A stretch of 64,000 nucleotides of DNA from Chloroflexota bacterium (GTDB lineage Bacteria; Chloroflexota; Dehalococcoidia; Lucifugimonadales; UBA826), in NCBI GenBank assembly GCA_002722155.1, contig PBKS01000015.1, forward strand, positions 1 through 64,000, written 5' to 3'. Shown in pieces: positions 1-64,000 of the stretch; within the stretch, counting starts at the first letter, position 1, and each line of letters starts with the position of its first letter. The position numbers were made by a program, and so were the translations under genes. The notes under the pieces are model-generated. The model made no database searches and was not told the DNA's origin. It saw only the letters and a program-made list of their open reading frames with translations.

Positions 1-92
1 GGAGTTGATATTTCTGTCGAACTGCCTTTACAGGAAACTCCTACCAACCCCGTTGCCAGAACAACCAACGCTATGAGTACTATCTTTTTCAT
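1..92 (-). CDS. N-terminus of a putative lipoprotein (truncated by window edge)
   Basis: Reverse strand reads MKKIVLIALVVLATGLVGVSCKGSSTEIST: Lys-Lys, hydrophobic segment, then Cys, as in a type II signal peptide; continues off the left edge. Confidence 0.55.
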   Translation of the reverse strand, partial: MKKIVLIALVVLATGLVGVSCKGSSTEIST

Positions 93-129
93 GCGCACAT
101 AATACCAAGTCACAGTAATCACGAAGGGG

Positions 130-660
130 GTTCGTCCCCTATATTGCTTTTTGGAGTATCGCCTTCCTGAGCCCATACAGCCCAGCTCGCCCAATAACCA
201 TACTCCTTTCTTATCAAGGTTTACATCCTGTACTTTGAGGTTTCCCAGCTCACTCCGCCTCATGCCAGTCTTCCTCGCCGTCTCCAGCAAAGTTAAATCT
301 CTATCAATGCTTTTCTTATGGCTCTGTTTGCTCTTTATCCACTCCACAATCTGGTCAATGTCAGAACTCTCTATATAGTCTGGCAAAGTCTTAGGTACTT
401 TGACCTTCACATCGAATGGGATGTTTAGATAATCCAGAAAGCCCTTGAGGTATGTGGCATATCGGGCTCTTGAATTGGGCTTTAAATGGACTGACTTTGA
501 AAGGAACTTTTCAGCACATTTTGTTGAAAGTGTTTGCAACCCAGTCACAGAACTTCCCTAAATACTCAGAAAGTTTGGAAATATAATTGTCACTCAAGCC
601 CCTATTTCGCAACGAAACAAGGTATTCGTCTAGTGCCTGTGCCGTGCCTGTAGCAGACAT
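130..660 (-). pseudogene. Tyrosine recombinase/phage integrase, frameshifted and C-terminally truncated
   Basis: Reverse strand: MSATGTAQALDEYLVSLRNRGLSDNYISKLSEYLGKFCDWVANT... stops at 511-513; a shifted frame continues ...LSTKCAEKFLSKSVHLKPNSRARYATYLKGFLDYL...SSDIDQIVEWI...RDLTLLETARKTGMRRSELGNLKVQDVNL, typical of the SAM-like N-terminal domain plus the first catalytic Arg box. The HxxR and Tyr boxes are absent. Confidence 0.7.
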
Positions 661-665
661 AGTGG

Positions 666-739
666 TGGGCGGTATAAGAGTCGAACTTATGACCTCTGCG
701 ATGTCAACGCAGCGCTCTAAACCACTGAGCTAACCGCCC
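666..739 (-). tRNA. tRNA-Val (GAC)
   Basis: Reverse strand GGGCGGTTAGCTCAGTGGTTTAGAGCGCTGCGTTGACATCGCAGAGGTCATAAGTTCGACTCTTATACCGCCCA folds as a cloverleaf; anticodon loop TTGACAT. Confidence 0.93.
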
Positions 740-828
740 ATTGCAAATAATTTATCTGGTAACAGATATAACTGAAGAAAAGTCTAGCAACCTAGCCAAT
801 ACTGGTCAACGAAGATTAATTCCTACCC

Positions 829-1641
829 TTAATGTTCCATCACTGTGCCGCCATTTTGGTTAATGGACTGGCCATGAATCCATGAGGCAGCTTCTGTACA
901 AAGATAGGCGCAGAAATCACCTACTTCTTCATCTGTCCCATTCCGACCAATGGGGGTAGAGTCGGCCATGTTACTCCAAGTATTTCCCCTTCCTAGAATG
1001 TCCATTCTGTGGGTATCTACCGCACCTGGGCACACAGCATTTACATTTATATTATGAGAACCGAGTTCTTTGGCCATCGACTGTGTCATTCCAACGATTG
1101 CAAAATTTGCACCGTTATATGCCAATGTGTTCGCAGATCCACGCTTCCCAGCAGTGGATGATATATTTACTATCTTGCCACCTTCTCCCTGATCGATCAT
1201 GGGCTTAATCGCAGCCTTTGTACACAAAAACGTACCAGTGACTTTAATATCCATAACTCTTTGAAAGGTATCTTCATTCAAATCCAATATCGGGGTCCTG
1301 TCTTCTGCACGGGCGTAAGCAGCATTATTTATCAAGATATCGATCCTTCCGAACTCTTTTAGAGTCTCATCAACCATTCTTTTTACATCTTCTCGATTTG
1401 TAACATCTACCACCAAAGGAAGCGCTCGGCGGCCAATTTCACGAACTCGTTCAGCTACAGTGTGGATATCGTTCCAACCGATTGCTTTTTCATCATCAGG
1501 AAATGTATCTGGACTTCTTCCCGTTCCTGTAACGACGACATCAGCTCCTAATTTGGCTAGAGCTTCTGCAGCCGCCCTACCGATCCCCCTTAATCTACCT
1601 GCTCCGGTAATAATTGCTACCTTTCCGTCAAGTTCTCCCAT
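829..1641 (-). CDS. SDR family NAD(P)-dependent oxidoreductase
   Basis: GKVAIITGAGRLRGIGRA cofactor motif, NNAA, YNGANFA (Y-x3 active-site region), PGAVDT. Confidence 0.85.
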   Translation of the reverse strand: MGELDGKVAIITGAGRLRGIGRAAAEALAKLGADVVVTGTGRSPDTFPDDEKAIGWNDIHTVAERVREIGRRALPLVVDVTNREDVKRMVDETLKEFGRIDILINNAAYARAEDRTPILDLNEDTFQRVMDIKVTGTFLCTKAAIKPMIDQGEGGKIVNISSTAGKRGSANTLAYNGANFAIVGMTQSMAKELGSHNINVNAVCPGAVDTHRMDILGRGNTWSNMADSTPIGRNGTDEEVGDFCAYLCTEAASWIHGQSINQNGGTVMEH

Positions 1642-1725
1642 TTCAAAATGCCCCCATTTAATATGCATATCTATTTTGTCTTAATTCAAAGCGGAAACGA
1701 GTATATCCCAAGGAACCGCACCATG

Positions 1726-2415
1726 CTATTCAGGTGATTCACCAGGAAGGTATAAGTGATCAATTATCCATAATTTCACTTTTTCTCTTACCTCCTTGGA
1801 GGTTTCCTTTAAGCCATGACCCGTGCCTGGCATATAAATCACCTCCTTTGGCTCATCTGCCCAGTCATATATAGTTTGTGAACATTGTGGGGACAATATC
1901 GTGTCATCTTCCCCATGAATCAACAAAAGAGGACGTGGGGAAACATTCGACACATCAGTTGCACCAAAAGTTTGACTGGATAACGCTACAACTCCCTTAA
2001 CATACTCAGAAAAAGGGGCCGCTTTGATGACAACCGCCCCACCAAATGAATGTCCCACCAATAATATATCTGTATGGCCTGTTCCTGTTAAAAAAGATAC
2101 CCCGGCCAATGTATCCATGACACATTCAGACAACTCTCCTGGTTTCCTATAGTCAAGCCTCATAGAGGTGATGCCTGGCGAAAGCATGGACCCTAAACTC
2201 TTATACAAGCCCTCTGCCGGACCGTCCAACCCTCCTCTAGCTCCTCCCACCCATATTATCCCTCGATTGCATGGCTCAGCGGGATCATGATGAACTATCG
2301 TATCAATCGGACCTCTTGTGGTTTGCAACCTTAATCCTCTACCAATTTGACCTTCAGGGATATCCCATTCGCTAAGACCTACTATCCCAATTGATATATC
2401 ACCCGATTCTTCCAT
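1726..2415 (-). CDS. Alpha/beta hydrolase (dienelactone hydrolase-like)
   Basis: GHSFGG nucleophile elbow, LLIHGEDDTILSP, PGTGHGL catalytic His. Start placed at the internal Met (2415) because the longer ORF overlaps gatA. Confidence 0.75.
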   Translation of the reverse strand: MEESGDISIGIVGLSEWDIPEGQIGRGLRLQTTRGPIDTIVHHDPAEPCNRGIIWVGGARGGLDGPAEGLYKSLGSMLSPGITSMRLDYRKPGELSECVMDTLAGVSFLTGTGHTDILLVGHSFGGAVVIKAAPFSEYVKGVVALSSQTFGATDVSNVSPRPLLLIHGEDDTILSPQCSQTIYDWADEPKEVIYMPGTGHGLKETSKEVREKVKLWIIDHLYLPGESPE

Positions 2416-2425
2416 CAACAATTTC

Positions 2426-3889
2426 CTACAAAGGAGGGGTTTGCTTATGCCAATCCGTGGACTGTTCAAATGCGTATGCAGCCCTAAACAAATTAGGTTC
2501 CTGTAGGGCTCCAGCCATGAATTGAAGTCCAACTGGAAGTCCCCCTACCAAACCTGCCGGTACCGAAATACTTGGGATTCCAGCGATATTTGCAGGGATC
2601 GTGAATATATCATTCAAGTACATCTGTAACGGGTCGTCCATTTTGTCGCCAATTCTAAAAGCTGTCGTCGGAGAGGTAGGCATTGCTAGAACATCGACGG
2701 TTTCAAACACTTCTTCAAATTCCTGTCTAATAAGGGTTCTGACCTTCTGTGCTTTCAAATAAAAAGCGTCATAGTAACCAGCTGATAATGCATAAGCCCC
2801 GAGCATAATCCTTCTTTTGACCTCAGGTCCAAACCCTTTGGATCGTGTATTTTCTAACCCTTCCCACATTGTCTCAGCATCTCTTTCTGAAAAGCCATAC
2901 TTCACTCCATCATATCTGGATAGGTTAGCTGATGCTTCCGAGGGCGCAATTATGTAATACACTGCAAGTGCATACTTGGTGTGCGGAAGCGAAACATCTT
3001 TTACTTCAGCTCCCAAACCCTCCAAAACATCTATCGCCTTCAAAACAGATTTTTTTATCTCAAGATCTATACCATCGATAAAATACTCTTTTGGAACGCC
3101 AATCCTAAAGCCTCTTAAGTCGGTGCCTAAATTAGAAACATAATCCGGTATTTTTACATCCAACGAAGTGGAATCTCTTGAGTCATGTCCTGCTATCGAC
3201 TGTAGAACCAAAGCACTATCTTCAACGGTCTTGGTCAGGGGACCAATCTGATCCAAGGAGCTCGCAAAAGCAACCAATCCGAACCTGCTGACCAACCCAT
3301 AGGTAGGTTTCATACCGACCACACCACAGAGAGCTGCAGGTTGCCTAATACTTCCTCCAGTGTCCGAACCAAGAGAAAACATACACTCAGAAGCAGCGAC
3401 CGCTGCGGCTGGACCTCCACTGCTCCCTCCTGGAACTCTGTCTATATTCCAAGGATTCTTGGTAGATTTCAAGGCGGAATTTTCCGTGGATGACCCCATG
3501 GCAAATTCGTCTAAATTACCCTTACCTAATAAAATTGCATTTTCATTTTTCAAAGTTCTGGACACAGTAGCATCAAATGGCGGAACAAAATTTTCCAACA
3601 TTTTTGATGAACAAGTCGTAGGAATGCCAGAATAGCAAATATTATCTTTTAACTGCATCGGGATACCAGTTAGGTTTGACTGGGTGCCGTCGTGGATTCT
3701 TTTATCTGCCTGTCCAGCGTCTAAAAGGGCTTGATCCTCAGTAACCGTCACAAAGGCATCAATACTTTTTTCCAAATTTCTGATTCTGTCAATATACTCT
3801 TTGGCGAGTTCCACCGATGAAACTTCTCCTCGATCGAGAAGAGTTCTGGCTTCAGAAATAGTTATCTTGGTGAGGTCTAATGGGTACAT
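2426..3889 (-). CDS. gatA: Asp-tRNA(Asn)/Glu-tRNA(Gln) amidotransferase subunit A
   Basis: Amidase signature [62 protein letters not shown]. Confidence 0.95.
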
Positions 3890-3901
3890 TAAAGTTTATC
3901 G

Positions 3902-4201
3902 CTATTCTAAGACTGCCTTAATCCTAACAAAGGAACCTTCCGTCTGAGGTGCATTCAAAAGAGCTTCATCCTGAGTCAAAGAATCACCACGTTTGTCATC
4001 TCTCATGACAGATTTAACATTCACAGAATGTCCAGTCGGTTCAACGTCTTCAGTATCGACTTCATTTAGAATCGTTACGCTGTCCAGTATATTTTTCATT
4101 TGGGTCCGCATAACATTTAACTCATCTTCTGTCATTGAGATTCTAGTTAATACGGAAATCTGTTTAACATCGTCGATTGATAAGTCCATTGAATCTGACA
4201 A
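3902..4201 (-). CDS. gatC: Asp-tRNA(Asn)/Glu-tRNA(Gln) amidotransferase subunit C
   Basis: Small protein directly upstream of gatA; LSIDDVKQISVLTRISMTEDEL...LNEVDTEDVEPT matches GatC. Confidence 0.9.
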   Translation of the reverse strand: MSDSMDLSIDDVKQISVLTRISMTEDELNVMRTQMKNILDSVTILNEVDTEDVEPTGHSVNVKSVMRDDKRGDSLTQDEALLNAPQTEGSFVRIKAVLE

Positions 4202-4202
4202 T

Positions 4203-5396
4203 CTATATAACTCCTTCTGACTCTAACACCTCAGCCAAAATAGATATTCCTTTCTCTATTTCATCAGGAGTATGGTGGCTGAATGTCAAACGCAAATAAT
4301 TTCCTCCACCCCTGTCTGCTCTAAATATCGGTCCAGGGTTGTATTTCACTCCTTTTTCAATCGATTTGTCCAGCACATCCCAGGTATTCGTACCATCCGG
4401 AAGCTTCATCCATATCATCATTCCACCTTTGGGTTCAGTCCATGTACAGGATGGGGGGAAATATTCCCCTAAGGACCTCAACATGGCATCTCGTTTTCGT
4501 CCCAATGAGGATGCCACTCCAGATACGTAGGCTGACTTGTTATCTTTGAGATATTCATGTACTGCCATGGAGGTCAAATGGCTTGGTGATAGACCGAAAC
4601 CCACCTTATCCAAAGAATCTCTCGCAGATTCAGGAAAGGCACCAAACCCCAGTCTCAAACCACAGCCCATCAATTTGGTAAATGCCGATATGTGCAGGAC
4701 GCCTTCCTCTGAATCTAGTCCGATCATGGCTGGCGGAAGTTCAGGGCCATCTATATGGAAATCCGCATATGATTCATTTTCCACTATTGGAATCTCATAT
4801 TTGTTAGATATCTCTACAATTTTTTTTCTTCTTTCTAGATTAATTGTAGCTCCGGTTGGATTGTGATACACCGAAATAGTGTAAATGAGTTTAGGCCTGT
4901 CACCATTTTTAATGTTCTCTTGTATAGCTTTTTCAAGTTCTTCAGGAATAAGTCCATCTTGGTCCATTGAAACATGGCAAGGGCGAGCGCCTTTCTTTAA
5001 AAACATATTAAGACTACCGTGATAACAAAACTCATCCATCATCACGACATCGCCGGGATTTATAAAAGCGTCCACGTAGACCTGGCAAGCACCTCCAGCT
5101 CCACTGGTCAAAAATATATTCTCGCTGGAAACCTCTGAACCTCGATTGGCAGATAATTCCCACGATATAAACTCTCTCAGGCCTAAATGCCCTTGGGGAG
5201 GCGGATATACACCCAAGTCTTTACCATCCCTTTTTATGGCTCTAGCAGTTGCATCAGCAAATTCCTCAAGCGCCATGGCATCTGGATCAGTATAAGTCAC
5301 CGAAAATATATAATCAGCCTCCTCCTTCAACCCTGGAGGCATTTCTATTTCTACCGGTAAAGTACTAGAGGCTAATTCCTGATAGTTATATGGCAT
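4203..5396 (-). CDS. PLP-dependent aminotransferase, class I/II
   Basis: SGAGGACQVYVDAFINPGDVV, YHNPTGATINLERRKKIVEI, SAFTKLMGCGLRLGF (PLP Lys region). Confidence 0.85.
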   Translation of the reverse strand: MPYNYQELASSTLPVEIEMPPGLKEEADYIFSVTYTDPDAMALEEFADATARAIKRDGKDLGVYPPPQGHLGLREFISWELSANRGSEVSSENIFLTSGAGGACQVYVDAFINPGDVVMMDEFCYHGSLNMFLKKGARPCHVSMDQDGLIPEELEKAIQENIKNGDRPKLIYTISVYHNPTGATINLERRKKIVEISNKYEIPIVENESYADFHIDGPELPPAMIGLDSEEGVLHISAFTKLMGCGLRLGFGAFPESARDSLDKVGFGLSPSHLTSMAVHEYLKDNKSAYVSGVASSLGRKRDAMLRSLGEYFPPSCTWTEPKGGMMIWMKLPDGTNTWDVLDKSIEKGVKYNPGPIFRADRGGGNYLRLTFSHHTPDEIEKGISILAEVLESEGVI

Positions 5397-5418
5397 TTCT
5401 CAACACTCCAATAGAGAA

Positions 5419-6468
5419 TTAAAGAGGAAGATATATTTTCTCTCCTGACTGAGAACTCCTCGTTACAGCTTCAGTGAATTCCATATATCTAACTCCATCT
5501 TCAAACGAGGTATGGGTTATATCTTCGATACCTCGAATCGCATTAATGAATTCTTCTTCGACTCTCCATTGACCCGCCAATTCTGACTTTATCTCTATTT
5601 CCGACAAAGCGTCATCAGATTTCCTTCCCCCGTATAGTCTTATATTTTTTTGATTTGTAGCGTCCACATGTAAAGTGCCCTCTGTACCGAAAATCCACAC
5701 CCCATTACCTGGTGCATGTCCGAGAACATCACTAAAGCGAATGTGCAACACGGGCCCACTAAACATCTCGCAAAGGATTTCTACGTGGTCCGGAATTGAT
5801 AGAACTTGTAAATTACCATTTTCGTCAGACCTCTGAGGTACTGTGATACGAGTAATGGCTTGGACCGTCGCTGCTGGACCTATCCATCTCATTAGAGCTT
5901 CGTACCATATACCAAGTCCCATGATATTGTACCCACTAAAATCCCTACTCTGCCGCCAATGATAACCTTTATCTTTATCCACAAATCCACCTTGGGTTAT
6001 CGCCGCATCAACGGACAATATATCCCCAAGATATCCATCCTTAATAAGATTCTTTATAGTTTTGTCCACATTTAAGGTGTGAGGAGCCGGGACTATTTGA
6101 GTTATAAGATCCGGAAAATTTTTAGAAGCTTCAAGCATAACGTGCGCCTCAGACGCATTAGTAGCCATCCTAGCCTCGGTTTGCACATGTTTCCCATTTT
6201 CTAGAGCCGCCAACACCAATGTGCAGTGCATATAAGGCCAGGTCCCTATACATACCGCGTCATTATCTGGATCCTCCATGACATCTAACCAGTTGTCATA
6301 TACCTTCTCGATCCCAAATTCTTCTGCAACTCTTTTACCAGATTCCATACTTCTGTTACAAACACTATCAATTACCACATTTTCCAAAGCATTAAAGCCA
6401 GGTATGTGCATCAGTTTTGTATTTCCACCAGCCCCGATTAGCCCTATTTTTATGATTTCCTGTGTCAT
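5419..6468 (-). CDS. Gfo/Idh/MocA family oxidoreductase
   Basis: N-terminal IKIGLIGAGGNTKLMHIPGF Rossmann motif; ENGKHVQTEARMA. Confidence 0.8.
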   Translation of the reverse strand: MTQEIIKIGLIGAGGNTKLMHIPGFNALENVVIDSVCNRSMESGKRVAEEFGIEKVYDNWLDVMEDPDNDAVCIGTWPYMHCTLVLAALENGKHVQTEARMATNASEAHVMLEASKNFPDLITQIVPAPHTLNVDKTIKNLIKDGYLGDILSVDAAITQGGFVDKDKGYHWRQSRDFSGYNIMGLGIWYEALMRWIGPAATVQAITRITVPQRSDENGNLQVLSIPDHVEILCEMFSGPVLHIRFSDVLGHAPGNGVWIFGTEGTLHVDATNQKNIRLYGGRKSDDALSEIEIKSELAGQWRVEEEFINAIRGIEDITHTSFEDGVRYMEFTEAVTRSSQSGEKIYLPL

Positions 6469-6539
6469 CGATAGTACCTCTTCAAATTACTTTAACAACC
6501 AAACTAAATGTAGATTATATTTGACTCTATATACTCAGT

Positions 6540-7724
6540 CTATGAAGCAAATCTAGCCGGGTCAGATTCTAGCAAAACGGGATGGGATTCTCCTCTGCAA
6601 ACTAGATCGGCTATTAACATGCCTGCCGCTGGGCCTCTCCCGAAACCGGAAGAGCCCAATCCAGAAACTACAAAAAGGTTGTCATGCTTAGGTATTCGGC
6701 CGATAACAGGTTTTCCATCATCGGAAAATGGCATTAACCCAGACCATGTAGACGAAACAGGCAACCCAGATAGCAAAGGAAGTACTTCTGAAGCATGGGT
6801 TTTGTTAACTTCTATTCCTGCCGCATCAATGCTTTTACTAAAACCTGAGTTTCTCCGATCACCTCCAAAAATGATCTCACCACTCCTGCGCTGCCTACCA
6901 TATAAATGCCTAGTAACTCTTTCGTCTCCAAAATGGGTTAATTCAGGAGGTGACTTATCATCGACATAGGGTTTCTCCATCCAATGAAAACTGGATTCAA
7001 TAGAGGCTATGGTGCCAAATACTCTAGGAGGCAATGGCTCGGTAGACCACATCTGACCAACGACAGGTTTTACTGGAATATTAACCCCCACCATTTCACC
7101 GATATTTTTTGACCAGGCTCCGGCTGCAATCACTACAGACTGGGCCGCATTATTACCTTTATTTGTTTCAACATGCCATACACTGTCACTGGAGGTTATA
7201 CCTATTACTTCAGTAGTTGTTTGCACTTTAAGCCCAGCATGTAATGCAGCTTTGCTAAAAGCCTGAGTTGTTTTATAAGGATCTGCTTGCCCTCTAGTAG
7301 GCGAATATATATAGCCGAATAAATCCAAATTCAGTTCTGGTTCTAATGATTTCGCCTCATATGGGCTCAGCAACTGCAAATTGAAAGCATTTTTCTGCGA
7401 CTCGATCACCATACTTTGGGCATATGAGTATTGGTTCTCAGTATGGATGGCCGTGAAAGACCCTGATTGTCTAAATTCAATGTCGTATCCGAGCTCTAAC
7501 TGAAGTTTTTTAAAAATATTCAAACTACCCATCGTTAGATATTCCTGCAAGCCAGGTGAGTTACCCCATCCAGAAGCACCTAGACCTCCCATATTGACAC
7601 CTGATGCTTCACCAGATATTTCTCCCCTATCTAAAAGCAGTGTTGATACACCAGATTCAGCTAAATGAAAGGCGGCAGAACATCCAGCAATTCCTCCACC
7701 TATGATTATCACGTCTGCGTTCAT
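6540..7724 (-). CDS. FAD-dependent oxidoreductase (DAO family)
   Basis: MNADVIIIGGGIAGCSAAFHLAESG dinucleotide-binding motif; VVSGLGSSGFGRGPAAG C-terminal FAD motif. Start chosen at an internal Met with upstream GGAG. Confidence 0.85.
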   Translation of the reverse strand: MNADVIIIGGGIAGCSAAFHLAESGVSTLLLDRGEISGEASGVNMGGLGASGWGNSPGLQEYLTMGSLNIFKKLQLELGYDIEFRQSGSFTAIHTENQYSYAQSMVIESQKNAFNLQLLSPYEAKSLEPELNLDLFGYIYSPTRGQADPYKTTQAFSKAALHAGLKVQTTTEVIGITSSDSVWHVETNKGNNAAQSVVIAAGAWSKNIGEMVGVNIPVKPVVGQMWSTEPLPPRVFGTIASIESSFHWMEKPYVDDKSPPELTHFGDERVTRHLYGRQRRSGEIIFGGDRRNSGFSKSIDAAGIEVNKTHASEVLPLLSGLPVSSTWSGLMPFSDDGKPVIGRIPKHDNLFVVSGLGSSGFGRGPAAGMLIADLVCRGESHPVLLESDPARFAS

Positions 7725-7756
7725 ATCTATAAACTCCATCCCTAACTGCAACAAAA

Positions 7757-8689
7757 TTATGATTTGGGATAATTTAATCTCCCCTGTCTGTCTGTGAAAG
7801 CGCGTAGCAAATACCCTTCGCCTGTTGTGACGTACAATACCGATAAATCTTCACCTCCAAATGTACAATTTGCCGGTCTGTCTACTGGGGTCGGATGAGT
7901 TTCCAATAACTCGCCTGAAGAAGAAAACACATATAACATCGGACCAGGGCCTCCAACGACAAAATCCATATCCTTTTGTTCCCAATTATTGCTTAGCCCC
8001 GCCGCCGCAATAATATTTCCTTCAGTATCCAGCACCATACCATCCACACCTCTATATCGGCCGAAATCATGTATTATTTCATACGGTCCAAGTGTGCCAT
8101 CTGATTTGACTGGATAGGCCCAAAGCTGTCTTTTTTCTTCAGGCAATGTACCACTTTGTGCTACATACAAAGTTTTGAAGTCCGAAGAAAATAGGAGACC
8201 ATTCGGCCGCGTGGTATCTTCCGTCATTCTAGTGACAGCGCTCGGTTGCCCATCCAACATATCTACCCGACAGACTGAGTCGTAATTTGTTTCCTTGTTA
8301 GATCTGTCTTTGCTCCATTCACCGCCTGCACCTTCATAAAAGGGGTCAGTAAACCACACGTTTCCCTCAGCATCTATTGCTATATCATTGGGTATATTTA
8401 ATTTCTTACCGTAGATAGAGTCAGCAATCACTTCAGTAGATTCTTGATTGTATCGAACTACTCTCCTAGCTCCTCCTTCACAGGCATACAAATTACCCTC
8501 CGCATCGAAAGACATTCCATTCGCTAAATTGGTATTACGTCTGAACACTTCAGCTTCATTAGTGATCGGATCGAATTTGTATATCTTACTTTCGCTTACA
8601 TGAGTAAAGAAAAGTGATTCTCCATCCCAAGCGGGACCTTCAGTTGTACCGCCTAATGGTCCAAGAACTATCTCGAAGTCCCAACTCAT
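7757..8689 (-). CDS. SMP-30/gluconolactonase/LRE family protein
   Basis: LGGTTEGPAWDGESLFFTHV, NDIAIDAEGNVWFTDPFY, RPNGLLFSSDFKTLYVAQS, beta-propeller repeats. Confidence 0.85.
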   Translation of the reverse strand: MSWDFEIVLGPLGGTTEGPAWDGESLFFTHVSESKIYKFDPITNEAEVFRRNTNLANGMSFDAEGNLYACEGGARRVVRYNQESTEVIADSIYGKKLNIPNDIAIDAEGNVWFTDPFYEGAGGEWSKDRSNKETNYDSVCRVDMLDGQPSAVTRMTEDTTRPNGLLFSSDFKTLYVAQSGTLPEEKRQLWAYPVKSDGTLGPYEIIHDFGRYRGVDGMVLDTEGNIIAAAGLSNNWEQKDMDFVVGGPGPMLYVFSSSGELLETHPTPVDRPANCTFGGEDLSVLYVTTGEGYLLRAFTDRQGRLNYPKS

Positions 8690-8939
8690 TATTTAGCCTC
8701 CACCATATATTTCTGTAGGTTGCATAAACTCTCTTTCATTAGACTCAGCTGTCTTACAAATCGTGTTCTACATACCCATTTGGCGTATGTTTGCAAATTG
8801 TACTTAGGGATTCCTGGCAGGTCTATTAAGCCAAGGATTACAGAATCATATTGCATGAAAAAATTGACATGGATATATGTGAGTGTTAACTTCAAATCAA
8901 TTCTACATCGAGTCTCCTACCTTACCACCGTGATTTGCA

Positions 8940-10223
8940 ATGACCCAATCATCGGAAAACCAAAATACTGATCATAAGGTGACGACTGACCGAAATCCTA
9001 TCCGAAAAATTAAAGTATCCAACATGTTGGATACTCTTTCATATCGAGATTTTAGATGGGTTTGGATAGGGTCATTTGTGTCTTTCATGGCAATGAATAT
9101 GCAAATGATTACTAGGAGTTGGCTGATTTTAAGGGTCACAGATGATTCTCCCTTGGCACTTACATTAGTTACATTAACTTTTGCTTTGCCTATGACCGTG
9201 GTGGCTCCCTTTGCTGGAGCTTTGGCAGATCGTTTCTCTAGAAAAAATTTAATCATTTTCAGTCAAATTGGTAGTGCTCTTTTTACCTTATTGCTTGGGA
9301 CACTTGATTTCATTGGTGTTGTGACTTTCTGGCATATAATGCTCATCGGAATTTTTAATGGCTCACTAATGTCCATAAATATGCCTAGTCGTCAAGCAAT
9401 CATCTCTGACATCGTCCCGGATTCAAAATTAATGAATGCCATTTCTCTTAATTTTTCCAGTATGAACTTAACTCGAATCGCCGGTCCTGCTCTGGCCGGT
9501 TTCTTAATTTTGCTATTTGATACATCTGGGGTATTTTTCGTAATCGCGGTGATTTATGTCTTCGCTGCAATCACGATTGGAATGGTTCATTACGCGCCAA
9601 ATAGAAAAATCAAAACTGGAAAAAATGTCGGAGAAGATGTGCTCGAGGGCATACGCTATGTATTTAGAATACCTTCACTGCGAGGGTTGTTTGTTATGTC
9701 GTTTATCCCAGTCATATTCGGATTCTCTTTCATGGCTCTAATCCCGGCGTGGGCAAGGGAGGCGCTAGCAATCGAATCTGACGGTTTGGGAATCTTACTG
9801 ATGTTAATGGGCATAGGCGCGACTATCGGAACACTCCTACTCGCATCTATAGGAAACATGCCGAGAAGGGGAATGGTAATGCTTGGAGCTTCCGTAGCTT
9901 GGGGGATCAGTTTGGCTATATTTGCACAACTGACCTCTTTCACAATAGCAATTCCTTTTCTTATTTTTATTGGGTTGACCAGTTCCCTGTATATGTCACT
10001 GAACATGACTATGGTGCAAACTAAGGCAGATCCTGAAATGCGAGGACGCACCATGAGCATCTCTATGATGACCTTTGGTATGATGCCTTTGAGCGCTGTA
10101 CCATTCGGCACTTTAGCGGAACAAATAGGTACTGCGGATTCTTTGACTATCAGTGGAATTCTCCTTGCTTTATTTACCATCGGCTTTGCTATAACTAACA
10201 AAAATTTCAGAAAAATGGATTAA
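8940..10223 (+). CDS. MFS transporter (start may be ATG 9024)
   Basis: Multiple hydrophobic helices, PFAGALADRFSRKNLI loop, MLDTLSYRDFRWVWIGSF N-terminus typical of this MFS group beginning at 9024. Confidence 0.8.
   Translation: MTQSSENQNTDHKVTTDRNPIRKIKVSNMLDTLSYRDFRWVWIGSFVSFMAMNMQMITRSWLILRVTDDSPLALTLVTLTFALPMTVVAPFAGALADRFSRKNLIIFSQIGSALFTLLLGTLDFIGVVTFWHIMLIGIFNGSLMSINMPSRQAIISDIVPDSKLMNAISLNFSSMNLTRIAGPALAGFLILLFDTSGVFFVIAVIYVFAAITIGMVHYAPNRKIKTGKNVGEDVLEGIRYVFRIPSLRGLFVMSFIPVIFGFSFMALIPAWAREALAIESDGLGILLMLMGIGATIGTLLLASIGNMPRRGMVMLGASVAWGISLAIFAQLTSFTIAIPFLIFIGLTSSLYMSLNMTMVQTKADPEMRGRTMSISMMTFGMMPLSAVPFGTLAEQIGTADSLTISGILLALFTIGFAITNKNFRKMD
9014..9035. repeat. Perfect 22-bp palindrome agtatccaacatgttggatact
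   Basis: The sequence equals its own reverse complement; overlaps the probable MFS start codon ATG 9024. Confidence 0.9.
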
Positions 10224-10229
10224 TCGAAT

Positions 10230-11282
10230 ATGACTAAGGTAGATCAAGAAGGTAAAATCCAAACAGTCTTAGGGCTAATAGACCCTAAAGACCTAGGATT
10301 AACAATGACTCATGAGCATCTACTCATAGATTTCTCTGTTATGTTTAACCCGACGCCGGATGTAACCACACAGAGAATGGCTCATGCACCTGTTTCCATG
10401 GAAAATCTGGGGTGGATAAGACAATATTGCTACAGCAACCTAGACAACCTTCTCGTACTCGACGAAGACACAGCCATAGAAGAGGCCATGTTGTATCAAA
10501 GGCATGGCGGAGGGGCGATAGTTGACGCAACAACCATTGGAATTGGCAGGGACCCTTTGGCTCTTGCAAGAATTTCTAGAGGCGCTGGTGTCCACGTAGT
10601 AATGGGAGCTGGGTACTATGTCCACGCGGCTCAACCAAAGCAAATAAATGAAATAGATGAGAATGATATATATCGAGAAATTACGAAGGATATTCAAATT
10701 GGTGTAGGTAACACCGGCATCAAAGCTGGCATAATCGGGGAAATTGGTTGCACTTGGCCACTTATGCCAAACGAAATAAAAGTGTTGAAAGCCTCTGCCC
10801 GCGCCCAGTTAGAAACGGGAGCTTCAATCCTAATCCATCCCGGTCGAGATGAAAAAGCACCTATTGAGATCCTTGAGATACTCGCAGATTCAGGTGCCAA
10901 CCTTTCCAGAGTGATAATGGGACATTTAGACCGTACAGTATCTTCAATAGATACATTGAAGGAATTGGGTGATACCGGATGTGTCCTTGAATGGGATCTT
11001 TTTGGAAATGAAGTATCTTTTTACCAGCCTTCTGATTTTGACATGCCTAGCGATGCAGAAAGATTAAAATTCATCAGGCATATGATAGACATTGGTCTAG
11101 GCGACCGCATTGTCATATCTCACGATATTTGCACAAAACACCGCCTAGTAAAGTACGGTGGCCACGGATACGGTTACATACCTGAACATATCATTCCACG
11201 AATGCGAAATAAAAACTTTGACGAATCCGAAATAAAAGCTATAACCGAAAAAAACCCTGCACGTTTACTGACAATTAATTAG
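10230..11282 (+). CDS. Phosphotriesterase-family metal-dependent hydrolase
   Basis: TMTHEHLLIDF (HxH), GIIGEIGC, ILIHPGRDE, IMGHLDRT, ISHDIC metal-ligand motifs of the PTE/amidohydrolase group. Confidence 0.85.
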   Translation: MTKVDQEGKIQTVLGLIDPKDLGLTMTHEHLLIDFSVMFNPTPDVTTQRMAHAPVSMENLGWIRQYCYSNLDNLLVLDEDTAIEEAMLYQRHGGGAIVDATTIGIGRDPLALARISRGAGVHVVMGAGYYVHAAQPKQINEIDENDIYREITKDIQIGVGNTGIKAGIIGEIGCTWPLMPNEIKVLKASARAQLETGASILIHPGRDEKAPIEILEILADSGANLSRVIMGHLDRTVSSIDTLKELGDTGCVLEWDLFGNEVSFYQPSDFDMPSDAERLKFIRHMIDIGLGDRIVISHDICTKHRLVKYGGHGYGYIPEHIIPRMRNKNFDESEIKAITEKNPARLLTIN

Positions 11283-11285
11283 AAA

Positions 11286-11681
11286 TTAAACCAAAACTCC
11301 AAATCCTGATTTTGTACAAATTTCAATTCGGTTTCCTTCAGGATCGGCCAGGAAAAAAACTCTCTGACCGTCATTCCTCGTTGTAATGTCGGTGGTCGCG
11401 ATCCCCTGTTGATGAACTTGCTCATTAGCAGCCTCGATATCGTCAACTTCAAAAGCCCCATGGTGTGATGGTGTAGAAGGGCCATCGGGAGTTTCAACAA
11501 TATGTACCATGGCCCCACTTGGCAATTGAAGCCATATGATATGTTCAGCATCGACTTGCTTAGGTATTTGCTTAACTCCAAGAACATCTATCCAAAACTT
11601 GGCCGCTTTTTCTTTATCTAGGACGTTATAAGTAACATGATTAACCGCCTTCAACCTGACACGATCTTCTGTTAGGCTCAT
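11286..11681 (-). CDS. VOC family protein (glyoxalase/bleomycin resistance-like)
   Basis: AVNHVTYNVLDKEKAAKFWIDVLG..HHGAFEVDDIEAANEQV...FFLADPEGNRIEI. Confidence 0.85.
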   Translation of the reverse strand: MSLTEDRVRLKAVNHVTYNVLDKEKAAKFWIDVLGVKQIPKQVDAEHIIWLQLPSGAMVHIVETPDGPSTPSHHGAFEVDDIEAANEQVHQQGIATTDITTRNDGQRVFFLADPEGNRIEICTKSGFGVLV

Positions 11682-11777
11682 TTCAATCCTCTCTGATATT
11701 ATGCTCTGTGCTTCTATGTACTAAACCAAATCCAACCATATTAGTAACAATAAAAAAAGTCCAACTAGGAGAATCTA

Positions 11778-12245
11778 ATGGGAACAATAGAAGATAGAAT
11801 CCAAGAATTGGGGATTCAATTACCAAATTCACCGGCTCCCGTTGCAAATTACGTGCCGGTGGTGAGGACAGGAAATCTTATATATCTATCAGGGGTTGGA
11901 CCAGCTCCAAAACCAGACGGAACCGAATATAAAGGAAAACTCGGAGGTACGTTAGAAGTAGAAGAAGGATATGATGCAGCCAGACTGACCGCAGTCAATC
12001 TAGTTGCACGGCTAAAAGGATATTTAGGCGAATTAGACAGAGTGATCCAAATAGTGAAACTCCTTTCTCTTGTAAATTCAGTGCCGGATTTCACTGAACC
12101 TCCCGCTGTTACAAATGGGTGCTCCGATCTCCTCGTTGAAATTTTTGGCGATAAAGGTCGCCATGCGAGGTCAGCAGTTGGGGTGGCCACACTACCAGGT
12201 GGGATGCCGATAGAAATCGAAATGATTGCAGAAATATCTGATTAA
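11778..12245 (+). CDS. RidA family protein
   Basis: PVANYVPVVRTGNLIYLSGVGP...VEEGYDAARLTAVNLVARLK...RSAVGVATLPGGMPIEIEMIAEI. Confidence 0.88.
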   Translation: MGTIEDRIQELGIQLPNSPAPVANYVPVVRTGNLIYLSGVGPAPKPDGTEYKGKLGGTLEVEEGYDAARLTAVNLVARLKGYLGELDRVIQIVKLLSLVNSVPDFTEPPAVTNGCSDLLVEIFGDKGRHARSAVGVATLPGGMPIEIEMIAEISD

Positions 12246-12264
12246 CCGGCGGATTGTTGGACAT

Positions 12265-12924
12265 ATGGACAACTTAATCCTAGTAGGAGGCGGTGAATTC
12301 AAGGAAGAGTGCATCTCAATGGACACTTACCTACTCGAGAGGTTGGATAAGCCGAACCCCAGGGTGGCAATCATTCCAACTGCCGCCGCCTACCAGCAAC
12401 CTCAAAAGGCCGCAGAAAATGGTGTGAGGTACTTTAATTCTCTCGGAGCAGAAGCAGATTCAATAATGATCCTCAGCCGGGAAGATGCACAAGACGGTAA
12501 ATATCCAATGAAACTCTCTGAGATAGATCTTATTTATTTCACAGGGGGAAACCCTCAGTATCTACTAACATCTTTGAAGCAAACAGTATTCATGGAAGCT
12601 ATAATCTCCTCTATTGCCAAAGGTGTATTTTTAGTAGGCTCAAGTGCAGGAGCAATGATCTTAGGCAGTAAAATGAGATACGGGAACTGGATGACTGGAC
12701 TGGGGTTAATTTCGAATACCGCCATAATGCCGCACCATGAAAAAAGTACCCCTGAAAGCATATTATCCGAAAGTCACTCTGAACTCGCAACAGGCACCAG
12801 AATCATAGGCATCGACTCCGCCACTGGTGTTTTTTTAAACAGTGGCGAAGTCATAATACTGGGTGCCGGTAAAGCAGTTTTTTATTCTGAAAACGAATAC
12901 CAAATAATTAGATCAAATTCATAA
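12265..12924 (+). CDS. Peptidase S51/cyanophycinase-like protein
   Basis: ILVGGGEFKEE, IPTAAAYQQP, IYFTGGNPQYLL, LVGSSAGAMILG nucleophile Ser motif. Confidence 0.75.
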   Translation: MDNLILVGGGEFKEECISMDTYLLERLDKPNPRVAIIPTAAAYQQPQKAAENGVRYFNSLGAEADSIMILSREDAQDGKYPMKLSEIDLIYFTGGNPQYLLTSLKQTVFMEAIISSIAKGVFLVGSSAGAMILGSKMRYGNWMTGLGLISNTAIMPHHEKSTPESILSESHSELATGTRIIGIDSATGVFLNSGEVIILGAGKAVFYSENEYQIIRSNS

Positions 12925-12937
12925 TTATGACAATCAA

Positions 12938-13283
12938 TTAAGAATCCAAATTTATCTTCATACCATCATTAACCAAAGACTCTACAGTGTTCCCGTCAAC
13001 CAGATGGTCTTTGACAATAGTTTCCACGTCATCCGGATTGGCGATATACCAGGTGCCTTCATTTCCTGGCCCATAGACAATCATGCTGCATTGATCAGTT
13101 TCACATTTCCTGTGCTGGCTCGTGCATCCGACGCTAGAAACATACACGCTGCTTCTCAAGCCGTATTTAGAAAGTATTTCCACAACTTTTTGTTTTACCT
13201 CTGCCCCACCTTTATTACCACAGTGAATTCCATCATCGCGTTCAACATCACAAACCAAAATATGATTCTTAAATTCAGGCATA
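12938..13283 (-). CDS. Putative thioredoxin-like (2Fe-2S) ferredoxin domain protein
   Basis: FKNHILVCDVERDDGIHCGNKGGAEVKQKVVEIL...SSVGCTSQHRKCETDQCSMIVYGPGNEGTWY resembles the thioredoxin-like ferredoxin fold. Confidence 0.65.
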
Positions 13284-13403
13284 GTTATTCTCCTAGTTAA
13301 TCTTAGTTCCACTTCAAAAAAGATTCTAACAGCCTTATTTTTTGGTAACAAATTAACTTAAAAGTAAATGCATGTTAATGTAGTCAAAATTTAAATCAGG
13401 GAT

Positions 13404-14183
13404 GTGGATATGTGCGCAAATAAAAATACCGGAAGATTAACTGGGAAAGTGGCCCTTGTAACAGGCGCGAAATCGGGCATAGGAAAGGCCTGTGTAGATA
13501 GATTTATAGAAGAGGGAGCCAATGTTGTCGCAGCCGATATAACAATACCTAACACGGACTCATCAGAACCTAACAGAATTTTACCAATATCAGGTGACGT
13601 TACTAAAACAAATGATGCAGCTGAAATGGTGAACAAGGCCAAGGAAACATATGGAAAACTCGATATTTTAGTTAACAGTGCCGGAATAAGTAGTAGGAAT
13701 GCATACGAGGAAGAAGAAGATCCAGAAAAAATATGGGACCGAGTGATAGAGGTAAATTTAAAAGGAACCTACTTGGTTTCCAAACATGCAGTACCCGAAA
13801 TGGAGATAAATGGAAGCGGTTCTATCGTAAATTTAGCCTCAATCAACGGCCTTGTTGGATATCCGGTCGGAATTGGGGGTGGTTTTAATGCTTATCCTCC
13901 ATCAAAAGGTGGGGTAATTCAATTTACTAAAACGCTGGCAAACGATATGGCATCAAAAAATATAAGGGTTAATTGTCTTTGCCCTGGGTATGTTGAAACT
14001 AACCTTACAGAATCTCTCACTAACAATGAATTGATTTTTCAACAGCTAAAGGATTTACATCCTATGGGTAGGCTGGGGAGACCTGAAGAAATTGCAAACG
14101 CTGCCTTATTTCTGGCTTCTGATGAAGCATCCTTTATTACAGGTTCGTCTCTCGTTATCGACGGGGGGTATACCTCTCAATAA
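13404..14183 (+). CDS. SDR family oxidoreductase
   Basis: GKVALVTGAKSGIGKA, NSAGIS, YPPSKGGVIQFTK, CPGYVETNLT, ITGSSLVIDGGYTSQ. Confidence 0.9.
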   Translation: MDMCANKNTGRLTGKVALVTGAKSGIGKACVDRFIEEGANVVAADITIPNTDSSEPNRILPISGDVTKTNDAAEMVNKAKETYGKLDILVNSAGISSRNAYEEEEDPEKIWDRVIEVNLKGTYLVSKHAVPEMEINGSGSIVNLASINGLVGYPVGIGGGFNAYPPSKGGVIQFTKTLANDMASKNIRVNCLCPGYVETNLTESLTNNELIFQQLKDLHPMGRLGRPEEIANAALFLASDEASFITGSSLVIDGGYTSQ

Positions 14184-14200
14184 TTAACAGTAGATACGAT

Positions 14201-14944
14201 TTACCTAACGGTTTTGAACACTCTAACCCTGCTTTTATAAATTTCCCCGCTCAATAATTTCAAGGCATCACTATTAGGCTCATCTACATTGATCAACCTT
14301 GACATGATTTTCCCATCAAAATTATCAAGAAATCCACACCTTTTTTTAAACCCATTCAAAGTATGCTTTTCCCCCCCGAGGAAAAGGTAATCTATATCTT
14401 GGATTCTTGGTTCCAATATCCGTTTGGACACTTCGCAGACTTTGTCATATAACTCTCGAATCAACCTTTCTCGACTTCTTTCAAATCTTCTCTGAGAAGA
14501 ACCTCCAGCCTTGTGGCGATTTTTCATTCGCCGACCTTCTGTTTTGGTATCGATCAACTCCTGACCTTCCATTAGTGCGACTGCATATCGTCCCAATCTA
14601 ACCAAAATAACCGCTACCAATTTGGGCACCTCAAATACATCCTCCAGAAGTAAAGTATCCTGATCCTGCGTAATTGCATCCATTGTAAAAGGAAGGGGCG
14701 GTTCTATTACTGTCAGCTCCTCTTCTCGTCTAAACAGGACCATTCCTGTATCGCTAGAGCCAACCTCGTTTACAACAGCTTCTATGACCGGCCCAGCGAT
14801 CTTTGGAGTTACAGATTTATTTTCCTCAAAATTAGCTGCAAGATAAACAGTTCGGTCTGTATAAGTATTTTCAGCCAAGTCATCTAGATGTTTAAAGAGT
14901 GATTCTTTCGAAAGCCAGTTATCACTTGTTTGAACTATCTGCAT
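14201..14944 (-). CDS. VLRF1/eRF1-like domain protein, putative peptidyl-tRNA hydrolase
   Basis: LVRLGRYAVALMEGQELIDTKTEGRRMKNRHKAGGSSQRRFERSRERLIRELYDKV with a GGSSQ loop, followed by DIDYLFLGGEKHTLNGF.. as in eRF1 domain 2-like folds. Confidence 0.6.
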   Translation of the reverse strand: MQIVQTSDNWLSKESLFKHLDDLAENTYTDRTVYLAANFEENKSVTPKIAGPVIEAVVNEVGSSDTGMVLFRREEELTVIEPPLPFTMDAITQDQDTLLLEDVFEVPKLVAVILVRLGRYAVALMEGQELIDTKTEGRRMKNRHKAGGSSQRRFERSRERLIRELYDKVCEVSKRILEPRIQDIDYLFLGGEKHTLNGFKKRCGFLDNFDGKIMSRLINVDEPNSDALKLLSGEIYKSRVRVFKTVR

Positions 14945-14970
14945 TTGAATTTTCCGGGTGTTTTTCTTAC

Positions 14971-16953
14971 TTATTTACTGGCACTATATTCATCATATTT
15001 TTGTTCACAAACATGAACAATATTTTCAAAGTCTTCCTCTAAAATATATCTTTCCTCAATTAGTGTCCGAGTCGCCTCCCGTACCTTGCGTATATAACTT
15101 TCCTTACTGTCGTAAAGACTCTCGATGGAAGGCCTCGGATCTCCTTTTTCTTCCTTTTCGATATCTGTCGGAGGCAGTGGCACTGTCCATCCAGCCAACC
15201 CGCCAGTTATTCCAATAAAAAGACCCTCATTTCCAATTAATGGATGCCTAGTGTTCCAGCCCGTATTAGTGGTTACAGGGACGCTAACATCAGGAAGACG
15301 TATACCTGCTATTTCATTCAAAGTCTGGTCCACATCAGAAACGAATGCTGGATATGTTTCACCTTGATCAGGAGGAAGCTTAATTGTTCTACCCAAGTGC
15401 TGTTCGTTGCCATAGTCAAGTCTCATTGGGTTCAATACTCGATCCGGAAGTCTGATTCCAGGAATTCCCGCGAATTTTCCAATAAGATCTTTTGTCTCAA
15501 CTGCTGATCCATCATCCTGTCTAGGGTGACTACTTGGTGGTGGTTCATTTTTACCCTTAACCCAGTCATTCATATTGGATAAACATCCTCTCAATATAGG
15601 AGTGTAATTGACTCCATTAAAAGGCAAGTTTCCTCTAACTGAATCTGAATCTCTAACCGTCTCTAAAGGATACTTACCTGAACCATGTTGAGTACCAGAG
15701 AAATGATAGCGCCTCACATTTTTATGCTCCAGGGCATCACTATTATTATCAATATTGGTATGGATTAAAGCAGCGTCCCCTCGCCAATACTCAGCTGAAC
15801 TGTTTGTAAACATTATTTTCGGGACATTTTCTTGGTCAATCATTCGATCAAGCAAACCGCCTTGCTTTCCTGCTATGGAATCCTTCTGTCTAGTATCCGT
15901 GAAAGGGAAAAGCTCTGGCATAATGTAACAAACATCCTTGGAGGGTTGTCCGAAACGTAGATTAAATTCTCCACGCATCCCTCCACCAACATGAGCAATT
16001 ATCCCATCCATACTTGGCCTAGATGATTCATCAAGATTCATTCCGGTGTGTATGTATTGCCTGAGAAACCTACCGGTCTGAGATACTCCATAGGATATTG
16101 CATGGTCTATATTCCCTTCAAGCAGGTTGCCATCTTCCTCCGAAGCATACTTAATAAAGGAGCAAATATCCCTGACTGCAGCAAACCCAAGACCAACAAT
16201 ACGACTCCCTTTCGCCGTATAAACCAATTTATATATCCTACCTAGTTCAAATCCTCCTTGAAGGTGGACATGAGAAGCATCTGGTTCAACTTCAGAATCC
16301 TCCACTCTAACAAGGGACCACTTCTCTCTGTCAATAATTTTAGGAGTCCCATTCGGCTGATCTTGAACCATTAACTCTGCTTCTAGCTCAGCTTCATCAG
16401 CTGCAGAATTTTTCAAATGATACCGGTCAGCAAGAGGAAACACAGAAGTATCAATATTGGCTTGATACTGATTCATAATTTTTCCAGTTAGTTGCTCCCC
16501 GTTTAAATATGCCTCTGGCACTGAAAGACCTATTAATCCTGGAATATCTGGGACATCCGCTTGCCATCCACAGAACATCACCGTGTAACCCTCTTTCATT
16601 AGGAAGCCATTACCAGAATCAATAGGCGAACTAGGATCTAGGGGCCTATCCGCGCTATTAAAACCAGCTAATACCGTCTTATTACCCCTATTCACTACGT
16701 CCAAGAGCATTGTCCCATTTCCTTTAATAGGATCGGACGGAGTCAGGATCAGAAAATCCGCCGAAAACTCAACTTTACCATTGATGTTGCGAGGTGCTAA
16801 TTGAATATCGACTATCCTCACGTTAGCTTCAGAGAACGGGTCTACCTCGAAGTGCACTTTTCCGATGAGTTGATCATAAGTACCAATATCACCATATTCC
16901 TTCCCGTTTTCAAGTAACGCTCTATTTTCTATTACGAAGCGACTTACAGTCAT
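14971..16953 (-). CDS. Large alpha/beta hydrolase domain-containing protein
   Basis: YGVSQTGRFLRQYIHTGMNLDESSRPSMDGIIAHVGGGMRGEFNLRFGQPS and KIMFTNSSAEYWRGDAALIHT typical of a large alpha/beta hydrolase family; start set to MTVSRF at 16953. Confidence 0.75.
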   Translation of the reverse strand: MTVSRFVIENRALLENGKEYGDIGTYDQLIGKVHFEVDPFSEANVRIVDIQLAPRNINGKVEFSADFLILTPSDPIKGNGTMLLDVVNRGNKTVLAGFNSADRPLDPSSPIDSGNGFLMKEGYTVMFCGWQADVPDIPGLIGLSVPEAYLNGEQLTGKIMNQYQANIDTSVFPLADRYHLKNSAADEAELEAELMVQDQPNGTPKIIDREKWSLVRVEDSEVEPDASHVHLQGGFELGRIYKLVYTAKGSRIVGLGFAAVRDICSFIKYASEEDGNLLEGNIDHAISYGVSQTGRFLRQYIHTGMNLDESSRPSMDGIIAHVGGGMRGEFNLRFGQPSKDVCYIMPELFPFTDTRQKDSIAGKQGGLLDRMIDQENVPKIMFTNSSAEYWRGDAALIHTNIDNNSDALEHKNVRRYHFSGTQHGSGKYPLETVRDSDSVRGNLPFNGVNYTPILRGCLSNMNDWVKGKNEPPPSSHPRQDDGSAVETKDLIGKFAGIPGIRLPDRVLNPMRLDYGNEQHLGRTIKLPPDQGETYPAFVSDVDQTLNEIAGIRLPDVSVPVTTNTGWNTRHPLIGNEGLFIGITGGLAGWTVPLPPTDIEKEEKGDPRPSIESLYDSKESYIRKVREATRTLIEERYILEEDFENIVHVCEQKYDEYSASK

Positions 16954-17087
16954 GGTTAACCTCCTCGAACTTAAAAATGATTCTAACATTAGAAATTTGT
17001 GGGTAGAACGTTGACTGCAATATAGATGGAATCCTAAACTCTTTGTGTAAATTAAATAAGACAATAGTGCAACTGGAGGTAAGACTG

Positions 17088-17540
17088 ATGAGAATTTCAG
17101 TTGCCGCCGACCATAATGGTTACGAATTAAAAAACGAAATAAAAAAACTACTAAGACAAAACGGCCATGAGGTTATTGATATAGGACCTCATTCCATGGA
17201 TCCTTTGGATGATTATCCAGATTACGCAAAACCTTTAGCGAATAGTGTGTCTACTGGAGATACAGAACGAGGAATTATGGTTTGTGGTAGTGGGGTAGGG
17301 GCTTCTGTAGCTGCTAACAAAGTGAAAGGTATTCGAGCGGCGGTGTGTCACGACATATATTCTGCTCACCAGGGTGTTGAGCACGACAACATGAACGTCC
17401 TCTGTTTAGGTTCACGAATCGTCGGAAGTGAAGTCGTTAGAGAATTAGTCTCTGCATTCACATCTGCAAAATATACAAATGAAGAAAGACACGCTCGAAG
17501 ATTAGGTAAAGTGATAGATATGGAAAACAATTTCAGATAA
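17088..17540 (+). CDS. rpiB: RpiB/LacA/LacB family sugar-phosphate isomerase (ribose-5-phosphate isomerase B)
   Basis: MRISVAADHNGYELKNEIKKLL...DYPDYAKPLA...GIMVCGSGVGASVAANKVKGIRAAVCHD..HDNMNVLCLGSRIVG; upstream GGAGG. Confidence 0.92.
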   Translation: MRISVAADHNGYELKNEIKKLLRQNGHEVIDIGPHSMDPLDDYPDYAKPLANSVSTGDTERGIMVCGSGVGASVAANKVKGIRAAVCHDIYSAHQGVEHDNMNVLCLGSRIVGSEVVRELVSAFTSAKYTNEERHARRLGKVIDMENNFR

Positions 17541-17548
17541 TTACGAAG

Positions 17549-18043
17549 CTAACTATATTCCGCTCCCAATAAACAAGCTACTGGCTTTCGAGTCCGTTCC
17601 GCTTCTTCAAAAGCATCACTTATCCTACCTACATCATCATTAGATTCGATCAAATAATAATTGATTCCATATGCGTGCAATATCGGCTCTGTAAAACGGG
17701 CGGCAGAATCTTTAGTTATTCCGTGTCTAGTCCAACCCCTATAACCAATCATCATTACAAGAGGGAACTCCAGATCTATTCCTAAACCACGAATAGAATC
17801 TCCTGACTCAAACATGCCAGTGTTTTGAATCAAAACCACCGGCTTCTGGCCACCGACCCATATGCCCGCTGCTATTGCCATCGATTCCCCTTCTCTACAC
17901 ACTGGGACTATTTTCAATCCCTCTTCCCTAGTCATCAACTCATACATGAAATTCGTTTCACTATCTGGCAACCAAATGACATGGGTAACATCATTTTGCT
18001 TAAATTGGTCAATTATCGGTGGAGGAGTTAAAACCTGTTCCAC
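17549..18043 (-). CDS. TPP-binding enzyme N-terminal domain (sulfopyruvate/phosphonopyruvate decarboxylase alpha-like)
   Basis: THVIWLPDSETNFMYE...VPVCREGESMAIAAGIWVGGQKPVVLIQNTGMFESGDSIRGL: PYR-domain Glu and ComD-like motifs. Confidence 0.72.
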   Translation of the reverse strand: MEQVLTPPPIIDQFKQNDVTHVIWLPDSETNFMYELMTREEGLKIVPVCREGESMAIAAGIWVGGQKPVVLIQNTGMFESGDSIRGLGIDLEFPLVMMIGYRGWTRHGITKDSAARFTEPILHAYGINYYLIESNDDVGRISDAFEEAERTRKPVACLLGAEYS

Positions 18044-18103
18044 TAGACAACCTTTTCCTTCAAAAATAAATAATTTCTAGCTAATTGCATTATATTTACC
18101 TAA

Positions 18104-18886
18104 TCAAATGCTGGTCAATGACTCTCCACGCCAACTCTCCGCATCATCACTTGGTTTATACCCTAGTTGCGCTTCAGAATTACTTATATCCCAAAACCTC
18201 CATTTGTTATTGGAAACACCATAGTAAATCCCAAATTTCAATTCGTAGGGAGCTTCAATGCATTTAGAGAATAAGTTAACCAGATCATGATGGCTGAGAA
18301 GAGTGGCAAATTGCCTTTGATTTGTTGGTTTCCCTTCGATGTTTAGGGTTCCTATACGGACTGACAGTGAACTTAAACCATATTGATCTGAATAAAATCG
18401 TCCTGCTGCCTCACCAAAGGCTTTGGCAATTCCATAAGGACCGTCAGGTCTAACTGGCATTTCAGTCGTAACCAAGGGAATAGAATCAGACTCAAGGCCA
18501 GTATAATCACCGTTCACTATTTTTTTATACGGATCATCCGTTTCATACATACCAGTAGCATGGTTTGAGCTTGCAAATATAACTCTTTTCACGCCGCAAA
18601 TTTTTGCTGCTTCCAAGGCATTCGCTGTACATCTCAAATTAACATCATGAATGACATCCCATTCACTAAACTGACTAGGATTACTAGCAAGGTCTATTAC
18701 CGTATCAATACCCGAAAAAGCCGGCAGTATTTCCTCAATATCAGAACAATCAGCCTTTAGAGTAGGGACCAGTTTAGATTCTATTAAATCTACCCCTGAC
18801 ACTTCATGATCTTTTTTTAATGATGCTGCCAATACGGTACCTACTAAACCAGATACTCCAGTAATTAAAATTCTTTTTTTTACCAT
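18104..18886 (-). CDS. NAD-dependent epimerase/dehydratase (uronate dehydrogenase-like)
   Basis: KRILITGVSGLVGTVLA; FASSNHATGMY; PDGPYGIAKAFGEAAGR. Confidence 0.8.
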   Translation of the reverse strand: MVKKRILITGVSGLVGTVLAASLKKDHEVSGVDLIESKLVPTLKADCSDIEEILPAFSGIDTVIDLASNPSQFSEWDVIHDVNLRCTANALEAAKICGVKRVIFASSNHATGMYETDDPYKKIVNGDYTGLESDSIPLVTTEMPVRPDGPYGIAKAFGEAAGRFYSDQYGLSSLSVRIGTLNIEGKPTNQRQFATLLSHHDLVNLFSKCIEAPYELKFGIYYGVSNNKWRFWDISNSEAQLGYKPSDDAESWRGESLTSI

Positions 18887-19143
18887 TTCCTACAACCTCC
18901 GGGAATACGATTGTAATAAAGAAGACCCCTAAATCACCAATATAACCTTTTGAAAGAGATAATTTCAGATTAGCAGACCTTTCAAAACATGATTTTGGTC
19001 CAGTCAAACATTTAAATTAGGGATTTAGGGGTGTTCGGATAACGGAATGATATATATAATTCCGAAACTTTCTGAATTAGATTCTCCAAACAGACGGTTT
19101 GGCAGAGTCTGAAAAATTACCGATATTTAAGAGGTGCAAAGTT

Positions 19144-19287
19144 TTGGAAGCCTACTGCCTTAAGTGTAAAGGTCCACATGAAATCAAAGACCCAAAGGAA
19201 ATAACCCTTAAGAATGGGAGAGCCGCTACCCAAGGAAAATGTGGAGCATGTGGATCAAAAGTGTTTAGAATAGGAAAAGCTACGTAG
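19144..19287 (+). CDS. DUF5679-like zinc-ribbon protein (probable TTG start)
   Basis: LEAYCLKCKGPHEIKDPKEITLKNGRAATQGKCGACGSKVFRIGKAT; CxxC..CxxC; GAGGTG 7 nt upstream of TTG 19144. Confidence 0.7.
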   Translation: MEAYCLKCKGPHEIKDPKEITLKNGRAATQGKCGACGSKVFRIGKAT

Positions 19288-19320
19288 TTATATAGGATCA
19301 GCGCGAAAAGGGGAGAACCG

Positions 19321-20697
19321 ATGGCAACAACAACTGCTTTATCTGGAGAAGTAATTGAAGAACTGAAGCAACAGGCTACTGAACATTTTTGGCCTCACGC
19401 CCGACAAACTAACGATATGTTTGGCGACAACGGTCTGAAACTTGTAAGTGATTCAAAGGGAGTGTGGGTTTACGACGTAGAAGGAAACGAATGGTTTGAC
19501 ACTTTATCTGGAATGTGGCTGGTTAACATAGGCCACGGAAGGAAAGAAATCGCTGATGCAGTATACGAACAGATGCAAGGGATCTCCTACTCACCGGGCG
19601 GCACCCTCACCCCTGTCACTGCGGAATTAGCCGGAAGGGTTGCAAGGATAGCCCCGGACAAAGAATCAAGGGTCTATTTTGTCAGTGGGGGTTCTGAAGC
19701 TGTCGAAACTGCCCTCAAGATGGCAAAAAATTATCAAAAGAATATAGGGGAACCTACAAGGTATAAAGTTATAAGCCGGAAAGGTTCGTATCATGGGGCC
19801 ACTCATGCCTGCATGAGTCTCGGTGGCGGGGGCATAGCAGCCCCAATTAATTATGGACCTCTGATGCCTGGCAATATCCATATAGAACAGCCAGATGCAT
19901 ACAGAGGACGATGCTGTAGCGCCGAGGGAGGCTGCACATTACAATGTGCAAAAGATCTAGAAAGAGCCATCCTTCATGAAGGACCATCGACTGTTGCCGC
20001 ATTCATTGGAGAACCTATTTCAGCAGCATCGGGTATCCATATACCTCACCCTGAATACTGGCCTACAGTACGAGCAATTTGTGACAAATACGGTGTTGTA
20101 ATGATATGCGACGAAGTCATAAATGCCTTTGGGCGAACCGGCAAAATGTTTGCCACCGAACACTGGAACGTTAAACCAGACATTACTACTGTTGCAAAGG
20201 CTCTCACGAGTGGTTACCTACCGATCGGGGCCGCAATTGCTAGCAAAAAGATCGCGTCGGCCTTCGAGGGAGATGATGACGATACATTTCGGCACCTCAT
20301 TACGTTCGGAGGAAATCCAGCATCATGTGCTGCAGCTATTGCAAACCTAGACATCATGGAAAATGAAAACATAGTTGATAACGCAGCTACTATGGGGAGC
20401 TACATGTATGAACAATTGCAGCCATTATACGACCACAAAATAGTTGGTGATATTCGTGGTGGTAAAGGACTACTGAGCGCAGTTGAACTAGTAAAGGATA
20501 GAGAAAGTAAGGAAAAGTTTGACACCGAATTCAAGTTATATGACAAACTTACGGCCATTTTACAAAAACATATGATCCTTGGCAGAGCTGGAGATACCAT
20601 ACCCATTGCACCACCACTATGTATCACAAAAAATGAGATAGATCATTTCGTATCCCAGCTTGATTCAGCTTTAACGGAAATAGAAACCCAAGTATAA
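19321..20697 (+). CDS. Class III aminotransferase (omega-aminotransferase)
   Basis: VSGGSEAVETALKMAKNYQK, SRKGSYHGATHACMSLGG, ICDEVINAFGRTGKMFATEHWNVKPDITTVAKALTSGYLPIGA. Confidence 0.92.
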   Translation: MATTTALSGEVIEELKQQATEHFWPHARQTNDMFGDNGLKLVSDSKGVWVYDVEGNEWFDTLSGMWLVNIGHGRKEIADAVYEQMQGISYSPGGTLTPVTAELAGRVARIAPDKESRVYFVSGGSEAVETALKMAKNYQKNIGEPTRYKVISRKGSYHGATHACMSLGGGGIAAPINYGPLMPGNIHIEQPDAYRGRCCSAEGGCTLQCAKDLERAILHEGPSTVAAFIGEPISAASGIHIPHPEYWPTVRAICDKYGVVMICDEVINAFGRTGKMFATEHWNVKPDITTVAKALTSGYLPIGAAIASKKIASAFEGDDDDTFRHLITFGGNPASCAAAIANLDIMENENIVDNAATMGSYMYEQLQPLYDHKIVGDIRGGKGLLSAVELVKDRESKEKFDTEFKLYDKLTAILQKHMILGRAGDTIPIAPPLCITKNEIDHFVSQLDSALTEIETQV

Positions 20698-20705
20698 ATT
20701 CTGAT

Positions 20706-21824
20706 ATGGCACATGATGTTTGTATTGTTGGAGGAGGAATAGTTGGACTATCCTCCGCCTATTTTCTGGCCAAATCAGGACTATCTGTAAATGTCATAGA
20801 AAGGGATTCCATTGGCAGCCACGCCTCAGGATTTGCGTACGGAAGCCTAAGCCCGTTAGGTGAGGCAGGGAATGCTGAAGATATCTTACCGGAGCTAGAA
20901 ATAGCCCGAATAGGTATGGATGTGCATAACTTATTCGCAAAAGAATTAGTTGAGACCACTGGCATACAAACAGACCATCGATTTCGGCCTGCTTTAGATT
21001 TAATTTTCACTGAACCAGAGGCTGTCAAAGCAAAGGAACAAGTCGAATGGAGAGCAGACGAAAAGGGATACAAGGTCGAATGGCTCAGCAGCGATGAAGC
21101 TTTAAAAGTCATACCTCATATCTCTAATGAAATTTTAGGTGCTGTTCATACAGAGGGGGTCGCTGACATAGAACCATATAAATTGATGTTAGCGTTGACA
21201 CAAGGCTGTGAACTGCTGGGAGTCAATATCAGCCATGGAAACGTGATAAATGTGGTACGTAACGGATCTGAACTTCAGGTAACCACAGAAAGTGGTTCTG
21301 TTGCTTGCAAAAATGTGGTCTTGGCCATGGGGCCTTGGATGATTAATACAGCGGATTGGTTAGGTATAGACGTACCAATAAAACCTTTAAAAGGTCAGAT
21401 AGTCAGACTTAATTCCCCTAATGTCGACATTACATGTTCTGTTGGATGGAACGGAAATTATGCATGTACAAAGCCAGATGGTCTTCTGTGGGCCGGCACG
21501 ACCGAAGAAGACGTTGGCTTCGATGACAAACCAACAACAGCTGGCCGAGACCTAGTTATCCAAGCCCTGACAAAGATGATCCCACATTTGGAAGAGGCCA
21601 CCCTTGTGCAACATACAGCTTGCTTGAGACCACTTCCAATAGATGGCAAAATTATTTTAGGTCCAATTGCAAACGATGAAAATATTTTTTTAGCTACAGG
21701 TACAGGCAGAAAGGGTATTTTACTCGGTCCGGCTATGGGCACCATAATCTCACAACTTATAACAGGCCATAATCCAAAAATTGACATAACTTCTTTTAGT
21801 CCGTCGCGGTTCCAAAATGTTTAA
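20706..21824 (+). CDS. FAD-dependent oxidoreductase (DAO family)
   Basis: MAHDVCIVGGGIVGLSSAYFLAKSGLSVNVIERDSIG; LATGTGRKGILLGPAMG. Confidence 0.88.
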   Translation: MAHDVCIVGGGIVGLSSAYFLAKSGLSVNVIERDSIGSHASGFAYGSLSPLGEAGNAEDILPELEIARIGMDVHNLFAKELVETTGIQTDHRFRPALDLIFTEPEAVKAKEQVEWRADEKGYKVEWLSSDEALKVIPHISNEILGAVHTEGVADIEPYKLMLALTQGCELLGVNISHGNVINVVRNGSELQVTTESGSVACKNVVLAMGPWMINTADWLGIDVPIKPLKGQIVRLNSPNVDITCSVGWNGNYACTKPDGLLWAGTTEEDVGFDDKPTTAGRDLVIQALTKMIPHLEEATLVQHTACLRPLPIDGKIILGPIANDENIFLATGTGRKGILLGPAMGTIISQLITGHNPKIDITSFSPSRFQNV

Positions 21825-21827
21825 ATC

Positions 21828-22442
21828 TTATTGAAGCGGCGAGAAATCAAAAGGTAACAATATTTTATTTTCTTGCTTGAGAGGAGCAATGCCTCCCTTA
21901 GGGGGCCATATTCCTTGCTTTATGGTCTCTGTTCTAATATTTGTCCGACTCTCCAAGGAATCATATGCCCACATGTGTATAAATTTGTTTAGATCACCAA
22001 CGTCCGAGTACCAACAACCTACCAACGGAGAATATTCCTCCCTTTTTTCGATCGCCCCACCCCATGCATCTAATACTTTGGGAATTTCGCCTGGTTTATA
22101 CGTATAGACTCTCATCTCATATACTGGACCGATATTTTGGGGTTCAAGTGGTCTCATAAAAGGTGCTGGCAGCATAATTTCACTGTTCATATTTAAAACT
22201 ATTTCATCATTATCAGGCGGCCAATCTCCTTCTGATACAGCCTTGTATCTAGTCTCGGCTCTATGATTTGCATCATCATACGGCCATATATGCACTACTT
22301 GGTTAAGTGGCCCTATTTCCGTATACCAAAACCCTCCCAAATCAGAAAATTTCAGCCGTCCCTCCAATTTAAGCTTAGTATTTTCACCAAACTGGTCCAC
22401 CGTCCTGGGTTTGATGTCGTAGGTACGTAATTCATATATCAT
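21828..22442 (-). CDS. NIPSNAP family protein
   Basis: MIYELRTYDIKPRTVDQF...VYEMRVYTYKPGEIPKVLDAW tandem NIPSNAP-type halves; FIHMWAYDSLESR. Confidence 0.85.
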   Translation of the reverse strand: MIYELRTYDIKPRTVDQFGENTKLKLEGRLKFSDLGGFWYTEIGPLNQVVHIWPYDDANHRAETRYKAVSEGDWPPDNDEIVLNMNSEIMLPAPFMRPLEPQNIGPVYEMRVYTYKPGEIPKVLDAWGGAIEKREEYSPLVGCWYSDVGDLNKFIHMWAYDSLESRTNIRTETIKQGIWPPKGGIAPLKQENKILLPFDFSPLQ

Positions 22443-22587
22443 GCCAATGCTCCCGCCTAAAACAAACAAAATATTCTCTTGACACAACCCTAACATAATA
22501 GAATTAAATTAAATATTAGGGTTTGTTAAGAGACCCTGAAAAGCAACGCAAATTGTTACATAGCTGAAAATCGAGGAAGGACGTGAG

Positions 22588-23574
22588 TTGAAAGTATTAA
22601 TAACTGGGGGAGCTGGGTATATTGGGAGCATGGTTAGCCATGTTTTATCAGATCACGGACATCAACCGATCATAATGGACTCTATGACCACAGGATCTCC
22701 GCAGCTAGTAAAACAGTTCCCATCATATGTTGGAGATATCGCTGACAAAAATCTGATAAAGGCTATCATCAACCAACATTCTGACCTCCAAAGTGTGGTC
22801 CATTGCGCCGGAAAAATCCTTGTGCCTGAGTCAGTTATGCATCCTGATCAATATTATTATGAAAATGTAAGCAAGTCGCTTGAACTCTTTACGAATCTAA
22901 ACTCCTTCGGAATCAACAAAATTCTATTCAGCTCCAGTGCCTCGATATATGAAGCCAACAATGGAGAAATTGTCAATGAAAATTCTCCTTTAAAGCCATT
23001 AAGCCCCTACGCTAAAAATAAGCTGGTTCTAGAAATGATATTAGAGGATTTTTGCAAGGCCTTCGGTATGAAGGCCGTTGCCTTGAGATACTTCAACCCC
23101 ATTGGGGCTGATCCGAAGATGAGATGTGGACCTGGCTTAACCAACACCTCGCACCTTCTGGGAAATTTAGTCAGGGTGGCGGAAGGAATAACAAATGACA
23201 TCAAGATCACTGGCTTTAACTGGCCCACCAAAGATGGAACAGGAGTGAGGGATTATATTCATGTCTGGGATCTAGCTCAGGCTCACATAGCTGCTTTGGA
23301 ATTTTTGGATTCTACATTTCCTTCCGAATCCAATTTTGAAAAAATAAATGTTGGCGGCGGGAATCCCACGACTGTATTGGAATTCATAGAAATTTTTGAG
23401 GAAGTATATGGCAGTCAAATAACGACCATAAAAGCCCCATCGCGAGCCGGGGATACAGCCGGAGCATTCGCAAGCATAGAAAAAGCTGCTGAGTTGCTGA
23501 ATTGGACCCCAAGAATGTCTCTAGAGCAAGGTATAGCCGACACCATAAAATGGCACAGAAAAATGAATGGATAA
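22588..23574 (+). CDS. galE: UDP-glucose 4-epimerase
   Basis: MKVLITGGAGYIGSMVSHVL; ILFSSSASIYE; SPYAKNKLVLEMIL; ALRYFNPIGADP; GTGVRDYIHVWDLAQAH. Confidence 0.92.
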   Translation: MKVLITGGAGYIGSMVSHVLSDHGHQPIIMDSMTTGSPQLVKQFPSYVGDIADKNLIKAIINQHSDLQSVVHCAGKILVPESVMHPDQYYYENVSKSLELFTNLNSFGINKILFSSSASIYEANNGEIVNENSPLKPLSPYAKNKLVLEMILEDFCKAFGMKAVALRYFNPIGADPKMRCGPGLTNTSHLLGNLVRVAEGITNDIKITGFNWPTKDGTGVRDYIHVWDLAQAHIAALEFLDSTFPSESNFEKINVGGGNPTTVLEFIEIFEEVYGSQITTIKAPSRAGDTAGAFASIEKAAELLNWTPRMSLEQGIADTIKWHRKMNG

Positions 23575-23639
23575 CCAAGGTTGCGGTATTCCTTCGATTC
23601 AGTACAATTCTGTTACCTAGTTCCCAAGGAGGAATTAAC

Positions 23640-25133
23640 TTGTCTACATTATCAAATTTAATCGCAAATCACCCAACGGGGAAAAACGCAATATTGATAC
23701 CTAATGGGCCAACTACAACATACGGCCAATTCGCTGATCAAATAGAGCGAATCTCGGAAACACTCTCCGCTGCAGGAGTAGAAAAAGGACGGACTGTCTC
23801 AATAGTGCTAGAAAACAGTCTCGATTTTATGATCACATTTCTCGCGGTGACGGGCACTGGGGCAATAGCAGCTCCTCTTAACCCAGCGTACACAAATGAA
23901 GAATTTAAATTCTACATGGAAGATACCGAATCACAATTAGTAATCATTTCTCCAAATGCGGACACTGCGAAGGATGCGGCAACCGAACTAGATATACCAA
24001 TCGCGACCGCCGTATTGGACAGTGACGGTCAGTTGTCAATATCTAAATCAGGTTCTCTATTAACCGCAAGGTCATCTGTAGAAACTCCATCAGATGATGA
24101 TATAGCTCTTTTCCTTCACACATCTGGAACTACCAGTCGGCCAAAAGGAGTTCCGCTCACTCATGGCAACCTCATGGCATCTTTAGAAAATATTGTGAAT
24201 ACCTACAGGCTTACGCAGGATGACTTAGCTATGGTGGTCATGCCTCTATTTCATGTCCACGGACTTATAGGGGTTTCATTGTCGGCTCTGAAAAGTGGTG
24301 GCAGCATGGTTATCCCCTCTAGGTTCAGTGCAGGTAGTTTCTGGAAAATACAAAAGGAAACTAACGCTACATGGTATTCCGCAGTCCCCACCATTCATCA
24401 AATATTGCTTATGAGAGCCGATGAAGATAACGCTCCTAAAGAATCCTTTCGTTTCATCCGGTCATGTTCAGCAGCCTTGGCACCTTCAGTTTTTAATCAA
24501 CTTGAGGATAGGTTCGGGGCACCGGTGTTGGAGGCCTACGGTATGACAGAAGCATCACACCAAATGTCATCAAATCTTTTACCTCCAGGGGCCAGAAACC
24601 CAGGTACAGTTGGGAGTGGCACTGGGGTGGAGATCGGTATCATGAATGAAGATGGAGTTCTTTTGGGTACCAACAAAACAGGAGAGGTAGTTATTAAGGG
24701 ACCAAACGTCACTCATGGTTACCACAACAATCCAGAGGCAAATCTAGAAGCATTTACAAATGGCTGGTTTAGGACTGGAGACCAAGGCATTTTATCTACA
24801 GAATCGATACTTACTTTGACCGGAAGACTAAAGGAATTAATCAACCGAGCTGGAGAAAAAATCTCTCCCCTGGAGGTGGATGCGGCAATCCTACAACACC
24901 CTGGGGTATCAGAGGCAGTATGCTTTGGTGTACCGGACGAAAAATATGGAGAAGCCGTCCAAGCAGCAGTAGTGATATCTTCCAGTACAACTGAAAGTGA
25001 CATTCAGGCTTTTTGCGGTCAACATTTAGCAGATTTCAAGATCCCAGACCGTGTATACATAGTGGATGAACTTCCTCGTACTGCCACTGGCAAAATTCAG
25101 CGTAGACATGTAGCAGCAAAATTTGCAGAATAA
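23640..25133 (+). CDS. AMP-dependent acyl-CoA synthetase (oxalyl-CoA synthetase/Pcs60-like)
   Basis: FLHTSGTTSRPKGVPLTHGNL, MPLFHVHGLIGVSLSALKSGGS, GYHNNPEANLEAF, LTGRLKELINRAGEKISPLEV, PRTATGKIQRR. TTG start with AAGGAGG upstream. Confidence 0.85.
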   Translation: MSTLSNLIANHPTGKNAILIPNGPTTTYGQFADQIERISETLSAAGVEKGRTVSIVLENSLDFMITFLAVTGTGAIAAPLNPAYTNEEFKFYMEDTESQLVIISPNADTAKDAATELDIPIATAVLDSDGQLSISKSGSLLTARSSVETPSDDDIALFLHTSGTTSRPKGVPLTHGNLMASLENIVNTYRLTQDDLAMVVMPLFHVHGLIGVSLSALKSGGSMVIPSRFSAGSFWKIQKETNATWYSAVPTIHQILLMRADEDNAPKESFRFIRSCSAALAPSVFNQLEDRFGAPVLEAYGMTEASHQMSSNLLPPGARNPGTVGSGTGVEIGIMNEDGVLLGTNKTGEVVIKGPNVTHGYHNNPEANLEAFTNGWFRTGDQGILSTESILTLTGRLKELINRAGEKISPLEVDAAILQHPGVSEAVCFGVPDEKYGEAVQAAVVISSSTTESDIQAFCGQHLADFKIPDRVYIVDELPRTATGKIQRRHVAAKFAE

Positions 25134-25157
25134 TAACTATTTGAGGTGATTAATTAA

Positions 25158-25886
25158 ATGGACGAAAATAACCTATCCAAAGTAAAAGCGATGACGTTTG
25201 ACGTGTTCGGAACGGTAGTTGATTGGCGTAGTAGCGTTGCCAGAGAGATAAAGAAAATGGGTCTTAAAAAAGGATTCACCTTGGATTGGGATAAATTCGC
25301 TGATGAATGGAGATCAGGATACCAGCCCTCAATGAATAAAGTTCGGACTGGTGAACTTCCATGGACGAAAATAGACAATCTCCACAGGTTAATACTCGAT
25401 GAAATGCTCCTACGGCATCAAATTACCAACCTGACAGAAGAAGAAGCCGAATATCTCAACAGAGCCTGGCATAGGCTCGATCCTTGGCCCGACTCAGTAG
25501 AAGGTCTCACTCTCCTTAAAAAGGATTATGTAATAAGCACTCTTTCAAATGGAAACGTTGCCTTGCTGGTCAATATGGCCAAATATGGTGGTTTGCCTTG
25601 GGACACGGTTCTTTCTGCTGAAATTGCTAGACACTACAAACCAGACGCTGAAGCCTACTTGAGTACAGGGGAATATCTTGGATTTCCAATAGATCAAGTC
25701 ATGATGGTCGCTGCCCATAAAAATGACTTGAAGGCGGCCAAAAGTAACGGGATGATGACTGCTTATGTTCCTAGACCCAATGAGCATGGAACAAATACAA
25801 TTGTTGATTACGAAAAAGAAGATTACATAGATATAGTCGTGGATGATCTAATAGATTTATCAAAGAAGATGACTTCTATTAAATAA
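25158..25886 (+). CDS. Haloacid dehalogenase type II (HAD superfamily)
   Basis: AMTFDVFGTVVDWRSSV; STLSNGNVALLVNMAKYGGLPWDTVLSAE; YKPDAEAYLSTGEYLG. Confidence 0.85.
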   Translation: MDENNLSKVKAMTFDVFGTVVDWRSSVAREIKKMGLKKGFTLDWDKFADEWRSGYQPSMNKVRTGELPWTKIDNLHRLILDEMLLRHQITNLTEEEAEYLNRAWHRLDPWPDSVEGLTLLKKDYVISTLSNGNVALLVNMAKYGGLPWDTVLSAEIARHYKPDAEAYLSTGEYLGFPIDQVMMVAAHKNDLKAAKSNGMMTAYVPRPNEHGTNTIVDYEKEDYIDIVVDDLIDLSKKMTSIK

Positions 25887-25911
25887 TTTACTTAGTAATC
25901 AGCAGCAAAAT

Positions 25912-27108
25912 ATGACAACACCATCTGGAAATATACTCGTTATGCAATCCGGAGGGTCAACCCCCGTTATAAACAGTACCTTGGCTGGCCTTATCAAAAA
26001 CAGTCAAAAACTCTACCCAAAAAGCCGCATTTATGGGAGTGTTCATGGGATTGAAGGCGCGATATCTGGCAAAATACCTGATATTACTGATATATCTAAC
26101 TCTCAGTTAGAATCCTTGGCAAAAATTCCTGGCGCTGCATTGGGAAGTAGCAGACACAAATTGCTCTCTGATGATTTTGAACCTTTATTGAAAACCTTGC
26201 AATCTCATGACATAAGAATTTTTCACATTATAGGTGGTAATGATTCGGCCGAGACTGGACTGAATGTGTCAGTTGCAGCCCAAAAGATCGATTACGAGTT
26301 GCAAGTCATTAATTTGCCTAAGACTATCGACAACGACATAGTTATAACCGATCATTGTCCAGGTTATGGTAGTGCTGCCAGATTCATAAGCCAAGCGACA
26401 TTTGGTGCTGGTCGAGATGCAGAATCAATGGGAGTAAACTCCCCTATTTGCATAATTGAAGTTATGGGCAGAGATTCAGGTTGGTTGGCAGCAGCCAGTT
26501 CCTTCTATAAGAAAACTAACAGAGACGCCCCCCACTTTATAGGAATCCCAGAGGTTCCATTCTCCGAAAAAGACTTCCTTATTTCTATTGAAACCTCTTA
26601 CAGAAATAATGGGTACGCGGTCGGAGTGATCTCAGAAAAAATCAGATCTATAGAAGGTACTTTAAGCGACCAACAGCTGCCGATACTCACAGACGATTTC
26701 GGGCACAATTATTTTGAAAGCCCTAGCAAATATTTATCACAACTCGTCGAGCAACAAATAGGAGTAAGATGCAGATGGGAAAAACCTGGTACGATCCAAC
26801 GTTCCCTGATGGACTCAATCTCAACAACAGATCAAAAAGAAGCCTACAAAATAGGTGAAAAGGCAGTGGAAATTTCTCGATCTGATATGAGTGAAATTAT
26901 ACTGACTATTTCAAGGTCGGATAAGCCAGACTACAACTATTCCATAGAATACGCTGATCTAAAAGAAGTAGCAGGGAAAACCAAATATTTGCCAGAAGAA
27001 TACAGGCCTGACAAACAAGGAAATACCAGCGATTTATTTAAATCTTATCTGCGTCCTTTGCTAGGAAATCCCGTGTACGACACTGAACCTATATTTAGCC
27101 TACGATGA
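25912..27108 (+). CDS. 6-phosphofructokinase, PPi-type signature
   Basis: MQSGGSTPVINST; HIIGGNDSAETG; NLPKTIDNDIVITDHCPGYGSAARFI; VMGRDSGWLAAAS. Confidence 0.88.
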   Translation: MTTPSGNILVMQSGGSTPVINSTLAGLIKNSQKLYPKSRIYGSVHGIEGAISGKIPDITDISNSQLESLAKIPGAALGSSRHKLLSDDFEPLLKTLQSHDIRIFHIIGGNDSAETGLNVSVAAQKIDYELQVINLPKTIDNDIVITDHCPGYGSAARFISQATFGAGRDAESMGVNSPICIIEVMGRDSGWLAAASSFYKKTNRDAPHFIGIPEVPFSEKDFLISIETSYRNNGYAVGVISEKIRSIEGTLSDQQLPILTDDFGHNYFESPSKYLSQLVEQQIGVRCRWEKPGTIQRSLMDSISTTDQKEAYKIGEKAVEISRSDMSEIILTISRSDKPDYNYSIEYADLKEVAGKTKYLPEEYRPDKQGNTSDLFKSYLRPLLGNPVYDTEPIFSLR

Positions 27109-27164
27109 AATTGACTGAATTAACGCTCTAATGTACGATTTTTCCACAAACTAAATAGCCAAAG

Positions 27165-27290
27165 CTTATCTAGAGTGGCTGAGGGACTGGCCCTTGGACG
27201 CCCGGCAACCGACTTGCATAAATGCTAAGAAAATTTATGAAAATACGGTGCCAATTCCAGCGGGAGATTAAAGTACCCGAAAGATGAGAG
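27165..27290 (+). ncRNA. SAM-I (S-box) riboswitch aptamer
   Basis: CTTATCTAGAGTGGCTGAGGGACTGGCCC..GACGCCCGGCAACC...GGTGCCAATTCCAGC...GAAAGATGAG matches the S-box consensus. Confidence 0.95.
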
Positions 27291-27312
27291 AAAAATCTTT
27301 AATTAATTCAGT

Positions 27313-27340
27313 AACTTCTCTCTTTGGGAAGTTTTTTTTT
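27313..27340 (+). terminator. Intrinsic terminator of the SAM riboswitch expression platform
   Basis: AACTTCTCTCTTTGGGAAGTTTTTTTTT: hairpin followed by U-tract, between aptamer and mtnP start. Confidence 0.88.
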
Positions 27341-27372
27341 GGTGAAAAATTATCAAAACTCAAAATAACAAT

Positions 27373-28236
27373 TTGATCCAAGCAGGTTTCATCGGAGGAT
27401 CAGGAGTTTATGAATTGGAAGGTCTCAAAAACATCGAGACCATCGAAATCGAAACTCCTTTTGGTAGTCCCAGTTCAGCAATTACAATAGGTACCTTGGG
27501 AAACATTAAAATGGCTTTTATCCCAAGGCATGGGACTAAACATTCCTTGCTGCCGTCGGAAGTACCATACAGGGCTAATATCTACGCTCTCAAAACTTTA
27601 GGAGTTAAAAAAATAGTGTCGGTGTCAGCAGTAGGAAGCCTGAACGAAAATATTAAACCTATGGATGTAGTCATACCAGATCAATTGATTGACCGGACAA
27701 AAACGCGAGAAAATACTTTTTTTGGAGACGGACTTGTTGCTCATATAAGTTTCGCAAACCCTTTTTGCCTAAATCTTTCAACACTTATTGGATCTTTTTG
27801 CGAAGAGCTTAAGATAGAAAGGCATGCATCTGGAACTTATGTAGCAATCGAGGGACCTCAATTTTCCACAAAGGCTGAGTCTAATTTATACCGCATGTGG
27901 GGGTGCGACATCATCGGAATGACAGCCATTCCAGAAGCGAAATTAGCCCGAGAGGCTGAGATGTGCTATTCCACTATAGCCCTTGTCACAGATTATGACT
28001 GCTGGAAAGATGGTCAAGAAAATGTAAATGCCAGTATGGTTATCAATAATTTAAAACAAAATGTGAACACATCAAAAAAACTTATCAATAAAATAGCTGA
28101 GAATATTAATCTAATATCTGAGAAATGTGAATGCAATGAATCTTTGCGAGAGGCACTGGTTACCCAAAGAATTCTCAACAATCAAGAAATAGCAAAAAAA
28201 TTAAGTTTATTAGTAAAAAAATATATACCAAACTAA
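27373..28236 (+). CDS. mtnP: S-methyl-5'-thioadenosine phosphorylase
   Basis: IQAGFIGGSGVYELEGL; FIPRHGTKHSLLPSEVPYRANIYALKTLGVKKIVSVSAVGSLNE; YVAIEGPQFSTKAESNLYRMWGCDIIGMTAIPEAKLAREAEMCY. Start is TTG 27373. Confidence 0.93.
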   Translation: MIQAGFIGGSGVYELEGLKNIETIEIETPFGSPSSAITIGTLGNIKMAFIPRHGTKHSLLPSEVPYRANIYALKTLGVKKIVSVSAVGSLNENIKPMDVVIPDQLIDRTKTRENTFFGDGLVAHISFANPFCLNLSTLIGSFCEELKIERHASGTYVAIEGPQFSTKAESNLYRMWGCDIIGMTAIPEAKLAREAEMCYSTIALVTDYDCWKDGQENVNASMVINNLKQNVNTSKKLINKIAENINLISEKCECNESLREALVTQRILNNQEIAKKLSLLVKKYIPN

Positions 28237-28253
28237 AACCAAAGGAGTGCGAA

Positions 28254-28607
28254 ATGCCTAAGCAAATTGAAGGTGAACCTTACGTAAGGATTTCTGTAGA
28301 TGAAGCTGCTGAACTACATGGCAATGAAGATGTGGTCTTTGTAGATGTACGAAGGACCGACGAATATATTGAAGGTCATGTGAAAGGTGCCTTATTCATA
28401 ACTGTCGATGACGTGCTAGCACGAATAGATGAGCTCCCTAAAGACAAAGACCTCATGTTCATATGTGCCGCAGGAGTTAGAAGTGGCCTGGCATGTGAAA
28501 TGGCAGCTTCAATGGGATACGACTCCTCAAAACTCTATAACATAGAGGAAGGTACTCCTACATGGATTGAACGCGGGCACCCAACCAGCCAAGGTACCGA
28601 CTTATAA
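28254..28607 (+). CDS. Rhodanese-like domain protein
   Basis: VVFVDVRRTDEYIEGHVKGALFI; active-site CAAGVRS. Confidence 0.9.
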   Translation: MPKQIEGEPYVRISVDEAAELHGNEDVVFVDVRRTDEYIEGHVKGALFITVDDVLARIDELPKDKDLMFICAAGVRSGLACEMAASMGYDSSKLYNIEEGTPTWIERGHPTSQGTDL

Positions 28608-28610
28608 CAT

Positions 28611-30840
<2,230 letters not shown>

Positions 30841-30875
30841 TCAAAAATAAATTCGCCGTTTTATGACTTGGAGAC

Positions 30876-32093
30876 TTGATAATGACTTTAAATTTTATGG
30901 AATCAGAATCCTACTTATTCACTTCGGAATCAGTAACTGAAGGTCATCCCGACAAAATATGTGACCAGATTTCCGACGGCGTCTTAGACGCAATGATCAA
31001 ATTAGACCCAAGGGCTAGAGTAGCATGTGAGGTAGCGTGTACCACCGGTTTGGTGGTTGTAATGGGAGAAATCAGTATATCTGAAGGATATGTGGATATT
31101 CCTGGATTAGTTAGAAACACCCTTAAAAACATCGGCTATACCGACCCTTCATACGGGTTCGACTACCAGTCCTGTGGCGTCATGGTTGCCATCGATGAAC
31201 AATCATCTGACATATCTGCAGGTGTCAGCAATGCTTTGGAAACGAGATCCTCCACTATGTCGGACGATGAAGTTGAATCCCTAGGAGCGGGAGACCAAGG
31301 AATGATGGTTGGCTATGCATGTGACGAAACCCCAGAATTAATGCCTTTGCCCATGGCGCTTTCTCATCGACTGACTAAAAAACTCTCTGATGTGAGAAAA
31401 AGTGGGGAACTTAAGTATCTTAGGCCAGACGGTAAGTCCCAAGTAACGGTCGAATATTCCAAAGGAATCCCTAAACGCGTCCACACCGTCCTGCTCAGCA
31501 ATCAGCATAATCCTGAGGTTGCAAACGACACTATTGAAAAAGATCTTATCGAAAAGGTCGCCAGGGAAATTATCCCTAACGATTTACTTATAGATACTCG
31601 ATTCATCGTGAACCCATCTGGAAGGTTTGTTATAGGAGGACCGGTAGGGGATACAGGATTGACTGGAAGAAAAATATTGGTTGACACTTATGGTGGAATG
31701 GCAAGACATGGTGGTGGTGCATTCTCAGGAAAAGATCCGACAAAGGTTGATAGGTCGGCTGCATATGCTGCAAGATGGGTCGCGAAAAATCTAGTAGCAG
31801 CAGGAGTAGCAACTCAAGCGGAGGTCCAAGTCTCATACGCAATTGGAGTGTCTGCTCCCATATCTGTGTCAGTTGAAACCTTCGGTACGAACAAAATTTC
31901 GAACCAGCAAATTGATCAGATAGTAGAAACACATTTTGACTTAAGACCAGGCGCAATCATAAGAGACTTAGATCTAAGAAGGCCGATATATTATCAAACC
32001 GCATCCTATGGGCACTTTGGTAGAACAGACATTGAATTGCCTTGGGAACAAACAAATAAAGCAGAAGACATAAAGAAGTCCATAGGCCTTTAA
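30876..32093 (+). CDS. metK: S-adenosylmethionine synthetase
   Basis: [86 protein letters not shown]. Confidence 0.97.
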
Positions 32094-32109
32094 TTAACGG
32101 AGAGCATTT

Positions 32110-33528
32110 TTGACTATACGATTTGGCACAGACGGCTGGAGAGCCCTGATGTCAGAAGACTTCTCAGTAGAAAATGTCAAAATATGTGCTCAGGCTGTCT
32201 GCAATTTCATGTCAGATCGTGGCATGGGCCAAAATGGACTAATTATCGGATATGACACAAGATTAAATTCTGAAATTTTCGCCAAAACGGTTGCTGAAGT
32301 GGCAACAGGTAATCAAATACCTGTTGTATTATGCGAGAAGCCCTGCCCTACCCCTGTTCTAAGTTACAACCTAGTATTAAGAGAATGTGGGGCAGGTGTA
32401 GTTATCACAGCCAGTCACAACTCAAAAGAATGGAATGGGTTCAAATTTAAACCATCTTACGGGGGTAGTGCATCCCCGGAGATAACTTCAGAAATTGAAA
32501 CCTACATATCTGATATAGAAGATTCAGAACAAATCCCTACTATGCCCATTGCTAGTGCAGAAAAGATCGGATTACTGGAAAAAATTGATCCTGAACCGAC
32601 ATATCTAAATCACATAGCAGAGCTGGTTAATCTAACTCGAATCAGAAACGCAGGTCTAAATATCGCTGTCGATTCTATGCATGGTGCAGGGTCGAAATAT
32701 TTCACAAAACTAATCGAAGGTGGAACCAGTAGGGTTGTGGAGATAAGAGATGAATATAATCCCAATTTCCCAAATATGATTCAACCTGAACCCATAGAAA
32801 AAAACCTGAAACCATTAAAAGATTTTATCGAGGGTTCAAATTTCGACGTGGGTCTGGCTACCGACGGCGATGGGGATAGACTGGGATTGCTGGACGAAAA
32901 TGGTAATTACATTTCTACTCTTCAAGCCTTCGCCTTGATCTGTAAACATCTTCTTGAAAACTTGGAGATGAAAGGTCCCATTATTAAATCCATAACTATG
33001 ACAAATGTGATAAACAAATTGGGGGAACTCCACGAGGTAGACGTCATAGACACCCCAGTAGGGTTCAAATATTTGGGTCCAGTCATGATGGAGGAAAATG
33101 CCATCGCTGCAGGAGAAGAAAGTGGTGGATATGGATTTAATGGTCACATACCTGAAAGAGATGGTCTTCTTTCAGGATTGATGATCTTGGACCTCATGTC
33201 TATTACACAATTAAATCCCTCTGATCTTTTAGAAGAATTAGAAGATTTGGTAGGGGTCTATCACTACGACAGACACGATATTGAATTTGAAGAACAAGAT
33301 CGAGAGGAAAAACTCCTTCAAATAGCCGATGCAAAATTTGAATCTGTAGGAGGTTTAAAAGTAGTATCGACAGATAATAGAGATGGACTTAAATTAAATT
33401 TAGAAGAAAATGCTTGGGCCCTTATCAGGATCTCCGGAACAGAACCGTTGATCAGGATCTATTCAGAAGCATCCACAGCTGATCAGGTGGAAAAAATCAT
33501 CGCAATTTGCAGTAAGATATTCGAATAA
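32110..33528 (+). CDS. Phosphoglucomutase/phosphomannomutase
   Basis: TASHNSKEWNGFKFKP phosphoserine loop; ATDGDGDRLGLLDE; GEESGGYGFNGHIPERDG; RISGTEPLIRIY. Confidence 0.92.
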   Translation: MTIRFGTDGWRALMSEDFSVENVKICAQAVCNFMSDRGMGQNGLIIGYDTRLNSEIFAKTVAEVATGNQIPVVLCEKPCPTPVLSYNLVLRECGAGVVITASHNSKEWNGFKFKPSYGGSASPEITSEIETYISDIEDSEQIPTMPIASAEKIGLLEKIDPEPTYLNHIAELVNLTRIRNAGLNIAVDSMHGAGSKYFTKLIEGGTSRVVEIRDEYNPNFPNMIQPEPIEKNLKPLKDFIEGSNFDVGLATDGDGDRLGLLDENGNYISTLQAFALICKHLLENLEMKGPIIKSITMTNVINKLGELHEVDVIDTPVGFKYLGPVMMEENAIAAGEESGGYGFNGHIPERDGLLSGLMILDLMSITQLNPSDLLEELEDLVGVYHYDRHDIEFEEQDREEKLLQIADAKFESVGGLKVVSTDNRDGLKLNLEENAWALIRISGTEPLIRIYSEASTADQVEKIIAICSKIFE

Positions 33529-33600
33529 TGAACCGTAAATTACACATAGTTGATTATTCATAGACCTACCCCTTCCTCACAAAAATGCTAGGAGTCTAAA

Positions 33601-34698
33601 GTGTTAGATAGATTTAAAGTACCTAAAGAAGATGAAGTAAAAGTCTCTGAATCTGCTCTTCGTAAGACAGTCCAAGAAATATTCGCAAAAACTGGGTTAA
33701 GCAAGGAAGATTCCCAAAATGGTGCTGAAGTACTAGTTACCGCAGACTTGAGAGGTGTTGAAAGCCATGGGGTCTCCAATATGCTGAGAATATATGTACA
33801 ACTGTTCGAGCAAGGAGAACTCAATAAAACCCCAAACCTAACGGTGATTAAAGAAACCCCTGGAACAGCGACAATAGACGCAGACAGAGCTCTTGGAATC
33901 ATGGCAGGCGTACCAGCCATGGAAAGAGCTATCTCGAAAGCTAGGAACGTCGGAGTAGGAATTGTAACAATGTTCAATAGTGGACACATGGGAGCTGTCG
34001 GTCATTTCTCAATGATGGCTGCTCAACAAGACATGGTGGGAATGTGCTCAGTAGCGGCTGGTACAGGAATTTTACCGACATTTGGTGCTGAACCCAAACT
34101 AGGAACAAATCCAATTTCTATAGCATCCCCATCAAATCTCGAAGCCCCAATATTGTTTGACGCTGCAACTTCTGCCGTTGCTGGCAACAAATTGAGATTG
34201 GCGGCAAGAGTAGATGCAACACTTTTACCTGGTTGGGTAGCCAGTAGCGACGGGTCCCCGATCATGGAAGAGACGAAAATAGTCAATAGGGACGATTACC
34301 ATCAGCTACCTTTAGGCGGTTCAAGAGAACAAGGCTCACACAAAGGTTACGGTTTCGGACTGATGGTAGAAATACTTGGTTCACTTCTATCTGGAGATGA
34401 CCCAGGAATGTTAAGAGACACACCATCCTGGACACCTTCTAGAACCTATTTTGCTGCCTATAATGTAGAAGCTTTCACAGATGTAAATCTGTACAAAAAA
34501 AATATGGATGACATGCTTTCTACTCTTAAAAACACACCGCCTGCACCTGGCCATGAACGGGTTCTATACCCAGGTCTTTCTGAAAGCGAAGAAATGGCCA
34601 AAAGAAAAGAAACAGGAATACCCCTCCATAAGGAAGTAATTGAATGGTTTTCTTCAACCACAAAAAGGTTAGGGTTAGAAGAAATGGAACTATTGTAA
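33601..34698 (+). CDS. Ldh family oxidoreductase (malate/lactate dehydrogenase, YlbC-type)
   Basis: VTADLRGVESHGVSNMLRIYVQ; FNSGHMGAVGHFSMMAA; GTNPISIASP; GSREQGSHKGYGFGLMVEIL. GTG start. Confidence 0.88.
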   Translation: MLDRFKVPKEDEVKVSESALRKTVQEIFAKTGLSKEDSQNGAEVLVTADLRGVESHGVSNMLRIYVQLFEQGELNKTPNLTVIKETPGTATIDADRALGIMAGVPAMERAISKARNVGVGIVTMFNSGHMGAVGHFSMMAAQQDMVGMCSVAAGTGILPTFGAEPKLGTNPISIASPSNLEAPILFDAATSAVAGNKLRLAARVDATLLPGWVASSDGSPIMEETKIVNRDDYHQLPLGGSREQGSHKGYGFGLMVEILGSLLSGDDPGMLRDTPSWTPSRTYFAAYNVEAFTDVNLYKKNMDDMLSTLKNTPPAPGHERVLYPGLSESEEMAKRKETGIPLHKEVIEWFSSTTKRLGLEEMELL

Positions 34699-34737
34699 AT
34701 ATATATCCGTTAGGTTTTAAGGGTACCTTTCATCAAT

Positions 34738-37533
34738 ATGAACGAAAAAGCTGCAAGTAGAAGTAAGAATAAATCACTGCTGATCCTTATTGATGGGCAC
34801 GCCTTAATCCACCGGGCATTTCATGCCATACAACAACCTTTGACTGTCAGCACAAGTGGCGAGGACGTAAGAGGAGTATATGGATTTATTAATGCTTTTA
34901 TTCGAGCTTTATCAGAACTGAAACCAACTCATGTGGCTATAACCTTTGATCTGTCAGCTCCCACGTTTCGACATAAAATGTTCGATGAATATAAGGCACA
35001 TCGCGCGCCTACTCCTCCTGAACTACGACCTCAATTCGACCGAGTCAGGCAAGCCATGTCGGCATTCCAAGTCCCAATCTACGAAATGGAAGGATATGAG
35101 GCCGATGACCTCCTAGGCACTTTATCTAAGCAAGCAGAGGATATGAATCTAGATACGGTTATATTGACAGGAGATTCTGATACTCTCCAGTTGGTATCTG
35201 AACACACACGAGTTTTTATGAGTTCCAGTTTCCAGAAATCTTCTATGTACGATATAGAAGCTGTGAAAGAAAGATACGGAGGACTCGGACCAGAATTTGT
35301 ATCGCAGATAAAAGCCCTTCAAGGTGACTCATCTGACAATATACCCGGAATCCCAGGCATCGGGATAAAAACTGCCATAAAACTACTTTCAGATTTCGGT
35401 TCTATACAGGGCATATATGAGAATTTAGAAGATGTGACCCCTCCTAGGGCCAAGAAAAATTTGTCTGAGAACATTGATATAGCGGAAAAAAGTCAGATCT
35501 TAACCAAAATAGTTAGGGACGCACCGGTAACACTAGACATTGCCACAAGTGAATTTGGTATTTTTGACAGGGATAAAGTGGTCGACTTATTTAGAGCATT
35601 AGAGTTTCATTCGATAATACCTAAAATTCCTACAAGTAAATCACTCGTTGCCAACGATGCAGAAAATCAGACTCAACTCTCTTTTTTGGATGAGAAAATA
35701 GACACAGAATACATTGTAGTAAACGATGAAAATTCTCTAGCTGATCTAATAACAAAAATAGATATACCGAATGGCTTTTCCTTCGACACAGAAACCACCT
35801 CAACGAATCCAATGACGTGTGAACTAGTGGGTATATCTATAGCTATCGAGCCGCACAAAGGCTGGTATATACCTGTTGGCCATAAAGAAGGAGTCCAGCT
35901 GCGCAAAGATCTAGTCATTGCTGCATTGAAACCTATATTGGAAAATAATGCGGTTCCTAAAAGGGCTCACAACGCCAATTTCGACATGATGGTGTTGATG
36001 AACGATGGCATAAAAGTGGAGGGACTTTCTTTTGACACTATGGTTGCTGCACATCTGTCTGGCAGACGAAATTGGGGGTTGAAAGAACTCACACTAGAGT
36101 GTTTCGGCGAAGAAATGACGCCTATTAAAAATTTGATCGGCACTGGAAAATCGCAAATAACTATGGCAGAAGTACCGATCGACGTAGCTTCAGAATACGC
36201 AACGGCCGACGCAGATTTTACTGAACGCCTTCATAAGATGATGCAATTCGAACTAGAACAAAAAAATATTTCTAAATTATTTGAGGAAGTTGAAGTCCCT
36301 TTAATACCTATTTTAGTCACCATGCAAAGAAATGGTCTCAAACTGAACGAAAAATTATTGGACGATATGTCCATCACCATTGGGCAGCAACTAGACGAAA
36401 TTAAATCCGCAATGTTTGAACTAATCGGCCATGAATTCAATTTGAATTCTCCTAAGCAATTGAGTGAATTACTATTTTCAGAGCTCAATCTTCCTACTAC
36501 AAGAAAAACTAAGAGTGGGCATTCAACTGATGCTCAAGCGTTGGAAGATCTCAAAGTAATCCTAGACAGAGGCGATTCCCAAGATTCTGACCCCAGATCC
36601 TATGAAGTGTTAAACAGAATTTTAGAGCATCGAGAACTGTCCAAAATTAAATCTACCTATATAGATGCCCTACCGACCATGATTAACAAATCTACTGGAC
36701 GTGTTCATACTTCATACAGGCAGACAGGAACAACAACTGGACGCTTATCGAGTAACGATCCCAATGTCCAAAATATTCCTGTTCGAACAGAGCTAGGCAG
36801 GAAAGTTCGTGAAGCTTTTGTGGTTGAAAACCCAGAGGAGAATTTACTGCTGGCCGCCGACTACTCACAAATAGAGCTTAGGGTACTAGCTCATCTATCC
36901 AAAGATTCAGGATTACTGGATGCCTTTCACCGAGGAGAAGACATCCACAGTGCGACTAGCTCTTTAGTAAATGGAATCCCAATAGAATCAGTTACCCCGG
37001 AGATGAGAAGAATTGCCAAGGTCCTAAATTTTGGAGTTATATATGGTTTGAGCCCGCATGGAATAGCACGACAAACTGACCTTACACAAAAAGCAGGAAA
37101 AGAGTTCATAGATATCTACTTCAGCAAATATCCAGGGATATTAAATTATCTGGATAGTGTCAAATCCCAATGCCAATCCAGTGGCTATATAGAAACATTG
37201 TTAGGACGAAGAAGATATCTACCTGAAATAAATTCCAGAAATTTCCACCTGAGAAGTCAAGCTGAAAGAGCTGCCATAAATATGCCGATACAGGGAACCG
37301 CTGCGGATATCATAAAAGTCGCCATGATAAACATCGATCGTCAACTTACAAAGCTGCACTTGAAGTCCAAAATGATACTTCAAGTGCACGATGAACTAAT
37401 ATTTGAGGTTCCTAAAAAAGAACTTCCCGAAATGGAATCCCTCGTGGGGGAACTTATGCCTTCAGCTATATCTCTCGAAGTCCCTCTCGAAATCGAAATG
37501 AAAACGGGTTCTGATTGGGGTAATTTAACCTAA
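34738..37533 (+). CDS. polA: DNA polymerase I
   Basis: 5' nuclease domain (LILIDGHALIHRAFHA), FDTETTS exonuclease motif, AADYSQIELRVLAHLS, RRIAKVLNFGVIYG, QVHDELIFEVP. Confidence 0.97.
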   Translation: MNEKAASRSKNKSLLILIDGHALIHRAFHAIQQPLTVSTSGEDVRGVYGFINAFIRALSELKPTHVAITFDLSAPTFRHKMFDEYKAHRAPTPPELRPQFDRVRQAMSAFQVPIYEMEGYEADDLLGTLSKQAEDMNLDTVILTGDSDTLQLVSEHTRVFMSSSFQKSSMYDIEAVKERYGGLGPEFVSQIKALQGDSSDNIPGIPGIGIKTAIKLLSDFGSIQGIYENLEDVTPPRAKKNLSENIDIAEKSQILTKIVRDAPVTLDIATSEFGIFDRDKVVDLFRALEFHSIIPKIPTSKSLVANDAENQTQLSFLDEKIDTEYIVVNDENSLADLITKIDIPNGFSFDTETTSTNPMTCELVGISIAIEPHKGWYIPVGHKEGVQLRKDLVIAALKPILENNAVPKRAHNANFDMMVLMNDGIKVEGLSFDTMVAAHLSGRRNWGLKELTLECFGEEMTPIKNLIGTGKSQITMAEVPIDVASEYATADADFTERLHKMMQFELEQKNISKLFEEVEVPLIPILVTMQRNGLKLNEKLLDDMSITIGQQLDEIKSAMFELIGHEFNLNSPKQLSELLFSELNLPTTRKTKSGHSTDAQALEDLKVILDRGDSQDSDPRSYEVLNRILEHRELSKIKSTYIDALPTMINKSTGRVHTSYRQTGTTTGRLSSNDPNVQNIPVRTELGRKVREAFVVENPEENLLLAADYSQIELRVLAHLSKDSGLLDAFHRGEDIHSATSSLVNGIPIESVTPEMRRIAKVLNFGVIYGLSPHGIARQTDLTQKAGKEFIDIYFSKYPGILNYLDSVKSQCQSSGYIETLLGRRRYLPEINSRNFHLRSQAERAAINMPIQGTAADIIKVAMINIDRQLTKLHLKSKMILQVHDELIFEVPKKELPEMESLVGELMPSAISLEVPLEIEMKTGSDWGNLT
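37355..37388. repeat. 12-bp inverted repeat (tgcacttgaagt / acttcaagtgca) inside polA
   Basis: Perfect arms with a 10-nt loop (ccaaaatgat). Confidence 0.8.
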
Positions 37534-37574
37534 ATGTTTAAAGGCCATCAGAATATCAAAACGGTCACAGTATT

Positions 37575-39002
37575 CTAATAATTTTTGACTTTGTAGCGCC
37601 CTCCTAGCATTACCACAAGCATTCCTATTATCAAAACACCGACACCGCCATAAAAAACAAATTTTAATCCTCTAACAAACGCAACTAATACAGATGTCGC
37701 GCTATCAGTGGTCAAATCAGACAAAGTAGGTTCATATCCCATGTAAGCCATAACCAATGTGGCCATAGCGGTACCGATAGAGATACCTATGGCGCTCCCA
37801 CTATTTCTTGTTGTATGCATAAATCCGGAAATAACACCATGAAAATTAGAGGCAACGGATCCAAGGATCTGTTTATTATTGGGACCAAAAAATATTCCGT
37901 TGGCCAAACTTGTAGACGTCATTCCTAATATCACTAATTCCCATGAAGATTCCACCGTTAGATTTGTCAGAATATAAAGGCCTATAGAGGCCGCAACAAG
38001 CCCTGCTATCGAAAAAATATATGGACCAAATTTATCAGACAAGTATCCGCAAAAAACCCCTGCGACCGCCATTGATATTGCCCCTACACCCATGATGAAA
38101 CCGATTTGCTGAGGAGAATAACCGGCCACAATTTCCAAAAAAAATGGCATAAAGAAAAAAGAACTAGAAGTCCCCACAAAAAAAAGAAAATGCGCAGATA
38201 CACCAGAGGAAAACAACCTGTTACGAAATAACCTCAAATCAATCATTGGCTCTTCAACTAACATTTCACGAAAAATGAAAGCAATGAATCCAGCAATAGA
38301 TAAACAGGAAATAGTAATTGTTACGGGATTCAAAAATCCTATCTTGGAACCCCAGGTTGCAGCCTGTAAAAGACCCGCTATTCCAACTGTGAAAAGGGCC
38401 GCCCCAAGCCAATCAAACCGAAACTCCCTGAATTTGATTGAGGACACATGATTTGATTTAACTAACGTATATGCTGCTGTAGTTGAGACAATACCCAGAA
38501 CACCCAAAAAGAAATATAAAAATCGCCAACTATAACTATTTAGAATAAATCCCGCTATCAGAGGTCCAACTCCACTGCCAATACCTACAACAGCAATGTA
38601 GAGCCCTAAAGCCCTTCCTCCTTGGGAAGGAGAAAAGATAGATAAAACCAGAGCCATGGAAGTACCTTGTGTCATGCCACTTCCTACACCTCTGATCAAA
38701 CTAAGAACTATTAGAATCCCTATTGAATTGCTGAATCCTGCAAAAACCGTAGTCACAGCCACGAGGGTTAGTCCACAAACATAAATTTTCTTATGTCCGA
38801 GCAAATCCGAAATCCTACTCATAGGGAGAAGTGAGGCGCTGATCGACAAAACATAACCAATTAGTACCCATTGAGCAGTGGAAAGATCTGAAGCAAAAAA
38901 ACGTGAGATGGAAGGAAGAGCCAACATAATTCCACCCTGGTCGACCACCATACAAAATACTCCCAAAGAAATTGCCAGGAAAGGTATTAAAGGTCTATTC
39001 AT
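37575..39002 (-). CDS. MFS transporter (DHA2-like)
   Basis: 14-TM-like hydrophobic pattern; VLIGYVLSISASLLPMSRISDLLGHKKIYVCG; GSGVGPLIAGFILNSYSWRFLYFF. Confidence 0.87.
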   Translation of the reverse strand: MNRPLIPFLAISLGVFCMVVDQGGIMLALPSISRFFASDLSTAQWVLIGYVLSISASLLPMSRISDLLGHKKIYVCGLTLVAVTTVFAGFSNSIGILIVLSLIRGVGSGMTQGTSMALVLSIFSPSQGGRALGLYIAVVGIGSGVGPLIAGFILNSYSWRFLYFFLGVLGIVSTTAAYTLVKSNHVSSIKFREFRFDWLGAALFTVGIAGLLQAATWGSKIGFLNPVTITISCLSIAGFIAFIFREMLVEEPMIDLRLFRNRLFSSGVSAHFLFFVGTSSSFFFMPFFLEIVAGYSPQQIGFIMGVGAISMAVAGVFCGYLSDKFGPYIFSIAGLVAASIGLYILTNLTVESSWELVILGMTSTSLANGIFFGPNNKQILGSVASNFHGVISGFMHTTRNSGSAIGISIGTAMATLVMAYMGYEPTLSDLTTDSATSVLVAFVRGLKFVFYGGVGVLIIGMLVVMLGGRYKVKNY

Positions 39003-39141
39003 TCGAGATGTATTTAATCAAGGGGTTTCTCACAGATGTATATTCTATCTCAAAGAAATGCTCGCAAAATTTGCCATTAATTTGAATCATCAGAATATTG
39101 GCATGCTGTAACGAAAACTATTAGAATTAAGTACAAAGCAA

Positions 39142-39217
39142 GCGGGAGTAACTCAGTGGCTAGAGTATCTGCCTTCCAAGCAGAAGGTCGCCGGTTCGAA
39201 TCCGGTCTCCCGCTCCA
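39142..39217 (+). tRNA. tRNA-Gly (TCC), CCA encoded
   Basis: GCGGGAGTAACTCAGTGGCTAGAGTATCTGCCTTCCAAGCAGAAGGTCGCCGGTTCGAATCCGGTCTCCCGCTCCA; anticodon loop CTTCCAA. Confidence 0.95.
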
Positions 39218-39265
39218 AACCTGCAAAAGACATTTAAATCAGTCAAACTTTATTTCAGGTTCAAT

Positions 39266-39985
39266 ATGATCTCCTCTGAGAAACCAGAATTCACTGTGAA
39301 ACTATGGTGTAGAAAGAGTCAAAAAGCCCATTCAATCAGCATAAGGACGCTACCTCCATATGGAGTTGAAATAGTAATACCGGCAAATACCAACGATAAC
39401 TTCGTAAAAAAGATCATCGGCCAAAACCAAGCTTATATAAATCAAAAATTATCTGAAATTAAAAAACGCAATATAGACATCAAACCACTGGCAATCTTTC
39501 TCCCGGTGACCAATGAGCACATCAAAATTGTGTACCTCAAATCTACTTCGATCCATACTCCTATTGAAGTGGTAGATGGAACTTTGACACTCAATGAACC
39601 GACAGGGATGGAATCGCTGATCGACAATTCGAAGCTTTTGCAGGTATGGCTACAAAAAATAGCTACCCCGGTTTTGAAAAATATTTTAGATACCACTGCT
39701 CAGAAATTAAACATCCCATATAACAAAATTAAAGTAGGCCCACGGAAAAGCATTTGGGGTAGCTGTTCCTATAAACAAAATATAAATCTGAACAGAAATC
39801 TGATCTTCCTAAAATCTGATCTGATCGAATATGTAATAACTCACGAATTGTGCCATGTTTTTGAAATGAACCACTCCCCAAGTTTCTGGTCCTTACTTAA
39901 TGAAATGTTTCCTAATTACCGCAAAATTAAAGACCAATTAAGGTCTAATGCAAGCAGTTCAATACCTTCGTGGGCGATAGTTTGA
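39266..39985 (+). CDS. M48/YgjP-like metal-dependent hydrolase
   Basis: GSCSYKQNINLNRNLIFLKSDLIEYVITHELCHVFEMNHSPSFWSLL: W-G-S-C and HELCH...H motifs of the YgjP/WLM family. Confidence 0.88.
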   Translation: MISSEKPEFTVKLWCRKSQKAHSISIRTLPPYGVEIVIPANTNDNFVKKIIGQNQAYINQKLSEIKKRNIDIKPLAIFLPVTNEHIKIVYLKSTSIHTPIEVVDGTLTLNEPTGMESLIDNSKLLQVWLQKIATPVLKNILDTTAQKLNIPYNKIKVGPRKSIWGSCSYKQNINLNRNLIFLKSDLIEYVITHELCHVFEMNHSPSFWSLLNEMFPNYRKIKDQLRSNASSSIPSWAIV

Positions 39986-40013
39986 AAATCCGTCTAATTA
40001 AACAATCCCGGTA

Positions 40014-41267
40014 ATGACTTTCACGAGAAAAGGAAAGCTTTGCCTTGTAGCTATCGGGATATTAGTTCTACTATCCACAAGAATCGATGAGTATCATTTC
40101 ACGCAAAGCGATTACGCTGCAGGGTCTCATTCCTTCTCCATAGTTCAATGGGAACTAAGACACCTTCCCTTAAAATGGACCCATCTTTTATGGGAATTAT
40201 ACCCAGGAAATAAGCCAGTCGACTTTGAACGAAACTCCATAGTACATGAGTACCTATCAACAACATTACAACTGCAAAAAGAACAGGATAATTTAGCAGA
40301 TGCGCTCACTACTACCCCTCTAATAGATTCGGCTTCCAAAAACTATATTGATCTTAAAAACAAGGAAGTTGTCCGGTTAAGCAGAAAAAGAGAGGAGCTA
40401 CGTGGCAGAGCTGAAGAAGCTATTGAAGCTGCTGTGAGTAGGGCCGCTAATAACCACGGCCTAGGTTTCACTTTCGGGATACTTTTACCACCTACAGATT
40501 TTAGATTAGGAGACCCACCCCATCTATTAATTATCTCTAGAAGAGACAAGATTGTGATGTCTGACAGCAAACTAATAAATCCTAACTTGAAATGGTCCGA
40601 GCGTGCCGAAATTGAAAACAGGGCAGAGTTATATGAAAATACGTCCGCACTCGTCGACGATCTTGCGGGCTTGGGAACCTATCCCGCTATCGTGTCAGAC
40701 AAGGACAGCCTCCGGCAAATAATGCGAACTGCAGCCCACGAATGGCTACACAACTACTGGATAATGAAACCTTTGGGAAGAAATATGTGGGATTCCCAAA
40801 ATATGCAAATACTCAATGAGACCGCAGCGGATCTAGTTGGTAATGAACTAGGCGATGAAGCCTTCACAATACTCGGCAATGACATAGAAAACGCTTACAA
40901 ATACGACACTTTTAGTTCAAGTAATCCACATTTGTTCACAATACTGCGGGAAACCAGAATTAATGTTGAGGAAATGCTTAAAAATGGCAATATTGAAGAA
41001 GCCGAAAAATATATGAGGAAACAATTATGGAATTTAAAACTTGGAGGCTACAACATTAGGAAACTGAATCAAGCCTACTTTGCCTTTCGTGGGAACTATG
41101 CTGAAGGACCCGCATCTATAAGCCCAATAGGATCAGACTTAAGAGAGCTGAGAGATTATTACTCTACCTTGGGAGAATTCATCGAATCAGTTTCCAAAAT
41201 CGGGAATTTTGAACAGTTTCACTACCTACTGAACCTTAAAAGAAAAGAGTATTTCTTGAACAGCTAA
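40014..41267 (+). CDS. Membrane-anchored putative zinc metallopeptidase (uncharacterised)
   Basis: N-terminal hydrophobic helix LCLVAIGILVLLS; AAHEWLHNYWIM (HExxH) and LNETAADLVGNEL (gluzincin-like third ligand). Confidence 0.6.
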   Translation: MTFTRKGKLCLVAIGILVLLSTRIDEYHFTQSDYAAGSHSFSIVQWELRHLPLKWTHLLWELYPGNKPVDFERNSIVHEYLSTTLQLQKEQDNLADALTTTPLIDSASKNYIDLKNKEVVRLSRKREELRGRAEEAIEAAVSRAANNHGLGFTFGILLPPTDFRLGDPPHLLIISRRDKIVMSDSKLINPNLKWSERAEIENRAELYENTSALVDDLAGLGTYPAIVSDKDSLRQIMRTAAHEWLHNYWIMKPLGRNMWDSQNMQILNETAADLVGNELGDEAFTILGNDIENAYKYDTFSSSNPHLFTILRETRINVEEMLKNGNIEEAEKYMRKQLWNLKLGGYNIRKLNQAYFAFRGNYAEGPASISPIGSDLRELRDYYSTLGEFIESVSKIGNFEQFHYLLNLKRKEYFLNS

Positions 41268-41279
41268 TCTGCTTTAACG

Positions 41280-42380
41280 TTAGACTGTCCCAGAATCAAA
41301 TTCAAATACTCCTTTGCTTAGGTTAAGCCTCAATACATCAGATGCACCCCCAGCTATTCGCATTGATCGCATCTTTCTATATATCTCTTCTAGGGGGTGA
41401 CCCTTTATCAAGGCTTGACCTCCAACTAATTGAATCGCTGTATCTACAACAGAGAACGCTGTTTCGGTACAAAATATTTTGGCCGTAGTAACTTCATTTA
41501 TGGCTTCATCTCCTGAATCTAAAAGCCTTCCTACCCTATACAAAACAGATCTTGCAGCAAAACTATTAATTCGCATATCGGAATACCTAAGTCTCACCCC
41601 TTCTAAATCAGAAAGGGTTCCTCCTGACCTATGGGGCTTTTTCAAATGTGAAGTCACCACATCCAAAGCGTACAAAGCCAAACCTACTGAAGTTGCCGCC
41701 TGTTCTATCCTCTCCTGCATTATATTTCCCAAAGCTCTAGGAATTCCTTGACCAATTTCTCCAACTACGTTTTTCGCATCTACTTTGACTGATTTAAATT
41801 CAACTTCTACATGAGAAGTACCATCCAAACTGTAGAATGGTTCTCCCATCTCTATTCCCTTTGAGTCAGAATCAATAATGACAACTGCTGGTCCATTTTT
41901 ATCTGTGTTTTTTTTAGAATTAACTGTTAGAACAACAGACATAAAATCGGACAAATGTCCCCCTGAGACGTACGATTTACGACCTGAAACGACTAAGTTA
42001 CCACCATCCCAATCTGCCACAGTAGGGGAATCTGATTTTGATTCTGTAAACGCAAAAGATGTTTTTTTCTCGCCTTCGAGTAGAGGGATCAAATAATCAG
42101 TTTTAAGAGATCCTTCTACCTCTGACAACAGTCCGGGTTCTGGTCCAATAACAGAAGTAGGCGACAACACACCTAGCTTCGCAATGGTTTCACGTGCAAC
42201 CACCATTTGCATTGGGGAGGACCCCTGCCCACCCAAATCTACCGGCTGAGACATTCGGTAATACCCTTCACGTAGACTTAGTTTTCTAAGTTCTTCCTCA
42301 GGAAGCTCTCGATTATTCATCAAGAAATCTGAAAATTCTTCCCGAAATTTAAGGATTGAAGGGGTGAGATTCTCAGGCAT
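41280..42380 (-). CDS. Acyl-CoA dehydrogenase family protein
   Basis: TKIFCTETAFSVVDTAIQLVGGQALIKGHPLEEIYRKMRSMRIAGGASDVLRL; SFAFTESKSDSPT. Confidence 0.88.
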   Translation of the reverse strand: MPENLTPSILKFREEFSDFLMNNRELPEEELRKLSLREGYYRMSQPVDLGGQGSSPMQMVVARETIAKLGVLSPTSVIGPEPGLLSEVEGSLKTDYLIPLLEGEKKTSFAFTESKSDSPTVADWDGGNLVVSGRKSYVSGGHLSDFMSVVLTVNSKKNTDKNGPAVVIIDSDSKGIEMGEPFYSLDGTSHVEVEFKSVKVDAKNVVGEIGQGIPRALGNIMQERIEQAATSVGLALYALDVVTSHLKKPHRSGGTLSDLEGVRLRYSDMRINSFAARSVLYRVGRLLDSGDEAINEVTTAKIFCTETAFSVVDTAIQLVGGQALIKGHPLEEIYRKMRSMRIAGGASDVLRLNLSKGVFEFDSGTV

Positions 42381-42383
42381 AAA

Positions 42384-43394
42384 TCACTCTGAAACCTTTA
42401 TCAGGGTTTTCCCAAAATTTTCACCATTCAACATCCCGATAAACGTTTTAGGGGCATTCCTTAGTCCTATTACAACATCTTCTTTATACTTAAGCTTTCC
42501 TTCCCTAATCCAGGAAGCCATTCTCGCGATACCTTCATCGTATCTGCTCTCATATGCAAAAACTAAAAACCCTTCCATCTTAGCCTGTGACCTTGTCAGA
42601 AGACCTAGGTTCCTGGGGGCCATATCAGGAGTTTTAAGATTATATTGCGATATTTGCCCACATATGGCTATCCTCGCACCAATATTTATGCGATCCATCA
42701 CAGCATCCGTAACAATGCCCCCAACATTATCGAAATATACATCAATTCCTTCGGGACAAATATTATCCAATGACTGGGCAACATCAGAGGTTTTATAATT
42801 AATGGCATAATCAAACCCTAGCTCTTCTACAATAAATTTGGCCTTGGGTTCTGATCCGACCGTTCCAATAACCTTACATCCCATTATTTTGGCTATCTGT
42901 CCGACTACTTGACCAACAGCGCCAGAAGCTGCAGAAACCACCACAGTGTCTCCAGGTGTAGGATCACAAACATCCAAAAACCCAAAATATGCCGTCAAAC
43001 CCGGCATACCCAACACCCCTACAGCAGTCTGCACGGGAGCCAATGACTCATCAACCTTACGAACACCGATCCCATTTGATATAGCGTAACTCTGCCAACC
43101 AAACCGTCCTTCAACTATATCCCCAGGATTGAACAATGGAGATCTGGATTCAACGACTTTCCCAACTGCTCCCCCTACCATAGGTTCCCCTATATCTACG
43201 GATGGAGCATAAGACTTAGCATCATTCATCCTCCCTCTCATATAAGGATCGAGAGACAGCCACATTGATTCGAGTAAAATTTCTCCCTGCTGAGGCTGCG
43301 GTATAGGAGACTCGACAACCTCAAAATCATCTTCTGCAGGAAAACCCGTAGGTCTAGATTTTAGAAGAACACGAACATTGATTTCTGTTGGCAA
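42384..43394 (-). CDS. NADP-dependent MDR oxidoreductase (CurA/prostaglandin reductase-like)
   Basis: ESMWLSLDPYMRGRMNDAKSYAP; GMPGLTAYFGFLDVC; VVSAASGAVGQVVGQIAKIMGCKVIG; YFDNVGG. Confidence 0.9.
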   Translation of the reverse strand: MPTEINVRVLLKSRPTGFPAEDDFEVVESPIPQPQQGEILLESMWLSLDPYMRGRMNDAKSYAPSVDIGEPMVGGAVGKVVESRSPLFNPGDIVEGRFGWQSYAISNGIGVRKVDESLAPVQTAVGVLGMPGLTAYFGFLDVCDPTPGDTVVVSAASGAVGQVVGQIAKIMGCKVIGTVGSEPKAKFIVEELGFDYAINYKTSDVAQSLDNICPEGIDVYFDNVGGIVTDAVMDRINIGARIAICGQISQYNLKTPDMAPRNLGLLTRSQAKMEGFLVFAYESRYDEGIARMASWIREGKLKYKEDVVIGLRNAPKTFIGMLNGENFGKTLIKVSE

Positions 43395-43513
43395 ATGACT
43401 ACCTCCTGTAAGAACCTTGGCCTAGGATATGGGAGCATCAATGAATTGGTCAATCAAAGTGAAATATAAGCTGAAAGCCTTGTATAATTTCAATCTGAAA
43501 GAAATTTACGTTT

Positions 43514-43924
43514 TTGAATCAACTCGAACCCCTAGGTATATTAATATTGAAGTCTCTCGGCACACAAATTCTATTAGATTTGGAAAATTGCAACTCTGAT
43601 ATTCTTGATGATATTGACCTCATAAAAACTATTTTAAAAGAAGCGGCTAGTTTATCTGGTGCCACGATCATAGGAGAAACCTTTCACAAATTCCAACCAG
43701 TTGGAGTCACTGGGGTAGTTTCAATAGCAGAATCACATATTTGTATCCATACATGGCCGGAATATTCCTACGCTTCAGTAGATATATTCTCATGCGGCGA
43801 CGACTTTAACCTAGAAACTGCCTCTCAAATTATAGGAGAAAGATTGGAATCGACAGATTCCTTCTCAAGAGTAATAGAAAGAGGTTTGCGAGACGGTCAA
43901 TCCAATGAGGACAGCAATAAATGA
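43514..43924 (+). CDS. speD: S-adenosylmethionine decarboxylase proenzyme
   Basis: SIAESHICIHTWPEYSYASVDIFSCG with the ESH pyruvoyl cleavage site; TTG start; overlaps speE by ATGA. Confidence 0.93.
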   Translation: MNQLEPLGILILKSLGTQILLDLENCNSDILDDIDLIKTILKEAASLSGATIIGETFHKFQPVGVTGVVSIAESHICIHTWPEYSYASVDIFSCGDDFNLETASQIIGERLESTDSFSRVIERGLRDGQSNEDSNK

Positions 43925-44844
43925 AAATCTCATCACCTGAATGGCATATAGAACCAATCAGCACCGGGTTGATACAGGCAGAAAGAATCACATCTGTCTT
44001 GTGTGAGGTGCAGACACCATTTCAGCACGTGATGATCATAGATGGAGAATGTTTTGGACGGTCTCTTATATTAGACGGCAAAACCCAATCGACTGAACTT
44101 GATGAATTTGTTTACCACGAAGGATTGGTGCATCCTGCAATGGTTTCACATAGAAATCCGAAGAATGTCCTAATTGTAGGAGGAGGTGAAGGCGCTACGG
44201 CACGGGAAGTTTTGAAGTACCGCGATGTTGAAGAAGTTACGATGGTGGACATAGACCAGAAGTTAGTTGAGGTATGCCAAAAATTTTTACCTAACCACCA
44301 CATGAATGCATTTAAGGACCCTCGACTCAAAATAGATTTCGCAGATGCTTTAAACTTTGTTGATTCATTGAAAAAACAATATGACGTGATAATCATAGAT
44401 GTCCCAGACCCCTTGGAATATGGTCCAGCCTATAGGTTATTCACTCTAGAGTTCTTTCTTTTGCTCAAGAATAGAATGAAACTCGATGGGATTTTAGTGA
44501 TACAAGCAGGCGCAACTGGACCCTCTTTCTCAGAACAGTGTTTTACCGCCGTAGCAAATACGCTTTCACAAACCTTCACCATTTGCCGTGGATACGAAAT
44601 TTTTGTCCCTTCGTTCGGTTCTACTTGGGGATTTGTGACAGCGAGTGAAAAAATAGACCCTTCTACTAATACTGTAGCTAATATCGACTCTGCTTTAAAA
44701 ACCCTTAGTCTCGATGGGCTAAAAATGTACGATGGAATCTCTCACCAAAGTATGTTCCAGTTACCCAAATACACAAGAACACATTTAAATACAGAGACTC
44801 GTGTAATCACAAATTCAAATCCCATATTTACTTACCAGCAATAG
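43921..44844 (+). CDS. speE: Polyamine aminopropyltransferase (spermidine synthase)
   Basis: MIIDGECFGRSLILDGKTQSTELDEFVYHEGLVHPAMVSH; NVLIVGGGEGATAREVLKY; IIIDVPDPLEYGPAYRLF. Confidence 0.94.
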   Translation: MKISSPEWHIEPISTGLIQAERITSVLCEVQTPFQHVMIIDGECFGRSLILDGKTQSTELDEFVYHEGLVHPAMVSHRNPKNVLIVGGGEGATAREVLKYRDVEEVTMVDIDQKLVEVCQKFLPNHHMNAFKDPRLKIDFADALNFVDSLKKQYDVIIIDVPDPLEYGPAYRLFTLEFFLLLKNRMKLDGILVIQAGATGPSFSEQCFTAVANTLSQTFTICRGYEIFVPSFGSTWGFVTASEKIDPSTNTVANIDSALKTLSLDGLKMYDGISHQSMFQLPKYTRTHLNTETRVITNSNPIFTYQQ

Positions 44845-44888
44845 CCGACCGAGCCCAGAACTAATGTGCTATAGTTGCTAAGGAAAGC

Positions 44889-47186
44889 ATGACTACCAAT
44901 TTTTTAGAACAATTGAATGCCGCACAACGCGAATCAGTGGAGTCCGTGGATGGACCAGTACTTATAGTAGCTGGGCCGGGTAGCGGTAAAACAAGAGTAA
45001 TAACCAACCGCATTGCCCATCTAGTCCTTAATCGAAAAGTAAAACCCTACAATGTTGGAGCTGTGACCTTTACCAATAAGGCCTCACGGGAAATGAAAGA
45101 TAGGCTCGCTCCACTCCTGGGAGAAAATGCAAGATTGTTGACAGTGGGTACTTTTCATTCATTTTGCTCAATGATTCTTAGAAGAACCGGTGAAAACCTC
45201 AGCATTTCCAACAACTTCGTAATTTATGACGACGATGACCAGATATCGGCAATAAAACAAAGTATGAAGGATGTAGATGTAGACCCTAAACAATTCAACC
45301 CGCGATCTGTATTATCCACAATTTCGAATTCAAAGAGTCAACTAGTGAATTTCGCAGGTTTTAACAGCCAAAAATCTAACTATTACGAAGAGGTGGTCAG
45401 TAAGGTTTTTGAAAGGTACGAAGACATATTGAGCCAAGGTTCAGCCTTGGATTTCGACGACTTACTACTGAAAACTCACCAGCTGTTAACAGAATTCCCC
45501 GATGCCACGAAAATGTATCAGGATAGATTTAATTATTTCATGGTGGATGAATTTCAAGATACGAACATAGCCCAATATTCGATAGCAAAGTTAATAACCG
45601 AAATATCAAGAAATTTATGTGTGGTCGGAGACCCAGATCAGTCAATCTATTCGTGGCGTAACGCTGATATACGAAACATACTAAGTTTCCAAAATGACTT
45701 CCCTGAAGCGAAGATTATACCTCTTGAACAAAATTATCGTTCCTCTCAAAACATACTTGGCGCTGCTAAAAATGTAATTTCAAAAAACACGCAAAGAGTG
45801 GATAAAAATCTTTGGACCAGCAACGGTAAAGGAAGTCTTATTTCTATAGACGAAGCCTATGATGAAGAAGATGAAGCCCGAAGGGTAATAAAAGAAATAC
45901 AAGGCCTTGTTGACAGTGGCGAGTACCCTTTGTCCGACTTTGCTGTCATGTATCGCGTAAATGCCCAATCAAGGTCGTTCGAAATTGCCTGCCGGAGATT
46001 CGGAATACCCTATCAAATAGTTGGAGGGGTCAAGTTCTATCACAGACGTGAAATCAAAGATATCACCTCATACTTGAGATTAATACTAAACCCTGAAGAT
46101 GAAATAAGTCTCACCCGGATAATAAACGTTCCACCGAGAGGCATAGGTCAAAGAACATTATCAGAGATATATAGGTTATCCCGACAAACAGGCAAATCTT
46201 TATATGAATCCATCGTTTCTGTAACCTCCACTGATAACCTATCTCATCAGCTAGGAAACCGAGCTATAAATTCACTTAATCAATTTCTATCTCATATAGA
46301 CCAACTCAAAAAAGCCTCTGTCAGTTTGAACATTATGGAATTAATAGATCTTACTGTTTCAGAAACCGGTTACAGAAAATATATCGAAACAGATGAGAAG
46401 GCTGAAGAACGATTGGAAAACATTCAAGAGTATAGAAATTCTTCTCGGGAATATTCCTCTGTTCCTGCACTTCAAGGTTTGGTCGAATTCTTGGAAGGAA
46501 TTAGTTTGATATCCGATATTGATGGTATGGAGGAAGACCTAGATTCCATTACCTTAATCACTTTACATCAATCTAAAGGACTAGAGTTCCCAATCGTATT
46601 CATCACTGGGATGGAAGAAGGACTTCTGCCTCATATTAGATCGCTTGATTCTGGCGAACCCGATGAGTTGGAGGAGGAGCGTAGGCTATGCTACGTTGGA
46701 ATGACCAGAGCCGAAAAGCAATTGTACCTCACCCGAGCATTTAGGAGAGGCTTCAGAGGGACCTATGAACCCACTGTACCATCTCGATTCCTGTCCGACA
46801 TACCAGCATCTTTGTTAGTGAAGAATACATCATCACCTGAGACTGACGCGCCTGAAATTGAAATGCGGGACAAAATGCTGAGATTCCGAAAAGACGGATC
46901 TGAGAAAGCGATTTCCGCCTCGCTTGGAAACAATTCATCTCTTTCCCATAAGAATAAACAACCAACGGTCCCAACCAGGCGAACAGTTAACAAAATAAAA
47001 GTATCAAATCCAACCAGAAAGTCCAATTTTCAAATAGGCGATAAAGTAAGACATGGTCAATTCGGGGACGGCATAGTAATGTCGAGTGATCCCACTGGAG
47101 ATGATCTACAAATTACAGTTGCTTTCAAAGACGGTGGTGGAATCAAAAAATTGCTCCAGAGTCTCGCAAAGTTAAAGAAAATATAG
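44889..47186 (+). CDS. UvrD/PcrA-family ATP-dependent DNA helicase
   Basis: LNAAQRESVESVDGPVLIVAGPGSGKT; VDEFQDTN; VGDPDQSIYSWRNADI; LEQNYRSSQNIL; TLHQSKGLEFPIVF; C-terminal Tudor-like GDKVRHGQFGDGIV. Confidence 0.94.
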   Translation: MTTNFLEQLNAAQRESVESVDGPVLIVAGPGSGKTRVITNRIAHLVLNRKVKPYNVGAVTFTNKASREMKDRLAPLLGENARLLTVGTFHSFCSMILRRTGENLSISNNFVIYDDDDQISAIKQSMKDVDVDPKQFNPRSVLSTISNSKSQLVNFAGFNSQKSNYYEEVVSKVFERYEDILSQGSALDFDDLLLKTHQLLTEFPDATKMYQDRFNYFMVDEFQDTNIAQYSIAKLITEISRNLCVVGDPDQSIYSWRNADIRNILSFQNDFPEAKIIPLEQNYRSSQNILGAAKNVISKNTQRVDKNLWTSNGKGSLISIDEAYDEEDEARRVIKEIQGLVDSGEYPLSDFAVMYRVNAQSRSFEIACRRFGIPYQIVGGVKFYHRREIKDITSYLRLILNPEDEISLTRIINVPPRGIGQRTLSEIYRLSRQTGKSLYESIVSVTSTDNLSHQLGNRAINSLNQFLSHIDQLKKASVSLNIMELIDLTVSETGYRKYIETDEKAEERLENIQEYRNSSREYSSVPALQGLVEFLEGISLISDIDGMEEDLDSITLITLHQSKGLEFPIVFITGMEEGLLPHIRSLDSGEPDELEEERRLCYVGMTRAEKQLYLTRAFRRGFRGTYEPTVPSRFLSDIPASLLVKNTSSPETDAPEIEMRDKMLRFRKDGSEKAISASLGNNSSLSHKNKQPTVPTRRTVNKIKVSNPTRKSNFQIGDKVRHGQFGDGIVMSSDPTGDDLQITVAFKDGGGIKKLLQSLAKLKKI

Positions 47187-47256
47187 TCGCAGACTTCATA
47201 TTATCCAAAGAGGGAGCTAGAAAGTTATAGATAAATATATCTGTAAGTCAGATTTC

Positions 47257-47312
47257 TTGACACTATTTGCCACTCTCCATAAACTTTCAGGGAATCAAAC
47301 TCACTTATAATG
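47257..47312 (+). promoter_or_regulatory. Candidate sigma70-type promoter elements upstream of the MaoC genes
   Basis: TTGACA at 47257-47262 with TAAACT 17 nt downstream, and a separate perfect TATAAT at 47307-47312; probable GTG start at 47344. Confidence 0.4.
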
Positions 47313-47343
47313 GAATACTTATCAATTAATGGGAGAGATGAAG

Positions 47344-47816
47344 TGTCTGAATCAGTAATAACGAAAGAGATGAAGGATGCGATCGGAGTCGAATCCGATC
47401 CTGTTGTATACCAAATAGAAGAAGGAGCAATCCTAAGGTTCGCTGAAGCTATAGGAGATACAAATCCAATTTTCAATGACAAAAATGAGGCTAGTAAAAC
47501 CAAATATGGAGGCATTGTGGCCCCTCCGACTTTTCTAAGGTCGATCGCGCATGTGAAAGCCCCTGAACCCAAAGTGCAGGTAAAAAGCCCATATCCCGCC
47601 AATGTTGATGGTGGAAGTGAATGGGAATACTTTGAACCAATTAAAGTTGGTGACACCATTACCGCTACTAGTTATCTAGCAGATATTAACGAAAGAAAAG
47701 GCGGTAAATTTGGTAGCATGCTAATCATGGTGAGGGAAACCAAATACATTAACCAACATGGTACGGTAGCAGCATTGCAGAGAACCACCGGAATCAGTTA
47801 CCAACCACCAGAATAA
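47344..47816 (+). CDS. MaoC N-terminal-type dehydratase (FAS1-like)
   Basis: RFAEAIGDTNPIFNDKNEASKTKYGGIVAPPTFLRS; GTG start with GGGAGAG upstream. Confidence 0.82.
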
Positions 47817-47857
47817 ATCTGAGTTACGGATAGAATAGTACAAGGAGAACTAAATAC

Positions 47858-48283
47858 ATGGAACAAACATATTTTGAAGATGTCGAAGAAGGTTCATCGT
47901 TACCTACTGTAAGAAAAGACCCTACCTCTCAACAACTAGTGAAATATGCTGGAGCATCGGGTGACTTTTACCAAATCCACTATGATGTTGGGTTTGCCAA
48001 GAATAATGGACTTCCTGACATCATACTGCACGGAGCATTGAAAAACGCCTTCCTAGGCCAGCTAATGACAGATTACGCAGGACACGAAGGCACTCTAAAA
48101 AAATTGAGCGTCCAATACAGAGCGATGGATATACCTGGAACCCCTGTATTCGCCAAAGGTACAGTAAAGAAAAAATATGTGAAGGATGGAGAAAATTTTG
48201 TGGAATGCGAGATATGGTTGGAAAATCATGAAGGAAAATCCACAACACCTGGCTACGGTATAGTAACCCTTCCTAACAAGTAA
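47858..48283 (+). CDS. MaoC family dehydratase
   Basis: QQLVKYAGASGDFYQIHYDVGFAKNNGLPDIILHGAL hot-dog fold motif. Confidence 0.87.
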   Translation: MEQTYFEDVEEGSSLPTVRKDPTSQQLVKYAGASGDFYQIHYDVGFAKNNGLPDIILHGALKNAFLGQLMTDYAGHEGTLKKLSVQYRAMDIPGTPVFAKGTVKKKYVKDGENFVECEIWLENHEGKSTTPGYGIVTLPNK

Positions 48284-48320
48284 AGCCATTTAATTACATC
48301 GGAGTAACTAAAACCAAAAA

Positions 48321-48357
48321 AACCGTCTGGAAAATTAAGTACCAGACGGTTTTTTTC
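48321..48357. terminator. Bidirectional intrinsic terminator
   Basis: aaccgtctgg-aaaattaagt-accagacggtttttttc: hairpin with A-run upstream and T-run downstream, between convergent genes. Confidence 0.92.
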
Positions 48358-48377
48358 GTGATTTAAACTAATGGCCG

Positions 48378-49244
48378 CTAAATTGTCAGACCATCCAACA
48401 GACTCTCTATCGACTTCATTTCTTTCACTCCAATAGTGTCATGAATCTTTTGATCAAAGGTTGGTCTAGACACATCCTTATATACAAGACCCAACGGTAT
48501 TCCATCAGCGTTTAGGAGCTCCTGAGCAGCTTCTATATCTGACGGATCATGTCCTTCAGGTATCTCATAAGCAATCGCTTTTATCCCCTTTTTTTCGTTC
48601 CCTCGTAGGGCGTCGTATGTGTTGTTATATTCAGTGCAGGGTGATTGAACATGCACAATTGAAAAACCAGGGTGATCCATAGCGTCCGAAATAAGTTGGC
48701 TCATATCTTTCACTTTACTAGACATAGCCGAAGCAATATAAGAAACCCCAACGGTCAGGTATGTTCTAAGTGGATTCAAAGAACTTTCAACCTTACCGTA
48801 TGGAGTGGAACTAGTTACAACACCAAGTTCTGTAGTTGGGGAACTTTGGCCTTTAGTTAAACCATATACCCCATTATCCATTACAACAACAGTTACATTC
48901 AAATTACGGAGGGCTTGAGGGGCAATATGTTCCATCCCTATGCCTAAAAAATCACCGTCTCCGGCAACTACAACCACGTTGAGGTCAGGATTTCCCATTT
49001 TGATACCCATAGATATCGGCAGGGACCTACCGTGAATACCATGTATCCCGAAAGGTTGTTGTTTTTCCAGCATATGAACCATATTGCCAGAGCAGCCTAT
49101 TCCGGCCACAACTACCGTGTTCTCTATTGGTTTCTCATTTTGTGTGGTAAATTCCGTAAGAGCGCCTTCTATAGCCCTTCTTACCCCAAAATCGCCACAT
49201 CCAGGGCACCATTTAAAATCGTATTCCGGATTCTTCAGAGTCAT
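48378..49244 (-). CDS. korB: 2-oxoacid:ferredoxin oxidoreductase subunit beta
   Basis: FKWCPGCGDFGVRRAIEGAL; GIGCSGNM; HGRSLPISMGIKMGNPDLNVVVVAGDGDFLGIGMEH. Confidence 0.92.
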   Translation of the reverse strand: MTLKNPEYDFKWCPGCGDFGVRRAIEGALTEFTTQNEKPIENTVVVAGIGCSGNMVHMLEKQQPFGIHGIHGRSLPISMGIKMGNPDLNVVVVAGDGDFLGIGMEHIAPQALRNLNVTVVVMDNGVYGLTKGQSSPTTELGVVTSSTPYGKVESSLNPLRTYLTVGVSYIASAMSSKVKDMSQLISDAMDHPGFSIVHVQSPCTEYNNTYDALRGNEKKGIKAIAYEIPEGHDPSDIEAAQELLNADGIPLGLVYKDVSRPTFDQKIHDTIGVKEMKSIESLLDGLTI

Positions 49245-50956
49245 ACAGTTGCACCATCCTTTACGGCAACATTCATCAATTCTTTAACATTTGCAACTAA
49301 ATCACGTACTTTAAAAGGAAGACCAGTGTACTGAGTTATTGGTATCGCATTAACCCCATCTCCCCTCAGAACTGAAGCAAATTGTCCCATGTAATTCAGT
49401 TCAGGAACAATTACCAATTCTTTTTCCTTAAGAGCACTCAGCATTTCTTCAGGCATGGGGTGGATATACATGGTGTAATACCAGGCCAAATCAACACCTT
49501 CTTCCTTGAGCGCATTAAAGGCATCAAACGCTGGGCCCTTGGAACCTCCCCATGGTACCAGGGCTATTCCAGAGCTTTCGTTTTCAGATTCAAAGGTCCC
49601 ATCATTTAACAATTTAAGTTTGCTGAAACGACGCTCCGTCATCTGTATATGTCTTGCAGGCAAATGAGTTGTATCACCCATAGCATCGTGTTCACTTCCG
49701 TTCGCAACATAGCTACCTGGGCCACCAGGTATTGGCATAGGTGAAAGTTCCCACCCGTCGTATCTTAGATACCCATTTGAGCCTTCATATACTTTACGAT
49801 TCTCCTCACTCAATGAAGCAAGGTCTGGCCTAGGTATATTCTGCCTTCTTTCAGAGAGAGCGTGTTCACTTAAAACAACTACTGGCCCTTGATATCTTTC
49901 TGCCCAATTCACCGACTTAACTCCAGCAACGAAACATTCTTCCACCGTTCCCGGCGCTATTACCGGCATCTTCATATCTCCGTGACCTGGGTAAAGAGCC
50001 GTAAGAAGATCTGACTGTTCGGTTTTGGTAGGGAGACCTGTGGAAGGTCCTCCTCTCTGAACATCTATAACAACTAGAGGTATTTCAGCCATCCAGGCGA
50101 GACCGATTCCTTCACCCATCAAAGTGAAACCTGGTCCTGCTGTGCTGGTCATTGCCTTTTTGCCTGCAAACCCAGCCCCAACTATACTAGTAATCGATTC
50201 AATTTCTGATGAAGATTGGTGAACAAATTTACCTTCTCCTATCAGATTTTGTTCCATCCAAAGTAGGATTGGGGTAGCTGGAGATATTGGATACCCAATA
50301 AAAGCATCAAGGCCAGCATGTGCAGCTCCCATGCTAAACGCAATGTTTCCATTTAATAAAACTTGTTCCCCTTCAGGTTTTATAGGATCTGCCAATTCTC
50401 CTAAATTAAATCCACTTTTCTGGGCTTCTGCGGACCCTAAGGATAGAGCCATGTTGTTGGAATCTATTATTTGCTGATCGCTATCTCTACCTCTTGTATA
50501 TCTTTGTTTATTAAACTCCTCAAGGATATTAATAGGAAGATCCACAAGATTGGCCAAAGCTCCCATTACCACAAAGTTGGCAGCTCGATTATTTCCTGTT
50601 TGTTTGGCTAATTCATCAAAATCCATTGCTAAGGTATTCGCTGACTCGTCAATCTCAAACTCACCCGAGTTATAAACAATAACGCCATCAGCCGCCACAT
50701 CATCCTTATGATTATCATAGGCATATTGGTTGAAGGCCACCAATACATCCAAATCATCGCCAGAACTCAATACTTCCTTAGTCGATATCCTAGTTTGTGT
50801 CCACGTCGGTCCGCCCCTGATCTGAGAAGGAAACGTCGAAAAAGTCTGGACATGATATCCAGACTGTGCCATCGCCTGTGCGAGTCCTTCTGCAGACGTG
50901 ACCACACCTTGTCCACCTTCGCCAGCAAACCGGACAACAAAGTCCTGCTTCTTCAA
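49241..50956 (-). CDS. korA: 2-oxoacid:acceptor oxidoreductase subunit alpha (gamma-alpha fusion)
   Basis: N-terminal VRFAGEGGQGVVTSAEGLAQAMAQSGYHVQTFSTFPSQIRGG gamma domain, then GNIAFSMGAAHAGLDAFIGYPISPATPIL alpha domain. Confidence 0.92.
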   Translation of the reverse strand: MKKQDFVVRFAGEGGQGVVTSAEGLAQAMAQSGYHVQTFSTFPSQIRGGPTWTQTRISTKEVLSSGDDLDVLVAFNQYAYDNHKDDVAADGVIVYNSGEFEIDESANTLAMDFDELAKQTGNNRAANFVVMGALANLVDLPINILEEFNKQRYTRGRDSDQQIIDSNNMALSLGSAEAQKSGFNLGELADPIKPEGEQVLLNGNIAFSMGAAHAGLDAFIGYPISPATPILLWMEQNLIGEGKFVHQSSSEIESITSIVGAGFAGKKAMTSTAGPGFTLMGEGIGLAWMAEIPLVVIDVQRGGPSTGLPTKTEQSDLLTALYPGHGDMKMPVIAPGTVEECFVAGVKSVNWAERYQGPVVVLSEHALSERRQNIPRPDLASLSEENRKVYEGSNGYLRYDGWELSPMPIPGGPGSYVANGSEHDAMGDTTHLPARHIQMTERRFSKLKLLNDGTFESENESSGIALVPWGGSKGPAFDAFNALKEEGVDLAWYYTMYIHPMPEEMLSALKEKELVIVPELNYMGQFASVLRGDGVNAIPITQYTGLPFKVRDLVANVKELMNVAVKDGATV

Positions 50957-51208
50957 ATTATCCTCCCAAGAGCATTTTTAATTGGATCTCTTATTCACCA
51001 ATTTGATTAAATTTCATTTTTCAAACTCACAGTAACTGATCACTAGGCACGTTATTAATCTAGGAAGTATATATAACGATACCTAAGCTAATGTACAACA
51101 CCATCTGAAAATATATCAACCGACTTTTTATAGTGTCAATTTTGTGTTTGCATTCACAATCCAATTTTCGAATTTTAAAGCCAGATTTCCCAGCATTATT
51201 AGACCCAA

Positions 51209-51877
51209 TTAATCTTCGATTATCATAGTGAAGCCGACCGCACCAACAACACAATAAACCACATCGAAAATAATCATAAGGATTATCCATTTAAGACTTT
51301 CATGCAAACTGGCTTCAGTCATAATCAAATAAGTCGATTCCACAGAACCCAAAATGATGGGTACCACAGCCGGGAGAAATAATATGGGTAACATTACTTC
51401 CTTAGCCCTCATGTTCATGGATATAGCTGCAAATAACGTCCCTGATAGAGACAGACCTAAAAGGGCGGGTAAAGATACACATATCATATCTAGGGGAGAC
51501 AGGGTTATATTGAACAATATTATTAAAACGGGTACTAATATCGCCTCTATGACTACCAAAAACATTAAATTGGATAGCACTTTTCCCAGAAAAATAACGT
51601 CTCGGCCTATTGGAGAAGTCAATAATCCTTGAAAAGCTCCAAGTTCCAACTCTGACAAAAAGACTCTGTTAAATCCCACCATTGAACCAAACAACATAGA
51701 AACCCAAAGTATCCCAGGTACAATCAAATTAACTGTGTTTGGGGTAGCCTCAAGAGCAAAGTTAAAAGTTACGACTACTAGAAAAGAAAACATAAAAACA
51801 GGCAATATAACATCTTTGCTCCTTATTTCTAGCAAGAAATCCTTTCTTGCAATCACAAATAGGTGGTAAAAATACAT
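51209..51877 (-). CDS. ccmB: Heme exporter protein CcmB-like
   Basis: FVIARKDFLLEIRSKDVILPVFMFSFLVVVTFNFAL; FLPAVVPIILGSVES. Start set to 51877 to follow ccmA. Confidence 0.85.
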   Translation of the reverse strand: MYFYHLFVIARKDFLLEIRSKDVILPVFMFSFLVVVTFNFALEATPNTVNLIVPGILWVSMLFGSMVGFNRVFLSELELGAFQGLLTSPIGRDVIFLGKVLSNLMFLVVIEAILVPVLIILFNITLSPLDMICVSLPALLGLSLSGTLFAAISMNMRAKEVMLPILFLPAVVPIILGSVESTYLIMTEASLHESLKWIILMIIFDVVYCVVGAVGFTMIIED

Positions 51878-51887
51878 GCCCACCGAT

Positions 51888-52538
51888 CTATAGAGGGTCA
51901 TCAACCAGCATCCCTTTTGTGATACGCAGGTTCCTGACATCCCCTTGATACGGGATTTGAGGGGAATGGGTAGTCATTAATATTGACCGCTCCTTTGCTA
52001 ACTCTCCTGTAATAATTTCCTCGAATAGCTGCAAAGACTCTCTATCCAAGCCCGATTCTGGTTCATCAAACAATAATATCTTTGGATCATGAAGAAGCGC
52101 GCGAGCTATAGCAACTCTTTTGATAAAACCATGCGACAAAGTCGCGATTTTACTATCCAATCTGTCAGAAAGCCCAATAAGGGAAGTTTTATTCAAAACT
52201 TTGCTGTTGATATCTTTAAGTGAATGTAATCGGGCAGAAAATTCCAAATTCTCTCGTACTGTAAGTTGAGAATATAAAAAAGGTTGATGAGCCACAAAAG
52301 CCAATTCAGACCTACAAATGTGGGGGTTGAGTTTTAGATCATTTCCTAATATTTTCACTCTCCCTGAATCAGAAGATACGAGAGAAGAAATGATCGACAG
52401 CAACGTGGTTTTGCCAGAACCATTAGCGCCTCGTATTATGACTATTTCTCCCGACGATAGACTAAGATACAAATTATCAATAACCCGATTTCTACCATAC
52501 GATTTCGTTAGGTTTTCTACTTCCAAAAGCGAATTCAT
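51888..52538 (-). CDS. ccmA: ABC transporter ATP-binding protein CcmA-like
   Basis: GANGSGKTTLLSIISSLVSSDSGRV Walker A; LSHGFIKRVAIARALLHDPKILLFDEPESGLD. Confidence 0.88.
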   Translation of the reverse strand: MNSLLEVENLTKSYGRNRVIDNLYLSLSSGEIVIIRGANGSGKTTLLSIISSLVSSDSGRVKILGNDLKLNPHICRSELAFVAHQPFLYSQLTVRENLEFSARLHSLKDINSKVLNKTSLIGLSDRLDSKIATLSHGFIKRVAIARALLHDPKILLFDEPESGLDRESLQLFEEIITGELAKERSILMTTHSPQIPYQGDVRNLRITKGMLVDDPL

Positions 52539-52632
52539 GCGATATACGTCCAGAACTTTAGTAAGGAAATCTGCCTTATTGCTATTTCGTTGTTACAATT
52601 AAAACATTAACTGGCGAATATAGCATTGGAGA

Positions 52633-53058
52633 GTGACTATGCCCTCTATAGAAGATTTACAAACTGCTTATGAGGCATTAGATGACAAAATGGAAACTGT
52701 TTCTGAAGATTCCATAAATTCTGAGATGTTAATAGCTTTCGACTATGAATATCCAGGATCTGACAGCAACATCAGCATAGAAACTGACGAGTTCACAGCC
52801 GTATGCCCATGGACTGGACTCCCAGATTTTGGAACTCTAAGTATTAGATATGTCCCTTCTAATTTATGCATTGAACTCAAATCTCTGAAGTATTATTTGA
52901 TGGGATACACTGGGGTTGGAATTGTACAAGAACATGCCGCTAACAGAATATTAAATGACCTAGTCGATTGCTCCCACCCTGAAGAGATGACCGTAGAGCT
53001 CGCATACAAAGTGAGAGGCGGTATAACGACTAAAGTTTCGGTGCATTATCAGAATTAA
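52633..53058 (+). CDS. queF: NADPH-dependent 7-cyano-7-deazaguanine reductase
   Basis: FTAVCPWTGLPDFGTLSIRYVPSNLCIELKSLKYYLMGYTGVGIVQEHAANRILNDLV: unimodular QueF. Confidence 0.95.
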   Translation: MTMPSIEDLQTAYEALDDKMETVSEDSINSEMLIAFDYEYPGSDSNISIETDEFTAVCPWTGLPDFGTLSIRYVPSNLCIELKSLKYYLMGYTGVGIVQEHAANRILNDLVDCSHPEEMTVELAYKVRGGITTKVSVHYQN

Positions 53059-53164
53059 GTATGTAGTTATGGAAGTGATTTTGCTTATAGGTTAAACTTT
53101 CGCCCATCCTGTTGTGTAAGGATCTAAAAAAGTCGATAAGTGCACTCGAAATTAGGAGATTATT

Positions 53165-53932
53165 ATGACAAATTATGTAAGGTTCGAAAATAAGGGCAAT
53201 ATTTCTTTTGGCGTTCTCGAAGGGGATACCGTATCCGAAATTTCAAATGCACCGTTTGACTCATATCAGACGACAGGCGAAACATTTTCATTGTCGAACA
53301 TTAAACTATTATCTCCTGTAGCCCCTAACAAGGTTGTGGCTATCGGGCTGAACTATAAAAGCCATCTTGGTGGCAGACCAGGACCTGAAGCTCCTGAACC
53401 ATTCCTTAAAGCCTCTACTACTGTCATTGGGCACGGTGATGATATCGTCATACCTAAAATAGCACTAGAAGAAGGGGTTAAAATACAACCAGAGGCTGAA
53501 TTAGCGTTGGTGATTGGCAAAAAATGCAAAGGGGCCACTCAGGCCAATGCACTTGACTACGTGTTTGCGTATACCTGTGGTAATGATGTTTCTGCCAGGG
53601 ATTGGCAACAAAATGACTTGCAATGGACGAGAGCTAAATCATCGGACACTTTTGCACCAATAGGACCGTGGATGACAACCGGTCTCGACCCTACCAACAT
53701 CCAAGTGATTTGCAGGGTGAATGGAGAGGAAAAGCAGAACCAAAATACCTCAGACCTACTACATCCAGTAACCAAAATTATCGAATATGTTAGCGCTGTT
53801 ATAACTTTGGAAGTTGGTGATGTGATAATGACGGGGACCCCAGGCACCCCTGGCGACATTCATCCTGGAGATACTGTAGAAGTAGAGATCGGCGGTGTGG
53901 GAGTATTGAGCAACCCAGTTGTTTCAGGATAG
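53165..53932 (+). CDS. Fumarylacetoacetate hydrolase family protein
   Basis: NKVVAIGLNYKSHL; PEAELALVIGKKCK; GYTCGNDVSARDWQ-like CGNDVSARDWQQND; GDVIMTGTPGTPGDIHPGD. Confidence 0.92.
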   Translation: MTNYVRFENKGNISFGVLEGDTVSEISNAPFDSYQTTGETFSLSNIKLLSPVAPNKVVAIGLNYKSHLGGRPGPEAPEPFLKASTTVIGHGDDIVIPKIALEEGVKIQPEAELALVIGKKCKGATQANALDYVFAYTCGNDVSARDWQQNDLQWTRAKSSDTFAPIGPWMTTGLDPTNIQVICRVNGEEKQNQNTSDLLHPVTKIIEYVSAVITLEVGDVIMTGTPGTPGDIHPGDTVEVEIGGVGVLSNPVVSG

Positions 53933-53948
53933 GCAATTCTGTCCCCAA

Positions 53949-53988
53949 CATGATTCGGAGTGAAAGACTATTTTATCTCCGAATCATG
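53949..53988. terminator. Hairpin between convergent genes, candidate terminator
   Basis: catgattcggag / ctccgaatcatg, 12-bp perfect stem with 16-nt loop; only a weak T-run follows. Confidence 0.6.
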
Positions 53989-53989
53989 G

Positions 53990-54712
53990 TTACATGTTTT
54001 CTAACCTGAATCTCAAAAGTTCAGACCCATCCCCAAAAAGCCAATAAATAGCAATATACGCGCCCGCTATCACCATGGATAATTTACCAACTATCTCGAC
54101 ATAGGGAATCAGAATACTGAACAATCGCTGAGTTGCGTCTTCCCAATACAAAACAGCTACCGTCACAGCCGTCATGATTAACCCCATACCGAAACTGTAA
54201 GCAACTGAACCTACGACAACATTTATTAACCCACCTGTCGAAACACCAGCTCCAATTACAATTCCAAGGGCCGATAAAAAAACCGGCAAAGCACAGCTCA
54301 AAGAGGCCAAGGCGTATGCTATGCCAAACAAAAATACTTGATAAATTCCCCCGAATGAACCGAATGATAACTGATTAAAAAACCCGATAGATAAACTTCG
54401 CTTTGTTATGAGCAACCAAGCTCCGATAACACAAATCGACATTCCGACTATCAATCCTATAAAAGGAAGTAACGAACCTATCAATCTAAAACCTAGGGCC
54501 ATAAGAATCCCGAATATACCGAATACTGTGACGAATCCTAGGGCCATAATGATTCCGGTAACCAAACCCTTTACAAGTATGAACAAAGGCGAATGGGAGG
54601 CAGAAGAATTACTCAAATGAAAACCCACATAGGCCGGGAACATGGCTGCACCACAAGGATTAAAAGCTGCCACTGTCCCTGCAGTAAAAGCAAACAGGAT
54701 CGATACATCCAT
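53990..54712 (-). CDS. CcdA-like cytochrome c biogenesis/thiol transporter membrane protein
   Basis: FNPCGAAMFPAYVGF and LSCALPVFLSAL conserved Cys-containing helices of the DsbD/CcdA family. Confidence 0.85.
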   Translation of the reverse strand: MDVSILFAFTAGTVAAFNPCGAAMFPAYVGFHLSNSSASHSPLFILVKGLVTGIIMALGFVTVFGIFGILMALGFRLIGSLLPFIGLIVGMSICVIGAWLLITKRSLSIGFFNQLSFGSFGGIYQVFLFGIAYALASLSCALPVFLSALGIVIGAGVSTGGLINVVVGSVAYSFGMGLIMTAVTVAVLYWEDATQRLFSILIPYVEIVGKLSMVIAGAYIAIYWLFGDGSELLRFRLENM

Positions 54713-54749
54713 AATTGAAGCTATGCCTTCCTGACTTGGTTAAGTTAAG

Positions 54750-55130
54750 CTATCTGCTTCTGTTTCCTGGCAATCCGCCCCACCAAGACTTGAATCTATT
54801 CCAAATCACACGAGGTCGCTGAAGGAAAATATGGCAAACAAAGGTGAGGTAGGAAACAAGCAAAAAAGTGATACTCAAAACAGCTAATACATTGAATTTA
54901 GTAACCATGAACCCCAAGAAGGCCAAACCAGACAAAGCTAAACTACTAAACGATGAAAGTGGTCCTAATTTTCTCTCTCTACTAAGATAAAAGATGTTGA
55001 TAATATGATCACGAATTGATTCAGGCGAATTCTCAGTTACAGAATGTTCCTCAGGAAGATCTGGTGTACTTTGAAGTATATTTTCAATCTCGTCCTTATA
55101 TCTATCTGACATGGCTTCAAATAGCTCCAA
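54750..55130 (-). CDS. Small membrane protein of unknown function
   Basis: Two hydrophobic helices (SSLALSGLAFLGFMVTKF, LAVLSITFLLVSYLTFVCHIFL), Trp/Arg-rich C-terminal tail; no family recognised. Confidence 0.6.
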   Translation of the reverse strand: MELFEAMSDRYKDEIENILQSTPDLPEEHSVTENSPESIRDHIINIFYLSRERKLGPLSSFSSLALSGLAFLGFMVTKFNVLAVLSITFLLVSYLTFVCHIFLQRPRVIWNRFKSWWGGLPGNRSR

Positions 55131-55305
55131 AAATTAACAACATCTCATTACGAATCGTAAGGTAAACTCAGAATTTGTGTCAATAACATTATCCAGATAA
55201 TTATAGGAGCCAAAATTTAACCTGACTTGATAAATATCACTAGCATTTTGTGTAATGATATAATTATCATCCTGCTTTTTGAAAAATCACTCCTAGGAGA
55301 CATCA

Positions 55306-56673
55306 GTGAAAATAACCCAGGACGATGTCGTTGAACGGCAAACTGTGCTGCACATCGAACTTGAAGAGGACGATGTTGACCCTTATTTAAACAGGGCTTA
55401 TAAACGAGTAGTTCAGAAGGTAAACATACCAGGTTTCAGGAAGGGTAAGGCCCCTCGAAGAATCATAGAACAATACTTTGGAAGAGAATCCATGTTGAAC
55501 GAAATCCTGGATACAATGCTGCCAGAGCTAACAACCCAAGCAATAACCGATCAGAATCTGGATGCCGTCGGCCTCCCTAGCATCGAACTGGAAGACCTAG
55601 ACCCGTTTCAGTTCTCCGCGACAGTTCCCTTGAGACCCGAAGTGGATCTCGGGGAATATTCGTCAATTAGAATTGATAGAAGTCCTCCAGTAATCGAAGA
55701 TGATGCGATTGACAATAGAATCGAGCAAATCCGCCTCAGTGTCGCTACATGGGAACCCACTGAAAGACCTGTGGAAATCGGTGATATGGTAACTGCCCAA
55801 ATTAAAGGAACTATAGAGGAAAATACGATATTTGACGAAGCAGATGCTGTGTATTTAGTCAATGAAGAGATAGGCCGTCCTTTCCCTGGATTTTCGGAAA
55901 ATTTGGTGGGTCTTGAAACCAATAAATCATCACAATTTAATCTGCTAATCCCTGAGAATTTCGCCGATTCAAACTTAGCTGGTAAAGATGCTCATTTTGA
56001 AGTGACAATAAAAGATATAAAGACCAGGATATTACCTGAGGTAGATGACGAATTCGCAAAAGGCATTGGTGAAGGTTATGAAAGTCTGGAAGAACTAAAA
56101 AACGAAATCCAAAAGGGTATTGAAACAGAAGCTGAAGAAGAAAATTCAAGAGTTCACAGGGAGTCAATTGTAGAAGCGTTAATGGCGAACGCAACTGTGG
56201 ACATGTCGCCTCTCTTGTTGCAGCGAGAAGCTGAGCATATGGTGGAAGAACAAGAAAGAATGGTGTCTCAGGCAAATATGAATATAGATGATTACCTGAC
56301 CTCCTTGGGAAAAACCAGGGAAGAATTTGTGGAAGAGTCGAAGTCAGAGGCATCAGACAGACTAAAACGATCCTTCGTGCTCGAGAAATTAGCCAAAGAA
56401 GAAGACATTGAAATCTCTGATGAAGACATTGATGAGAGAATTTCTGAAATGTTTGCCAATTCGGAACAGGAAATTCCTGAATCGACCCAAAATGCACAAA
56501 TGCGAGACTATTTGAGCAGATCAATGTTAATGGAAGAAACTATGAAGAAACTAGAACTTATAGCTTCTGGTGGTTCCGTAGAAAGCGATAATACCGATGA
56601 CATTCCATCAGGCGAAAATAGTGACTCAAAAGCCGATGACAGCAAAGAACAAGAAAATAATGAGGAGAAGTAG
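55306..56673 (+). CDS. tig: Trigger factor
   Basis: NIPGFRKGKAPRRIIEQYFG ribosome-binding signature; PPIase and C-terminal domains; upstream of clpP-clpX. Confidence 0.95.
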   Translation: MKITQDDVVERQTVLHIELEEDDVDPYLNRAYKRVVQKVNIPGFRKGKAPRRIIEQYFGRESMLNEILDTMLPELTTQAITDQNLDAVGLPSIELEDLDPFQFSATVPLRPEVDLGEYSSIRIDRSPPVIEDDAIDNRIEQIRLSVATWEPTERPVEIGDMVTAQIKGTIEENTIFDEADAVYLVNEEIGRPFPGFSENLVGLETNKSSQFNLLIPENFADSNLAGKDAHFEVTIKDIKTRILPEVDDEFAKGIGEGYESLEELKNEIQKGIETEAEEENSRVHRESIVEALMANATVDMSPLLLQREAEHMVEEQERMVSQANMNIDDYLTSLGKTREEFVEESKSEASDRLKRSFVLEKLAKEEDIEISDEDIDERISEMFANSEQEIPESTQNAQMRDYLSRSMLMEETMKKLELIASGGSVESDNTDDIPSGENSDSKADDSKEQENNEEK

Positions 56674-57285
56674 ATGCTTGATAGACCTGAAAATATAATT
56701 CCCTACGTAGTGGAAAGGGATCCAAGAGGAGAAAGAACTTACGACATATACTCTCTCTTACTTAAGGAAAGGATAGTTTTTCTGGGCACAGGAATTAACG
56801 ACCAGGTTGCAAACGCAATAATCGCTCAATTACTTTTCCTCGACAGAGAAGACCCGGAAAGGGATATAAATCTCTACATTAATTCACCAGGTGGAGTAAT
56901 AACTGCCGGGTTAGCCATTTACGACACGATGCAATTAATTAGACCCAATGTATCTACCATATGCGTAGGAATGGCTGCTAGCATGGGAACTGTCTTGTTA
57001 TGTGGAGGAGCAGCGGGAAAGAGATATGCTCTTCCTAATTCCACGATACACATGCATCAAGCTCTTGGTGGCGCCCAAGGTCAAGCATCCGATATTGAAA
57101 TAGCTGCGCGGGAAATAATAAGGATGCAGGATAAAATTCGAAACATAATCTCGAAACACACTGGCCAATCATACGAAAAAATTGCCCGTGATACAGATCG
57201 AGACTTTTATATGAGTTCAGAGCAAGCTCAAGAATACGGCCTGATTGATATAGTAATGGCTTCTCCCGAAGACACGGCAAAATAG
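56674..57285 (+). CDS. clpP: ATP-dependent Clp protease proteolytic subunit
   Basis: [54 protein letters not shown]. Confidence 0.97.
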
Positions 57286-57293
57286 AGGTTCAT

Positions 57294-58586
57294 ATGTCCA
57301 CGAACCAAAATGACTATTTATGTTCCTTCTGCAGCAAACCTCAAGCACAGGTCAAAAGATTGATAGCCGGACCCGACCGTGTGTTCATATGTGACGAATG
57401 TGTAGACCTCTGCCAACAAATAATTTCAGAAGAGACTACAGAAGATGTGGAGCGATTAGATAACCCTCTTGAAAAAGGAATAACACCTAGATACATCTAC
57501 GAAAAACTTGAAGAATACGTTATTGGTCAGGAAAAAGCTAAAAGAATCTTAAGCGTGGCCGTATACAATCATTATAAAAGAGTGTGGTCTAATAAACACT
57601 CAGATGAAAAAGTAGAACTGCAAAAAGCAAATATTTTGATGTACGGACCATCCGGGTCAGGTAAAACGCATTTGGCCCAAACTCTAGCCCGCATTCTGGA
57701 CGTTCCTTTCGCAATTGTCGATGCAACTTCAATAACAGAGGCCGGCTATGTTGGAGAAGACGTTGAAAATATATTGTTGAGACTGATACAAGCTGCTGAC
57801 TACGATATATCGAGGGCAGAACATGGAATAATTTATATTGACGAGATAGATAAAATTACTCGTAAAAGCCCAAACCCTTCGATAACCAGAGATGTATCAG
57901 GGGAAGGTGTACAGCAAGCTCTTTTAAAGATAATAGAGGGGTGCATTGCCAACGTTCCGCCTCAAGGTGGTAGAAAACACCCACACCAAGAATTCATGCA
58001 AATAAAGACTGACGATATTTTATTCATGGTTGGTGGAGCATTTGAAGGTATGAGTGAGCTTCTTATGAGGCGAGTACACAAAGATAAATACATTTTAGGT
58101 TTCAAACAAACAACAGCCGTTGAAGAAAGTGCCGAGGATTTAGTCCAGTTGGTACGCCATCAAATCAATCCTGATGATTTGATGGAATTCGGTTTCATAA
58201 CAGAATTCGTTGGAAGATTACCTGTTCTAGTAACTCTAGATGAACTGAAAAAAGAGGATTTAATACGAATATTGACTGAACCCAAAAATGCCTTCGTTGA
58301 ACAGTATAGAGCATTGTTTAAAATGGAAGAGGTTGATCTAAAATTTAGCGAAGAAGCCTTGTCAGCCACTGCAGAAAAAGCAATAGAACAAAAGACCGGG
58401 GCTAGAGGGCTAAGGACAATACTAGAATCGACCCTTATGGAAGTCATGTTTGAATTACCCAGCCTGAGAGATATAACTGACTGCACAGTTGAAGCAGATG
58501 CGATTAGAGGAGATGCTCCTGTGAAACTGTCCAAGGACGGCGGAGAAATTATCGAACTGCCAACGCTTGAAAAAAAATCGGCCTAA
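57294..58586 (+). CDS. clpX: ATP-dependent Clp protease ATP-binding subunit ClpX
   Basis: N-terminal [31 protein letters not shown] zinc finger; [26 protein letters not shown]. Confidence 0.97.
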
Positions 58587-60395
58587 TTAGCTATCATCAG
58601 GTTCGATACCTACAACTTCTAAATGGAGCTCTTTCAGTTGGCTTTCTTCAACTACAGATGGGGCGTCAAACAAGGGATCCAACTGGCTCTGAGTTTTAGG
58701 AAAAGCTATAACATCTCTTATAGAGTCTTTTCCAGTAAGTACCATAATAAGTCTATCAATGCCTGGAGCTATTCCCCCATGCGGAGGTGCTCCATATTCA
58801 AAGGCATCTAAGAGCTGGGCAAATCTTTCACCAATCTCATCTCTGGTATATCCAAGAACAGCAAAAACATCTTCCTGTAACTTCCGGTCATGAATTCTGA
58901 TACTTCCACTTGCCATCTCCAATCCGTTACATATTAAATCGTAAGATTGGGCTATAACCTTAGCAGGATCCTTCAGAATATAATCTTCATACCCGTCCCT
59001 TGGCATGCAAAAAGCGTGATGTGAGGCGTTCCAGCATCCACTCTCCGTGTCCCATTCGAACAAAGGAAAATCTGTAATAAAAGCAAAATGCATCATTTCC
59101 GGGTCAGCTAAGCCCAAACGCGAGCCCAATTCATGCCGTAATGCTGCTAAAGCTGAGTTTGTTGATTTAGATTCACCCGCTATGATAAGGATTAAATCAC
59201 CTTCCGTTGCACCAGTGGAGACTGAAAACTCGTTTACATTTTCAGGCGTTAAAAATCTAGCAATATTGGATCTCATTTTATCCATATCTATTAAACCAGA
59301 ATTATCATCCAGGCCATTAATTCCAATCGCTATCAAACCAGTCGCGCCTCTTTCTTTAACAAAATCTGTCAGCTCATCTATTTGACCCCTGGTGAACTCC
59401 CCGCACCCAGGTACGGAAAATCCCTTAACAATACCTCCGTTTTTCAATACGTTATGAAAAACATTGAATTCTGTTTTTTTTGCTGTCTCTCCTAAATCTG
59501 CCATTTTCATTCCAAACCTTAAATCAGGTTTGTCTGTTCCGTAATCTTTCATACTTTGTTCATACGTCAATCTCGGAAAAGGTTTAACGAAAGCCTTGTC
59601 AGAAAATAAAGATTCCAGAAGCCCAGTGAATAGGTCTTCTGTCAATAAAAGAACATCTTCTTGTGTGACAAAACTCATCTCTAGATCAAGTTGTGTAAAC
59701 TCCGGCTGTCTATCTGCTCTTGAATCTTCATCCCTGAAACACCGTGCTATTTGAAAATATCTCTCGAACCCAGCAACCATTAGTAGCTGTTTGAGCTGCT
59801 GGGGAGATTGAGGTAAAGCATAAAATTTGCCTGGGTACAAACGGCTAGGAACTATGTGATCCCGAGCGCCTTCAGGAGTGCTCTTAATCAATATAGGAGT
59901 TTCAATTTCCAAAAAATTTCGTTCGTCAAGAAAATCACGTATGTATTTAACCACTTTATGTCGGGTTATCAACGCGTCCCTCATGCTCTCTCTTCGAAGA
60001 TCCACATAGCGATATTTCAGGCGAACATTTTCATCAACCGCAGAATCTTCATTAACATAAAAAGGAGGAGTCAAAGCCGGATTTAGCACTATTAATTCAG
60101 AAGCATACACTTCTATTTCGCCAGATTTCATTTCTGTATTTACTGTGCCATCAGGCCTAGGAGCCACTTCGCCTGATACTTGAATAACCCATTCGTTCCG
60201 CAACTGTTGAGCAATCTCATGGGCTTTTGCGTGCATTTCTGGGTTAAAGACAACCTGAACCAACCCTTCTCGATCCCTTAAGTCGATGAATATTAGGTTC
60301 CCATGATCACGTCTGCGATGAACCCACCCTGCCAGGGTGACCGATTTACCTACATCCGACGAACGTAAAGTTCCGCAACTAATATTTTTCAGCAA
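58587..60395 (-). CDS. aspS: Aspartate--tRNA ligase (non-discriminating type suspected)
   Basis: GWVHRRRDHGNLIFIDLRDREGLVQVVF; LPQSPQQLKQLLMVAGFERYFQIARCFRDED; YGAPPHGGIAPGIDRL. Confidence 0.96.
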   Translation of the reverse strand: MLKNISCGTLRSSDVGKSVTLAGWVHRRRDHGNLIFIDLRDREGLVQVVFNPEMHAKAHEIAQQLRNEWVIQVSGEVAPRPDGTVNTEMKSGEIEVYASELIVLNPALTPPFYVNEDSAVDENVRLKYRYVDLRRESMRDALITRHKVVKYIRDFLDERNFLEIETPILIKSTPEGARDHIVPSRLYPGKFYALPQSPQQLKQLLMVAGFERYFQIARCFRDEDSRADRQPEFTQLDLEMSFVTQEDVLLLTEDLFTGLLESLFSDKAFVKPFPRLTYEQSMKDYGTDKPDLRFGMKMADLGETAKKTEFNVFHNVLKNGGIVKGFSVPGCGEFTRGQIDELTDFVKERGATGLIAIGINGLDDNSGLIDMDKMRSNIARFLTPENVNEFSVSTGATEGDLILIIAGESKSTNSALAALRHELGSRLGLADPEMMHFAFITDFPLFEWDTESGCWNASHHAFCMPRDGYEDYILKDPAKVIAQSYDLICNGLEMASGSIRIHDRKLQEDVFAVLGYTRDEIGERFAQLLDAFEYGAPPHGGIAPGIDRLIMVLTGKDSIRDVIAFPKTQSQLDPLFDAPSVVEESQLKELHLEVVGIEPDDS

Positions 60396-60422
60396 TTAAT
60401 TCCTCCAGGGGCCACTCAAAAA

Positions 60423-60660
60423 TTATATCCCTCTAAACTTATCCTTTGGGATTTCCAATATTGTAAATGCCTCGACTGCTTCAGTTTCCGAGTTTAAATA
60501 ACTAGAATTCAGCACCACTTTCGTATCGATAATACCTCTTTCTTTTAAAAAATCGCCGTATAACAATTCCTTCACTAACTCCGATCTGCCTTGCTATGCT
60601 GGCATTAGACATACTTCCACCTACCTCTATTACTTCGTTCTCTAAAATCATCAAGCATAA
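60423..60660 (-). pseudogene. Possible decayed LuxR-type HTH regulator, or a 50-aa small ORF (60423..60575, GTG start)
   Basis: One frame: MILENEVIEVGGSMSNASIARQIGVSEGIV (LuxR HTH-like); the next frame: VKELLYGDFLKERGIIDTKVVLNSSYLNSETEAVEAFTILEIPKDKFRGI*. Confidence 0.35.
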
Positions 60661-60751
60661 ACGCAGCCGGTAAATTAATTCAATAAAAATACTATATGTA
60701 AGTTAAAGACCTGACAAACCCCTATAAAACGCCTGATATAATTCCGCAATT

Positions 60752-61453
60752 TCATCCTCTTCTTACCCAGTAATCCTTGGAAAGAATATCTCGATCAAAA
60801 ATAAGTCGACAGAAAATTGTTGATGTCACTGATCCCTCAGGAACAATATTTCCATTTGAAATAAGACGTTTACAAATCAACAAAGAACCTAACAAAACAC
60901 TAAAATATGTGATAGATGATGGTTTTCCGAAAGCGAAACACAATATCGGCAAAAGGCCTATCGCAACAAAACACCAAAACCCGCTATCTTTGTACACTAT
61001 AAGACGTCCTAATATACCAACGAATAAGATTAACACTAGGATTTCTTCCCACATTTGAAATCCCAGTATTACTCCTAAAGCAGTAGCTATTCCTCGACCT
61101 CCTTTGAAGCCAATGAACACGGACCAATTGTGACCGGTTATCAAACCTACACCAGCTACTAAGAGAACATATTCTCCCAATCCTAGAATTATATCGAGGA
61201 GAATTATGATAAAAGTGCCTTTAAGCAGACAATCTATTGTACCTGCGATAATACCAATTACCTTCCCACCGTTAACATATAGGTTAGATGCTCCAACATT
61301 CATTGAACCACGGGTCCTAATATCTATTCTTGCTATAAATTTACCTAATAGATACGAAGTGGGGATAGAACCAATGAAGTAGCAAATAATTATGACAGTG
61401 ACGTATGGTACGTACCCATTAAGTGGCACGACAAACAGCTTTGTCAAGTTCAT
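60752..61453 (-). CDS. plsY: Glycerol-3-phosphate acyltransferase
   Basis: CYFIGSIPTSYLLGKF; DIRTRGSMNVGASNLYVNGG; GHNWSVFIGFKGGRGIATALG. Confidence 0.92.
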   Translation of the reverse strand: MNLTKLFVVPLNGYVPYVTVIIICYFIGSIPTSYLLGKFIARIDIRTRGSMNVGASNLYVNGGKVIGIIAGTIDCLLKGTFIIILLDIILGLGEYVLLVAGVGLITGHNWSVFIGFKGGRGIATALGVILGFQMWEEILVLILFVGILGRLIVYKDSGFWCFVAIGLLPILCFAFGKPSSITYFSVLLGSLLICKRLISNGNIVPEGSVTSTIFCRLIFDRDILSKDYWVRRG

Positions 61454-62282
61454 ACACGGAATCTAGAGGAGGACCGACATCACCGGGATGAGGATCATTT
61501 TGATCTTCTGAATTGTGGTAGTCACTGCCACCACATTTAATCAGGGAATATTTATCAGCTATACCTGATAAATAGGATACTTGGTCGCGGTCGTAATCAC
61601 CGTAATATACCTCTATTCCTCCTAATCCAGCCTCACAAAGCGTGGGTATTAACTTATCTAGATTCTTGATACTTTTCCTACCAGATTTAGCATTAGACAA
61701 GAGAGGATGTGCTAAAACTGGCAATGCCCCATTGCTTTTGAGAATTTTAATTCCTTGAACTGGACCAATCATTACTCTAGGAGCGTAACCAGGGGAGTCA
61801 AGATTCAAATAATCTCTAAAAGCCTCTTTAATATTGCTTGAATACCCAAGTTCTACCAAAGCAGTAGCAATATGTGGTCTTCCAACAGAAGCGCCATTGG
61901 CTATAGCAACTACTCTGTCCCATGTTACTTCAACCCCAATTAAAGAAAGTTTTTCAATTATCTTTTTCCCTCTGGCTAATCGCGCCGTTCTAAACACTGA
62001 AAGCCTTTCTTGAAAGGCTCTATCTTCGGCATCCACTCCGTAACCTAGAATATGGATCTCGTCATCAAGATATTGAGTGCCAAGCTCTATTCCATTTATT
62101 ATCCTTACTCCTAACTTTGATCCACACAAATTCGCCTCACGAAGGCCGGAAGTAGTGTCGTGATCAGTCAATGCTATCGTGGTGAGACCTCGCTCAAAAC
62201 AAAACTCGACAAGCTCACTGGGAGACAGTGCGCCATCAGAATGACTGCTATGTAGATGCAAATCTACTTTTATTTGATACAT
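61419..62282 (-). CDS. PHP domain metal-dependent phosphoesterase
   Basis: VDLHLHSSHSDGALSPSELVEFCFERGLTTIALTDHDTTSGL; PVLAHPLL; KCGGSDYHN. Confidence 0.9.
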   Translation of the reverse strand: MYQIKVDLHLHSSHSDGALSPSELVEFCFERGLTTIALTDHDTTSGLREANLCGSKLGVRIINGIELGTQYLDDEIHILGYGVDAEDRAFQERLSVFRTARLARGKKIIEKLSLIGVEVTWDRVVAIANGASVGRPHIATALVELGYSSNIKEAFRDYLNLDSPGYAPRVMIGPVQGIKILKSNGALPVLAHPLLSNAKSGRKSIKNLDKLIPTLCEAGLGGIEVYYGDYDRDQVSYLSGIADKYSLIKCGGSDYHNSEDQNDPHPGDVGPPLDSVYELDKAVCRAT

Positions 62283-62294
62283 TACAGACCATTT

Positions 62295-62321
62295 CTGGGG
62301 GTTGAAATATGTAACCCCCAG
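62295..62321. terminator. Hairpin between rny and the PHP gene
   Basis: ctgggggtt-gaaatatgt-aacccccag: 9-bp stem, no clear T-run on the minus strand. Confidence 0.45.
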
Positions 62322-62355
62322 AAGATTTATTAACGTTTGCAAGTGCTATAAGATT

Positions 62356-63882
62356 TTATCTTGCATACTCTACTGATCGTTTTTCCCGTATAACAACCAC
62401 TTTAATCTGCCCAGGGTATGCTAGTTTTTCTTCTATGTTTTTCACGACATCTCTTGCAAGAGTAGTAGCTGAAACATCATCTACAGAGTCAGGAGCCACC
62501 ATGATACGTACCTCCCTACCTGCCTGTATCGCAAAACACTTTTCTACCCCTTCAAAATCGCCCGCTACTTCCTCCAATTCTTCCATCCTCTTAACATAAT
62601 TTTCAACCGTATCTTTTCTAGAACCCGGCCTAGCCGCACTTAAAGCATCAGCAGCGGCAACAATGAAGGATTCAACAGAACTCATTTCATCATCATGATG
62701 TTCACCAATGCAGGTGGTCACACGATGAGACACTTTGTATTTTTTCGCTATATCTGCCCCAATTTCTGCATGGGGACCTTCTATCTCGTGGCTTAGAGCC
62801 TTGCCAATATCATGAAGCAAACCTCCAACTTTAGCTACTTTGACATTAGCTCCTACCTCAGCCGCCATCAGACCAGCAAGGTGTGCAACCTCTAAGCAAT
62901 GCATAAGTACATTTTCACCATAGCTAAACCGGTATTTAAGTCGTCCTAGCAATCTAATTAATTCAGGATGGAGGCCTCTAACATCAGCTTCTAGAACTGC
63001 CGATTCCCCACTTTTCCATATGGTTTCTTCTACCTCTTCCTGGGATTTTTTTACCATATCTTCAATTCTGGCGGGATGAATCCTACCATCTGATACAAGT
63101 TTAGAGACCGCTAACCTTGCGACTTCTCTTCTGACAGGATCAAAACACGATAGTGTAATAGCTTCAGGAGTATCATCAATTATCAGATCTACTCCTGTGT
63201 TCCTTTCAATAGATCGTATATTACGACCTTCCCGACCTATCAACCGGCCTTTCATATCGTCACTAGGAATCGGAACCGTACTTACAGTAGCCTCTGAAAC
63301 AACATCAGAAGCAAGCCTCTGAATTGCCTGGCCCAGTATCATTCTAGCTTTGTCGTTAGCTTCGTTTTTCGCCGACTCTTCCATATCTCGGTATTTAAGA
63401 GCCAGTTCGTGATGAAAATCACCCTCAGCAGTCGTCATGATGATATCTTTGGCATCATCCATTGTCATATCAGCTACGGTTTCAAGTTGCTGTAAACTTT
63501 GGGATTTTACCCCTTTAGCTTCCTCGTAAAGGTCCTCTATCTCTTTTTCTCGCCCATTTAATGTGCGTTCTCTTCGTTCTAAATTTTGTGACCTCTTCTC
63601 AGCATTTTCTTCTCTATTAGCAACTCTGCGTTCTATTCTTCTTACTTCGCTGCGTCTCTCTTTAAGTTCGTCATCTCCATCCTTTTGGACTTTTAATGAT
63701 TCCTCTTTCGCCTCCAAAAGTATTTTTCGCTGTTCTTCCAATGCCTGCTCAAGAATGCGTTCTGCTTCTGATCGGGCAGCGACCTTACTTCGGAAGGTTT
63801 GAAGACTCCTAACGCTAATACCAAAAACCGTACCGACAATTAAACTGATGAGGCCGGCGATCGCTATCATAGTTATATCCAT
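62356..63882 (-). CDS. rny: Ribonuclease Y
   Basis: N-terminal TM, coiled coil, KH domain (GRLIGREGRNIRSIERNTGVDLIIDDTPEAITLSCFDPVRREVAR), HD domain (HCLEVAHLAGLMAAEVG; GGLLHDIGKA). Confidence 0.96.
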   Translation of the reverse strand: MDITMIAIAGLISLIVGTVFGISVRSLQTFRSKVAARSEAERILEQALEEQRKILLEAKEESLKVQKDGDDELKERRSEVRRIERRVANREENAEKRSQNLERRERTLNGREKEIEDLYEEAKGVKSQSLQQLETVADMTMDDAKDIIMTTAEGDFHHELALKYRDMEESAKNEANDKARMILGQAIQRLASDVVSEATVSTVPIPSDDMKGRLIGREGRNIRSIERNTGVDLIIDDTPEAITLSCFDPVRREVARLAVSKLVSDGRIHPARIEDMVKKSQEEVEETIWKSGESAVLEADVRGLHPELIRLLGRLKYRFSYGENVLMHCLEVAHLAGLMAAEVGANVKVAKVGGLLHDIGKALSHEIEGPHAEIGADIAKKYKVSHRVTTCIGEHHDDEMSSVESFIVAAADALSAARPGSRKDTVENYVKRMEELEEVAGDFEGVEKCFAIQAGREVRIMVAPDSVDDVSATTLARDVVKNIEEKLAYPGQIKVVVIREKRSVEYAR

Positions 63883-64000
63883 GCGATATACCTCCTCAAT
63901 ATTCTATTTTTATTTGGCTCCCCAAAATGGGATTCCAACTATGTAATTATATCAGGCATCCAAGATAACCGTTTAAAAAAGGGGGCTAGAGTACTAAATC

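Follow-up and report, generated by a model that had tools for sequence, protein, structure and literature searches.

A Gln-bearing acVLRF1-family protein of a marine SAR202 bacterium and the adjacency of acVLRF1 genes to mutS2 among its relatives

In this study we have analysed a 64,000-nucleotide stretch of DNA (the window) from a Chloroflexota bacterium, in which a minus-strand gene encodes a protein of the acVLRF1 family. The gene, its parts and its immediate neighbours are as follows:

14201..14944, minus strand: acVLRF1-family gene, 247 aa, with its ATG at 14944 and its stop at 14201-14203
14693..14944, minus strand: N-terminal alpha/beta domain, residues 1-84, placed by alignment to aRF1 domain 1
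14228..14617, minus strand: eRF1-domain-2-like catalytic domain, residues ~110-239, placed by the PF18859 match, AlphaFold and Foldseek to aRF1 and Vms1
14492..14506, minus strand: GGSSQ loop, residues 147-151, read from the sequence, with Gln151 at 14492-14494
14971..17064, minus strand: Abhydrolase_10 gene, directly upstream, 26 nt before the acVLRF1 ATG
13404..14183, plus strand: short-chain dehydrogenase (SDR) gene, a convergent neighbour conserved in the window's family

The open reading frame at 14201-14944 is intact in seven congeneric genomes, with 86-94% identity. The upstream Abhydrolase_10 gene is kept in loci of the same family and is likely co-transcribed with the acVLRF1 gene. 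We also considered whether the window neighbours (Abhydrolase_10, SDR, an S51 peptidase and RpiB) could explain the function of the protein, and rejected them, as they belong to metabolic families and are repeated neighbours chiefly in the window's own family. No other gene of ribosome quality control (RQC) lies beside the window acVLRF1. A small protein encoded at 12938-13351 on the minus strand has Cys-bearing segments and, by eye, the look of a thioredoxin-like 2Fe-2S ferredoxin; it has no Pfam match, but six loci of the window's family keep it close to acVLRF1.

The initial annotation, made from the sequence alone, had proposed that the protein is a candidate release factor of the VLRF1/eRF1-like family, with an eRF1-domain-2 fold and a GGSSQ loop, and had named a profile search and a structure prediction as ways to check this. 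Both, together with Foldseek, support a putative release factor. Against Pfam acVLRF1 (PF18859) the window protein scores 84.8 bits (E=7.8e-24; gathering cut-off 27.1 bits), which is far above chance, and the same profile matches 35 of 35 aligned family members. Among the sister families, eRF1_2 gives 31.8 bits and baeRF_family10 gives 40.9 bits; membership of baeRF family 10 was dropped, this score being about half that for acVLRF1. The NCBIfam acVLRF1 model (NF041024) scores 96.6 bits, under its curated cut-off of 125. The named relatives, which share 87-94% identity with the protein, come from metagenome assemblies of SAR202/Dehalococcoidia, and thus the host is a marine SAR202 (Chloroflexota) bacterium; a single-protein scan of the contig collection returned congeners only. 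Burroughs & Aravind defined acVLRF-1, with its GGxSQ motif, for Actinobacteria and Chloroflexi in 2019 (PMC6514570). The window protein therefore adds one more member to an already described family, and the earlier placing of most known bacterial members in other phyla is wrong. The profile match, a standalone gene, the GGxSQ loop and a host within the Actinobacteria or Chloroflexota are all shared with that family, and we regard membership of acVLRF1 as solid. In the literature searched, we found no published experiments on any acVLRF1.

The AlphaFold model of the window protein, built on 35 aligned natural sequences, reaches a pLDDT of 91.5 and a pTM of 0.85. Its least confident block is the loop region (residues 141-150, mean pLDDT 58), as would be expected if this were a flexible catalytic loop. 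Foldseek with this model finds archaeal aRF1 (3agk, E=4e-8), the hibernation factor Balon (8v9l, E=7e-7), Pelota/Dom34 and yeast Vms1 on the 60S (6r84, E=3e-4, TMq 0.45), while in a viral structure library the significant matches are viral eRF1 homologues or unnamed entries. By sequence as well as by fold, archaeal aRF1 is the best relative of solved structure. The family profile aligns over residues 8-203 with aRF1 residues 8-236, so that it begins in domain 1 and extends into domain 2; the aRF1 segment SITDNIKLKRTRQAV, which is the stop-codon-reading NIK segment, falls in a gap. The N-terminal profile alone has two aRF1 entries as its best PDB matches, both weak (E=0.008 and 1). This alignment is suggestive of an N-terminal 84-residue part that is a shortened aRF1 domain 1 without the NIKS stop-codon-reading segment, and not only the distinctive short extension of the acVLRF-1 family. 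The loop of the window protein lies within NRHKAGGSSQRRFERSRERLIRELYDKVCE (residues 142-171, with Gln as residue 151) and shares the GGxSQRR context with the GGQSQRR of archaeal aRF1; the window protein differs from aRF1 in having Ser where aRF1 has the Gln of GGQ, in lacking domain 3 and in the apparent deletion of the NIKS segment. With Vms1/ANKZF1 (eVLRF1) it shares the eRF1-domain-2 fold, a GG loop with nearby Gln and Arg and the absence of stop-codon reading. However, it lacks the zinc finger, ankyrin and VIM segments of yeast Vms1 and human ANKZF1, and its loop is GGSSQ where theirs is GGSQ. Proteins of the Balon/baeRF-1 clade are likewise bacterial relatives of eRF1/Pelota, but they have three domains and match the window protein more weakly.

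It is known that Vms1 releases the chains of RQC (PMC5989216). An RQC factor of the Vms1/ANKZF1 type acts together with Rqc2/RqcH once the large subunit has been split off. In contrast, the class of our host is nearly devoid of Rqc2/RqcH homologues. The RqcH NFACT domain (NFACT_N) scores over the cut-off in 1 of 393 genomes of the class (0 of the 220 good ones), in 0 of the 60 genomes of the relatives set and nowhere in the host genome. In a sample of the phylum, NFACT is over the cut-off in 135 of 301 genomes and in none of the 15 that have an acVLRF1 above 70 bits, two of which (G104 and G116) give weak NFACT matches only (E ~1e-4 to 1e-3). The absence of RqcH falls mostly within one class, and so represents one evolutionary event and not statistical proof of exclusion. 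Because RqcH is missing from the relatives and the class of the host, the gene content of these genomes indicates that the window protein cannot end an RqcH-type RQC. The host genome does contain tmRNA, Pth and SmpB, the last of these being present in 53 of the 60 genomes of the relatives set. One class I release factor was found in it (PF00472 domain with an RF2-type SPF motif; G000:C5:74887-75210, L072); RF1 and ArfB were not detected in the host assembly, which is 86% complete and may have a gap at these genes.

The gene context of acVLRF1 in related genomes bears on how such a protein is recruited. The flanking ORFs were clustered for 80 acVLRF1 loci drawn from throughout the class, the majority of them with flanks of about 5 kb. 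MutS2, which is some 800 aa long, is encoded next to acVLRF1 in 28 of the 80 loci, from 15 families; its gene is usually upstream on the same strand, and the two are less than 100 nt apart in 22 of the 28, with start codons estimated. All five neighbour copies tested with TIGR01069 are MutS2 (738-851 bits; cut-off 400) and carry MutS_V and Smr domains. By tblastn the adjacency was found in seven further genomes from shorter loci, and in L030 mutS2 lies downstream. Overall, counted by family codes and with partial contexts included, mutS2 adjoins acVLRF1 in at least 35 genomes, which come from about 20 families; three of these genomes (G024, G034 and G679) belong to the same order as the host. 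The next commonest shared neighbour occurs in only 4 of the 28 mutS2-linked loci, and thus the link is specific and not a matter of general synteny. In the clustered flanks, mutS2 is the only gene linked to translation that recurs beside acVLRF1. In the window's own family mutS2 is not adjacent, and metabolic genes adjoin acVLRF1 there. A search of 759 kb of the 1.65 Mb host genome and of the 64 kb window, together about half of the genome, did not find MutS2; two window ORFs of 765 and 931 aa, examined as candidates for mutS2, encode a UvrD/PcrA-type helicase and a family A DNA polymerase, respectively. In the open-access literature we found no paper that joins MutS2 with acVLRF1-type release factors, and the excerpts of the 2019 description state neither the mutS2 adjacency nor the replacement of Gln in relatives (PMC6514570). 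The recruitment route, which the initial annotation had left open, can be narrowed by the lack of RqcH in the host's class and by the adjacency of mutS2 in many relatives.

In B. subtilis, MutS2 splits stalled or collided ribosomes and leaves a 50S-peptidyl-tRNA complex for RqcH (PMC10897456). The relatives of the window's genus point to MutS2 as a probable partner of acVLRF1. We favour the reading, with a probability of roughly 0.6, that the window protein is a Gln-bearing acVLRF1 that releases nascent chains without RqcH, after ribosome splitting. Collided ribosomes would first be split, by MutS2 or by a different splitter in the window's genus. The eRF1-domain-2 fold would then enter the A site of the large subunit (or of a stalled ribosome) bearing peptidyl-tRNA and would bring its GG-x-S-Q loop to the peptidyl transferase centre, where acVLRF1 would hydrolyse the peptidyl-tRNA ester with no stop codon being read, freeing the chain straight from the 50S without an alanine tail. 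Ribosome binding, hydrolysis, the order of these steps and the use of the same partner in the window's genus are what we infer. The likeness to the MutS2-RqcH-RqcP-Pth system of B. subtilis would lie in splitting by MutS2 followed by a factor acting on 50S-peptidyl-tRNA; the difference is that RqcH is absent in the host's class, and acVLRF1 would replace both RqcH and Pth. One could instead imagine a back-up release factor that serves intact stalled 70S ribosomes alongside tmRNA and is not tied to splitting, since the host has tmRNA and SmpB with no ArfB detected, and in the window's family acVLRF1 and mutS2 are not neighbours. The recurrence of mutS2 adjacency across so many genomes and families makes this role very unlikely, and the likely loss of the stop-codon-reading segment, which would leave no evident contact with the 30S, suggests the same.

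The initial annotation had taken the Gln at the loop apex to be the defining catalytic residue, an assumption that the relatives weaken. In a loop alignment of 92 rows, including two duplicated genes, G147, G148, S150 and R153 are invariant (92/92) and the length of the loop is constant. Q151, in contrast, is kept in only 48 rows; 8 rows have Gln at the eRF1 GGQ position instead, and 36 have it at neither position, 3 of these with Gln at 152. Thus, Gln151 holds for the window protein and its closest relatives, being kept by every member of the window's family and by most near relatives in its order, but about half of the 92 sequences do without it. On a tree built with the loop columns left out, Gln151 has changed at least 15 times, and 9 of the changes are forced by well-supported branches. 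Gln151 is present in 12 of the 28 mutS2-linked loci and missing from the other 16, and so both forms share the same gene context. Such frequent loss among relatives, mutS2-linked ones included, is at odds with a strictly Gln-dependent hydrolase. A query of the actinobacterial type found one unannotated match among plasmids, too few to judge the conservation of Gln in Actinobacteria. In class I release factors the backbone amide of the loop is thought to be catalytic and the side chain to select water, and therefore members without Gln could still work. In Vms1, mutants of the GG and of the Arg are worse than Q295L (PMC5989216), and by analogy this milder effect fits the fixed GG and Arg and the labile Gln seen in acVLRF1.

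A tentative but plausible proposal is that Dehalococcoidia without RqcH run a two-gene RQC, in which MutS2 would split ribosomes and the adjacent acVLRF1 would release the chain without alanine tailing. The Gln side chain would be dispensable, because Gln, Ala, Ser and Glu toggle while GG-x-S and the loop Arg remain fixed, and the window protein would represent a Gln-bearing branch unlinked to mutS2. The same pattern would also suit chemistry independent of the Gln side chain, such as that of a tRNA endonuclease which removes the CCA end of peptidyl-tRNA and does not hydrolyse the ester, and indeed Vms1/ANKZF1 have been described as cleaving the 3'-CCA end (PMC11317155). However, we give such a nuclease little credence: the reports on Vms1 conflict, with peptidyl-tRNA hydrolysis shown elsewhere (PMC5989216), and excerpts of the 2019 analysis argue against the nuclease reading and describe the RNase H-fold catalytic acid as missing in the superfamily (PMC6514570). 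The 36 rows without Gln at either position also resemble inactive Dom34 and, in the same excerpts, most baeRF families (PMC6514570), and with the structural matches to Balon and Pelota/Dom34 they would agree with a Balon/Pelota-like A-site factor that has no catalytic activity, one that occupies the ribosome in hibernation or rescue and leaves peptidyl-tRNA uncut. We consider this unlikely for the window protein. Every member of its clade keeps Gln, and even without Gln the loop length and GG-x-S remain strict, unlike the inactive baeRF loops in those excerpts (PMC6514570). Moreover, the protein consists of the N-domain and the eRF1-2-like domain only, with no third Pelota-like domain (247 aa; model), and the linked gene in its relatives encodes a splitting factor, whereas other translation genes do not recur.

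RqcH is regarded as a requirement for bacterial RQC, to which, to our knowledge, no release factor other than Pth has been assigned. In a survey of ~15,000 genomes, 97% of the genomes with RqcH also have MutS2, and among Chloroflexota mutS2 is present in 35 of 41 and rqcH in 26 of 41 (PMC11633108). More Chloroflexota have mutS2 than rqcH, and so there should be genomes in which MutS2 makes obstructed 50S subunits without a known follow-up. The mutS2-acVLRF1 pair, if true, would supply this follow-up and would correspond, in bacteria, to the step carried out by Vms1. The adjacency of mutS2 in relatives without RqcH thus points to a simpler and testable rescue pathway, and the acVLRF1 family offers a natural mutagenesis test of whether the universal Gln side chain of release factors is needed for peptide release.

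Two groups of relatives have loops of their own. In a family of the same order (f29; L091, L124-L126 and L128-L130) the loops read GGQSA or GGQSS, with Gln at the canonical eRF1 GGQ position, and look as if the catalytic Gln had shifted by two residues from the VLRF1 position. A separate, well-supported subclade in Dehalococcoidia (L095 and L143-L151) has the loop GG[RS]S[EQS] followed by xRFARRTEEQ and is linked to mutS2 in none of the sampled loci; this type occurs as a second copy in some genomes that have a mutS2-linked acVLRF1, such as G220.
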